DNA of 64,000 bases from Basidiobolus meristosporus CBS 931.73 (Eukaryota; Basidiobolomycota; Basidiobolomycetes; Basidiobolales; Basidiobolaceae), in assembly GCA_002104905.1 (NCBI GenBank), contig MCFE01000233.1, forward strand, positions 57,076 to 121,075. The letters run 5' to 3'. The translations under genes were made by a program, and so were the position numbers. The notes under the pieces were generated by a model. The model saw nothing but the letters and a program-made list of their open reading frames with translations. It searched no databases and had not been told where the DNA came from. This document shows positions 1 through 64,000 of the stretch, in pieces. How positions within the stretch are numbered: the first letter of the stretch is position 1; each line of letters starts with the position of its first letter.

Positions 1-2
1 AT

Positions 3-3000
3 GTACAGATCCCCATCATGTTACGTTCCTCTTTCTGTGTTCTTACAGGGCTGGATAGAGCTGATTTTCATAATCTCGACGAGTGTCCTTATGATCAAGT
101 GTGTATATATCAGATTTTTCTTTAATACTTATGTTAATGAATTTGAATAGGGAGGGTACTTCGTGGTAAATGGCTCAGAAAAGGTGCTTATAGCGCAAGA
201 GCGAACAGCAACAAATAAGGTGTTCGTTTTTGCCAAGACCCCACCATCACCCTACAGTTTTATTGCAGAGGTCAAGAGTGCTACATCCCGAGGACATTCA
301 CTGGTGAATCCTGTTCTGGTCAAAATGTTGGCGAGCAATACAAGCAAAGGGGTAGGTACGATATTTTATATTCTACTTAGCGTAGATGGCTAATTACTCT
401 CTAACAAATTCAGATATCTGGACAATACATACGCGTCAACCTACCATACATCAAGCAAGAAATTCCTGTTGTGATCGTATTTAGGGCTCTAGGAATCTTG
501 GCAGATAAAGATATATTGCAGTACATATGTTACGACAAGAATGATTCGCAAATGCTAGAGTATATGAAACCATGCATTGAGGAAGCCTTTGTTATTCAGG
601 AAATGAACGTAGCATTGGATTTCATCGGACGAAGGGGCCACTATGTAGGAGTTAGCAGTGAAAAAAGAATTCGGTAGAATATGAAATTCCATCTTTGTTC
701 GAGATTGACACTCAACTATCAATAATCTAGACATGCTAGTAGTATACTACAAAATGAATTTCTTCCGCATATGGGTATTCAAGCCTACAATCAAACTAGA
801 AAAGCATACTTCCTCGGGTATATGGTGCATCGGCTGCTTTTAGCATCTTTAGGAAGGCGTGAGTTAGATGATCGCGATCATTATAGCAACAAACGAATGG
901 ATCTAGTAGGACCGTTGCTAGCAATGCTATTTCAAACATTGTTTAAAAAATTATCCAAAGATATTGGAAAGTACATTGGTAAATGCATTGAATATAATCG
1001 TGACATCCGACTGACATCAGCTGTAAAATCGAATATCATTACAAACGGGCTGGTATATTCATTAGCCACTGGAAACTGGGGTGACCAGGCTAAGCAGTTG
1101 CAAGCAAGAACGGGTGTATCACAAGTATTGAATCGCTACACGTTCGTCTCTACATTATCGCATTTGCGCAGGTGCAACACCCCAATTCACCGTAATGGCA
1201 AACTCACAAAACCACGTCAATTGCACAATACGCAATGGGGAATGATATGCCCAGTAGAAACGCCTGAAGGGCAAGCCTGCGGTTTGGTCAAAAATTTCGC
1301 ATTAATGGCATATGTATCTGTTGGTTATCCACCGGGAGATATTTTCGACCTGCTAGAAGAATTAACAATGGAAAATTTGGAGGAGGTTTCGAAGGAGGAC
1401 CTTGTGGATACTACCAAAGCCTTTGTGAATGGAATATGGGTAGGAATTCATCATGACCCCACCTCGTTGATGAATATTTTACGACACGCCAAACACCAAG
1501 GGTATATCAGTCCTGAGATCAGCATTGTGTATGACTATCGAGACCAAGAACTGCGGATTTTTACCGATGCAGGTCGAATCTGTCGCCCACTATTCGTTGT
1601 CGAAGATAACAAATTGCGAATAACAAAAGGAGACATACGCTCCTTGCAGAATGGAGAAAATACTGAAGGACCTTTTGGCTGGCCCGAGCTTATTACTAAC
1701 GGTATTGTCGAATATATTGACACAGCTGAAGAGGACTTTGCGCTTATTAGTATGACTCCTGAAAATATGCGCGGAATCAGTAATCGTCATGAGACGGATA
1801 TTGAGTTGGAGAAAATGTCCACTTCAAATCATCAACTGTGGACACATTGTGAGATTCATCCGAGCATGATTCTTGGCGTTTCAGCAAGTACAACTCCATT
1901 CCCTGACCATAATCAATCTCCGAGGAATACCTACGGTGCAGCGATGAGCAAGCAAGCAATTGGTACACATCTAACTAATCATCTTTTACGTATGGACACC
2001 AATTCCAATACGTTGTACTATCCCCAAAAGCCATTGTGTACCACCAGATCTATGGAATACCTACGATTTCATGAGTTTCCGACTGGACAGAATACTATTG
2101 TGGCTATATTATCCCACGGAGGCTACAATCAAGAAGATTCTTTAATAATGAACCAAAGCAGTATTGATAGAGGTCTATTCCGGAGTACTTATTACCATAG
2201 TTACATGGATCAAGAGAAGATAAATGGTATCATCACAAATCAAAGATTTGAAAACCCTGATCCAAACACAACGATAAGAATGAAGCCTGCAGGGTACAAT
2301 TGGATAGACGATGATGGCATGGTGATTCCCGGTACGAGAGTATCTAACGATAGTGTCATCATTGGGAAAACGATGCCAATCCCGAATGGCTCAGAGGAAT
2401 TAGGACTCCGCACCGAAGACCATAAGAACATCGATATAAGCACGACAATCAAGATGAGTGACTCAGGAATTGTTGATAGAGTGATGCTGAGTACAGGTCA
2501 GGACGGGGTGAAACTTGCAAAAGTTCGAGTTCGAAGTACTAGAATACCTCAAATTGGCGACAAATTTGCCAGTAGACATGGGCAAAAAGGGATTATAGGT
2601 CTGGTATATCGACATGAAGACATGCCGTTTAGTCAAGAAGGGATCGTTCCTGATATTATCATTAACCCTCATGCGATCCCCTCGCGTATGACAATAGGAC
2701 ATTTGGTTGAATGTTTACTAAGTAAGGTTTCGGCACTAAGCGGTAGTGAAGGAGATGCTACACCGTTTACTAGTGTTAGTGTTGATGCAATCTCCGAAGC
2801 CATTCAAGCCTTTGGTTATCAAAAACGGGGACTGGAGATATATTATAATGGTCTAACCGGTAGAAAACTGGAAGCACAGGTATTTGTAGGGCCAACCTAC
2901 TATCAAAAATTGAAGCATATGGTGGACGACAAGATCCATAGCCGTGCTCGGGGACCCCTTCAAATCTTGAGTCGTCAACCGATTGAAGGAAGGAAGAGAG

Positions 3001-3396
3001 AAGGAGGGCTTCGATTCGGAGAAATGGAAAGAGATTGCATCATATCGCATGGCATGGCATTGTTTCTGAAGGTAGCTTTCCTTCTCCATCTACTTGATAC
3101 TATTCAACGATATAACAATCATGATAGGAGCGACTTTGTGATGTTTCCGATGAATACAGGGTTCATATATGCGATTTATGTGGCCTCTTGGCAATAGCGA
3201 ACCTCCGAAAAAACACTTTCGAATGCCGTAGCTGTAGAAATAATACGAGGGTATAATCATATCGCGTTTAGATTTTGGTTGAATTCTAACATGTTTTATG
3301 CCCTAGATTTCTCAAGCACTGATTCCTTACGCGTGTAAACTATTATTCCAAGAGTTAATGGCGATGAACATATCTCCACGTATAGCGGTTGCCTAA
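3..3396 (+). CDS. RPB2: RNA polymerase II second-largest subunit RPB2 (5' end outside window)
   Basis: Catalytic beta-like subunit of nuclear RNA polymerase II. The window opens inside an exon. Exons read 3-98, 151-351, 414-673, 731-3071, 3128-3250 and 3307-3396, joined by GT-AG introns of 52-62 nt; every junction keeps frame and restores the family alignment. Landmarks in order: [40 protein letters not shown], the active-site GYNQEDS block, [20 protein letters not shown], and a C-terminal zinc ribbon (CDLC then CRSC) made from the last three exons. The protein ends in the usual [14 protein letters not shown] type tail. The residues resemble animal RPB2 as much as yeast, which fits a non-Dikarya fungus. 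No disabling change is seen. The N-terminal third lies upstream of the window. Confidence 0.96.
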
Positions 3397-3586
3397 GGTT
3401 TTCGGCAATGATTGGAAATGCAATTCTAGAAAGCAGTAAGCTCACAAACACCGTATATATGTAAATTTCGCTGTTATGATCACAAGCCCCAGGTAGAGAA
3501 TGAAACATATTAAAGGAAACAACAAACAGCGACATGTAAAAGAAACAATGGCCCCAACAATTTAGTAAACTGTATTGATGTGAGAG

Positions 3587-4657
3587 TTAATTTGAATCTG
3601 GTTTTTCGAATCGAAGGAAATCAACTTCTATATCAACGGACTTTTTCTTATGGAATTTGTACATCGCGGGAACATCAAACTGTGGATGAAGTTTAACAAC
3701 TATTCGAATAGAGTAGCAACGATGACCTTACCTTTAATTCAGCAACCACTTGGCAAGTAACTCCCCACTCCTTGGCTTTCTTCATGATGTGCTAGAAAAT
3801 GATTTTAGTAAACTTGGCTTAATCAACATCAAGAAGAGAAGTACTTACTTCCCTAGTGGATGTTTTATGCAGAGAATATACAGCCTTGTTAGCGAGCTGA
3901 AAGTATTTATCCAGAAATCCCGGATGATGATCAGTCAATATTCACGATGACAGCCACTTAAAGCCAACCTCACCTCAATACCACGCTTCAGAAAAACCAT
4001 ATCGATGCCAGCATTGTTTTTCGTTCCAAATGGAGGGTTCATAAGGATAGTGTCAAGTTTACCACGAAAACGCTTGAGCAAATCCTCGTCTTGGCTGGCC
4101 AGATCTATGTTAATTAAATCCATCTCTATTTCCAACTCTTCGCAGTTTTCTTGTGTGATAGCTAAAGCGTCAGGATCAATATCAAAACCAACGTTATATC
4201 TAGGAAGGAATACGTTAATTTAAACGAGCTGTAGCTTTGGTCTCAGCTTGAAAAATATTTACTTACGCGGAGCCCATCATCTGAGACGCAATGCTAACAT
4301 CCACCCAAGAATAAAAGAGAGGATAGGGTTTAATGGACTTGTAAGCAACTTGAATGAACACTTGGTAGAATGCATCGAAATCAAGATGTACCTTAAAATT
4401 CCACAGCCACAACCGAAATCACCTACGGCTTTATCTTCGATATCTTCGTATGAGTTCTGGGCTGTATAAAGCATCCTGGCAGCTAAATGTGGAGTGGTAG
4501 GATATTGCTCGAACTGGATTTTCGGGTTGTCTAAACCATCGATGGAATCAGCACGAAAGTTATAACAGGAGCACATCTCGAAAAAAAACTATAGAGACAG
4601 AGTCTTACCGAACACTGCAACTTCCTGCAAATATCCTTCGAGTTGTTTGAGCTTCAT
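3587..4657 (-). CDS. METTL5: METTL5-type 18S rRNA adenine-N6 methyltransferase
   Basis: SAM-dependent methyltransferase of the METTL5 family, known to make the single m6A in 18S rRNA with partner TRMT112. Seven exons on the minus strand: 4657-4609, 4530-4392, 4293-4267, 4199-3974, 3896-3849, 3791-3732 and 3679-3587, all with GT-AG introns and consistent phase, giving about 213 aa (human protein 209). Visible motifs are the EQYPTTPHLAARML N-terminal block, the SAM loop DFGCGCGIL, the acidic motif GFDIDPDAL, the catalytic NPPFGTKNN tetrapeptide block, and the C-terminal MYKFHKKKSVDIEVDFLRF. Choosing the acceptor at 4531-4533 makes the spacing to EQYP match the human protein exactly. It converges with RPB2, 190 bp away. 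Confidence 0.93.
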
Positions 4658-5064
4658 TCTACAATCACTTCAACAGTAGGAAATCACTGTGGTTGTGGTG
4701 TGGAGGCGGATGAAACCAGTAGGTAGCATCCAACGAACACGGATTATTTTTTTTTTGATTTCGACGGAGCGACGTAAATTTAGTTAAATTGCACCCACTT
4801 GAGCAAAGTAATTCTTTATTATAGTCATGCATTAGGCGTATGGATCATGTTGAGATGAGAATGAATGAAAATCGGTTAGGATCGTCGTTTGAGTAACGTC
4901 AAGTGCATGTTCACATGATGGCAGAGTGCTGCGACTTGTAGGAATTGGGAACAGATACTTGCATGGTAAGTATACCACAGGCTGTACAGATTCATGGATG
5001 TAGTGATATTTTATGGGATATAGTGTCAGGCTAGCAGTGATAAGAATATATTAGGGTATTAGTA
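4658..5064. other. intergenic, METTL5 promoter side and chitin synthase 3' flank
   Basis: No ORF or RNA gene recognised. It should hold the METTL5 promoter and the chitin synthase 3' UTR. A short T-run lies near 4746-4756. Confidence 0.5.
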
Positions 5065-8000
5065 TCACTGATGACCTTGAAGAATAATATCAATGCAGTT
5101 GTTAATAAATTCCTTCTTGATGGTCATGTCCATACCAAAGTAGCGGGATAGCTCGTCCCGAACTTGTTTTTTGGTAATCGACATGAGGTTAGCTGTGGAG
5201 AGGATCTGTTGGACCTCGTCCATAATCTCCTGATCAGTTGGTAGGTTGGAGAGAGCGCCACCACGACCACCCACACCTTGCATCACCGGATGATATTCAT
5301 TCACGTTGGCACTTGATGTGTAAGGAGGCACACTGGACGCGTTGCTTGCTCGAGGTCGTTGCCTGGAAACCTCAGGTGTGGCAGCTCCTCGATTACGAGA
5401 GTAGTCTCTATACTCCGATCGAGCAGCCGAATGAGCCCTGGAGCCTCTATCTTTTGAGTGCGATTGCCCGCGCAGTGACGTTGGGTAAGGGGAAAGGCTC
5501 TGAGCAGAGTGAGGAACAGGTGTGACGGAACGCCCTCGTCCTCCTGATGAGTAATACGGGTCTACTGAGCCATGAACCGAAGGTGATGGCATACTAATGT
5601 AACTCAATCCCTCAGGGCCACGAGATTTCGACCGACTGTAGGATTGACCAGAGCCTTTGGAGTCGTGTGAAACGTAGGTATCGGCCTCCCATAACTCCTG
5701 CTCGTAGTCGCCCCATTTCTTCAGTGGCACTGAGGCGGGGTCGAACTTCTCTTCACTCGAAACATGAGCCACCTTGCCTTTTTCGCCAACGACCACGCGG
5801 GTATTACCCCACGAGAAGTCATCGAAATGCCAGAATGCGTACACGGGAAGGAAGAAACTGAAGATGGGGAGCGACAGCAGGTACACGATCATCCAGCCGA
5901 TATGCTGCCATTGCCGCTTAATCAGGAAGATGAAGATCTGGAGCCCGTAGATCGCTACGAGCATGATGATGGAGATTAGTTGAAACGACGAGGGATCGGT
6001 GATGCATTTGTACAACAGGTAGCCTAGGTAGAAGCACTGCACCGGCATGATGATGGTGGAGAGCAGATCGACGAAGACAACAAAACGCATGGAGAAGCAA
6101 CAGAAGCCGCACAAACGTGGGAGATGTAGAAGCTCAGCAAGGTTGTGAATGGTCGAGTTGATCCAACGACGACGCTGTGACAGTAGCACTGACCATTCGT
6201 CTGGCGCGTTCGTCTGGCACTTGGCATCAGGCGTGAACGTCATCTTGTTGTAATTGAAATGCTTCAGCATCAAGGTGGTCAGATACCGATCCTCGCCGAG
6301 GGATAGCAGGTTCTTCTTGTGAAGAGTATCTACCTTGTTCTCCGAATAATCCTCAATGATGATGTTGGCGATCAACAGAGGCTGATTCTTTGTCGGAGTA
6401 CGGAAACGATACATGCAGAAGCATCCGGGCAGACAGGTGACCGAGCCGAACAATGACTCGAATGCCTTGCTCAGATGGTGGGAAATGAAGTACTCGTAAA
6501 CCTGGATCATCGTTATGTACGAGGCTTTGGCGTTGAGCAATTGGGTCTCACCGCAGAGACCCATGATTTTCGAGTCGTTGAGCATGCAGGAGACCATTCT
6601 ATTGAGCGAGTCCGGCAAGACGATTGTATCCGCATCAACCATCAGCACGTACTCGTAGAAGTAAGGATCGACACCGATGACATTCTTGATTTGGTGGTAC
6701 ATCTCGAGTTCCAATGGACTCATTTCGCTGTTGAAGTGCACCTTGTTGAAGAACTGCATCAATATCAGCTGCGAGTCACGTTTACCTCGGTTCCCTGGTC
6801 TTGAGCGCTCTGAAGGCTTCCCAATCTTCACCACGACGAGGTAGGGAACAGCGTGGCCGGAGCATTCGTACAGCCCAGTGTAAACCTTCGCCATGTTCAG
6901 CTGCTGGTTTCCTTCACCGAGCGCCTTGTACACCAATGGCTCTCGGTCTACGCTGGTGTCAGCGCCAAGAATATCCAATACAATCATAGGTGTGGGTTTA
7001 TCGTTTCCACCTCCGACGATCATCCCGTCCGCCACGATGAAGAGAAGCTTGCGCTTGTCGTCATATCTGAGCACCGCAAGGGAATCGATTGTCCTCTTGA
7101 GCGAATCCTCTCCTTCGGTGTAGCATGGCACTTGGCAGACCACAAACTTATCATGCTCCTCTGGTTCACGTAAGGACCCCAGCTGTAGCGCAGCCAGGAA
7201 CTTGAATAGCATGATGGCGGTTAGGAAGATGGTTGCAGACAGCAAGAAGTAGTTGGAGAATTGGCACTGAGCCGAGTTACGTGTGTCCACAGTGCCCACG
7301 TAGAATATGTTTCTAAGGCACGTTTTCATATTAGCCTTCAAATCCGGCTGATTAGCGTATAGTGTATTGAAGTTTCTCGTGACATCCTGCCCCTGATTGT
7401 TCCGGAATATTTCGACAAGCTGAGGATCCATGAACGGTGTGGCAGCAACCGCGGTGTACCCTGGAGGAGCTATCGACATGATCTGGCCTCGGGCGTATGA
7501 ATCCATATCGTACACTGCACCGTCAATAATTGCTATGGAATACCCGGACTGGCCCTTGCTGCGTACATACGAGGCTGAATACGCCATAAGCCCTTTCTTG
7601 TACTTGGCACGTAGCATTGCCATCACGTTGTCCGTATAAAAGTTCATGTAACTGTTACCAACGGTGCTGAAACGATAGTCGTGGTAAATTGCGTTGGGAT
7701 CGAGCGAGTAATTGTAGATGTTGATCGTTGGGTCTATGGGGCCGTTGTAGCCGGTGCATAGATCGCTGAGTTGTATGGGGAAGAGGCCGCTTGCGTCCGT
7801 TCCCGCATACTTCATCATTTGGGTGGATGACACTGTGTGGTGATTGTAATCCTTGATAGTGAATACCTCACCGTGGATGGAGATGTATGGATTCTGTGCA
7901 GTATTGTAACCGGCAAGCTCGCTATCCGAGTACACGTACTGTCTAGGGCAGATGATTGGCCCGAAGAATATCAAGAAAAACACCACGATCGCACAAAAGA

Positions 8001-10656
8001 ACAGGATGAGAATGCATAGTGCCGTCTTTTCACGCCAGGCCATCCTCACATCTGGTCGCTTCATTCGGCCACAGGTGCTCAAAGCGCTACTTGGGATCCA
8101 CCAGGTTAGGCACCACGTGCAGCACACCCATTGTTTACGCTGCTTAGAAGGTGGCTCAGCTTCCTCGGCGGGCAACTCTGCCTCTGCCTTGAGCTCTGAG
8201 CCTTTTAGAGCATATTGTGACTCGAAGATAGCTGATGGCGTGGTGGATACGCTCTCCGGACGTTCGAAATAATCATCATCGCTATAGAATGATCGGGTTT
8301 CGGCCGCACTCGCGAATGATCGGGATCCCGGTGAGGAGGGACGTGTGATAGCCGGCATCTGGATATTCCTGGCCTCGGCGGGGGCGGTCACCGCTTCCGG
8401 CCTCGGCTTCTTTGATTCGGCTTCGTAAAGCCGCAAGTTGTCCTCCAGATTCCTCCAAGCATCAAATGCAAGGTATACCTTAGTGTTCCCAACGAACATG
8501 TCTTTCTCGCCCCATCCGAATATGGTGCAGGTGGCCTGGCATTTTTGCTTCGGATCACGGGCCTGATCCAGCCCCATGGGCTGAAATACAGCGGCGTAGC
8601 GCTCCAGGAACTCCTCGTGGGTCAATGAATTGGTGTAATCGATCTGGCGACGCTTGGCTATTTCGGCCAGGCCCATGCATCGTACCTGCTGCTTGACTTT
8701 CTGGGAATCAAATTGGCGAGGCTTCTCTGCATCGTTGGGACGAAGGCACAACACAAACCAAGGTACCGTTTCTTGAAGCGTTTCTACTAGCTCCTCCAGG
8801 GCACATTGGAGTTGTCCCGCGATACTGGCAACTTTCTTGGAATCCTTGGTGGATTTCGTACGGGTTCGGCGCATGGACGGCTGCCTGGTGGGCATGGCCG
8901 ATTGTTGGGCAGCGATGATTGTGGCTTCGTTACGAGGATGGCTCTCATAGGCGACGTTTTTGTTGGAAAATAGCCCGGCAATGAATGGATTGCTGGTAGA
9001 TACCACGTCGGCGCCGCCGCGGAAAAGCCCAATGAAATCCGAGCCGATGGTATCGCCGTTCTTCTCCACGAACTCGCCAATGCTATAGGTCACTTTGCCA
9101 GCAAAATGCTGAATGGAAAAGCTCCCGGACGAGTTTCGAGGGGGAAGATGGAAATTGCTGCGGGACGAATGATGTTTTTTGAATGTCTCCAGCAGATGCT
9201 CGGTGGAATCAGCCGCAGAGGGGTTGGTCTTTCGGTCCATTAGGGAGATCAATCCAGTGCCGGGCTTCACCAATAGCTCCAAGCAAGGAGAATTGTCAAA
9301 GTAGGGAGCATCGGGGAGGGGGATGCCCTGCTCGTTGTACTCCTCGTTGAGAGCTTCGAATATGTGATGGTTCATGAAATGGTGGATACGTTCGTTCGCA
9401 AAGTTGACGCAAAACTGATCGAACCCGTTGACATCAAAATTTTGGAAGCCAGGCATGTCAACAAAACCAATAAAGTTGGTCTGCTTTTCGGCACATAGCT
9501 TGGTATTGATAAACTCCACTATCCAGCTGAACAGAAGGGAATACAGCGCCTTGGACAGGCTGTCCCGCTGCTCTCCGGCCTTCTGGGCATTAAGGAAGAG
9601 AGTGCAGATCTCTTTGCCGATTAGGGTGGATTTGTACGTCAGAACGCCCATCAGGTCGGACACACTTACGCCAAGGAATTCCGCCACGTTCTTAAGTACC
9701 TCTTCGTTCTTGATAGTGGCGGCCTCGTTCGGCCGGTTTTGGTTGTCAGCAAATGCAATGTTTCCCAAATGCAGAATGGCAGCCAGGAGTCGGAAGATCT
9801 GAGTTTGATACTTCTTGTTAAAGCCAAGGGACTTCATAGCCGAGCGCAACTCATCGAGAGTAATGGTTGATGGATTGTCACTTGCAGATGTCCCCGGAAC
9901 GTATGCATTCACGTCAGCCAACCTCAGGTGGTTTTGTTCTTCAACTGAGATGCCAGAGAGGAGGCAGCGGAACACATGGAAGTTGGCATTATCCATGGTG
10001 GAGTTAGTTACTCGTGACTTCTCCAGCAAGTAGTCGAGAATCTTGGCGCCGATGACTCTTCCACGCTCGTTGAATTGGATCTCGGTGTAATTTCCGTATC
10101 TGGAGGCGTTCACATTTGTTGGTGTGCGCGAGTTCCCGAAAACCTCCAAGACACTGATGGCGTTGATGATTTGTGACATGATGTGGGTTTCTTTCTTCGA
10201 TGCCTCTCTGAGCCCCGCGAGCATCCGAAGACCCAGGTTTTTGTTGTGCGACTTGCCACTTCCAGTTTCGCCACTAAGCAGGAAGAGACCGTTAGTAAAC
10301 ACTCGTTTAGAAATGGAAATCATCCCGATCTACCTGAAAATGACCACCTGATCATAACCGGTTCTGCGCATATCCAGGTAAGCATTGCTAGTTAGATCAA
10401 ATATATGCGGGGGCAACACCTGGCGTTTGCCCGAAATGTCTTTGTATGAGGCAACATATTGCTGGAGGGATGCTTGACTGTCTGTATCGGTTGATATGTA
10501 TGGGTTGATGGAGACCAGGGTGCGGGCTCCGATTTTGGCATAGAAGTCACCCTTCTGGTAAAGGTCTCTCAGGAACGCGGTTGCCTCGTCTTCGTTAAAG
10601 GAAGATAGATGGGAGAGATCCCATCCGCCTCCTGGTGGGTTGGAAGCACCGCTCAT
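5065..10656 (-). CDS. class V chitin synthase with N-terminal myosin-motor domain
   Basis: Membrane chitin synthase that transfers GlcNAc from UDP-GlcNAc to growing chitin at sites of polarised growth. Two exons, 10656-10334 and 10273-5065; the 60-nt intron contains a clear TTACTAACG branch site and its removal joins VVIF to SGETGSGKS. Total 1843 aa, usual for the class. Order: degenerate myosin motor (about 30-740, P-loop GETGSGKS), a transmembrane segment near 865, a cytochrome b5-like region (about 910-980), transmembrane near 1125, then the GT2 chitin synthase core with DADT, EDRYL (about 1435) and QRRRW (about 1475), three more membrane segments (about 1515-1590), a Ser/Arg/Tyr-rich tail, and a DEK_C-type domain in the last 60 residues. 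It is the clearest evidence that this is a fungus. The start is the ATG before SGASNPPGGG. Confidence 0.95.
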
Positions 10657-12891
10657 GGTATGAAGGCGTGTAGGTTATGGGAGTGTGCAGCAGAGGAAAT
10701 TTCAGATGCTTTGTAGATATGTAGGCTGTGTTCTGTCGCTTCAGCACTTGGTCAATAGCGCAAGCGGAAGGATATGGAATGCGAGGGGGATGTCTGAGTA
10801 CTAAAGCTTAAAGGACCGCAAGCAAAGGGACAGGAAAAAGTCAAACAAGGAGATCAAGCAGCAGTCAGATGGTACTAATGAGCAAATTTAAGAGCATAGC
10901 GCCTTACCAAAACAGCAAATCCGTAATATGACTCTAATTAATTGGCATCTGTACAGTACTCAATGGTGAGGAGTAAATTGGACTTCATTGCGATAGTCCT
11001 TCCAAATATGGATGTACCCTTGGTTGTGTAATTCCCAATGTGTGATGGAGTGCATTGATAATGTATGTCTCGATGCGACATCTCATTTGACTCAACATAT
11101 AGGCGACTGGAGTAAAAATAGATATGGGACACCAGCCCGCCATTGAACAAGCACTTTGGCTGTCCAAGCCGACGAAGCATACACAATACACGCAGTCCAG
11201 AACGACAACCTGCCAAGCACCTGTTTTGCGACGCCCCGCTTTGCAACAACATATGGCTGCTACCACCCAACCGCTCTCCAGCTAACCAAGCCAAAGGGAG
11301 TATATCTGGATTAGATGCGTGGGTCGACAGTGATTGGATCTCAGAAATAGATTGATCTTCCTCATCGTAGTGGTTTCCACGGCATTGTCTTTCATGGCCT
11401 CTCATTAGTCTCAGCCTTTGCATCTGTTTCCGTCGGGGTTGAGTCGATGTGCATCCATGAAACAAGTGACTTCATCAAATCACGGGATCATCCGGTTATT
11501 GTTTGGTAAACCCAACAGGGAAAGATCTACTTTTAGAACCATGCTCAGCCACTGTATTTTTAGCACTAGTGGGAACCCACCATCGTGCATCGAGCGTGAT
11601 CCGAAAACAAAACCACCTGAAGGAACGGAGCTGGAACTTGTTTGAAGCTGCATTGTACAAAATTGGGAGTGAACGAAATGCCACTGTGCTCCAGCCACAA
11701 AAATAGCTCGATATCCTCGGAATGATTTTTGTTGAGTGGCACCTGACCATCCATGGCCCAGTTCATTAGAGCCAACCGTGGGTGACAAATGTAGCGTCCA
11801 CCCTACACGGTCACAAGTGCACCGTTGCCGTAGCCCCGCTCTGTGGCGCCCATGGGTTGGTGCTTGATACCCATTGCTGGGGCTCCCGGGAATGACTGTA
11901 CAGAGAGCGCCGTCGCTAAATGAGCAAGGGCTCAGATATTGGGTGCGGGATTTAGCCTACTGTATCGGTGGGTTGGCGCTCCAAAACCCATCTCCCTAGC
12001 TCACTGGCAATTGGATCAATGCTGGTACATCTGATCATGAAGACATCTGCGAATCGAAGCAACCTCGGATTCCCCTTTGTTGTTTGGCTGCTAGAGTGCG
12101 GTTCCACGCGGAATGGGATGGAGCCGACCATCGTATCAACAAATCTAATCATGACAAACGGGTTGAGCGAAGGTTACACCAGCCTGTCAACTTGGCTTAG
12201 CGACCAGACGGCTGAGGCACCTTCCTCTTTGAGCATCAACGGGTTTTCTCTCTGGGAACTCGAGTGAAACCAGTAGTTCTCTCGTAATGACGAAAGCAAC
12301 GATAATAATAGCAGCCCTAAATTAACCTCCTGGGTTGTAGGCGTTGCCTGTTTGAGCATTCATGAAACCCAGCACTTGAGGGGTGGATACAACAACGGCT
12401 GATCTGTAATGGCTTGGGTCGGTTTCTCACTTCATCCGAATCCATGCTGAGACATGTGACCACGGGATTCCGCCACCCAAATAATCCCCCAACAACCATG
12501 GCATTTCCGTCCCAAGAAGCCACAGCGGCTGGGATCTGGTGTTCGTGCGGGGCTTTGTATTGATACTGCCCATGTGTCCAACAGAACCGATGAGATGTGC
12601 CAAGGCCAAGCTGCGCACCACACTTGCAATTCCACGGTCAAGGACCCCTGCAAACGCAGCAGATATTCCATAAATTCTGGCCAAACCATTGATTGTCGGC
12701 TCATCGATGGGCATGAATACAGGGTAATGAAATCCTGATCGCTTCGTTGAGGCCAGCATCCACCACCCCTGGATCACAGCCAATCAGGGTCCACGGCGTT
12801 TAACATCCGTAATTAAATCTATCAACAAATTCGCAAGTTGATTTTCCTCCTCTTTTCTTTCTTGATTCCCTGACAGGTTGCTCTGATAATA
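10657..12891. other. intergenic, 2.2 kb between divergent chitin synthase and eL19
   Basis: Only short overlapping ORFs in several frames, none with recognisable motifs, membrane segments or conserved intron patterns. It serves both divergent promoters. A pyrimidine-rich stretch at 12841-12875 lies just before the eL19 start. No tRNA-like B box was noticed. Confidence 0.5.
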
Positions 12892-13624
12892 ATGTAAGTT
12901 CGAATATCCACCATCCCATCACGTACAACCATCCAATCCTACCGAACCTCACGAGAATGCACCCCTTTCGCCCGCAGCTGTTGTCTAATCGTCTCTCAAA
13001 ATAGGGTTTCCCTGAGCAGTCAGAAGCGTTTGGCCGCTAGCGTTCTCAAATGTGGTATGAGAAAGGTCTGGATTGACCCCAACGAGGTCAACGAAATCGG
13101 CAACGCCAACTCCCGTAAGTTGCACTCCACTCCCCTTTCTGCGACCTTCTTACCAACCGGCTTGCTCACCTCCAGGCCAAAACATCCGCAAGCTTATCAA
13201 GGATGGACTTATCATCAAGAAGCCTAATGTCGTCCACTCCCGCTTCAGAGTTCGCGAGAAGCTTGCCGCTAAGCGTAAGGGACGTCACACCGGTACCGGT
13301 AAGCGCAGAGGTACCGCCGAGGCTCGTATGCCCACTCAAGTTCTCTGGATGCGTCGCCAACGTGTCTTGCGTCGCATGTTGAGAAAGTACCGTGAATCTG
13401 GCAAGATCGACAAGCACTTGTACCACTCCCTTTACATGAAATCCAAAGGTAACGTTTTCAAGAACAAGCGTGTCTTGATGGAGTTCATTCACAAGGCCAA
13501 GGCTGAGAAACTCAGAGCCAAGCTCATCGCCGACCAAGCCGAAGCCCACCGTCTTAAGGCCAAGGCTGCTCGTGAGCGTCGTGCCGAGCGCATTCAGGCC
13601 AAGAAGGAGTCCCTCCTTGCTTAG
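12892..13624 (+). CDS. RPL19: 60S ribosomal protein eL19
   Basis: Large-subunit ribosomal protein eL19 (L19e). Three exons: 12892-12893, 13005-13114 and 13176-13624, giving 186 aa. The first intron splits the ATG itself: AT sits before GTAAGT and the G comes after the acceptor, producing [15 protein letters not shown]. Family landmarks: [74 protein letters not shown] and [19 protein letters not shown]. The C-terminus is the usual basic helix rich in K, R, A and E. Introns at the very start of the gene are common in fungal ribosomal-protein genes. An AATAAA signal lies near 13682, shortly before the convergent fucose synthase gene. Confidence 0.97.
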
Positions 13625-13740
13625 ATATCCCGTGCCTACACTTGTATCTCATAGATGTAAGATCATACTTCGGGTGCAATTCAATAAACCACTTTATTAG
13701 GCTCAATCAATTGGCAATTTTGGTTGACTGGAGAGGCAAG

Positions 13741-14873
<1,133 letters not shown>

Positions 14874-15603
14874 GGCACAATAAAATACACTAACTGAAAA
14901 CTAGGCAGCTGGAGAATGCGAGCTCGACACCATATATATCTGATGAACTTTAATAATTAGTCTAAACCAAATCGCACGATGACCAGGGTTATTACCTAAT
15001 CGCATGGAATAACAGCAAACCGGCCAAGCGAATCAGGGTGCGGCTACAGAGGGATTTCATTTGCGTCCAGCCAATTCACCCCACAATCCCTCGCAATCAA
15101 GGGTACATCTAAGGCCGCTTCCTCTAACGAGCATCGTGGTGAACCAAATAAGTTGCTGTACACCCAGCAATCTCCTTTTCGGACCCATCATTGCCATACT
15201 GGATCGGGTGGAATTTCGGCCAATCGATGAGCGCTGACAAATTAAGTGTACGCCTTGATTTGTGCAAATTCGCAATCACAATACGAGATTGTCGACCCTG
15301 GAAGGTTCATGTTATCTATTACCTAATTATTGTGTGTCGAATAAGATTACAGATAAGAATTTAATGTATCTGGGTGACGGTCTTCAATGGTGGGATTTAT
15401 ACATCATCTCTGAAAGGGACAAAGGCGAGCAGGGTTAACAAAATAATAACAGGTGATAGGCGAAGTGGGGTGGTCGGTTTGGAAAGACTTTGCGGGTAGA
15501 GGGCTGTACTCTGCACAAACTGGCTTGCTCTTGGCGTATTTTTTTGTACGGAAAGCTTCTTGACAGCTCGAGCCCATTTTTAGATAAGCTAGGCTTCGAT
15601 GGA
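14874..15603. other. intergenic
   Basis: No gene recognised. Contains the fucose synthase promoter and the 3' flank of the minus-strand gene beginning at 15604; short ORFs here lack any family signal. Confidence 0.45.
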
Positions 15604-16265
15604 TTACATCGAGTTGTGCACAGCTGTACTGCGGTTGGAGACCTGCAAGGTTTCTTCCTGGCCCTGGGTTGTTTCTATCGTGGGCAAGGTTGGCTCTTCA
15701 ACACTCTCGATCTTGGGGGAAGCGGATAGCTTTGAGTTCGCAGCACTCCAATTCACCAGCGTAGGGGTGGCGCAGAACAGAGTCGCCATGGGGGATGCTA
15801 TCGAGGCCGAGGACCTTGCGCTGTTGAGGGTGAAGATTGGGGTTTTTTGGAATTTCTTTGAATGTTTAGTTTCCGTTGGACGAATAGGGGGAGTTTCCAC
15901 AGGTGTCGGTAAGAAATAAATTTCATAAGGCGAAGGTAGCTGCACATCTTCATGGTTAACCACCACAGTCACTTTGTCATTGACGATATCGTCAAAAAGA
16001 CGCTGCTGTATAAGGGAATATGGCTCTAGGGAGGTGTCGTCCTCCACCTGAAAGGTTGGCTCAGATATGCGCCAATTTCGCAGCTGGTCCTCTTGCCAGT
16101 ATGGTTTATCCATCAGCAGTGGACGTCGCGACAGAAACTGTAGGATTCCATTGGGCCTTAACAGATATTGGGAAAGCAAAGAGGCTTTTTGCTGGAAAAT
16201 GTTGGGCAGCTCAACAATCCCTAGTATGAATGATCGACCGTTAACTTCAAACGTTCCACTGTTCC
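15604..16265 (-). CDS. possible TAF7-like (TFIID subunit) protein, 3' exon
   Basis: An open frame of about 220 codons. Its first 50 residues resemble the TAF7 (TAFII55) N-terminal core: GTFEVNGRSF, then ILGIVELPNI, then QQKAS and NGILQFL, which parallels the family pattern of a beta strand, VDLP and a following helix. The AG at 16267-16266 is a plausible splice acceptor. An upstream exon ending at 16474 (reading IRVEMHSGGSLR) would supply the preceding TAF7 strand through a 208-nt intron, longer than usual here. The rest, rich in Pro, Ser and Thr, does not match TAF7, and the N-terminal exons could not be resolved. If correct it acts in RNA polymerase II initiation. It could instead be an unrelated hypothetical protein. 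Confidence 0.42.
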
Positions 16266-16913
16266 CTGGAGGCATTGAACAATTGAGGTATGTTTAGTTA
16301 CAGAGAAAAGGCAGGCTAATGAACTACGTGTAATCAAATATAAGATGGTCCTAGGGGAGTAGTTGCCCCTTTATGGAGGATCACACTTCACCCAAGGTAC
16401 ATGCTCAGGATTCAAAGTGTAACAAGACTTGCAGTATACCCATAGGATATGTATCTAATTATCTGTCCCACACGAAGAGATCCGCCTGAATGCATTTCTA
16501 CCCTTATACTCTTGTTCAACCCCAATCTAAACCAGTGCCCTATGTGAGCAAAGAAACCGAGGCACAGATACAATAAAGAATCCAGATCCACCCTGACTAG
16601 TATCATTCAGGTAAGAATCCCGCTTGATCAAAGACCTGAGCATTCCCATTCACTGCCAGATTGTCTAGATGCTCGGGTATTGGTAATCCCCCTTTTGGTC
16701 AGCCATGCATTGGTTAATTTCCAATACATTACAAGGAGCATACATATCGCAGCTGCAGTGGTAAGTGGCGCCGCTCTATTCCAGGGGCCATGGCACAGGG
16801 AGCTTCCAAATTAACGAACGACCTGAGTTTGGCTCGCTGCACCGTCAGCTAGCATTGAGAAAGAAAACAGAAGTGTGGCAGTCCAATATCTGGAGGAGGG
16901 ATATGTTACCCAT

Positions 16914-17174
16914 TTATTTGTTCTTGGTTTGACGGTACGAGAAGCGTTTCCGGGTGTGCGAGAATTCTCCCAGCTTATGGCCGACCATCTCTTCAGTGAC
17001 CTTGACGGGTAGGAAATCCTTGCCGTTATGGACCAGGAATTTGACCCCGACAAACGACGGCAAGATAGTACACGCGCGAGCATGGGTCTTTATGGGGACA
17101 TTCGTGGCTAGAGCTTCCCGAAGATTCGGGAAGTTGACAAAAAACGGACCTTTCCACGCGGCACGACCACCCAT
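16914..17174 (-). CDS. RSM19: mitochondrial small-subunit ribosomal protein uS19m
   Basis: An intronless 86-aa protein of the S19 family, matching the nucleus-encoded mitochondrial form: [13 protein letters not shown] start, [25 protein letters not shown] and the diagnostic [19 protein letters not shown] near the C-terminus, ending KTKNK-like (QTKNK). uS19 sits in the head of the small subunit next to uS13. Length and ending agree with yeast Rsm19 (about 91 aa) rather than cytosolic uS19 (RPS15, about 145 aa). The upstream gap of 730 bp separates it from divergent Trs120. Confidence 0.93.
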
Positions 17175-17904
17175 GATGCACTCAGCAAGTAGAGAATCTC
17201 CTGCTGCAGGTCATCGATGCTTTTGAATAATACCAAAATTTTCAGACTGCCAGTCGAGCCTTTTGCCAAAGCCTATTGGTCAGCGTATATATGTTGGATT
17301 TTTAAGCGATCCATCGGATCATGCCAGATTGCAATGTCGAGCATGGTATCAATAAAGGGATCTAATCGAGGTGCATGCCATCACAGTTGCAATCATGCAG
17401 GCGTGTGAGTTGGTCGAGGTAGAGCTAGAGGTGCTGGGTGGCTTCGGACACAACATGCCGAAGATTACCACCTCGGCCCTGGCCATTTGATCACCGTCAG
17501 CCACGTGCAGGGCTGCAATGAAGTTGGGCCGGTTGATGTTGGAGGTTCAGGTTGATTGGAAAAACCGGCCCTATCGCTACCGCCAGTGTGTTGGTGGCTC
17601 TGGATATCAAGCATGTTGGTAAACGCATTGCTTTAGACGCGTGAAGTAAATCGGATTCATGTGAGGCATCTCTCCAAACTGGAATCATACATTGGGCGGG
17701 AGTTGGTGGCCTATATACTTTTATTATGGCAATTAAATTATGCATTCAGTTATCTCGTATCCGTGCCTGACTAGTAATCAGTTGGATTCTATAGGTGATC
17801 ATCGAATATTATCGCAAACTCTCTAGCCAGATTTCCTATTCTGACGTCTCAAGACTGACATACCCGGTCTCCTCATTTCCGCGTTGGTTCAAGACGGTGT
17901 CGAA
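17175..17904. other. intergenic between divergent uS19m and Trs120
   Basis: Promoter region for both neighbours. Several short ORFs, none recognisable. Confidence 0.5.
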
Positions 17905-20900
17905 ATGAAGCCAACATTCCTTTCATTAACGGATCCCTGTAAAACCACAGTATTAATAGTGCCAGTTGGGGATATCAAACCTGCTGCCTTTCAAAAGTAT
18001 GCCTCGCTTATCTCCAAATTTAATGTCATCAACATTTCGGACATCACTCCTTACTTTGGAGCAACGGGTGCGAAGTCCCCAACCTTTCCTCAAGAAGCCG
18101 CCGATAATCGTGCTGATGAAAAAGGTAATATTTGAATCTGAGCAGCTGTGGAAGACATCAGGAATTTGAGCCCGTGTGCTAATGTACACAACTGATTATT
18201 TTAGCTCGCTTTACCACAAACCTTTTTAAAGAAGGGAGCATCCACTTCAATTTCATCACCAGCTATGATAAAGAGCTTGCATACCTTGAGCAATTCCAGA
18301 TTTATAGGCAGGTTCTTGGAGTGAGTGCACATCGTGGCAGTTGTACGCCTTCGCAGCATCTAACCCCATTTGCTTATTAGGTGATTGGTATCATTCAGTG
18401 TCAGGGCTCTACCAATCTTTCGGAAGAATATCAGAAATTTACTTCTACACTAAATCAGGTACCTGTCCCTTCTCTTGCAGCCTTCTTGCGATACAGGGTA
18501 GTGTGCTCACTCGTTTTCTATAGTATTCGACCTGTCTTGTGAATCGGTGTTATGCATTTGAGCCATCAGATAGTCAAGCCGATGACACGAAGGGAGTTAT
18601 TATGATCCCAAATGTTGGAAATGTAACATTCTATATGAATACTATGATTTGTGATTTTGCAAGTAGTATGTTGAATGCGTTTGGGACCATGGTAAGTAGT
18701 CAGAGAGCAATCACAATCCTGGGCTGAACTAAAGTACATTGTGTAGGCGGCTAGCATCGAGTCTTCACCGGCGATCCCTTCGCCAAAGTCATGCGACAAA
18801 CATCTTAGTACGCCTGCCGCCACCCCTAGTAACGCATTCCCACCAGCTGGGAATTTTCTGCGCTCACCCTCCCCTAATGTAGACTCTCCAACTTCCGCCA
18901 CTAGCTTGTCTACCCCGTTTTCTGCTTCGACCCCCGATGCCCGGGTCCGAAAGCGAACTCAAGGCAGAATTTACAAGTTGGTGTCGGACCTCTATTTAAT
19001 GGCTGGTAAGTTGCCAGATGCGCTTGCCACCTATACCAACGCAATCGAAACCACGCGGAACAATACCGATTTTATGTGGCATGCATCAGCACTTGAAGGG
19101 TATTATTGCGCGCTGATTCTTCTTGCTGACATTCAATCAACGGAGGAATCCGCCACCTCCATTCCCATCCCGATCTTCCCCTCATCGAGCTTTTCCAACA
19201 GCAACACGGGCCCGGTGGTAAGGAAATCACTCTTCGGGGAATTCGTCGAAAGGTTCCGCAACATTATCGCGCTCTACGATAAGATCGACATCCCTTGTCT
19301 GCAGGTCGAGTCAAGGCTGAAGGGGGCAAAACTACTGACCATTATTTTGAAGTTTGGGACCGGGGAAGCCGCATTGAATGCCATCTTGGATGATCGAATC
19401 GAAACACAACCCCCTTCTGGCACATCTGCCAAGAGCCATGTTTTGAAGGCTGAGCTTATGAATCTCCTGATGCAGAGCTGGAATATTGCTCGCGAGAATA
19501 TATCTTCTTCGTACCAAATCCGAGTTTCCTCTCTGATGGCTGCTATGTGTGCCACGATCAACTATCACCGGAAGGCCGCATACTTCTTGCGTCAATGTGC
19601 TCTAGTAGCTGCTCCGTTCATCGCCAATTCCGAGCTCTCCAACAGTAGCCTGAGAAGAGTGAAGGCTGGCCTTTTGGAAGGCATGAGGCGATTTTGCGAT
19701 GTGTATGGAGTGAACGTAATCTCTGTCCCCGAGGATGAAGAGGTGGAGGAAGTGGACAGTTATGGATGGCCTGATCTCCAGGTAGACGCAATCGAAGATT
19801 GTATCAACATTTCAGACGGGCTGTCCGACCCGGAGCAAACAATCAACTATACCATACGGTTGTTGCGTAAGTACCACCGAGCCCTCACCCGAGAAGAGCA
19901 GCTGAGATTGTCGTTCACTCTCCAGCGTATAGTAAACAACAAGGATAGCCCTGTTGAGCTCACTTCCCTGACGAAAAGCATATCTCATTTGCCAGTCTTG
20001 AAAGCGCTGGATGTGTGTCGTCCAGTTCCTGCTCGAGTCTCCTATCCCCAGCGGAAGCAGAAGATCGCTGACGCGGAGTGCAGCAGCGCCGACCCATTTA
20101 TTTACAATCCGTACGCAAAGAAAAGCGGGGAAAGTATTGCAGTCCCTCTGGTGGTCAACGAGCTGTCGTTCTTCGATGTGAACCTTGTCAATCCATTTGC
20201 CTTTGATCTAGATATCTCCAGCATCCGTCTTAGTACCGAGGGAGTGCCTTTTAATTCCATTTCCTCTGCTGCTGTGGTGCCCTCAGGGTCCTCAATCTCG
20301 TTGAGACTTAGTGGGGTACCTCAAGCTTCTGGGGAACTTGTACTTCGTGGATGCTTCATTCGACTTTTCGGCTGTGCGGAGGAAGAGTTTCTACTGCACA
20401 AAAACAGAGAAAAGAAAAACGAGGACAAATGGAAGATCGAACTCGATCACCTCAAAAGAGTCAAGCAAAGCGGGTTGGACTCGACCAGCTATAGAGCAGA
20501 GAAGCGTCTCTCCTTCAAGCGAAGCTCGGCAAAGTTCACCGAGTCTAAATTCCACATCGTCTCCGTGATCCAAGAACAGCCGTTGCTTGAGGTCACCTCC
20601 ACGAACATATTGAACAACTCCATCATGCTGTTTGAAGGGGAAAAATCCCACGTAGACTTGGTATTGAAGAACATGGGCACTACGCCAATCGACTTCCTCG
20701 CCTTTTCCTTTACCGACAATACCATCGATTCGCCCCAGCGCAATCATCACTACTCGAAGGAAACCTCAGCCGAAAGCCTGTACGAGGTAGAGATTGCTGT
20801 TCACAATGACCCAGTCTTGTCGCTTGAGGAAGCAGATCACAATCTTGCCAGCGGAGCCATCAAAGTGAACCTCTTGCCTGGTCAGGAGCACAAGGTCACC

Positions 20901-22055
20901 ATTACAACCTATGGCAAGCGAGGATGCACGAATGGAAACATCATCATCAACTATGGATACTTGGAGCGCGCAGATGATGAATCCGACATCTTCTACACGA
21001 GGCAGCTTAACCTCCCGGTATTGATAACCGTGAATCAGGGGCTGAGTGTATTGGATATTGAGTTACTCTCGTTCCAGCGCCTGGAATCTTTAGACTCGCA
21101 GAGCCCACTCAAGTCCTCCACACCCGATGGGACGGTGAGGCGAAAGGACATCTCGACGATCGAGAACTTCGTTTCGTCCAGAATCGACCGACAGGCCAAG
21201 GGCGACTACTGCTTGATGATCCTCGACATACGCAATGTTTGGATGCTTCCCCTGGAAGTAAGCATTGCAATGAACGAAAACGACACGATAACCAGCGATT
21301 GGGAGCAAGATCCGAACGTCCGTTGCTACAGCACCACGGTACACTCTGGATGCACACATCGGTTGATTCTTCCATTCAAGAGGATTGCTCTTTCAGAGGA
21401 GATCCTGGAGCAGCCCATCCCCAACGTTACGAACAAGCAGTACACGGTTCCCAAGGGACCCAAGCTAACTAAAGAAGAAGAGAAGTTGAGAAGAACCATG
21501 TTCTGGTACAAACAAGAACTTCTCAAGCATATCCATGCCACCTGGGTCTCTGAGTCGTTCGAGCACCGAGGGGTCCTCCATTTCAGAGAGTTTAGATTAA
21601 CTGAAGCCATGTTGGAGTCCTTACGAAAGGAGGATATCACATTTGGGGCATCGTTGGTTGACGTAGCCGGCGATGCGGACAAATCCTCTCAGCCGTCGGC
21701 CATCAAGCAATTGGACGCCAACCGGTACTCCTGCCGGCCCAACGACATCCTCAATATCCAGTTTGACATTCACAACCACCAGGATATCCCAGCGAGGCTT
21801 TGTTTACGAATCCAACCCGTCCACGACCATTACAACGGGCGGCTAGATTACGAGCTCAGCTCGTTCATGGCATTCAACGGGCCAACCCAGACCTATCTCC
21901 AAAAGATCCCGCCTCAAAAAAGCATTCAATGGCGTCTCCCAGTCACCTTCTTCTCTCCTGGCGAATACAAGATTCTGTACCACGGCCAGGATGTTCACAC
22001 CCGGACCATCCACTATTCCAGCGAACCCCTGATTGTCGAGGTTCTGGACGGGTGA
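17905..22055 (+). CDS. TRS120: TRAPPII subunit Trs120 / TRAPPC9
   Basis: Large subunit of the TRAPPII complex, the exchange factor for Rab11/Ypt31-type GTPases at the late Golgi. Five exons: 17905-18124, 18205-18320, 18381-18458, 18524-18691 and 18747-22055, all GT-AG with consistent phase; 1296 aa, in the family range. The N-terminus reads TTVLIVPVGDI, followed by GVIGIIQCQGSTNLSEEYQKF. A Ser/Pro/Thr-rich linker (about 215-265) precedes the helical-repeat block KRTQGRIYKLVSDLYLMAG, LPDALATYTNAIE and WHASALEGYYCALIL, characteristic of TRAPPC9. The C-terminal half is beta-rich and Ig-like, as in the family. The ATG at 17905 is the first in frame; no disabling changes seen. Confidence 0.92.
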
Positions 22056-22389
22056 GCGGTACTGTAGATACGCTTCTGACCCTTCGGGCATCCTGCCCGG
22101 CCCCTTTCCAAGGCGGGACACAAGCCAACCTTCACTTGTTTATGATAATTTCCACACGTCTCTACCAGCATGAATTTCCCGGTACGAGAGCACTGACTAC
22201 CTATCCACCAGCCACCAATTGTTAGCGTCCCTTGGGATGGCATTGTACATTGAGTAGGCAAACAGTAATTTCTAATAAACATCGGTAGTCCATTGCCTGC
22301 CATGTGGTTCTGAAGTGTGGTTCACTATGGTACCAATTTGGGATCGCGACCATCGAATCATATGATCTCGGGGATCGATGAAAAAAAAT

Positions 22390-22403
22390 CCCCCTCGAGG
22401 GGG
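22390..22403. promoter_or_regulatory. 14-bp perfect palindrome upstream of uS13
   Basis: CCCCCTCGAGGGGG is self-complementary, lies 67 bp upstream of the uS13 start codon and is preceded by an A-run. It could be a dimer-binding site or a 5' UTR hairpin; the function is not known. Confidence 0.3.
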
Positions 22404-22470
22404 CTGAATAAAGAATGGGATCAATGCCCGGAATGCCTTCTTTCCCTACTAGGTGTCGTCGACGTTCAAG

Positions 22471-23026
22471 ATGGTAAGTCGCTCGTGAGCCACGCGGCAG
22501 TTCAATCGATGGATGCCTCCACGCGGGAATTAGATGCCAACTAATCTCATTTTGTTACCAGTCTCTCGTAGTGCCCGACAAGAACCAATTCCAACACATC
22601 CTTCGTCTTCTCAACACCAACATCGATGGTAGAACCAAGGTGGTCTTCGCCTTGACTTCCATCAAGGGTGTTGGTAGACGCTACTCCACCATGGTATGCA
22701 AGAAGGCCGACATCGACCTTACCAAGCGTGCCGGTGAACTGACCAACGAAGAGCTCGAGCGTATCGTCACCATCATCCAAAACCCTCTCCAATACAAGAT
22801 CCCCAAGTGGTTCCTTAACAGACAAAAGGACATTGTTGACGGCAAATACACCCAAGTCTTGGCCAACGGCCTCGACAACAAGTTCCGTGAGGATTTGGAG
22901 CGCATGAAGAAGATCCGTGCCCACCGTGGTCTTCGTCACTACTGGGGTCTCCGCGTTCGTGGACAACACACCAAGACCACCGGCAGAAGAGGAAGAACTG
23001 TTGGTGTCTCCAAGAAGAAGAACTAA
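22471..23026 (+). CDS. RPS18: 40S ribosomal protein uS13 (S18)
   Basis: Small-subunit ribosomal protein uS13. Exon 1 is just the ATG at 22471-22473 followed by an 88-nt intron (22474-22561); exon 2 is 22562-23026. The protein has 155 aa. Family landmarks: [52 protein letters not shown], and the C-terminal [26 protein letters not shown]. The intron placed directly after the start codon echoes the split ATG in eL19. Downstream, 415 bp after Trs120 on the same strand. An AATAAA signal lies near 23088. Confidence 0.97.
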
Positions 23027-23736
23027 TCGTTCCTTTTACCACTCTGACCTCACTAATCTTTCCACTTTCTTTGTTAATTGGAACATTAATAAAACCTTAC
23101 TGAATATCAGCCAGTTTTCCTTGGCGGTGGTTTGGAGACGGAGACAGTAAGGGTGTTGCGAGCGATGGTAGACTCGTGATCTGCCACAGCTAGGATGTGG
23201 TCTCCCATTCCAATATGCGCTGAACACGCTAACGTACGGTTTCATTTGGGTGAGCTCAACTCTGATTCATGGTTGAGAAGCCCTGCTTCTATTGCCAAAA
23301 AATTCCTCGATTTCTCAGAATCCCATCGGATTTTATGTTGCAATTTAAATAATGTGTTTCCGCTGAGCGCAACCTTGTGCTGGCATAGATATGGCCTAAG
23401 GAATGTACCAAGTGGAAATTAACATAATGGATATTGCATTGATAGGAATTCTCGATGATTATGCCAATTTTGGATTTCTATTGTGTATCTACCCCCTTCT
23501 TCATGTTAATCGGCAACTTGAGATACTGCAAGTGCTCAAATTGTAACAGCTGGTGTTACAGAGAGTCTAGGTATCTGCCAGCATACTTTGTTCATACTAA
23601 GAATGTGAACCCTGCCTACAAATCACTTTGGTGCTGGTTGTTTTTTGTCAGGTATTATTTGTTTGCTCCCTATCATTATTTATGCTTTATAACACCAATG
23701 CTGATAGTAATATTCCAAAAAAGTATAATAAATACA
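23027..23736. other. intergenic, start of the gene-poor block
   Basis: uS13 3' flank with a polyadenylation signal, then AT-rich sequence without a recognisable gene. It leads into the LTR relics. Confidence 0.45.
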
Positions 23737-23861
23737 TAGAATACGCTCGAAAAGGTTCCAAGTACATGCGTACAAATTTTGATATCTTTTGGATAACCTT
23801 GAGAAACAACATATTCTGGGTACCTGGCATTTTGGTGAAAATATTCAAGGCACATCCTGAG
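23737..23861 (-). repeat. Copia LTR fragment, minus orientation
   Basis: A partial match to the central LTR of the 53379-53726 copy, including the ACCTGG(C/T)ATTTTGGTGAAAAT block. Both ends are missing. Confidence 0.65.
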
Positions 23862-24247
23862 TATGTGGTTGATAACAATAAAACTCACAGAGTGGGATCT
23901 TGGGGACTAAACAAATTTAGTTGCTAATACAAGCAATCATGGTAGCTTCCAGAACTTGGCTGAGCAAAGAATTGTCTACTATTCTGCACACAAAGTTTGA
24001 TCCAAATCTTATGTAACTTTGGTATAGGCTTATTGATTGCAACCCAAAGGACCTTTTGTATTGCATGAGATATTTGGGGACTCTTCCAAACCTGTTCTAT
24101 ATTATAACCATCCCCAGCCCCTGCAAAAGAATTAAGTACCATGCTAGCATCCAATAAATCTATACTTCTGAGTCATATTTGTAAGTCTTATAATACATGT
24201 GGCTTGAAAAGGCCCCAGTGAGTAGTGTACAGAAATTTGGTCTCAGT

Positions 24248-24562
24248 TGCTGTAAAAATTCGTAATTCCAACTAAATATTCACCTAAGTCACTTAGATCA
24301 TTACTTTCAAGTCCTGACCAAAATCCTTGTTGCAATTTACTTGAAATATTTACCCAGGTCATGAAAATTCTCAAAGTTGTTCAAGCAGCCCCAAACTTTG
24401 CACACATGTTCCTGGGACCTTCCTTAACCTATTCTTTGTGTTATACCAAACCCATGTAAAAGTATAAATACTACTTTTGCATTCAATAAATCACAATGTG
24501 AAAACCACAAAGTCTACTTGTCCTTCCAAATCACTTCCAATATCTCCAAGACTCTTACAACA
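24248..24562 (+). repeat. solo Copia LTR A
   Basis: About 315 bp beginning TGCTGTAAAAATTC and ending CTCTTACAACA, matching the 53379-53726 LTR in reverse orientation. It shares the AGTATAAATACTACTTTTG promoter block and the AATAAATCA block. No internal sequence follows. Confidence 0.8.
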
Positions 24563-24636
24563 TTAGTCAAGTTGAGGACTTTAACATTCAAGTCTTCACT
24601 GTTGGGAATACCTAACTCACACCTATACCACTTATG

Positions 24637-24961
24637 TGTTGCAAGAGTCTTGCATATATCTGAAGTAATTAGACATTTAGTAGATCATGTGGTATTCAAT
24701 TAATCATTCATGAACAGCAAAAGTGGTATTTACACACTTCCATGATGTTAGCAAAATAAACATGCAGAACATACCTAGGAAGATCCCAGGTGCATGTGTA
24801 CAGAGCTTTGAGATTTTTTTGCCCAAAATAACTAATAGTTTAATGAAATATTCAACGCAAATCCTAATAAGAAGTTTTAGCAAAATACCCTAAAATTTGT
24901 GAGCAATGATTCAAGTGATTAAGTCAAGTGCATATTTAGGGGTAGTAGAAATTATACAACA
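24637..24961 (-). repeat. solo Copia LTR B, diverged
   Basis: Starts TGTTGCAAGAGTCTTG and ends TATACAACA. Orientation is opposite to LTR A, with many substitutions along its length. Confidence 0.7.
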
Positions 24962-25072
24962 TTCTGTACCTTGAAATCTCTCCATTTATTGCCAGGTTGT
25001 GAGTTACTTACTTGAGATCCGGTTTGTAAGCTATTGGATTATATGTAGAGTTACTACTGGCCTGAGAGCTTT

Positions 25073-25408
25073 TGTTGCAAGAGTCTTGTAGATACTGGAA
25101 GTGACTGGGAGCACAGGTAGACTATATGATTTTCACTTGCCAATTTATTGAATATCAAAGTTGTATATATACTTTTGCATGGTCTTAGAAAAACACACAT
25201 AGAATATGCTTAGGAAGGTCCAAAGAACACATGCACAAAGTGTGGACTATTTGATCAATTCAGAAATTTCTTGTATCCTGGGTACTGATATCTTGGTGAA
25301 ATGTTCCAAGTAAATCCCAAAAGGAATTTTGCCAGAATTCACCAATATTAGTAAACTATGATATAAGTGAGTAAGTCAATATTTGGTGTAATTGCAGAAT
25401 TTGCAACA
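25073..25408 (-). repeat. solo Copia LTR C
   Basis: Starts TGTTGCAAGAGTCTTG and ends TTTGCAACA, about 336 bp, keeping the CCTGGGTACTGATATCTTGG block. Confidence 0.75.
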
Positions 25409-25423
25409 GTTTTCAGTAGTTTC

Positions 25424-25755
25424 TGTTGTAAAAATTCGTAATTCCACCTAAATATTCACCTAACTTAGTCACTTAGATCATCACCTTCAAATCCTAGAGA
25501 ATACTGACCAAATTCCTTGTTGGGATTTACTTAGAATATTTACCCAGAACATGAAAATTTGATAAGTTGTCCAAACAGCCCCAAACTTTGCACACATGTT
25601 CTTGGGACCTTCCTTAACCTATTCTACGTGTTTATAATGCCAAGACCAGGTAAAAGTATAAATACTACTTTTACATTCAATAAATCATTAAGTGAAAACC
25701 ACATAATCTACTTGTTCTCCAAATCACTTCCAATATCTCCAAGACTCTTACAACA
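25424..25755 (+). repeat. solo Copia LTR D, well preserved
   Basis: About 332 bp, TGTTGTAAAAATTCGTAATT at the start and ACTCTTACAACA at the end. TATA-like AGTATAAATAC and the AATAAATCATTAAGTG block are intact. It lies 15 bp from LTR C in inverted orientation. Confidence 0.82.
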
Positions 25756-25784
25756 GTTTCAAGCTTATGCAAAAGCCTCCCAAC

Positions 25785-26131
25785 TGTTGTAAAGATTTGT
25801 AAATGCACCCAAATATTCACCTAACTTAGTCACTTTGGTCATTATCTACAAATCTCAGAGAATTCTGTCCAAAGTCCTTGTTGGGATTAACCTAGAATAT
25901 TTGACCAAAGCATCAGGGACCCAGAGCATGAAATTTCTCAAAGTTGTCCAAGCTGCCTCAAGCTCAGCATCTATGCTCTTAGGACCTTTCTAAACATATT
26001 CTATGTATTTGTTTTGCCAAGACCATGTAAAAGTATACATACTACTTATACTTTAATAAATCATTAAGTGAAAGCCACATAATTTACTTGTTCTCCCAGT
26101 CACTTGCAATATCTCCAGAATTCTCACAGCA
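25785..26131 (+). repeat. solo Copia LTR E, diverged
   Basis: Starts TGTTGTAAAGATTTG and ends near TTCTCACAGCA, about 347 bp, same orientation as D. Confidence 0.72.
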
Positions 26132-26588
26132 CCAACTTTGCACACAGCCTATTGGTACCTTCCCTGTAACACTTTTGCTGTTGGTCTCATAAAAATTCTC
26201 TAAGAGTCAAGACTCTGGATTTAAACTAATCAAAGAAGGTACTATCATGCAATTCTTCTAGTTCTCCAATACTTCTGAAGCTCTTACAGCTGCTTACACA
26301 CCCCAAGCTGTTACACCCCAGAATGTCTACCACTGCTGTAGCTAAGAGTTTTCCCTCTGTTGAAAAGTTGGATGGATCTATTTACCAAGTATGGAAGGTG
26401 AAGATGTAGAAGTTGCTACAGGAAAGAGGCCATTGGGATATTGCTATGGGAGAAGAATGCCCTCCCAAAGGAGTAGAAGAAGAAACCCTAAAGTACCAGA
26501 AGAAAGAAAACACTTTCAATATATCCAATACTATCACTGCAAATCTAACCATGAATTGAGTACTCCACATACCATTTTAGAATGGTAG
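26132..26588 (+). mobile_element. decayed Copia 5' end: LTR tail plus Gag start
   Basis: Positions 26132-26293 match the second half of the LTR. The following 26294-26460 matches sequence downstream of the LTR at 53216-53366, including an ATG-TCT-ACC start encoding MSTTAVA and then EKLDGSIYQVWKVKM, the usual N-terminal signature of Copia Gag. Stops interrupt the frame after about 30 codons and the element ends near 26588. Confidence 0.65.
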
Positions 26589-27688
26589 TAGCAAGGATTC
26601 ATATTTTATCTAGAAAATGTATCTACAATGAATCATATATTGCATAAGGTATTTTACTTCATTATTGGTCGTAACCCGCGTCTTTACAATGTAAGTCTAA
26701 TCCAGGTTAAATCTCTGCCTACTTTCATATATGATAATTTGATGGTGTCTATCAAAGGTATTTGAATGGGGATCATTTTGAGTGAGCCCTGTAGAAGTGA
26801 TGATAAGAATGTTTAATAAAAGCAAGTCTTTAGGGTACTGTGTTCCAGCTTAGGGTATTTAGGCGTGTTTGAATACTATGATAAATTACAGGAATTGACG
26901 GATTTCGGGATATAACCATGATTGTACATAGTCTTGACCCGCTGTCCCCATGGCCGCAATTTCTCAAATAGATGGGGTAATAAACTCAAGTGTATTTGCA
27001 AAAGGTATTGTGTTGTAGACACACTATGACACCTGCTGCAAATACAATAAATATCAGCCATATGGCATTATGCCTTTCAAGAAGTTCTCCATTGCATTGG
27101 CACTCTTGATGATCCTGAGAGGAACCTGGTAGGAGATTACTAAGAAGCCCAGAACCAACAGCAAATGTACATGAATCCAGTAGGAGATGGAGCCTGTGTG
27201 AGTGCGGTTTGCATTATTCTAGAACCCTAGAGTTTTCAAATTTGATATTAAGCAACCGGTATTGGTTTGTCAAGTCTCTAAGGAACTTACAAATGCCCAA
27301 CATCTGGAACTCATAGCCCTCATTTCTCATTGGCTTCAAATGTGATGGGTTAAAATACACGCAGCAGATGAACGAGAACGGAAAAGTCGGAAGAAGCAGT
27401 CGTTAGAAGTAGAAAGTTGACTGATTGGGGAAAATTGGAGAACTCAAGTGTGGAACCTTGGCAAACTGGGCATAGAGAGAAGTTGCGGAAGACATCAGAA
27501 AAATGTGCACCCCAATTCAGTTGCTTCAATGTTTCCACAAGCTATTGGAATTGATAATAGGCTCCACACCAATTATTCGAGACAACCGTGATATTTCTCA
27601 CAACTCTTGATCAAGAGTGAAATATCGTGTATTAACTGCATAGTATCCTGAAGAGCATATGTAAGCCATTTTAGCTGTGCAATAGAGC
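26589..27688. other. gene-free sequence
   Basis: About 1.1 kb with only short ORFs and no recognised gene, RNA or repeat. Confidence 0.4.
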
Positions 27689-27708
27689 ATACTGGAGTGG
27701 ACTAACTT

Positions 27709-28072
27709 CAAGAGGGTTTGACACCATTTAACATTGCAGCAATGTCAATATTCCACCACCCCGCATAATTAGCAGTACCGCATAAAATCAACTTGAAATT
27801 CCAAATAGATTTACCACATAATTAAGGTTCAATAACAGGCCTCCTTGCACACCTCAAATCTCTTCCATGCAGGTGGAATGACATAGGTGACCAGTGTTAC
27901 TAAAGCTTGAAAGTAGAGAGGAAATACCAGTATTGACATTCACTGGAATTTTCATACAACCTGATCTCTAGTTGGATTCATTATTCCGGTGATTTTGTGC
28001 GGTATTTCTAATTATATGGAGTGGTGGAATATCAAAGTCGCTGCAACATTAAATAATGTCCAAAACCTCTTG
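27709..28072. repeat. long inverted repeat, probable MITE
   Basis: Arms of about 85 bp at 27709-27791 and 27987-28072 are inverted copies at roughly 75-80% identity by eye. Shared blocks are CAAGAGG, TTGCAGC, ATATTCCACCAC, ATAATTAG and TACCGCA(T/C)AAAATCA. The spacer of about 195 bp has no ORF. Weaker similarity may continue 20 bp outside each arm. Terminal inverted repeats with no coding sequence suggest a non-autonomous DNA transposon; no clear target duplication was identified. Confidence 0.6.
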
Positions 28073-28237
28073 CATTTAACCCACATCAAGTAATAAACCC
28101 CACAACACAGACCCATTTTTGGTCCTGGAAAGGCCACTGATATTCTCGTTCTTCACAATATATTCACCATTCTGAGGAACCCCCAAAAATACACAACTAT
28201 GGAATATGGAAATTTCGAAGCCGTCCAGAAACCTTGC

Positions 28238-28258
28238 CCCCCCCCAAAAAAAAAAGCG
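28238..28258. repeat. C-run followed by A-run
   Basis: A homopolymer C tract directly followed by a homopolymer A tract; low-complexity sequence, possibly error-prone in assembly. Confidence 0.6.
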
Positions 28259-31200
28259 GAAATAACGGGCTCTATCAGCGGTATGCACATTTTGGGTAAA
28301 TGAAACTCTAAACGAACATCACACTTCTAGTCATCCTAATCACTTTCCAGCTTCCTCTTGTTTTGTTGTCCGCGAGTGCGAAGAATTGCTTCCAATTAGT
28401 CACAGACTTGCACAATAGTCAGCTGCATATGGTGTTCAAGAGAGTATGAACTTAATTGGGCTTAATCAGCTGAAATAGCACGATGCCAGAGGATAAGGAT
28501 CATTCTTCACCGCATAATATGGGGCGGACAATTGGCCTGTGAAAATCAGGGAACCAATTCAGGCATCGATGTGCACAAGGGGTTTGAGGTTTGTGGAGGT
28601 AATGAAGTTGGAGACTACAGTCAATATTGTTAAGGCCGAAATTTTCAATTTCGAGTGCGTTCGTACGTTTGTCATGGCCATTGCATGCCATTCGGCCTAC
28701 AAACAGACACCGTATGCACGAAATATCGCATCGTGCTGATTTGTTTGAGGTAGAACGGTTTAATGGCTTAGGTTACTGTCCAATCTGGCACCACACCTGT
28801 CCCAGCAGATTTCCAACAGTTCAGACAAAGTTGACCTCGGCCCAGGAAGATGGAGATTAATATTGCACATCGTATCGTAACTCCCCTCCCCCGCCATCTC
28901 ATCAGAGGGTTTTTGCAACAGGAATGTCCCCAGTAAGTTTCACCGCTCATCCAGGCAAAACTGTGCACTGGTTGTCCATGGTCATCCGGATATAACCAGC
29001 AATTACGTGAAGAAACATCCCAGTTTCTGGAGCAAATTACCAGGAACCCATTTCCTTCTAACATAGCAGGAGTCAGCACATGTCTTTGAATAGATATGAT
29101 CACTGCTTACACGAAGGTCGAGGCACGCCCATCGAAAGCCTTCAGACTGCCATGCCATGATCGCCCTCGAATCCTTCGGTCTGCCCGATGATTCGCCTAT
29201 TAAATCTCGCCATGTATGTGGATACTCACATCCAAAACGAATGGCTGAAGTCGAGAGATCTACCATGGGCTTAGCTTGATTTACTTCATGTCACGTTTCG
29301 TGAAGCATGAAAATCATTCAGCGATCTAGCGATAAACGCTGGCCTTTCCATGATTGTAGAATACCACGGGCATGGTGCGCAATATTCACCTTATCGGCAC
29401 GTATCCAGCCCTTTCTTGCCACACATTCCTAATCAAATTCGGGTCGATTTGAAGGAAACCAACACGCAAGCGTTCATCACCCAAGATCCACGCAACAGTC
29501 ATGCCTGCCCATTTTGATCGCGGCTGAGGATATCCCACTTTCATTTGTCAAGGTAACTGGATGCCAAGGGTTCAATGAAAATCATCGAAGGGTGCTAGAG
29601 TGCACTTTCATCAAGCTCTATATAGAAGGTAGCAATCCCATACCGCTAGCTTCTAAATGTTGCCTATTTTTACCTCGCAAACAAGATGTTAACTGGGATC
29701 ATACCATTCTTCCTTTCGGATGAACGTGAACGTGAACCTGAAACCCCGTGTTGAGCATCCTATTCAATTCTCCCGTCGCAGAGCATGCTGTCCGACAGGT
29801 TCAATTGGAATTCCATAGCAAACCGGAGCTAGTCAAGAAAAGGAGATTTTCAATGGTGGGTGCTAGCCATATATTCTTCCAGAGCACTCAGGATATATCG
29901 GGAATACTTGGCTGGATTTGGCCTCGTATCGGGCTTAGATACTTCTATTTGTGGCGACAGCATCGTTTTAGAAAGCCCCATAACTATATGTAGTAAGCCC
30001 ATGTGAATTATGGCGGTGGTTCCAGTAGTCCTCGATACGACATATTGAGCACGATTCCTTGCCCGCACATCCGCCAACTGCCTCTCTCTCCATTCTCATA
30101 TGAGTCAGGCCTCAGCCGCTCAGCAGGTATTCCATCCGGCAGAGACAGCACCACCCACCTGCATAAATCCGCGAGCGGAAGATTGGCTAATGCACGCGAG
30201 TTTTAAAAGATGGTTCTTGTTTGTTAACTTGCCCGTAACCGTTGGATCAGATTCAGAGTAACCGGAGTCCCTGTAGAAATCAAGTTTCATGAGACAAAGA
30301 ACCATGGGATATACAGCTTCCCATTGAACTACCTGAGGTCGTATGTGGAGCATAAAACTGACTCGAACAGGAATAGTACCAAATAACACTTTCTAGAATA
30401 TGTTGGCTGGAATAGGGATAGAGCTAAATTGTTCACCATATGATGTGCCAAGACATGAGTGCGGCATGACCTCAAGTGATTTCTTCAGCAGACACCCGGG
30501 TATTCATTTTGGACCACTGCGCCACGAGGCTATGCCAGCTGGCTCAGCCTAATCGCCCATTATACTTGGCCTTTCTGATGGGCAGCAGACTGGATGCATA
30601 GATCTCCTATTTCGACATCAGGTTTGACAAGATATGTAAAACCTTCTGCTCCCAGTAACCAGACGCCTTGGAAGCTAAGCCACTCACCAACCAACACAAT
30701 GCGGTGACTTGATGTATTCCCTGATATTTAATATGACCATGTTTGGGTAGCTGCAACAACCCTGAAATGAGCCGAGCTGCATATTGGGAAGTCTACCATG
30801 AACTCTCGATTCGAAAGCCCAAGCCTTTGCTGGCCCAAGATACCGTGACCAGCTTGGGAAAACACCAGGCTCGTGTCATGATCTCCGGGAATATGGGTGG
30901 ATGAGGAAATGACGCCGACGGGCCTGGATGAAGCCAATATGAACTGCCGTGGGTCTGCTCAAGCAGTCCACCCGACTTCCAGTGCGGAATCTCCTAGACA
31001 AACTCAGACAAACCCTTACCTAACCAAATTTCCAAAGATGGGTGGATTCCCCTTGACTCGTTAGCAATCTGGTATTTTCGGATACGAACAGGATGTGCCG
31101 CCTAGGTAGGACAATGCACCATATTGGCACCCTCTTGTCATTGGAGCACCTGTTCCGGCAGAAATTCGAGTTACCACCAAATTTTGTACCCGCAACATCT

Positions 31201-33300
31201 GCGCCAGCAACATAGTTTGCCAGCATCCATTGCTTAATGGAATCCCAAAATATTGATTCTGGCCGCATCTAGTTTCCCATGTAGTAACGTGCTACAAATG
31301 TCTTCTTTAGAGGCAGTTGCAGTGTTTGAGTTGGTGGAGAATGCGGTATAAGTCTAGTATCACTGCATCACTTCCTCCTTTTGGAAAGGGATTGGGTTAA
31401 AAATAGCGTAATCGATTTCCATATTGAACTCTTGTCCACCCTCGCCGTTAGAATATTCTATGAGCTGTTGACCTTGGGCCGAAAATCAGCATTGACTGAA
31501 CTTCGGCTGTGATACCGATGGTGGACGAGCGCATCCATCAGAAGAGTCTCAGCCACAATATACGACTGGAATTGAAAGTCACAATCAGTCTGTTTGCTGC
31601 ATACTCCTTACTGTTGCTCAGATATGCTGTATCCATCACAAGCGTAGTACTGGTTTAGCTGGCAACTCAATCTGCTCGGCGGCCGGTTTGGAAGCATTTC
31701 TATGCGATACACCAAAGTTGCCCCCTCCATGGAGGTTGCAGGTGGGCACTGGAAGCAAGACAAACCCTAGTTACCTCGACTCCTCACGGTGCCCACATAC
31801 CATCTGATCTCCTCGGCATTATGATATGAGGCGATGATAGAGAAAAGCCAGACATTAGTCTCATTCCTACATACACTCCGTGTTCAGGTTGAGAGAATGG
31901 CCTTGAAACAAATGATGGATCGGATTGATCAATGGAAGGTGATTTTCATGAATCATTTCCAATCCAATCCTACACGATGGGATTCGCCAACATACAGAGC
32001 CATTAGATCACCAAGATAGAGTTTCTGACGCTGCACGAGGTTGAGTGGTCTGGTGGGAAATGCCCATCCCACCAAGGAACAGACCACCATGGTACCTGGC
32101 TCCACTATCTCCTCCACATTGTCCCATCGCTTCGATGTCCCAATCAAGCATCTACCAAACGCCATCCCTCACAACAGAACACCACTCCCCCACACGCACA
32201 GCCCGCATTATAGTGCACACCGCCGCAATGTTGGTTGCGGCTACGCATAATGCTAGTGGCTTCGCGGCATCCGCCCATTGTTTCTAGCAGAATCAAGACG
32301 ATGCCCAAGTCAAAGTGGCAGCTGGCAGCAAGCGCGATCGAATCCTAGGATGGAATAAAGCCAGCATTCGAGGTGGTCATATGACACTCGACGAAAATAC
32401 TCACACGGATCTAGGAAGCAGGAATAGGCAATGGCGATTTCCTATTAGGTTGGCTGAGTAGGTGTGAGAAAGCAATCCTTTTGGAAGTGGCATTTTCAAC
32501 ACCAGACATCCATGTTGATAACGGACTCACCCAAAGTTTGTTTAAATGCAAATATGTTTAAGACGGAAAATCATGTTGAGCGTATGTTCATACCTAACAC
32601 TCAGCATTCCCGAGCATTGAAATTCGAGAATGCGGCTCAGGATCAACACGGCGGCCCAATGGGAGGGTGACATGTTGGTTTCATGCCCTATTGATTTACC
32701 ACAAAATCAGCCAAGCCATCCTTGCATGAATTCCCTTAAACAGAAGTTGAATTGGCAAATTACCTATCAAGCAAGCAGAAACAAAACAGGATGAACTGAT
32801 TTCCTAGCGAAAACTGGTTTTCCCAGACTTCCCCATCAGACATGAATCCCAGTACAATCCTATCATTTGAGCGCCCCGTAGTGAGGCTCGCCGGTACTAA
32901 TCCGACGATTAGGATCACGGTATCCACCGCTTCGACCTCATGCACCAGACAGCATGCAAGTTGTATTCTCAATGGCTGATGGGTTGGTTTGTTGAATGGC
33001 GGCGGGGTTGGCCGTCTAGTGTTCTGCTTGCTACCTGGGTGGGATTCCACTTGCCTTGTGCGATTCCTTGGTCTGTACCACGCTCACCATTTTGACTTTT
33101 TAAAGCGGCACATAAGGCTTTCCGCACTTTTGATTCGTCCGTGGCTTCTTGACTGCCAGCTCGGGTCCTGCTCCAAAAAGAGACGGTTTCAAATCTAATC
33201 AAATCACCTGGGTGTTATACTATGTGCAAACTCGAATAGAACATATTCTCATGAGCTGAATTTGTCGACTATGCGATATTTACTGATCGCTTCAATCGAT
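28259..33300. other. 5-kb gene-free stretch
   Basis: No ORF longer than about 110 codons on either strand, no motif, no tRNA B box and no LTR similarity recognised. Short ORFs overlap randomly. A 14-bp-arm hairpin occurs at 32045-32087 (GTGGTCTG plus TGGGA, complementary to TCCCA and CAGACCAC, with a 6-nt bulge). It may be decayed repeat sequence. Confidence 0.4.
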
Positions 33301-33311
33301 GCAGAAAGCAC

Positions 33312-33382
33312 ATCCGCACCTACACCTACACCCATGCCCATGTCCATACCCATACTCATCCTCATCCTCTTACCCATACCTG
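33312..33382. repeat. CCCATR/CCTACA short tandem repeats
   Basis: Six-base units such as CCTACA, CCCATG, CCCATA and CCTCAT repeat irregularly over about 70 bp, a degenerate hexanucleotide microsatellite. Confidence 0.7.
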
Positions 33383-33840
33383 AGTTGAGATCGTACTGAC
33401 TATGATGATCTAATGTACATATATGCACTACAATACTCAATTCTATATGCAGACCTCGTATCATGAAAATACATATAGATTGCCAATGTTTATGATTATA
33501 AAACCAATCATAGTACAGGTTTCATCCATCTATAGGATTATTGTGATCACTCGATGTCATCCATAAAGTGGTCCTCGATAGAGTCCTGTATAAACGATCA
33601 GAGCACTCATGAGTATCAATGCTAATTAAATAATCCCGTAATGTTATTGGTAATAGATAAGACTTAGTGTTGAATGAGACCTAGATGAAATTAGGATGGA
33701 TAGGAGGGGCAGGGCATTCTATATTTACCAGGGTATGATCACGATTCTCTCACATCCCCATTTTATACGGATTAGAATCGATGTGTATTCTTAAAGCCGC
33801 TCATTGTTTTGTTCCTTGATTCTTCATTGCCAGCAGCACA

Positions 33841-33850
33841 TATATAAAAG
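33841..33850 (+). promoter_or_regulatory. TATA box candidate for the bZIP gene
   Basis: TATATAAAAG lies 225 bp upstream of the bZIP start codon, in a region with no upstream ORF. Confidence 0.5.
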
Positions 33851-34074
33851 GTGGTCAGATGCCGCCTGAAAGTGATCAGGCTTATTTTATCGAGTGCTCT
33901 TCTCTACATCGGTTTGCCAGCCCTGTCTTCTATTGAGTTATAATTGGCACTTTGACCAGCACCCTCAGTCATTTTTATATCTGTCAATTATTCACATCGA
34001 AGTCACCGACTTAAAGTCTGTACATATTAGCACTACCTGTATTAAGCTACGCACAATTGCAAGAATCATTGAGT

Positions 34075-34965
34075 ATGGCTGCCATCAACAACTCTCAAGG
34101 CATTGAAGAAGTCAATGATATTTTTGACGCATTTATTGATCCAAAGTATGTCGCCGAGCCACCAAGTCAGGATTTGAGCAATGCTGACTTGTTTCGTTTG
34201 TACTTTGGCAATGAGTTATCCAACCAACTGCCTGCAGCCAGTCAAAACGGGCTTCCTTCATCCAACCTCAAGGCCGAATCGACTGATATTGACTTGCTCC
34301 TAGGCAATCTCCTCAACTCACCAACAAATCTGCAATTTGGGGTTGCAGACTCGACGTTACTGTATGGTTCACCTCAAACTGTTCAACCACCGGCGATCAC
34401 TCCTGCACCTGTTGCCAATCAACAAAGTCCTTCAAAATCGTTCCCCTCAACAACTGCTCCTCCACTCTCTATAGCCCCGTCCCCTCCTAAACTGGTACAC
34501 CGTACCTCTTCAGCCGAAGTGGAGGCCGAGCTTGATCCAAATGACCCGAAGTTTCAAAACCTTAGCTCCAAGGAACGTAGGCAACTTCGTAACAAGATAT
34601 CTGCCAGAAACTTCCGTGTGAGAAGAAAGGAGTACATCTCTACGCTGGAGCAGCAAGTTCAACAGCACCAAAACGAACTGAAGTCGCTTCGTGAATCCAT
34701 GTCCAAGGCTGAAGATGAGAACAAGCGCTTGCGCCGTGAGCTGTTGGAGATGCGAAACAAAGCTGATGCACATGTTCCCAACAACGAGGCTGATTCGCCA
34801 ACCCCTATGGAGATTGAGGTGAAGGAGGAGGAAAGTACGAACCCTCCATTCAAGCTCAAATCCGGTGTCACTTCCTTCTCTAGCTCAGAGCCATTCAACA
34901 AAGACGTCCCCAACTCTGCCTGTGCTTCGCCACGGTGGCAGGACAGCCGAGTCATTGTCCGTTAG
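34075..34965 (+). CDS. bZIP transcription factor
   Basis: A nuclear DNA-binding protein of 296 aa without introns. The basic region is RRQLRNKISARNFRVRRKEY (about 170-190) with the N-x7-R signature (N in NKIS, R in NFR), followed by leucine-zipper heptads LEQQVQQHQNELKSL and NKRLRRELLEM to about residue 235. N-terminal of this are acidic stretches and a Pro/Ser/Thr-rich region. The C-terminus carries FNKDVPNSACASPRWQDSRV, similar to the tail of a fungal bZIP group with the basic block ISARNFRVRRKEYI. The ATG at 34075 is the first in frame. Target and partner cannot be told from sequence. Confidence 0.9.
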   Translation: MAAINNSQGIEEVNDIFDAFIDPKYVAEPPSQDLSNADLFRLYFGNELSNQLPAASQNGLPSSNLKAESTDIDLLLGNLLNSPTNLQFGVADSTLLYGSPQTVQPPAITPAPVANQQSPSKSFPSTTAPPLSIAPSPPKLVHRTSSAEVEAELDPNDPKFQNLSSKERRQLRNKISARNFRVRRKEYISTLEQQVQQHQNELKSLRESMSKAEDENKRLRRELLEMRNKADAHVPNNEADSPTPMEIEVKEEESTNPPFKLKSGVTSFSSSEPFNKDVPNSACASPRWQDSRVIVR

Positions 34966-37630
34966 TCATTCACTTGTATATTTTCAATCCAAAACATACT
35001 CCTAGCACCATGGTTTCGGTCTCGGCTCCACATTGCGAGGGGGCTTCTATAATCCTGATAATTCACCCAAAACTCTATCCATCAGATTTTATCCAGTTGT
35101 ACATAGCACCCTTGGTGCAACTTATTTGTTTTATTACGCACGAGGCGTCCGGAGCATTTGCTTCTGCTACGCCTCGATATCTCCGCCCAACCCGCCCCAA
35201 ATTCTCTGTATCGATGCTTTCCCTATGGGAAATACTCAGAATACAATTCACAAAATACTTCATAAAATGTTTTCCACCCTCTGAAACAGTCGGAATGTCC
35301 CAGTAAAATCCAGCGAAAATGGAGTTTCCTCTTGTGCGTTGCAACCAATCCATATCCGTATCACCAGTGTCGTGGGGAAGGCTTAGTGGTGTCGTAGAGC
35401 AGCAGGCAGCCATTAATCTGATAAAAGTGGGATCATTGTCCAATCAAAATCTGAGCACCACACGAGCATGTCTTCAATTTTGGGATGGGCACTGGGAGAC
35501 ACTTGAGCCTCGATCTTAGCAATCGCCAAGTGGTCGAAATGATGGCTATCCTGATGTCATGACCTGCGTCTAAATCGGTGTTGTGGCGCGGGTGTGTGAC
35601 TGAGTATTCGGTAGATAATGGCATAAACTGGTCGGTTGAGGCTTAGGATGCTCTAGTAGCAAGGCTTCCATTCTAGGCGGTGGTGGTGGCTTTCTTTAAT
35701 GCCCAAGCCCGTTAGAATAAACATCCTTGTCAACTTGCAAACCAGAGAGCCCGGAAAGTAGGACTACGATTAAACCTGAGTTCACTCGCATGGTCCTGGG
35801 GGCTCCAGCAGGTTTGTACTGTACTCGAAAATGCTAATGGCGGGTGGATGCTAGGTTAGTCAATTAATGCCAATGAAACGCTTCTGTGTGTAGAATGGCA
35901 TGAAACACCTTTACAGTAGATGCCCCTACTACTACTGTGTGCCTATATGTCAAGCTCTTTGGTGATACTGACTAGCTGGTCATAAGTTAGGTTGTGATAC
36001 CAGCGTTTTGGAAGATGAACTAGGGCTGGAGGTGGTTTGGTTATAATTAGCAAAAAGAATGCCTTTCACTTGTTGATTTATTGAGTAAAAATACATAATA
36101 AATAGGAAATGAGAGTCGAAAGTAGCTAACCATGGAATATTTACAATATCATGCATAGTACACTAGTTGGTATCAATTGGGCCCATTGGGGTAGGGCTGG
36201 GTAGAGGTATGGGTGCTTTCCCAAAGAATGCAAACTGTCGCCTATCTGTGTTGAATGTGCTTCATACCCGTACCATTTGTACTTTTCAAAGCCCCTACCA
36301 TTATGACCACAACAATCGCACTGACTATGGATATTTTCGTAGAATGGCGTGTGGGGATGTGTGCGAGATTTGTGAACTTTCAGATGGCATTCAAGGTTTC
36401 CATGTCTTCACCAACACTCGCAATTCTGAGGAATATCAAGGATTTCTTCCGAGATAATGAACAGAAATTAAAAATATGGACAATAGGGACTGCACTCAGT
36501 ACCAGTGAAGCATAAGGGTTGGCCTCTACCTGGTAGACTGAATCTAAAAGCAAGTTTTATGGAGTATCATAGCTGGTATAAATCTCTAATGGACATCATT
36601 GGGATACCATATGAAAATCAGCAAAATCCATATTGAAGTATACCAGTACATGAAATATGTAGGCCCTCAAACTTCATCCCCATATGAAAATCATAAAATC
36701 TGTTCACTGGCTTTCACACAAGTCATGGTGGTAGGTGGAGTGTAATGCCATAATGAGTCCAAGCAAAATGATAGGAGCACCAACAAAAAATCCAAGGTGG
36801 GAGCTTCTAGGGAGTTACCACAACATCACTAGTCATCTGGACAGAATACTCTTGGTAGGTATCTCCAAATGACTCCAACAAATATCTATATCCTACGACA
36901 TCCAGAAAATTGAGACACGGGGCTACATTACGGTTCAGCTCTGGAAATATAGAGGCTCATCTACTCTCTTCATGTGCAAAATACAATGCAGTTGTAACAC
37001 TGCCCTGATGGCATCCCACTCTACTTCCAAGTAAACTTGGGAACTTGAAAGCGAATTGGGATTATATTTAGATGGGGTTTTCACTGGTTGGTTGATCATG
37101 CTGGAGTAGTGTTTGATACATTTTGCGGAACTTGGCATCAGTAGCGATAACCCTGTTTTGAGGAAGGTCCCAGGAAGCTGTTGCCATGGATGAATAATCT
37201 TGCTGAGCTCTATTAATCGCAACAATGAAGAATCCAGGCCTGAAGCGCTCACGTCAGGTAACTTCGATCCATTTCTTCTAGGAAATGGGGTGTAGGCGAG
37301 TTTCATCTGATTGATGTACATTATCTGGTTTATTTCGCCGCAGTGGATTTGGGATATGATAGAAATATGCGCAGTAAGAACAGTCGCTATGATGCATGAT
37401 GAATGGTTAGAATGGAATAGTAGAAAGGATAGACGTGGTAAAACTGTATGAAACATTGGGACCAAAGAAAGGCCAGTGTGGGTGGGATCTAATGAAATGA
37501 GTATAGAGCTTAGTAATCAAAAACTGTATCCAAAATTTGGTGATCAATGCATATGAGGTGGTGATCCAGTTTGGTGACCTCGGAATCAAAATCGACATCG
37601 TGATCGGAATCGAAATGACCGTAATCGCGA
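34966..37630. other. intergenic, 2.7 kb
   Basis: bZIP 3' flank and 3' flank of the P5 ATPase. The longest ORF (36935-37465, minus, 176 codons) has no recognised domain and no compositional support; it is not called. Confidence 0.45.
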
Positions 37631-40600
37631 TTATCGTTTTAGTTGAAGTCGTTCTAATGGATATCTTCTTTCAAAGTATCTTCTGACTGGTCCTAAAATG
37701 ACTACGCTCTGCCATAAAATCCCCAATAGGACATTTCCCATGGAGAATCCCCATAGTTTCCATCGGAAGTCTTTCGGTAGCACGTTATGCCCTTGTTCAA
37801 GATTGTAGTTTTCAATGTAATAACTCGGTTTAGGGTAGCCTAAGGATTGAAGAACATCAGGACTGCCACAGTTGATTCGGAACATGCAACCAAATTTGTT
37901 GGGATCCGCTAGCTCGATGTATGAGACAATCACGATGAATGCACCCCAGAGTAATAGCAGGATATAGTTATGGAACCAAGTGCGTCGGAACTTGTACCCA
38001 AGATTGAAGATAAACGCAGAGTTCACGAACTGATACAATGTGACTAATCCCAGTACTTCAGCTTCGTAGTTGTCTCCCAGCAGCCACCATTTGGCGTAGT
38101 CCACAGTGGAAGAATCAAATTCGTTGCAAAGGTACCATGGCTGAGAGCGTAGCCATCCAAATGCAACACAACCAAAGATCCAATTCATCACCACCAGACC
38201 TATCACAGAAGCCATGGTCTCAGGCCCAAGGATACGTGCAGTGGGTCTGCTATTGGCTAGTTTTCTAGCAGGCTTGGATTGTGCGACAGCCCAAGAGAGT
38301 CCAATCGTGATGAAACCATCCACCAGAATCCACACGTTCTGTGGGATGGTGACTGAGAAGTACAGACTAAAGATTTTCACGAAGCCCATGGTTTGTCCAT
38401 ACATAATCATGTACTTGTACCCGGCGAATGATGTGGCCAAAGCACCACGTCCTTGCCTCAGGAGCTCTACGCAGGACATAACCGATCTATTGCTGGAGCT
38501 GAATGGGGACACGATGGACGCTTCGGCGTCGCTAAGGGCAACACCAACATGGGATGCTCTGAGTGCCCCACAGTCGTTTCCGCCATCTCCACACATAGCA
38601 GTGACACCGCGCTCCATGTGTAACTGGACGCATTCGACCTTGTCATGTGGCTTCATCCTTGCAAACACGCGGATATCTAGCAAGTACTTGCGAATTGCAT
38701 TGTTATCAACAAGTGTGTTGAATGCCTTATTCGTCACCGCCAGTTCCACTGGTACCGTGTGCTTGTTTTGTAGCGCTTGATCCACATCTGCTTCATCTCC
38801 GGTATCCACATCAACCCAATGGATTAATCCGTTCTTTCCCATATCTCCTAATAACACACGATTGTTGGGTGGGATCATCTCGCAGGCCCTGGCGATGTAG
38901 ATTCCAGTCAGAGCGGTGTCACCAGTAATCATCACAGTGCGTGTATCGCCAGACTTGAGCTCTGCAATTGCTTCTTTCGTGTCAGGCTTAAGCTTGTTTT
39001 TGAACAACACCAATCCCATGAAGTTGATATTTGACTCGAGCTGCTCACGTGGCATATTACGTACACTGTCGAGGTCGACCTTACCAAGATTAGCATGGGC
39101 CATCGCCAGTACATAACATCCTTCCATAGCTAATGCATTGGCCACTTTGTCGTAGTTGCTCGGCACCGAGTTGGAATTCGATAGCTCCTTCACTTTCTCA
39201 AACGATCCCTTAACAAACACATGAACATGACCAGTGTCGGGATCCAACACAGCTACTGACATGGATGCGCGAGCGTGGACGAATTCGAATCTTTTGACAA
39301 TGTGGATGGTAGATGAAGTTGGCGAGTCATGTGATTTGATCGAGTCGACGAAGCCATACTCTGGTTCGGACATAAGCTCCCATTTGGTGGAGCGGAACAT
39401 CTCGATGTCCACTGGATTACCAATCAGCTGATCGTCAACCTTGGTAACTGAATGGCAGGTTGCCAAACCAGTTCTAAGCAGGGAGTGCAACTCCTGGAAG
39501 TCTTCCGAGTGCTTGTCAAAAACCGGAGTCCCACGACCATCAGCGTTGCTTCCATAGTCGGATACCGGTTGAGCTCCGTAAAACTCTAGACCCTCCTTGG
39601 TCAACGTGCCGGTTTTATCGAAACAAAAGATTTGCACTTTGCCCGCAATAATGATTCGAGGTAAATCCACGCAGAAGATCTTTTTCTTACGCAAACGATT
39701 AGCGGCAACTGTCTGACCAACTACCAAGGCTGCAGGAAGCAGGGGATTAATGATTTGGGAGATTGAGTACATTCCGTAAAACCATGCGGCAATGTTGCCA
39801 TTGCCGCCCAGCCAGATAACCCCGGCAAAGCAGAGTACGCCGTAAATCAACAGGATCACCATAACGATCCTCAATTGCTCATCAAAAATAAATGCGATTG
39901 GGTTTGGGAATAGAATCTTCCTCACCAGTTGTCCCTTGTCAGTTGCTGTCCCGGTTCTAGTCACCAGAGCAATGACACGGTCGCTCTTCATTTCTCCGGT
40001 TGGTGAGGATTGAGAGATAATTGTTCCAGCATACAACGTGTTGATCTTTCCAGCGCCCTGAGGATCGTATTCTAGCGGATCGTCCTTGATAGGGAATTTA
40101 CGAACAGGAAGTGGTTCACCAGTTAGAGAGCTCTCATCCACAACAACATTACCGAGTAGGACCACTGCGTCACACGGGACTACAGTACCTTTTTCGACCT
40201 GGAAAACGTCACCGGGCACTATGTCGGCAGTGGATACGGTTATCCACTGACCTTCTCTGAGGATGTTGCATTCACTTCGGTGCTCGGCCATTTTCTTGAT
40301 GCGATGCTCGGAGCTCAGTCTGGTCATAACCTTGATCATGGCGGAAACCAGAATAACCAATGTATCAATCAACCCCATGTAGTAGTAGTTGAGGTAGTAG
40401 TAGAGCCAGAGAATCATGATCTGATACAGATAGAAGAAAGAGGTGAACTCCTGCAAGATGGCCATAGGAAAACTAGGCACAGACACCCGAATGAAGTTGT
40501 TGCCGATCAACTCGCGTCGATACAATGCCTCTTTCTCGGTAAGTCCGCCGGCGAGACGCAGTAAATCGCAATTGCGGTCTCCAACATCGATGTGGTAAGG

Positions 40601-41889
40601 TTTGAACATGTCGGTCATCTCGTCGTAGACATATCGTGTGCACTGAAACTCAAAATAGCGTCTGCCCAGGGTAGTCTTGCCAATAGCCGAAGTGGACGTG
40701 TGGTAGTCAAAACCAAATCGCTGCTTGACTCTGGTTTCAATGCTGCGTATTTTGTTCAGGAGGCGGTTGTTGTCATCGAGTAGAACAGTAGTGACCAGTT
40801 GTTTTTCGGCTTGGATGTACTCAGCGTGCTTGGCGATGGTCTTAATACGGAAAAAGTTGTTGATGCGATCGCGCACCAAATTCATGGTCAACAGCCATGC
40901 AGTGGCAAAATACCATACACCAACATATATGTTCATCGATAGCACGGAGTCGTAATAAAACATTCCAAACGGAACTCCTGTGATAGCACCGTAGTAGTCG
41001 GCGGTAATGACTGCAAGCCAAATCATCCATCCTACAGCCATGACAATTGTAGAGTAGAAGACCACTCTTCCGAACCAATTTCCACTGTATCCAGTCAAGA
41101 TGAAATCATCCGGGTCTGTCTCGAGGTTGTTGTTTGTGTTGATATCGAGCTTGTCAACTTCAACACTCTTTTTCTCTCCTGACTTCTCTAGGACAGAGTC
41201 CTCTTTTCTAATGGGTTGATAATTTCTCTCCTTGTACCTCTTGTACAGAACCCAACCAGATAACAGCAACCCTTCAAAACCACATATTGCCCAAACCCCA
41301 ATCCACATTGGCTCTTTGTAGGTCATTGCTTTAGTAGATTTGGATATAGGGCAAATTAGCCAAGCCATATCTTCATTGTGGTAATTTTGAAGGATTCCTG
41401 CCCCAGAAATGCCCGCTGCGCTAGAACAAGCCATGGCGGTTTGAGTCTCCAATTGCTTGGGATTGAACTTTGGAATAGTTACAGTTTGCTCTATATTACA
41501 AGGATAGAGTTTTCGACTTGGAGAAGTTGTGCACGAGCACACGCTGACAACACCTGCGCATGATTCGTGGCACTTTCCGTCTTCACAGTATTGCTGACCA
41601 GCCGGGCATGCACGCGGAGCACTTTGTCCTGGGCATAGACTTAATTCGGCAACGCACAGCTTCGGACACTTGACGTCTGGCTTGTCGCGTAAAGGACAGG
41701 TCTCACCGTTTGCGTCCTTATCGTTGACTAGAGAAGTACAAAAAGTTAACCTGGGAAAACTCAAATAGAATCACCGAACTGTGGAGTCTTTTACGTACTT
41801 GCTGTGAAAGGAATAGCAAATACGGAGAGGGGAATTGTTATCAATAGTAGGAAACATAGTAAAGAATATCGCGTCGGTCGGAATTTCAT
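37631..41889 (-). CDS. P5-type (P5B-like) transport ATPase with signal peptide and Cys-rich ectodomain
   Basis: P-type ATPase of subfamily P5; P5B members (ATP13A2, Ypk9) transport polyamines at endo-lysosomal or vacuolar membranes. Exon 1 at 41889-41799 encodes a signal peptide (MKFRPTRYSLLCFLLLITIP start); a 71-nt intron follows; exon 2 is 41727-37631. Total 1395 aa. Residues about 30-140 are Cys-rich (CPAGQQYCEDGKCHESCAG). Core motifs: TGEPLPV (about 564), DKTGTLT with the P5-type EGL after it (about 734), and GDGGNDCGALRASHVGVALS followed by DAEASIVSPF, typical of P5B. The M4 motif reads NPLLPAAL where P5B usually has PPALP, so the substrate is uncertain. Around ten hydrophobic segments are visible. 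Confidence 0.9.
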
Positions 41890-44323
41890 CGTAGACCGGG
41901 ATTAAATATGTATGGGAATGATCTAATTGAATATTCAAACCGTTCGAAAGGGGCAAGGCTACTACAAAATTTCAGGGAAGAGTAGGTTGCTGATCGGCCA
42001 GGGAATTTAACTCGACTTGAATAGTTTTGAAACCTTGTCCCCTATTTATATTTCCAGGCGCAAGCCAGTCAGTTACCTCCATATGCTGTAGCCTAATTTA
42101 AACATGCTTTACTATCTGTTATGGTAATTTGATCTATACAAAGAATGAATTGGAGCTTTTAATTTAACTCAACTTGGTACGATTTCAATAGATGAACTAC
42201 AATTTATACATGGGGAATCGGCCAACATGTTGAAAGTCAGCACAGGTGTTACACAGTTAAATCCGATACGTTAGTCACAGATATTCATAGATTATTTTAT
42301 CTAAAGCCAGGAAAGGCCCAAGGAAGGTTCTAGCTGACAAAGATTTATGTTCCGTGTTACATTGTGGCACTCGTCCAAAACATGCTCCGACCATACCGAA
42401 GGCAAATATACGAGAGGTAAATTCGCCGGTATCAACACGTCTCCATCAACACCATGTTTTGCCACTATCATGTCAGCCATTAATCGGCATAAGGGGCCTG
42501 CAATGTTTTCCACGCACATCAGGCTATTCATCAGCACGAAGGCATCTGACCAATCACATGAGGATTCATTGTGATAATCTTGGCCCTTACTGATGCTATC
42601 AACAGTGGGGAAAGCAACAACTTAGAGGCAGTTGATAAGATTGGGGTAAATTGATGTAGATCAACATCGACAGAAGACTACTGCACAAGAAAGGAATCAA
42701 TCGATCAATCAATCAATGAGATCTATCGACTACCTATGTGGAATTGGAACACCGTCGATTGGCTCAGCTCTGTAGACACTTTAGGGGCTTTGGAAGGCTG
42801 AAGCCATTGACAACCGAAACTGAATGCAATTCGCCAGAGATGACTAAACTAAGACAAATTTCGACAGCCACCAACTCTTCCCTCAACAGCAGACAGGTAA
42901 CATTATTCCCAATCCTCGGGGGGTAGACAAACACTAAACCTTGAGATGATGCCGTAAAAAAGGTTATTTTCAAGTAAACTCTGAAGTATGACTAGAATAG
43001 TATTTGGAAAAAATGACAACGTGGTGACACTGAGATGGCAGAAGCCCACCAGATGAGATTCATCAGATTACTCCAATACTCGAAGGATACATTTCTCATG
43101 GGCACACATCCTCTACAATTGTTTTCTCGTGCCCAAACCGCGTAAAACGTCCCATCATTAGAGTTGGGCTGGGGGGATGGGGATTATTTGAGCAATCTGT
43201 GATAATCAATATTAATTGTATATAGAAGTCATGACATTTGGTTGACGTCAGTTAACTGAAGAGCGATAATTGTCCACTATATTGATTGAGTAACACCTGA
43301 CGTACTTATGGACGCTATACCTGCTTTCCAATACGAATCTATAAGCAACTTCAAGATGGGAAGGGTCACTATTAGCCAGCTACCAGTGCGCTTCCATACA
43401 TAGGTTGCGAAAATACGTTGCCGTATATATCTGTATTACTCTAGCTTCATTGCGTGCTGCTTGTGGTGCGGCTCAGGGTCCAGGGCGACCACATTGAGGT
43501 ATCTATTCATTTTCCTAGAATCATAGCTTATTGGTATGCATCGTGAATCCTAATTGGTAGCTGATAGCGTTGAGGTCATTCACCATCGCCCAACTGAAGT
43601 AAGCCTACCAGAGTCATGTGCTGTAGTGGTACTTACCCTACGCACGGTTATATGCGACAATTGGATGAAACTCCAATTGGTTTTTGTACATCAGATAAAC
43701 ACGTCAACAGGAGCATGTATATCCAGGTACAGGTGATTCTTGGAGTATGTCCTTTAGAGTTATTAGGACGAATTGGAATTCAAAAATATACATGATTCGT
43801 ATTCTTGCTGTTGTTCGAGACATCGACACTAACCTGGAGGTCGACTCGTCATTCTGAACCAACTGTTCCGCACAGTTTCATGCTATATACGCTAATTACT
43901 CAAAGAATACTAATGGGCTGTTATTTGGGCGCTAAAGTCGTCAGTATAGGTTGGGGCATGCCAAATAAGCCTACATTACCGTCTTGTGGGTGATGTGGAT
44001 GTGTCAAGGTGTGATCCGTACCATCATACCTGATGGCCCAGGTTATGAGAATGAAATCAAAACCCATCCAATAATACTAGCTTTGAGATAAGCTTTGGTT
44101 TTCACAACTATGAACCTTTTGAATAATTGACATCCCAATCCAGTTTCGTTCCTGTTTATACTTGCCTAAGATGCCAGAGTAGTTAGCAATGGTGCTGTGG
44201 AGATAGTGGATTTTTTCATGGCTCAAGTGCGTACCATTCCCAAGCAGGATTAGAATTAAGAGTGACGCGCGACCATTATGACGTTGGATTGATTTCATCT
44301 GTAGTTCAACGCGGCCTCAAGAT
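41890..44323. other. intergenic, 2.4 kb
   Basis: Promoter side of the P5 ATPase and upstream region of the small basic protein. Short ORFs only. A TCAA microsatellite lies near 42695-42718. Confidence 0.45.
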
Positions 44324-44330
44324 TATAAAA
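44324..44330 (+). promoter_or_regulatory. TATA box candidate for the small basic protein
   Basis: TATAAAA lies 85 bp upstream of the start codon at 44415. Confidence 0.5.
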
Positions 44331-44414
44331 GAAATGTAGTGCGGCGAAACTACCAATTAACAAGAACAGCACCTTCATAGCAACCAGAAAAGAAAACAAA
44401 AGTTCGCCTGCACC

Positions 44415-44642
44415 ATGGGAAACAAAATATCAACCGTAAAAACTACCCGTCGCCCACGCAGTAAGCCACGCAAATTGGCCCTTCCCAAAACTAAGAAACA
44501 ACATCGCCGAGGCGCTTTCGGAAGACCGAAGAAGTCAAAAACCACGAGAGCCCCAGCTTCAGTTAAAGTCAAAAGGATGCTCGGGATGAAACCCAAGAAA
44601 CAGGGACCATTGCAAACTGCAAGGCGCAAACTTCGTGTATAA
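44415..44642 (+). CDS. small Lys/Arg-rich protein with N-myristoylation-like start
   Basis: A 75-aa intronless ORF not recognised as any known family. It starts MGNKISTVK, fitting the N-myristoylation pattern (Gly2, Ser6), and is otherwise strongly basic, with repeated KK, RR and PKK patches and almost no acidic residues. The start context CACCATGG is good, a TATAAAA lies 85 bp upstream and an AATAAA lies at about 44687, so a real transcription unit is plausible. Membrane attachment by a lipid plus basic residues is one possibility; nucleic-acid binding is another. Confidence 0.6.
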   Translation: MGNKISTVKTTRRPRSKPRKLALPKTKKQHRRGAFGRPKKSKTTRAPASVKVKRMLGMKPKKQGPLQTARRKLRV

Positions 44643-45098
44643 ATATCCTCTGCATAAATATCACCAGTGTTTATAGTAAGATGTCAATAAATGATCCTAT
44701 ATTCTACGCCCGCACCATTTGGCTCAATCTAGGCCAATTATGCTTATCTCGAGTTCTATCAAGGCTCAGAAGTTAGTTGTTTCGGGACCATACAGTAGAT
44801 AAACTCTGATATGATTGGCCTTTTATGGGAAACACTCTTACTGATATAGACTAAAGTGGAAGGAATAGTCGCATATGCATTCATAGATCAAGTATGCTAC
44901 TGTCCCCTCACCTGCATGGGAATCCAAAACAGGTTTTACTTAATAATTCTCAAACAATTGATATCAACATCTCCTCAATATATTCATTACACATTCTAGA
45001 AATATGGTAAAGTTTGAGGGGAAGTATAAGTTGCAAAGGGTGAGTCTGGATAATTGAGGGGCGTTTTAAAAAGTAGACCATCCCAGCTGTTAGTCCTT
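44643..45098. other. intergenic
   Basis: 3' flank of the small basic gene and promoter region of the chitosanase gene; nothing else recognised. Confidence 0.45.
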
Positions 45099-46094
45099 AT
45101 GTATTGCTACTACTTGATAATATGTCTTTTCATCATCACGGAGGCTCAAACAAGTAACTCATTGAATTTTCCGTTTTGCAAAAAGGAATACTCTCCCAGT
45201 AGAAAGAATTGCCTCCCTTTCAAAAAATATCATAGGAACCCGAAGAACGACCTGTCAAGCAAAAAGCTTGCGAACTGGAAATACGTTGGCTTCCGAAGCC
45301 AAAGAGTTCGGATTCTGGCTGAACAGATAGTCAATGTGTTTGAGCATGGTGAGACTGACTCGAACTATGACGCTTGTGAAGAGTTGATGGACCAAAGGGG
45401 GTATACTTGTGGCAAGGTCGGCTTTACAACCGGTACCAATGATGCCCTATTGGTAATTGAAAGGTATTCGAAGGCTCGAAAGAATAATTTACTTAATAAA
45501 TATCTACCAGAGTTGAGGAGAATATCCAAACTCCCATGGGATGGAAGCGGGGACCGTGGCGATACCTCCAGGTTGAGAGGTTATCCAGAAGCATGGAAGG
45601 CTGCATGCTGCACTGACAATAGATTTCTTAAGGCCCAGGATGAAGTTGAAGAAGAACTCTATTTAACCCCCGCACTGAAACTAGCTCACTGGCATAAAAT
45701 TACTTCGGAACTCGGTAAAGCGATATTCTTTGACACGGCGATACAACATGGCTGGGAAGCGGACGATGGAATTAGTCTCAACTCCATCATACGGCTAACA
45801 GGCCCAAGAAAGAACTTATCTGAGCATGTCTATCTTCAGAAGTTCTTGGACACCCGATGGAAGATGCTTTGCTGTACGCCAGATGACGTATGGCCAGAAT
45901 CTGCAGATAGAACGGCTGATTTAATGAGACTGGTGAAGAGTAAGAGCAATCTTAACCTCGAGAAGGAGGTGAAGTTGAAAATATATGGCCGGGTAGCAAC
46001 TGGAATTCTCCCCAAGAATCCGAAAAATTGCTCGATTCCACTACAATCATTAGTAGACCAAGGCAGCCAGTTGGACAAGTTGGTCTTATCTTGA
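45099..46094 (+). CDS. GH46 chitosanase, secreted
   Basis: Endo-acting enzyme that cleaves beta-1,4 bonds in chitosan, the deacetylated chitin of fungal walls. 331 aa, no introns. The ATG at 45099 opens a hydrophobic signal peptide (MYCYYLIICLFIITEA). The GH46 core follows: ILAEQIVNVFEHGETD, in which the Glu of FEHG aligns with the catalytic acid, then DQRGYTCGKVGFTTGTNDAL, in which the Asp aligns with the second catalytic residue. Further matches are NKYLPELRRI, FFDTAIQHG and LQKFLDTRWKML. Family members are mostly bacterial, with some in early fungi and chlorella viruses. The missing introns in an otherwise intron-rich window would fit past transfer from bacteria, but this cannot be proven here. 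Confidence 0.9.
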   Translation: MYCYYLIICLFIITEAQTSNSLNFPFCKKEYSPSRKNCLPFKKYHRNPKNDLSSKKLANWKYVGFRSQRVRILAEQIVNVFEHGETDSNYDACEELMDQRGYTCGKVGFTTGTNDALLVIERYSKARKNNLLNKYLPELRRISKLPWDGSGDRGDTSRLRGYPEAWKAACCTDNRFLKAQDEVEEELYLTPALKLAHWHKITSELGKAIFFDTAIQHGWEADDGISLNSIIRLTGPRKNLSEHVYLQKFLDTRWKMLCCTPDDVWPESADRTADLMRLVKSKSNLNLEKEVKLKIYGRVATGILPKNPKNCSIPLQSLVDQGSQLDKLVLS

Positions 46095-46686
46095 GTTGTA
46101 CTGCGTATTCAGAATAAACATTGAAATTCGATACAGAGGTGTATTTGCAAATACATAGCGCGGACAAGTGTTGTTCAACTAGGCATTCATCGTGCTCATC
46201 TCTTTGAATGGGTTTAACCTGGTGTATTACCTGAGGAATGGTTCATAGCACTTGATGCATAAATGTGGTTGCAAGAAGCAACGCCATAGATTCAGTCTTT
46301 TGCATCAATGAAAGGCATGGGCTAGAGTACTGCAAACATCTAAAACATACAGGATTCTGCAAGAGCTAGCAAGTTCCCATCTAGTATTGCAAGAACAGTG
46401 CGAATAAGCATGATGACACATGCTGAAATCAACTATGTATCCCATTACAAATTTTCTCAGCCCATGTTATAGTCACATTAAATCGCTAGACTCTACTTTC
46501 AGCAACACCTCCCACCAATACCGAAGCCTCTAGCCATTCTAAAGCTTAGAAGCATTGATAGTTGAGTAATAACACCAATTAGGAATTAGGCGTCTATTCA
46601 TGCCTAGGCTGAGGTGACAAAACAACCAAGCGCCATTGCTTTAGAGGAATGGCTTACATTTATTATTGATTATAGAAGTCCAAGGC
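46095..46686. other. intergenic between convergent chitosanase and FKBP12
   Basis: Two 3' flanks; no gene recognised. An AATAAA signal lies shortly after the chitosanase stop. Confidence 0.5.
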
Positions 46687-47203
46687 TTAGTTAACTCCAA
46701 GTAACTCAACTTCGAATAATAAAGTAGCATTGGGTGGGATCAAACCAGGGAAACCACGGTCACCATATGCATAATCTCCGGTGATAGTTAATTTGGCGAC
46801 TTCGCCAACAGACATCTCAGGTACGCCTACAATCATGGGGATTAGGGGAATGCGCGGTATTCTAAGCACCATGAAATTTACCTTCTTCCCAACCACGAAT
46901 AACTTGGCCGACTCCAATCCTGCAGCTGAAAGGCTTGCCACGATCACGAGAGGAGTCGAATTTATCGCCGTTTTCAAGCTGGTAATTGAGGAGTACACAT
47001 TGCAATGTTAGAGCATGTCAAATATGGCATGAACATGTTGAAGTACGTACAGTGCCGACATAATGAATGGTAACTTGATCGCCCTAGATAGCCCGAAGGA
47101 ATTAGCAATATCTCTCAACCATACCAGCAAGATAGTGCACACCTACCTTCTTGGGGAATGTTTTGCCATCTCCAGGCTTAATAACTTCACGTGTGACACC
47201 CAT
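46687..47203 (-). CDS. FKBP12-type peptidyl-prolyl isomerase
   Basis: Single-domain FK506-binding protein; catalyses cis-trans isomerisation of X-Pro bonds and, bound to FK506 or rapamycin, inhibits calcineurin or TOR. Four exons: 47203-47147, 47083-47051, 46978-46882 and 46826-46687, giving 108 aa, the exact family length. Visible: [68 protein letters not shown] and the C-terminal [17 protein letters not shown]. Drug-pocket residues (Y, F, D, V-I, W, Y, F) are present. Confidence 0.96.
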
Positions 47204-48042
47204 AATGATATTCAAAGAAGACAAGGAAACGTCAGATATACATTGTAAGAGCCTCAGAGGAATTGCTTTTATAATGAATGTGCGGGTCTGAGGCTCCAGC
47301 CAATCAGTACACCATCCTAGACATGACGTTTCGTGCAAAGATTCCAATTCACAACGTCTGGCAGAGAAGAAATGAGCCAGAGATTACAGCCTATATACTA
47401 CATCAGTCTCGCCGCCACCCCGTTATCAGCGTTCCAATTGGTGAGAACTATTATGCTGATTGCCCTGGCTGATTAACAGCGATTACATAACGTGTCAATC
47501 AATCATTGTTGAAGATAAATTCAAACCATGACTGCCAGATGTTATCCTGGCTAAGATTGCATTATTCTGTCTTGGTTTAACTGCATTGTCAAGCATTGGG
47601 TTTTCACCATGGTTCTCGCGGAAGTTCATGGATTGGCAGAAATTGGGGCCAGAGTTCGAATTTCCCAATGTTTCTGAATCCTTTTCTGCTCAATTTGCCT
47701 GGTCATGGGACCGCCAGGTGGATTAATATGGATTTTGGATCCGCCAATTTCCTTGCATGGTAATTGTTATCAAGGTTTGGTTTAAGAATTTAGCACAAAT
47801 ATACACTGCCCTTCCTCACTATGATCAGGTATCGTGTGACGTAATACCATAAGTATTCCAACCCTCAAAAAAGTAAACACTCAATCAAATTGTGACGAAT
47901 TCGCAATTCTGAGCAGACGTCATTTTAGTGTTTCATGCTAGTGGACCAAAATAGACCACGCTTAATCTCGATCAAGCCAAGCCCAAGGAATGATTATAAA
48001 GAGGTACGGCATCATTGTTTACACCTTTCAAAGCTTTCTACC
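47204..48042. other. intergenic between divergent FKBP12 and DM9 protein
   Basis: Promoter region for both genes; no other gene recognised. Confidence 0.5.
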
Positions 48043-48970
48043 ATGTCTGGTTACCCTCCTAATCAAGGTTATCCCTCTCAAGGCTATCCACCGCCTCCTC
48101 AAGGTGGTCCTCAGCAAAATCAAGGTGGCCAATCCGGCTTTCCAGGTGGCTTCAACTTTCAAGGTCAACCACCCCAAGGCCAACAAAATCCGGGAGCTCC
48201 TTACGGAGGTTCACAGCAAGGTCAAGGCGGCCCTTATGGTGGAGCTCCTCAGGGACAAGGTTCTTATGGTCCTCCTGGTCAAGGTGGCTCTTATGGCCCT
48301 CCACCTGGCGTCGCTGTATGTCCACCGAAGCCAGGTAGCGGTCCCCCACCAGGTGCTGCTGTTTGCCCACCCAAACCAGGTGGTAACCCTCACCAGCCAG
48401 CATTCGATTGGATATATGCTTCCGGCGGGTAATTTGCAATGTTTGGCCTGTTTTAAGTGCAAGTCAGAATTTACTGATAATTTTCCCCATCAGGTCTATC
48501 CCTCCTAATGCTGTCCAAGGTGGCGTCGAAGCGGACGGAAAACCTCTATTCATAGCCAGGTAACTACCAAGAAAGTATATAGCAGTAGGCCTTGTGGTAC
48601 TAATGCATATTTGAAAAGGCAATTCTACCAAGGAGGATTACACATCGGCAAAGCAGCTCCTCACCTCAAGGGAATTGCCATTGGATACGGCGGTAAGGAG
48701 ATTAGCTTGAAGGATTACTATGTGCTCTGCGGGGACGCGCGCCAATTACGCTGGGTTGAATGTCATGGTACATGTAATCCTGATAACTGGAGGCCCATAG
48801 AAGCCGGTCACGAAAATGATGGCAAGCCGCTCTTTATTGCCAAAACTAGGTACGACGGTGGTGAACACATCGGTAAAGTAGGAACACACCTTAAAGGTGG
48901 AATGTGCTTTGGTTATGGTGGTAAGGAAAAAACTACCAAGGACGCCTATTATGTGCTCGCCTATTTGTAG
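48043..48970 (+). CDS. DM9-repeat (DUF3421) protein with Pro/Gly/Gln-rich N-terminus
   Basis: 267 aa from three exons: 48043-48428, 48494-48559 and 48619-48970. Residues 1-120 are low-complexity repeats of PPQG, GQGG, SYGPPG and two VCPPKPG units. The C-terminal half holds two DM9 repeats: FDWIYASGGSIPPNAVQGG with GGLHIGKAAPHLKG and IGYGGKEIS, then EAGHENDGKPLFIAKTRYDG with GGEHIGKVGTHLKGG and FGYGGKEKT. In animals DM9 proteins act as mannose-binding lectins or in immunity; the role in fungi is unknown. Gly/Pro/Gln-rich N-termini are common in membrane- or wall-associating fungal proteins. There is no signal peptide at the chosen ATG. Confidence 0.88.
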
Positions 48971-49614
48971 AGATAGTACACTTGTGTAAGAAGTGCCCTT
49001 CAACGTGACCATTTATTGTTTGTTTGAATTGTTGATTTTTGCGGAAGATATTAGGGATGCATTTACTAGCACTCGGTTCCAATAAAGCCATTGTATTTTA
49101 AGCATATTGTCCAAAAGATGATATAGTGGAGTATATTGACAAAGTCCAATGTTACTCGAAATTTGTCTCAGGCAGTACAGAATAGAGAATTAATGAGCTT
49201 AAGCACCATTAAATGGCCAATAAATACCAAGTCTGCGATTAAAATCTATTGAGTTTATTGTACAGCGTTGGTAGAAAATAGCTATTTAGCAGAATCAGCA
49301 TGAGGGAGGGGTCTGTGTAAATGACAATTGGGAAGTGTGGCGCTATCTCTGGGGAACTTTAAAATAGAGCAGCGTTCTTCATGGAGTACCGGTAATCAAT
49401 GGATTTTGTTCCCATAGGCGAATGAGATTACTGGTAGTAGGGGCTCATGGCTTGTCAATTCATCTAGGAAAGATGTATATGTGCAGTGTCAGAACCAGAG
49501 GAAGATAAGAGCGATAACAATAGTCATCTCCCATTAGCCTTGATGACAAAACGTTGTTTCAAAGGGAAGAAATGGTGTTTTATAAGCAAATATGAGGCCT
49601 TGTACACTATGTGT
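48971..49614. other. intergenic between convergent genes
   Basis: Two 3' flanks; an AATAAA signal near 49080. No gene recognised. Confidence 0.5.
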
Positions 49615-51267
49615 TCAAGGTGATGCAGGTTCCAGCGGTTCAAACCGAGGAATCGGTGGGAGCTCCACGTCGTGACTAGAGTCGACGGCATTGTTGCCAT
49701 TATTCAGTCGACACCTATCGGTGGTTTCAGCTGACTGGTTGGTATTTTCAGTTGTACGGAAGTTATGACCATTTCCAATACTAAAGTTTTGAAAGATTAG
49801 TTCAATACACCAAGTTTCTATCAGAAATCAACACCTGGTAAATACCTATTAACAATCGGAACTGTGTAGGGACGCAATGGAGCAAGTATAGGGTTAGGGC
49901 ATGACTAGTTTTCCGTAAATAGGAAGCAAGCTTACCGAACCAGAGCCACCAATCTTCACCCATGACAACCTTCCAATTATTCGTCCAGCCAAGATCATAT
50001 ATATTTTGCCTTCTCTCGGTGGATTTGTTGCTCTGTAAGTTCTCAATAGTGGTTTCGTTCCTGAATATCAGCTTCGTATGATATCCAGTCAACACCAGTA
50101 AACATGGGCCAAAGATCACAGCAATTGCAATAAGAATTGCCCATTGAATGTCAATAGAATTGCCGCTCTGTAGGGAGTCCATGGTAAGCAAAAGTAGGAA
50201 GAGAAATCAAGGTGGAGTAATTACTTTGGCTCTGGAGACTAGTGGCGGAATAACTGATGCGATAATGAAAAAACAGAACAACGTGGCATAAAGAATAAAC
50301 AAATAGAAAAGTTTGTAATTTCTCCAGCCTACGCAACGATTGATCCTGCGTGAAAAGTCAGTAAAAGTCACCATGTCACCATATCTAAACGATTCTATTA
50401 CCATGGGCAATGGCTATGTTGTATATAAAAGAAAATCGTAAGCTAAGCTGCTGTAGACGAGTGAATAGAAATGATACTGACTGGTCCATCTTTAGTATAC
50501 ATCTATCACAGGCAGAGCAATGGTGGCATCTTTCTGGCTTCATGACGTTGCAGCTATTGCAATATTTGGCTTTGAAGGATCCTAGTGGTACCATATTCGC
50601 CGGGGCGCTGGGTGGAGGCGAAAGTAGCGGAGGTGTAGGCCGCAGCTCACCTCCAGTTAAAGTTGACTTTACAGCTTCAGGATCATTGCTTTTTTCTGTT
50701 CGTTCGCTAGAAGCCGCTGCATTTGATCGAGTCACAGTTAGGGTGCTCAACCCCTGAGGTTCATCTTTTTCAGATGGTTCTGGCGAATCTGGTTCATTGA
50801 GCCAAGGATTTTGGCTCCGTTCAAAGAGGTTTCTTGAGGCTTGACTTGGATCTTCAAGGGACTAAATGCAAGATGAATTTGTGTTCTCGGTCTCGATATA
50901 TAAAGACTAACTGATTACCATTTTTGGCGAACCGGCATCTTTAAGAAGTACTCTTGCGTATGAGAGTACAAAGAGAAATAGGAATACATGGTAAAGAACG
51001 ATGTAGATCACTATATTCCTTAGTCATGGCGGTGAAGGCAAGATAAAAGCTGTAAAAACAAACCTCCTTGAGCTATCGATCCTTGTTTGATTAGGAAAAC
51101 TATCAAATGAAGAGTCAATTATGCTGTATTGAGCTATATATTTTCATCAAATTTCGCATACTTGACACACGAACTAGATGTACATAATATGTCCAGCCCA
51201 ACAATGCGCACACAAAGGCTATAGGGAAGTAGCCGTACAATGTTGTGAAGAATTCCTTGCCGTTCAT
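49615..51267 (-). CDS. DHHC-type protein S-palmitoyltransferase, with microexons
   Basis: Integral membrane enzyme that transfers palmitate to protein cysteines. Nine exons: 51267-51171, 51099-51064, 51010-50919, 50861-50482, 50413-50402, 50345-50225, 50167-49936, 49861-49846 and 49780-49615; phases all match and give 383 aa. Visible: two N-terminal membrane segments, DAGSP, the Cys-rich domain YCNSCNVMKPERCHHCSACDRC, the catalytic DHHCPW spread over exons 4-6, INRCVGWRNYKLFYLF, two further membrane segments, the TTIE (TTxE) motif and YDLGWTNNWKVV. The 12-nt fifth exon supplies most of HHCPW, so it cannot be skipped without losing activity. The 16-nt eighth exon is inferred from frame and from the resulting PIVNSIGNGH sequence. 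Exon 2 is also very short (36 nt). Confidence 0.88.
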
Positions 51268-52868
51268 TCGGAATTAGTTTCCAGAAGGGTTGGCCCTGGA
51301 TACTAGGCATTAAAATATGAAGGTTTGGATGAATGGATCAAAGCACAAACCTGTGGTATAATGGGTTGGTAGAGCAAACAGACAAGGGGATCCTCGAATT
51401 GTAGTCAAGGCTGCGACAATTGCTGGTATCTAAAGGTCGGTACTGTTGCAAATTTAAAATCCCCTGGGATAGTAATGAGGTATAAGGACAATTCCGAGAA
51501 AATAAGAAAACAAGTTTCAGAGGTTGCGGAGCTAATAAGGTTATTACAGTAATCAAGCCAGTGAGTTTAGCAACTGAGGGGTAGGCAAATAAGGCTAGAT
51601 ATGCATGAATTGGCATATTTTATGTAATAACCATGCTGTCTTGCAATTTGAATATCAATGGTTCATTACGAAAGAGGCAATGAATGTAACCAAATTGTTT
51701 TTAATAAGCACATAAATATAGGCTGCTGATTGTGAGTGGGTAATCCGAGTTATTCCATCCACGTCGGCAGAAAAGGTGGAGAGATAGCTTGTGCATTTGC
51801 CTTGCATCCATTTTCTCCCCCGCATGGTGGATTGTTCAAACAATGGCTGTACGATACATGATCTTAGTAATTGATTCGTCCAGGCAATCGATATATGAAT
51901 GGGATTGGTTGCTTATGTCATTGCGCCTGAGTAGAAAAGCAAGAGTAGGCCTATTAAGATGCAAATCCAATAGCTAGTATCCTAGAAATTCACGGACAGA
52001 AGGTAATGTAGAAGCATGAAGTCATCATTTAGCCGGCTGCCGAGTCCAATGATGGCTTGATGACATGTCTGTTAAATTGCAATGCCGCTCAACTGTTGGA
52101 TTTGGCTAAGATGATGCTGTTCTAATCATTTGCCTTAGTCCAGCTGAGGCGCCATCTACAAGCCATTAATCACCAGCAGGTTAAAGGATGCATTCCAAGG
52201 TGTGTATACATATGGTGGTGCTGGTACCCTCAGCGGGGCCACCAAGAACAGTGAGGTGCAAGCCACATCAATCAATTCAGTTATTGGTGCAGTTTTTAAA
52301 ACTATTCAGTTTGGCAACGAAGTATGATGGTGCCATCAGTTTGAATTTGCAGCAAATATTGCTAATGAATACCTTCTCTGCCATCTTGCATATTGAAGGC
52401 AAGCATGTTCTCTCAGCCTGCTATGTAACTGCATTGTGGCTTAGCTAGGATAGTGTAATGGACTGCTTAGCCCAATAGTTCTGGAAAATACATGGCTCTC
52501 TGGAATACTAAATAATGGTGAATTCACAAATACATTGGTATTATGGATGGAGGCTGGATTGTTGAAATGCATCATAAATCAGGATAGAGTGGTTAGGAGT
52601 ATTGCTTCCCAATAGAGTTTATGCTCTATTAATATGCTGGGTTGTCACGTCACTATTTACCATTTACGTTCTAGGTTGTATCCTACTGATGTATTTGTAT
52701 TTGGGACTTGTATTAAATTATTTGTGTGTTTAATTATAAATTCATTGAACCCAAGAATTATTCTCCACAAATGAACTTTAACAGAGCAAATATTTGGATT
52801 GCAAATCTGCTTATTTGTTGTTGCAATTTTCTAACTCAATTAACTTGCAAGAGTTTTGGAGATATTGG
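51268..52868. other. gene-free subtelomeric start
   Basis: AT-rich sequence with short ORFs only. From here to the telomere no cellular gene is recognised. Confidence 0.5.
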
Positions 52869-53378
52869 TGTTGTAAAAATTTGTAATTCCACCTAAATAT
52901 TCACCTAACTTGGTCACTTAGATCATTACCTTCAAATCTTAGTGAATACTGACCAAACTCCTTGATGGCATTACTCGGAACACTTTCACCAAAATATCAC
53001 GTACCCAGAACATGGAAATTAGATAAGTTGTCCAAACCGCCCTAAACTTTGCGCACATGTTCTTGGGACCTTCCTATACCTATTCACATGTTTGTTATGC
53101 CAAGACTATGTAAAAGTATAAATACAGCTTTTACATTCAATAAATCATTAAGTGAAAGCCACATAATCTACCTGTTCTCCCAATCACTTCGAATATCTCC
53201 AATACTCTTACAACAGGTTATGAGCCCTGAGCTGTCACTCTCTGCAATGTCTACTACTGCTGTTACTGGAATTTTTCCTTCTGCTGAAAAGTTGAATGAT
53301 CTACCTACCAAGTGTAGAAAGTGAAGATGAAGATGCTGCTATGAGAAAAAGGCCTTTGGGATATTGTCCTGGAAGAAG
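52869..53378 (+). mobile_element. Copia 5' piece: LTR, primer-binding site and Gag start
   Basis: LTR at 52869-53215 (TGTTGTAAAAATTTG to CTCTTACAACA). Directly after it, GGTTATGAGCCCTG at 53216-53229 is a primer-binding site complementary to the anticodon stem-loop region of initiator tRNA-Met. A Gag-like start follows at 53250 (MSTTAVTGIFPSAEKLN), with a stop after 25 codons. It breaks off at 53378 against the next LTR, in head-to-head orientation. Confidence 0.75.
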
Positions 53379-53726
53379 TGTTGTAAGAGTCTTGGAGATA
53401 TTGGAAGTGATTGGGAGAGCAAGTAGATTATGTGGTTTTCACTTAATGATTTATTGAATGTAAAAGTAGTATTTATACTATTACCTGATCTTGGCATTAC
53501 AAACACATAGAATAGGTTAAGGAAGGTCCCAAAAGCATGTGTGCAAAGTTTGGGGCTGTTTGGACAACTTTAAGAATTTTCATGTTCTGGGTACCTGGTA
53601 TTTTGGTGAAAATATTGTAAGTAAATCCTGACAAGGAATTTGGTCAGTATTCTCTAGGATATGAAGGTGATGATCTAAGTGACCAAGTTAGGTGAATATT
53701 TAGGTGGAAATACAATTTTTACAACA
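53379..53726 (-). repeat. 3' LTR of the minus-strand Copia element
   Basis: 348 bp. On the minus strand it runs from TGTTGTAAAAATTG to GACTCTTACAACA. The plus strand next to it (53727-53735) gives the purine tract GAGTGGGAG on the element strand, the plus-strand primer. It is the best reference copy for the solo LTRs at 23.7-26.3 kb. Confidence 0.85.
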
Positions 53727-53737
53727 CTCCCACTCAG

Positions 53738-56105
53738 CTAAATGTTCATACTGACTAGTCCTAATTTTGACCTAAGATATTCAAACTTATCTCTAGCTAA
53801 TGGTTTGGTAAATATGTCTGCAATCATTTCATTTGTAGGACAGTAAGCTAAGCTAACTCAGTTATTCTCTATAGCTTCACAAATGAAATGATGTCTAATA
53901 TTTATGTGCTTGGTTCTAACATGAAAAGTTGGATTTCTACCTAATTGTATACATCCTGGATTATCTTGAAATAAAGTAATAGGCATTTTTTGACATAGGC
54001 CTAAATCTGTAAAAGTTTTCTTAACCACATTGCTTCTTTTGTAGCTTCATAGTCTGCCATATACTCTGCCTCTGTGGTGGAAAGTGCTACAGTTGGTTGC
54101 TTCCTTGAATTCCATGAAATTGCTCCTTTACAGTAAAGAAAGGTGTATCCTGTGGTGGATCTTCTGTCTTCAAAATTTTGTCCCCAATCAGTATTGGAGT
54201 ATCCCACAAGATCCTGTTCTGAATCCTTATAAGTGTATCTTAAGCAGATATCAGCAGTTCCTTTCAGGTATCTAAAAATCTGCTTAACTGCAGCAATATG
54301 ATCAGAGCCATAGTTCTGATTATGTTGGCTGACAACTCCCACTGAATATGAGATATCTGGACATGTTCCAAGCATGATATAAATCAGACTGCCAACCATG
54401 GATTGATAAGGAAAGTCAGGGCTCTCAGATGGCACCAAGCTCTCTTGATTTGGTTGAGTTTTGACCAAGTTAAGGTTTGTCTCCATTGGGGTAGCTGCAG
54501 GTTTACAGTCTTCCATATGGTACTTCTTTGGTATATCCTGAATATACTTGGATTGGCTTAGGGTGATAGTCTGAGTACTTCTGTCTATGTAGATCTTAAT
54601 CCCTAAGTAGTAACCAAGTTCTCCTAGATTGGACATCTTGAACTCCTTAGATAGGCTGGATTTAGTCTCTTCCAATGTTTCTAGGTTATTGGCAGCTATA
54701 ATAAGATCATCCACATATAGAGCTAATAGTACTGGATTTGCTCTATCTGGCTTATAGTATATACTATAGTCAGCATTACTCCTTTTGAAACTCAAAGATT
54801 CCAAATAAGAATCTATCTTGCAATTCCAGGCTCTTGGTGATTGTTTGAGACCATATAGTGACTTTTTAAGCTTGCAGACCAAATGGGGGTTATCTTGGTC
54901 AGCAAACCCATCAGGCTGGTCTATATACACATCTGCATCAAGTTCTCCATTCAAAAATGCAGTTTTTACATCCATTTGATGAATAAAAAACTTATATTTG
55001 GCTGCAATAGCAAATATTAATCTGATGGAATTAAACTTGGCTACCAGTACAAAAGTCTCAGTATAGTCAAGTCCTTTTGTTTGAGAGTATCCTTTGGCTA
55101 CAAGTCTTGCTTTGTATCTTTCAATTGTACCATCAGCCTTGTATTTCGTCTTGAAGACCCATCTGCATTCAATTGATTTTTGGTTGATTGACAATTTGAC
55201 TAAGTCCCAAGTTTGATTTTCCATCAGGGCCTGATATTCCTCAGTCATTGCAAATCTCCAAAACTTTGTCTGAGGGCTATTTAGGGCCTCTTTTACAGTC
55301 TGGGGTACATCAATATGGACTGCATAGGCATAAGCTAAGTTTGTACCCTCATTGATATGGTAATTTGGGCTATTTCTTGTCCAATTGGATCTCCGGGCAT
55401 TTAATACTGGAATGATCTCTTCTGGGATATTCCTGGGCACTGATCATGGCTGAACCATGGTTGTAGAGTTCTCTGGAGTGAAAAAATTCTCATTGTTTTG
55501 TTCTGATTCAATCCTGACAATTGGTGGATTTGAGAACAGATTTCCGTCATCATCTGATGTCATTTTTTGTGAAAATTTTAAATTATCATCAAACAACACA
55601 TCCCTGGACTTGATTAGCTTCTTTGCTTTGGTATTGTAGAGTCTGTATGCTTTACTCTCATTGCAGCAGCTCAAAAATATGCATTTGACACTTTTTGGCT
55701 CAAATTTTGACTGATTTCCGGGCAGTTTCTTGGCATATGCTGTACACCCAAATATTCTTAGATGTTCTGCACTTGGTCTAAGTCCATACCATGCTTCAAA
55801 TGGAGTAGAATCACAAAGTATTCTGCTATAATCCCTATTTTTAAGATATACAGCTGTGGCAACTGGATCCACCCAAAAATCATCAGATAATTTTTGATCA
55901 AGGATCATAGAGCTTGCCATATCAATTATTGATCTGTTAGCATGTTCTGGTACTCCATTTTGCTGCAGGGAGTATGGTACAGTAGTTGCTTGCTTTATCC
56001 CCTGAATTTTGCAGAAGTGGATGAAGAGTTTTGAGGTATATTCTCCATCATTGTCAGAGAGTATTTTCTGGATTTTTTCACCAGTTTCTCTCTCCACCAT
56101 GGCTT
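53738..56105 (-). pseudogene. Ty1/Copia polyprotein remnant (integrase, RT, RNase H)
   Basis: Reading right to left: the last part of integrase (LSDNDGEYTSKLF, then QQNGVPEHANRSIIDMASSM), then reverse transcriptase (CRWVFKTKYKADGTIERYKA, QMDVKTAFLNGELDADVYID and the catalytic ALYVDDLIIA), then RNase H (VALSTTEAEYMA). At least three defects: an in-frame TGA at 55441-55443, a frameshift near 54005 that creates the stop at 54001, and a TGA at 53858-53860; beyond them the correct frame continues to 53738. The 5' half (Gag, protease, most of integrase) is missing: the copy ends at about 56105 where LINE 3' sequence begins. Confidence 0.88.
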
Positions 56106-56229
56106 TAAGGGTCAGAGGAGATGATCATCACCAAAGGGTGAAATCTTTATTTAAATAATTAATAAAGAAGCCAAGTTTGAATATGAATATCTGAGATGCA
56201 GGAAGCCTACAAGATAAACTTGGACTTTG
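56106..56229 (-). mobile_element. LINE 3'-end scrap (L0)
   Basis: About 115 bp matching only the 3' terminal region of the LINE copies: the hairpin TCACC-AAAG-GGTGA, AATCTTTATT and AATAAAGAAGCCA. It carries no coding sequence. On the left it abuts the broken Copia through TTAAGGGTCAG, a possible degenerate telomere unit; on the right an LTR starts at 56230. Confidence 0.65.
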
Positions 56230-56676
56230 TGTTGTGCATCAACATTTAAAACTTTGCCAATTTTACTCCGTTTGAAAATCTAGTACCCTAACTGATTTTC
56301 CCTAACCCAAACATAACAAATCCCAGTTACAGTTTATTTGATCCCACCTCAGAATCTATTTTTAGCTATCACACCTGATCTATTTTCAAATGGTCATCAC
56401 GTTATCAACCTATCTGCCAAGCCTTCCCAGGTGATTAGTCATCTGAGATCTATCCAACCACTGTGCAGTTGCCAAGACATCAGTTGATTGATGATGTAAT
56501 TTTCATTTATCTTATGCACCTATGAACACCCAAATTGATTTCAATCAATCCAGTCCCTTGGCGCTTACTAATTCAACTTGATCAGAAAAGTATAAATAAA
56601 GTGTACTGAACCTTTTGGTTTAGTGTGTGTCTCAACGAAATTAAGATTCTGTCTCAGCAAAAATAAGAATCCAACA
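56230..56676 (+). repeat. LTR of a second LTR retroelement (plus strand)
   Basis: About 447 bp, bounded by TGTTGTGCATC and AGAATCCAACA, giving TGTTG/CAACA inverted ends. TATA-like GTATAAATAAAG lies at about 56588. The sequence differs from the Copia LTRs above. It precedes the Gag gene at 56967. The primer-binding site after it was not identified. Confidence 0.55.
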
Positions 56677-56966
56677 ATTCCGTTCTAGTTTCTATCCAAG
56701 CCTAGTATATCTAGCACTCCAAAGAACACCAAGCCTAGCCTGCCTAGCAAACAAATATCATTGCCTTTATAGCCAACCCAGCTATATCCAAGACCAATAT
56801 TAGATCAGAATCTTTCTGCTAATATTTCCGCCACTCTCTGACAATTCTAAGATTCTGCACTTAATTGTCCCTTTGGTTCAGTTAAACCATTCAAGAGTTT
56901 TATCACACTTTCTCTTGGATACAACATTTTTTTTGTTGAATTCCATTACATTCAGCCGATTAGAAG

Positions 56967-58106
56967 ATGTCCTCAGCAGCAAGCAATCCAAACCTTTCCA
57001 TGTTGGAAGAAGCCAGAAGAAATCAGGAAGAACTTACTGAACAGCTTGAAAACATCATGCTTGAAAGAAATACCATGATGATTGAGCACTCAAAGCTTGC
57101 CAAAACAAGATCTGATAATCACCGTAGAGATGAACTCCTTGAAGTTATATCCGGTTACCAAGATGAAATTGGAATAATTAAGGAAGCACTGGAGAATATT
57201 GCCATAGTAATTGACAGCATTGAAAATCCACCAAGCCTTGCTCTGCATCAGCCACCAAGAAGTCATGCCTTTGAATCCTCCAGATCTACATCTCCTTCTA
57301 GACCTGCCCTGGTGGTTGTCCCAAGATCCTTGCCTGTTTATGCTGAAGGCACCAATGCCATCAAGAATCCAACTGAGTTTCTTTACAAGTTTAGTCACGT
57401 CTTAGCTGCACACCAGCTAGACCCTGACACCAACTGGGCTAGACTTCTGCCTCTCTGTCTCACAATGCAAGATGCTGACTGGGTTGAAGTGAACATTCCT
57501 TCCAATAGTACGTGGAAAATTGCCCAAAACCTCTTTTGCAGCCATTTTGAAGATCCTCTCAAGAAAGCACATCTGAACTGCGACTTATGGAAAACTAAAA
57601 TGCAAAAAGGTGAATCTGTGCAACACTTCTGTGATAGATTCCAAAGACAAATGAGATTAGCTGGAGTTAGTGATGATAATCCATTGCTTACTGCTCATTT
57701 TCTTTCAAACTTTTCACACCAGCTACAGAGCAATATTGCTATTGTCAAAGCATGCAACCCTGCACGTACCTATGACCAGATCTCAGAGATATGTACACTG
57801 GCAATCACCTTGACTGCAGCTGTTAGCCAGACTTCAGGCAGCTCAACCCAATATCCCACAACAGCCGGAAAAGAGACCAGTCATGTGACCAAGAAGCAGT
57901 CAACTGCTACTAAGCACTGTGAGCTTCATGGAAAATGCTATCATTCTACCAGTGAATGCAAAGGCATCACCAAGCAGTCAAACAAGTCAGGAAACACCGC
58001 AGAAAAGCAGCAAAACACCAAAACTGATAATCCATATGCTGATGACAAGTGCTTTAAATGTGGAAATAGGGGACATAGATCACCTGCCTGTCCTGAAAAG
58101 GGTTAG
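56967..58106 (+). pseudogene. retrotransposon Gag (gypsy-like), cut by telomere sequence
   Basis: 379 codons: a coiled-coil N-terminus, a retrotransposon Gag core (LNCDLWKTKMQKGESVQHF, then CDRFQRQMRLAGV and LSNFSHQLQ), and a zinc knuckle CFKCGNRGHRSPAC (C-x2-C-x4-H-x4-C) at the very end. The pol genes that should follow are absent. The stop codon TAG at 58104-58106 comes from the sequence AGGGTTAGG, a telomere unit, so the reading frame was truncated by chromosome-end healing rather than ending naturally. The next base begins LINE L1. Confidence 0.85.
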
Positions 58107-58107
58107 G
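58099..58107 (+). repeat. relic telomere unit at the Gag/L1 junction
   Basis: AGGGTTAGG lies exactly between the truncated Gag and the 3' end of L1. Confidence 0.7.
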
Positions 58108-60327
58108 GGGAGACAGTCACCAACAGGTGAAATCTTTATTTCAGTTGAAACAAAGAAGCCAGCGCTACTGTTGTAGCTTTGATACAAGAGTGTGTAGCTG
58201 AGGGGAATTTGTAGGTAAGTTAATAAGAAGTGATGATAGTTCTTCAGTGCTCAAGACACTGTTCAGTGGGAAGGGGGGTAGCAAGAGAGGTAAGAATGAC
58301 TTGTGAACAACATTAATGAGGGGAATGTGATAAGGATTGATATTCATCATAAAGGGAGTGTGCTGCTGCAGATATTGCTGCCAAAGGTCTGTCAAGTACT
58401 TCAGGTAGGCCAGCTTGGGTTTTTCTGACTGCAGAATAAATTCAGCAAACTTCTTGACTTCAGGATCTCCAAGTATAGTTCTCCAGCAGGAGCCAGGTGT
58501 TGTGCGGTGTGTTCTCTTCCAGGCCTTAATCAGTGGGTTGCTGCAGTTGTGAAGTCTGAGTTATAATCTGGTTCTAAGGTAGAGAAGTCTGATCTTATAG
58601 GGCATAAACCCAAAAGCACCAAGAATAGCATGTCTGTAGGGGCATTCAGGCAAATGAGGCACCAAGGAGGTAATGCACCATACTGCAAACTTGTCAAGCT
58701 TAGTGCAGTCTCTGGAAGTAAGAGAGAGAAGTGGTAAGCCAAATTCCAGGACAGGGAAGACAAACTGCTTGAGTAGAAGGAGGCAGCTTGGAGCTGAAGT
58801 TGTAGGAGGAGTAACAGCCAGTAGCTTGTGGCGTGCCTGTCTTGCCAGGATAATTCTCTTCTTCAGGTGTGCTCCAGAGTCTAGTCCAGTAGGAAGGAAA
58901 GGAAAGCCAAGATATGTAGCAGAAACCTGAGCAGGTAGAGTGGAGTTCTCCAAGTTGATGGGAGAGCCCAAAGGTACTGTCTTTGCAATGGAAAGCTGGA
59001 GATTATTCTTCTGCAGATACTGGTGGATGGTCTGGGAGTCTTGTTGCACATTGGAGGAGGATATTCTGATGTCATCAGCAAAGAGAGTAACCAGGCAGTC
59101 AGCTGAGAGTCTTGGGAAATCATTCAGGAAGATGGCAAACAGTATAGGACCAAGCACAGAGCCTTGAACCACTCCATTAGGAACTGAGAACACAGCTGAT
59201 TGCTCGCTTGGGTGCAGAATTCTTGCTTGTGGATCCAGAAACAGAGACCTGACAAGGAGGGTGAGAGAGGTACTGGAGAAGCATTGCAACTTGGACCAAA
59301 GCAGATTTCTGTCAACTGAATCAAAGGCCTTAGTAATATCAAACAGAACAGAGGGATACTTGCACTGGAGAGAGTGATCTTGGCTAAGTATGACTGCATA
59401 TTCCAAGGAGAGGCCAGGAACAAAGCCAAACTGTGCAGGATGAAACTTGAGGGAGTCAGAGTAGAGCTCCTGAGCAAGCAGAAGCTCAAACACCTTTCTG
59501 CAGGTGGGCAGCAGAGATATTGGCCTGTAGGAGCTAGGATCCAGGTGCTTTCCTTTACCCTTGTACAGTGGCAGAACATTTGCAAAGGACCATTCCTCAG
59601 GAGTAGAAAGCTGGGCTGAGCATTGCTGAAACAGTGGAAGCAGAAGTGCAGACATGGCCTTGGTACTAGTCTTCAGAAGCTCATAGGAGATTGTGTCCAC
59701 ACCTGGAGCAGTATAGTTGGGAAGCCTCTTGAGCACATTATGGATTCTCCTTTGATCAAGTGCAAGTGGGATGGGCAGAGTCTTGAAGTCAGGATGAAAG
59801 CCAGGAGTTGAGTACTGCTTTGTAGAGAAGAAAATGTTAGCCAGCTGTTCTGTTGAAGGTAACTTCCTGGAAGAGGGCCTCATTGCCCTGTAGAGTCTTG
59901 ATACTGTTCTTGTTATAGAGTTGGAAGATTGCAGAGGCAAGGAACTCATAATATGATCCCAGAGCTGAGTATGCAGAGTGTGGTGAATTGCCTTGGAGTG
60001 GTGTATTGCTGTCAGGAGGAGTTTCTCTGTTTTTGGGTTAGGGAAACTCAGGTAGCTTTGTTGCAGGGCTGAAACAATGGATTCCCATTTTCTTGAGGTA
60101 ACAGCAGTAGTCTTGCATGGCAGTGAGAGGGAGGCTGAGACCAGAATCAGATGCTTCACAAAGAGCCAGGCATAGTTGAGATCATCTGGCAGAGAAAGTA
60201 GAAAGCTGGCAAGCTTCAAGTAGTTCCCAAAGTCTTTCTTCTGATTCTCGGTAGCTTTGTGGGTGAGCACAGTAAGTTTTGGCAGCTTCTTCTTCACAAC
60301 TGGTTGCATAGAAAGGGACCAGGCTTA
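58107..60327 (-). mobile_element. LINE copy L1 (5'-truncated non-LTR retrotransposon)
   Basis: The element strand is minus, so its 3' end lies on the left at 58107 and its 5' end on the right. The 3' terminus carries hairpins TCACC-AACA-GGTGA and CTTTATTTC/GAAACAAAG. The coding part is at 58165-60309; the endonuclease domain is missing. It differs substantially from L2 and L3 (roughly half of residues shared by eye). Confidence 0.85.
58165..60309 (-). pseudogene. L1 LINE reverse transcriptase ORF with one premature stop
   Basis: Reverse transcriptase of the APE-LINE type: KRLPNYTAPGVDTISYELL, LPLYKGKGKHLDPSSYRPIS, FDITKAFDSVDRNLLW, NGVVQGSVLGPILFAIFLND, the catalytic FADDIRIS and TYLGFP. Then comes the C-terminal region shared with L2 and L3. 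An in-frame TAA at 58561-58563 interrupts it just after LRTRL; the same frame then stays open to 58165 and still matches L3, so this is a single nonsense change. The N-terminal endonuclease was lost by 5' truncation. Confidence 0.88.
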
Positions 60328-61141
60328 TTAGGGGAGGGAAAGTCACCAAGTTGGTGAAATCTTTATTTGAGTTAAGAACTAATCTAAGTACAAATAAAGA
60401 AGCCAATTAAGAGGTCTAGAACCTCTCTAATAAGTAATCTAATCTATGTTTTGTTTCATCTTTAATGTGTGTTTCAATAAAGTAAAGCTCATCAGGGGTA
60501 AATATAAAATTCAGGGGTTTTGGGGGAAGTACAAATTGTAGATGTTTCTGATCAATATAATCCAAGACTGGAATCCAGCCTGGGATTAGGTGTAGTAGGA
60601 AAGGTGTGTGGACTTGTAAGTAGCTCTGCCACATAGATCTTAGATGGTCCTGAGCCAGTAGTCTTGGTTTCTCAGCTTTTTGAAGTTTTGAAGCAAGTTC
60701 TGTTACTACAGCAGAGCCAACCAGGGTGTGCCAGCAAGAAGATTTCAGGGAGGAGTTAGATTGAAGCCATTGTTTGATGGAGGGGTTATGTGATTTCTGA
60801 AGTTTGACTAGGAAGGAAGCCCGGAGATAGATCATTTGGATTTGGTATGGGTAGAACCCAAAGGCTCCATTAGTTGCATGGATATAGGGAGATACTGGAA
60901 GATAAGGTACCAAGGATCTGATACACTGATGGAGAAATTTATCCAGGCGGTGAAGTTCTCTGGAGGTAAGGGGTATAATGTGGAGACCAAATTCAAGTAC
61001 CGGCAGTACATACTGCTTCAGAAGTATAGGGATCTTTTGAATTGGAGTGTCTGGAGTGACTACTACCAGAAGCTTTTTGAGAGCCTGTTGGGCAAGATGG
61101 ATCCTATTATTCAGGTGGAGCTTTGTGTCAATCCCATGTTG
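60328..61141 (-). mobile_element. LINE copy L2 (short, 5'-truncated)
   Basis: About 810 bp, nearly identical to the 3' part of L3 over its whole length. The left end joins L1 through TTATTAGG. The right end breaks in the reverse transcriptase C-terminal region (after CATGTTG) and passes directly into telomere repeats at 61142. It has both 3' hairpins (TCACCAAGTTGGTGA; CTTTATTTG/CAAATAAAG). Confidence 0.9.
60416..61139 (-). pseudogene. L2 LINE ORF fragment, intact C-terminus
   Basis: Open without stops from the break at 61139 to 60416. It keeps the full C-terminal end (LNFIFTPDELYFIETHI to LDYLLERF), which L3 has lost through a 1-bp difference in a G run. Confidence 0.85.
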
Positions 61142-61160
61142 GGGTTAGGTTAGGGTTAGG
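61142..61160 (+). repeat. interstitial telomere tract
   Basis: GGGTTAGGTTAGGGTTAGG, including one shortened TTAGG unit, lies exactly between the 5' break of L2 and the 3' end of L3. It marks a former chromosome end. Confidence 0.92.
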
Positions 61161-63773
61161 GGAGGGAAAGTCACCAAGTTGGTGAAATCTTTATTTGAGT
61201 TAAGAACTAATCTAAGTACAAATAAAGAAGCCAATTAAGAGGTCTAGAACCTCTCTAATAAGTAATCTAATCTATGTTTTGTTTCATCTCTAATGTTTGT
61301 TTCAATAAAGTAAAGCTCATCAGGGGTAAATATAAAATTCAGGGGTTTTGGGGAAGTACAAATTGTAGATGTTTCTGATCAATATAATCCAAGACTGGAA
61401 CCCAGCCTGGGATTAGGTGTAGTAGGAAAGGTGTGTGGACTTGTAAGTAGCTCTGCCACATAGATCTTAGTTGGTCCTGAGCCAGTAGTCTTGGTTTCTC
61501 AGCTTTTTGAAGTTTTGAAGCAAGCTCTGTTACTACAGCAGAGCCAACCAGGGTGTGCCAGCAAGAAGATTTCAGGGAGGAGTTAGATTGAAGCCATTGT
61601 TTGATGGAGGGGTTATGTGATTTCTGAAGTTTGACTAGGAAGGAAGCCCGGAGATAGATCATTTGGATTTGGTATGGGTAGAACCCAAAGGCTCCATTAG
61701 TTGCATGGATATAGGGAGATACTGGAAGATAAGGTACCAAGGATCTGATACACTGATGGAGAAATTTATCCAGGTGGTGAAGTTCTCTGGAGGTAAGGGG
61801 TATAATGTGGAGACCAAATTCAAGTACCGGCAGTACATACTGCTTCAGAAGTATAGGGATCTTTTGAATTGGAGTGTCTGGAGTGACTACTACCAGAAGC
61901 TTTTTGAGAGCCTGTTGGGCAAGACAGATCCTATTATTCAGGTGGAGCTTTGTGTCAATCCCATGTTGACAAAACGGCAGACCTAGATATATTGCAGTTT
62001 GTTGTGGCAGAATGCTAGTGTTCTGTATAGTTGTAGTGCATCCAATTGGGACTGTCTTGGAAATTGAGAGTGAGAGGTTGTTGGCAGCCAAGTACTTCTC
62101 AATGATGGCAGTGTCTGCTATGTGATTAGGAGTAGCAATCTTGATATCATCTGCATAGAGAGTTAGTAGTGGATAGGGAGAGTCTGGTGAGGGGCCTTTT
62201 GGAAATAAAGGAAAGTCATGTAGGAATATCACAAATAATAAGGGACCTAGTACAGATCCTTGGACTACTCCATTTGGAACCTCATAAGTCTCTGATGTAC
62301 AACTTGGATGCAAAATTTTGGCTGAGTTCTCACAAAATAGAGAACGTACAAGAAGGGTCATTGGTAGTGTGGTAACTGCTAATAGCTTTCTCCAAAGCAG
62401 AGCTCTGTCCACAGAGTCAAAGGCTTTAGTAATGTCAAACAGAATGGTTGGCAATGAGAATTGAAGTGAATGATCATGGCTTAGCACTACAGCCATATCC
62501 AAGGAGAGTTTGGGCAAGAAGCCAAACTGAGAAGGATGGAATGGATATAGTTGAGATTGCAAGGATCTTGCTATTATAAGCTCAAAGATTTTCCGGCAGG
62601 TTGGTAGGAGTGAAACTGGCCGGTAAGAACCTGGGAGTGAGTGTTTCCCCTTCCCTTTGTATAAGGGTATTACATTTGCCTGTGACCAGGCCTTTGGGGT
62701 AGTCAATTGTTGGGCACAGATAGAGTAGAATGGGAGAAGTAAGTGACTCATTTTGGAGTAGCACACCCGGAGTAGATTGTAGGTAATCAAGTCATGTCCA
62801 GGTGCAGTATTTGCAGGAAGCTTCTTTAAAATTTTCTCCAGAAGCTTTGCTGAAACCACAATTGGAGATGTTGTACTGCCAGATATGTCACCAGTATGGT
62901 AGAAAGGAGGAGTGGGATGCACGGTTGAATCAAAGAATATAGGGGCCAGTTTGTCTGGTGATGGTATACTTCTTGCTTGGGGTCTCATGGCTTTGTATAC
63001 TCCTGATATGGACATTGTGGTGGCATTCATATTTACTAAGGGCAAGGTATCCATGATATGAGCCCATAATCTAGTATGCTCAGTGATCTGTAGTGACTTT
63101 GAGTAGGAGATTGCGCTTTCCAGGAGGTTCTGTGTTTTTGGGTTAGGGAAACATAGGTAGCTGGAATTTAAGGCAGAAATGATGGATTTCCATTTAAGTT
63201 GGTTTGCAGATGGCTTTTGGTAGGACTTGGTGGGCAGGGCCAGACAGCCAGTGATTATGATGAAATGCTGGTAAAATAGCCATAATGCATTTACATCATC
63301 ACAAATCCATGCAGGTAAGCTGGGAAATGCATATTCTGTAAGCAAGGATAGGTAGTTGGCAAAGTCCTGTGCCTGTGATACTGAAGCTTTGGCTGGCAGG
63401 ATTGTAAATGGCTGAAGAAGGGTGCCAATTGGTAGGGTTTTTCTGGCAGAAATGATAATATGTATTGGCTTGTGATCAGATTTCTCTAGTGAACCACAGC
63501 TGATATCCTCTGGAATGCTTGTAACCTGGTGGATGTACTGTAAGGCAGCTGGAGTGGCTGTTACCCAGTCAACACAACGTTGAGCTTGCTGAGTGTTTAC
63601 AGTGACCAGATGGTTTTGTCGTAGGAACTTTGTAAAGTGCTCCTCTCGGGTTCTAAGTCTGGATGAAATAGTGGTGATATTTTCAGGGTGGGGAATATTT
63701 TTATCTCCCACTACCATACAAGGGATTGATGAGCTGTTAATGAATTCTGATGTGGCCAAGAAAATTGCCAGTG
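61159..63773 (-). mobile_element. LINE copy L3, terminal element under the telomere
   Basis: About 2.6 kb. The 3' end with both hairpins is on the left next to the interstitial telomere; the 5' end on the right is truncated within the endonuclease and continues directly into TTAGGG repeats at 63774. It is the longest and least damaged copy. Confidence 0.92.
61339..63773 (-). pseudogene. L3 LINE polyprotein: APE endonuclease end plus reverse transcriptase
   Basis: About 810 codons open from the telomere junction; the upstream frame runs into CCCTAA repeats without a stop, so the start is missing. The N-terminal part shows the end of an APE-type endonuclease (CMVVGDKNIP, then EKSDHKPIHI). The reverse transcriptase follows: KLPANTAPGHDLITYNLL, IPLYKGKGKHSLPGSYRPVS, FDITKAFDSVDRALLW, NGVVQGSVLGPLLFVIFLHD, LYADDIKIA and YLGLPF. 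A G run of four at about 61350 (five in L2) shifts frame and gives an early stop at 61339. No gag-like ORF1 or zinc knuckle is present in this copy. Confidence 0.9.
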
Positions 63774-64000
63774 TTAGGGTTAGGGTTAGGGTTAGGGTTA
63801 GGGTTAGGGTTAGGGTTAGGGTTAGGGTTAGGGTTAGGGTTAGGGTTAGGGTTAGGGTTAGGGTTAGGGTTAGGGTTAGGGTTAGGGTTAGGGTTAGGGT
63901 TAGGGTTAGGGTTAGGGTTAGGGTTAGGGTTAGGGTTAGGGTTAGGGTTAGGGTTAGGGTTAGGGTTAGGGTTAGGGTTAGGGTTAGGGTTAGGGTTAGG
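63774..64000 (+). repeat. terminal telomere array (TTAGGG)n
   Basis: About 38 uninterrupted TTAGGG units, G-rich strand toward the right end, filling the window to its last base. The orientation shows that this is the right chromosome end. Confidence 0.98.

What the first reader, a model, noticed from the sequence alone, without database searches (positions are those of the whole stretch)
58099..64000. Tandem telomere-attached LINEs, each joined by its 3' end to TTAGG(G)
Seen: three LINE copies (L1, L2, L3) lie in tandem, all with the 3' end toward the centromere, and each 3' end directly follows telomere-type sequence (AGGGTTAGG at 58099, TTATTAGG at 60326, a 19-bp tract at 61142). The outermost copy is capped by the terminal array. 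Known: telomere-targeting LINEs exist (TRAS/SART in silkworm, HeT-A/TART in flies, MoTeR in Magnaporthe, Zepp in Chlorella). Inference: the G-strand 3' overhang primed cDNA synthesis, and telomerase capped each truncated 5' end, so the stack is a record of at least three chromosome-end events. An APE-type element doing this in a fungus appears unusual, since MoTeR uses a different endonuclease.
Basis: partly seen in the sequence, partly recalled or inferred. Interest (0 to 1): 0.9.

Follow-up and report, generated by a model that had tools for sequence, protein, structure and literature searches.

The report
Chromosome-end LINEs and SINE, Basidiobolus
In the fungus Basidiobolus meristosporus, many chromosome ends are stacked with hundreds of copies of jumping genes, including a short non-coding one, each attached by its tail to a very short piece of telomere repeat, which suggests that they grow onto chromosome ends while telomerase still caps them.

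Summary
The window is the end of a Basidiobolus meristosporus CBS 931.73 contig. Its three tandem LINE copies belong to two APE-type families. A 16-base 3'-tail motif shared by five element families occurs 1,705 times in the 89-Mb assembly. Of 165 listed tail copies that could be placed on contigs of 50 kb or more, 164 lie within 20 kb of a contig end, all with the 3' end inward. In 181 distinct 3' joins the telomeric tract is short (median 7 nt counted exactly, 12 nt counted leniently, longest 51) against 134-297 nt in 19 terminal caps. All 78 readable joins of an 80-locus sample differ, so they look like independent events. Best reading: addition to eroded or broken ends (HeT-A/MoTeR-like), then telomerase re-capping. 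Priming and endonuclease use are inferred. New variant of a known kind.

The parts
54001..56124 (-). Copia-type pol (RVT_2, integrase pieces), interrupted by a stop at 55443/55444 and broken at 56124
   Evidence: ORFs; RVT_2 E=1.1e-78, SH3_retrovirus E=5.2e-24, rve E=3.3e-5
56111..56230 (-). Remnant of a further LINE-type 3' tail (L6), same orientation, an inner layer of the stack; its own tract is degenerate (TTTAAGGGTC)
   Evidence: shares the two-hairpin tail
56231..56929 (+). Probable LTR (TGTTGT...ACAACA) inserted into the L6 tail
   Evidence: the same ~700 bp occurs by itself in L071:3371-4072 at 98.9%
56964..58106 (+). gag ORF of that LTR element, cut off at about 58100-58106 by the L1 3' join
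   Evidence: Retrotrans_gag E=3.2e-5; zf-CCHC E=8e-4, just under its cut-off
58100..58110 (+). Telomere-type join GGGTTAGGGGG between the broken gag and the L1 3' end
58111..60325 (-). L1: 5'-truncated copy of LINE family L1fam (RT; frame broken near its C-terminal part)
   Evidence: 98.6% protein identity over 587 aa to L070 ORF2
60326..60334 (+). Join TATTAGGGG between the truncated L1 and the L2 3' end
60335..61141 (-). L2: 0.8-kb 5'-truncated copy of family L3fam
   Evidence: 98.9% to L3 over 808 bp
61141..61162 (+). Join GGGGTTAGGTTAGGGTTAGGGG
61163..63772 (-). L3: outermost copy of L3fam, truncated inside the endonuclease domain
61163..61230 (-). 3' tail of L3: two hairpins (CUUUAUUUG..CAAAUAAAG and UCACC..GGUGA) then a C-run
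   Evidence: family tail (L3fam row is L009, the same contig)
63773..64000 (+). Terminal telomere array (38 perfect units) at the contig end
   Evidence: contig C462 ends at 121075 = window 64000

Best explanation
B. meristosporus carries a guild of chromosome-end retroelements: at least two APE-type LINE families (L1fam, L3fam), others known so far by their tails (L5, L6) or by a partial RT (L4), and a SINE-like element that bears the LINE tail. The LINE protein recognises an RNA 3' tail of two hairpins ending in a C-run. It acts at a chromosome end whose telomere is eroded or lost. The C-run, or a short CCCUAA extension of it, pairs with the few terminal G-strand bases, and the 3' OH of the chromosome primes cDNA synthesis, so the new copy is added with its 3' end inward. 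Synthesis usually stops early; telomerase then seeds TTAGGG on the truncated end and rebuilds a cap of about 200 nt. Repeated rounds make the stacks. Shown: location at contig ends, orientation, tract length, difference of the joins, tail sequence and its predicted structure, APE fold of a relative, presence of a telomerase gene. Inferred: end priming, RNA-DNA pairing, use of the LINE protein by the SINE, and whether the endonuclease is needed.
Against: The endonuclease keeps most hallmark residues, so nicking is possible; the one consistent change (E of the second motif reads D, LIDV) is of unknown effect. Counted leniently, 94 of 181 joins keep 12 nt or more of telomere-like sequence, enough for a SART-like endonuclease. 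The microhomology fits telomerase seeding followed by LINE attachment as well as RNA-templated TTAGGG, and the caps alone (n=13) show no clear excess. All positions come from one draft assembly in which repeats gather at contig ends; that every such contig ends in a telomere array was not checked, and telomeric contigs are oddly almost all right-handed. 22 of 183 joins have less than TA before the G-run. 10 of 20 sampled caps do not sit on a known family. No expression, activity or read data were available.
Confidence: 0.65

Rival explanations
1. TRAS/SART-like targeting: the APE endonuclease nicks TTAGGG repeats and the LINE inserts within the array by ordinary target-primed reverse transcription; inner repeats are short because the cut lies near the base of the array or because repeats are lost later.
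For: APE/TRAS1-type endonuclease fold; fixed register on the LINE side of the join (TTAGGGG then element); TTA before the G-run in 137/183; 94/181 joins keep 12 nt or more by the lenient count.
Against: SART1 needs about three upstream repeats, 12 bp (PMC7265360 passages); 152/181 joins keep under 12 nt by the exact count and 87/181 by the lenient one. A uniform cut in a 206-nt array would leave under 12 nt in about 6%, and no tract exceeds 51 nt. LINE copies are truncated at many places, while PMC4700185 (passage) says only full-length TRAS/SART are found at telomeres.
Confidence: 0.25
2. Subtelomeric recombination or break-induced replication copied a few old stacks to many ends; little recent retrotransposition.
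For: Known for MoTeR arrays (PMC7367193 passages); the 40 scored copies of each family are 98-100% alike.
Against: 78/78 sampled joins differ, with no near-duplicate flanks; truncation points are spread. Recombination would copy joins unchanged.
Confidence: 0.07
3. Passive accumulation: non-specific LINEs survive only at gene-poor subtelomeres, and the TTAGGG joins are microhomology with telomere debris.
For: 22 of 183 joins have almost no telomere sequence; LTR and copia elements also lie in the stacks.
Against: One orientation in 106/106 mapped LINE/SINE flanks, whereas flanks on the LTR element occur in both (4 minus; 2 plus, one of them the window itself); confinement to contig ends in the 165 places tested.
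Confidence: 0.03

Closest known systems
MoTeR1/MoTeR2 (Magnaporthe oryzae) and FoTeR (Fusarium oxysporum), CRE group
   Same: Fungal; 5' ends toward the chromosome end; head-to-tail stacks separated by short TTAGGG tracts; truncated copies re-capped; a short non-autonomous partner (MoTeR2) (PMC7367193 passages; PMC12857005 abstract and sections 3, 18, 19)
   Different: Those have a restriction-like endonuclease and form one group with Cnl1, SLACS and CRE; here the endonuclease is APE-type, there are several families with 1,705 shared tail motifs, and the partner has Pol III A/B boxes
TRAS and SART (silkworm), R1 clade
   Same: APE-type endonuclease; telomere sequence at the join; a telomerase gene still present; stem-loops in the 3' UTR (PMC4700185 and PMC7265360 passages)
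   Different: Here no poly(A) at the joins, short tracts, many truncated copies, and no C-terminal CCHC pattern in L3fam ORF2, in the L1fam C-terminus of L069, or in P0001-P0005
HeT-A/TART/TAHRE (Drosophila)
   Same: Stacks with every 3' end toward the centromere (PMC10088271 passage); addition to the chromosome end itself
   Different: Drosophila lacks telomerase and its elements end in poly(A); here a telomerase gene and TTAGGG caps remain and the join is a C-run in RNA sense
Stringent-type LINE/SINE pairs sharing a 3' tail (recalled; PMC4176376 seen only as a search listing)
   Same: The SINE ends in the tail of its partner LINE
   Different: Those insert across the genome (recalled); here both were seen only at contig ends

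Membership tests
CRE-group telomeric LINEs (MoTeR/FoTeR) | Restriction-like endonuclease instead of APE | tested here: not met
   APE-type domain at the N-terminus of L1fam ORF2 (Exo_endo_phos_2 E=2.6e-4, below the cut-off) and of relatives; no separate search for a restriction-like endonuclease was run
CRE-group telomeric LINEs (MoTeR/FoTeR) | 5' end toward chromosome end, 3' end on TTAGGG | tested here: met
CRE-group telomeric LINEs (MoTeR/FoTeR) | RT falls in the CRE clade | not tested
   no named reference RTs were at hand for a tree
TRAS/SART (R1 clade) | APE-type endonuclease | tested here: met
TRAS/SART (R1 clade) | C-terminal CCHC in ORF2 (recalled) | tested here: not met
   no CCHC pattern in L3fam ORF2 or P0001-P0005 or in the L1fam C-terminus L069:4257-5894; L070 ORF2 itself loses its C-terminus to a frameshift. 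L4 does have one
TRAS/SART (R1 clade) | Insertion inside arrays with about three repeats (12 bp) upstream | tested here: inconclusive
   under 12 telomeric nt in 152/181 joins by the exact count but in 87/181 by the lenient count; later loss not excluded
TRAS/SART (R1 clade) | RT falls in the R1 clade | not tested
   no named R1 RT at hand
HeT-A/TART type end-attaching elements | Copies with 3' end toward the centromere | tested here: met
   165/165 places, 106/106 flanks
HeT-A/TART type end-attaching elements | Oligo(A) at the 3' join | tested here: not met
   joins end in a G-run on the telomere-facing strand, a C-run in RNA sense
HeT-A/TART type end-attaching elements | Host without telomerase | tested here: not met
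   telomerase RNA-binding domain in two pieces over the cut-off (one piece holds a TAG, perhaps an intron; RT part not checked) and TTAGGG caps
SINE | Internal Pol III promoter (A and B box) | tested here: met
   one mismatch each to recalled consensus boxes, offsets 12 and 55 of the sense strand; 0 of 2000 shuffles; transcription not tested
SINE | 3' tail shared with a partner LINE | tested here: met
SINE | tRNA-, 7SL- or 5S-derived head by family model | tested here: inconclusive
   no ARAGORN tRNA in L072 and no Rfam match at E<=10 in L072, L084, L089; only D-arm-like and T-arm-like boxes remain

The most novel reading that the evidence does not exclude
A telomere-dedicated LINE/SINE partnership in which a Pol III-type non-coding RNA serves, like a second telomerase RNA, as a template copied onto eroded chromosome ends by LINE reverse transcriptase; the element RNA's C-rich 3' end writes the TTAGGG seed on which telomerase then rebuilds the cap, so the guild acts as a back-up end-maintenance system in a telomerase-positive fungus.
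Probability: 0.25. Interest if true: 0.88.

Novelty: new variant of a known kind. Interest (0 to 1): 0.76.

Why it matters
It adds an APE-type, multi-family case to telomeric retrotransposons, which in fungi appear in the papers seen here only as MoTeR and FoTeR of the CRE group. It adds a SINE-like element found at chromosome ends, for which the searches listed no precedent (most subscription papers are not held). Hundreds of joins in one genome make an open question testable: whether such LINEs nick telomere repeats or simply extend damaged ends, and how they share ends with telomerase.

Tried and rejected
Internal spread of the families: not seen in the 165 places tested of 300 listed; dropped before that count were 93 places on contigs of unknown length and 42 on contigs under 50 kb; the listings hold only the first 100 places of each search. 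Assembly artefact: rejected because 181 distinct joins share one layout. tRNA identity of the SINE head: ARAGORN and Rfam gave nothing in it. Finding another copy of the gag element to count untemplated bases at 58099: the exact 22-mer occurs once only (no mismatches allowed). Relatives in named organisms: five close relatives of ORF2, all on unnamed short contigs (only the ~8,000 candidates sharing most words were scored). Clade placement of the RT was not done for lack of named references. The VIA-align table lists mainly L1 ORF2p, R2, APE1/ExoIII, R1 and TRAS1 rows; no fungal telomeric element appears there, which says nothing against one. The cap sample holds only caps whose first repeat is not preceded by G, 20 of the first 23 places listed.

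Full report
WHAT THE WINDOW IS. The window is the right end of a 121,075-base contig (C462) of an 89.0-Mb, 1,311-contig genome. An RNA polymerase subunit in it is 100% identical to a protein of Basidiobolus meristosporus CBS 931.73 on a contig of that same length. L2 and L3 are one family, here L3fam; L1 is another, L1fam, about 49% identical in protein. Further in, a LINE-type tail remnant (L6) joined to a broken copia element, with a probable LTR element inserted in it, points to at least one older layer.

WHERE THE FAMILIES LIE. Of 474 and 737 candidates the tool scored 40 each; these 40 full-length matches to the two 3' ends were 98-100% identical to the window copies, plus one short weak match each. 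Exact 24-25-base tails number 645 (L1fam), 414 (SINE) and 176 (L3fam), with no match to the reversed patterns. The 16-base motif shared by five families occurs 1,705 times. Each search lists its first 100 places. Of the 300 places, contig length was known and at least 50 kb for 165. All 165 have the 3' end on the inner side, and 164 lie within 20 kb of the contig end (maximum 21.8 kb); 93 had unknown contig length and 42 lay on shorter contigs and were not counted. I did not check for each contig that it ends in a telomere array. A fourth LINE type with a different tail and a C-terminal CCHC (L4) has 16 exact tails; the 9 that can be judged fit the same rule. Of 20 caps sampled, 10 stand directly on L1fam, L3fam or SINE sequence and 10 on other or unidentified sequence.

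THE JOINS. One search read 183 distinct 3' joins: TTA before the G-run in 137, at least 21 telomeric nt before it in only 5, and less than TA in 22. With a slightly different cut, 181 joins have a median of 7 telomeric nt by exact matching, 152 have under 12 and 9 have 18 or more; an imperfect repeat ends that count, and seven joins with an altered G-run count as zero. A lenient count that lets imperfect repeats, stray bases and the whole G-run pass gives a median of 12, 87 under 12, 154 at 18 or less, 9 at 30 or more and a maximum of 51. Terminal arrays are 134-297 nt, median 206, n=19. By either count no inner tract is as long as the shortest cap. A cut at a uniformly random place in a 206-nt array would leave under 12 nt in about 6% of cases. 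A sample of 80 places, one per contig, taken from the lists, gave 78 readable joins, all different and with no near-duplicate flanks; the other two (L137, L167) had an altered tail and were left out. So most joins look like separate events. At 74 mapped breaks the broken end overlaps the telomere phase by 1.31 nt on average against 0.75 in a control (3 nt or more: 22% against 6%). Full-length SINE ends, joins with a G-run under 3 and joins with more than 3 nt of filler were left out there; caps alone (n=13) show no clear excess. G-run length depends on the family (L3fam 4 in 42 of 81; L1fam 6 in 25 of 64; SINE 5-6 in 24 of 32), so part of it probably comes from the element RNA.

THE SINE. Between many LINE joins lies a ~520-bp unit with its own copy of the tail. 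Of 18 copies with enough sequence, 14 are full length and begin at or close to the same 5' end. Its first 70 bases hold an A box and a B box with one mismatch each to recalled consensus; 0 of 2,000 shuffles did so. ARAGORN and Rfam find no tRNA in it, so I call it SINE-like with a tRNA-type promoter, not proven tRNA-derived. Its exact 34-base head occurs 203 times. Coding capacity was not tested.

THE SHARED TAIL. Six representatives of five families share GGCTTCTTT...AAATAAAGATTTCACC...GGTG. The predicted structure is two hairpins with 15 pairs, of which only one shows a two-sided compensatory change, so covariation support is slight. Folded singly, the L1fam and SINE tails beat shuffles (z -4.2 and -3.5), L6 less so (z -2.0); the piece of L3fam did not (z 0.04), its upstream arm having been cut off in that call.

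HOW IT PROBABLY WORKS. Orientation means that the first cDNA strand continues the G-rich strand outward, as when a chromosome 3' end is the primer. The short tracts argue that the acceptor end was almost free of repeats, or that the RNA wrote the TTAGGG. A telomerase gene is present (RNA-binding domain in two pieces at C880; its RT part was not checked), and TTAGGG arrays cap the ends. I therefore favour addition to eroded or broken ends followed by re-capping. The rival with most weight is TRAS/SART-like nicking of repeats, with short inner tracts for another reason.

WHAT IS KNOWN. I saw the abstract and sections 3, 18 and 19 of PMC12857005, and search passages of PMC7367193, PMC4700185, PMC10088271, PMC7265360 and PMC11105155; other papers only as listings. 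MoTeR arrays look the same in layout but the group uses another endonuclease. PMC10088271 (passages) puts telomeric LINEs in four clades, with MoTeR1 as the fungal one. Searches for Basidiobolus with telomere or retrotransposon, for telomeric LINEs in fungi and for telomeric SINEs listed nothing that by title or abstract describes this system; most subscription papers are not held.

Noticed in passing
whole genome G000: Telomeric arrays and tails are almost all on the plus strand, i.e. toward the right end of contigs (7428 against 81 24-mers; 108 against 3; tails 1555 against 150), an orientation bias of the assembly that I cannot explain; roughly 240 arrays are implied if a 206-nt array holds about 31 such 24-mers.
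   Followed up: no
L090 (C249:12081-12711): A telomere cap stands directly in a tRNA-Lys-like gene (match to model positions 8-63 only; the Lys label is my reading), beside a complete tRNA match at 281-353: a host end apparently healed without a LINE.
   Followed up: partly
L069:6097-7218 (-): L4, another LINE type with a C-terminal CCHC, cut in its RT by the telomere cap; its tail lacks the shared hairpin motif; 16 exact tails.
   Followed up: partly
L070:5617-6081 (-): L1fam carries a small extra ORF with a cysteine cluster (CPNCG...CKC) upstream of an ORF1 that gives weak coiled-coil-type Pfam hits.
   Followed up: no
SINE, sense positions 28-36: CCCTAACCC lies between the A and B boxes of the SINE, where a tRNA has its anticodon arm.
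   Followed up: no
window 45054-46091: ORF that resembles a GH46-type chitosanase (from recall, not searched).
   Followed up: no
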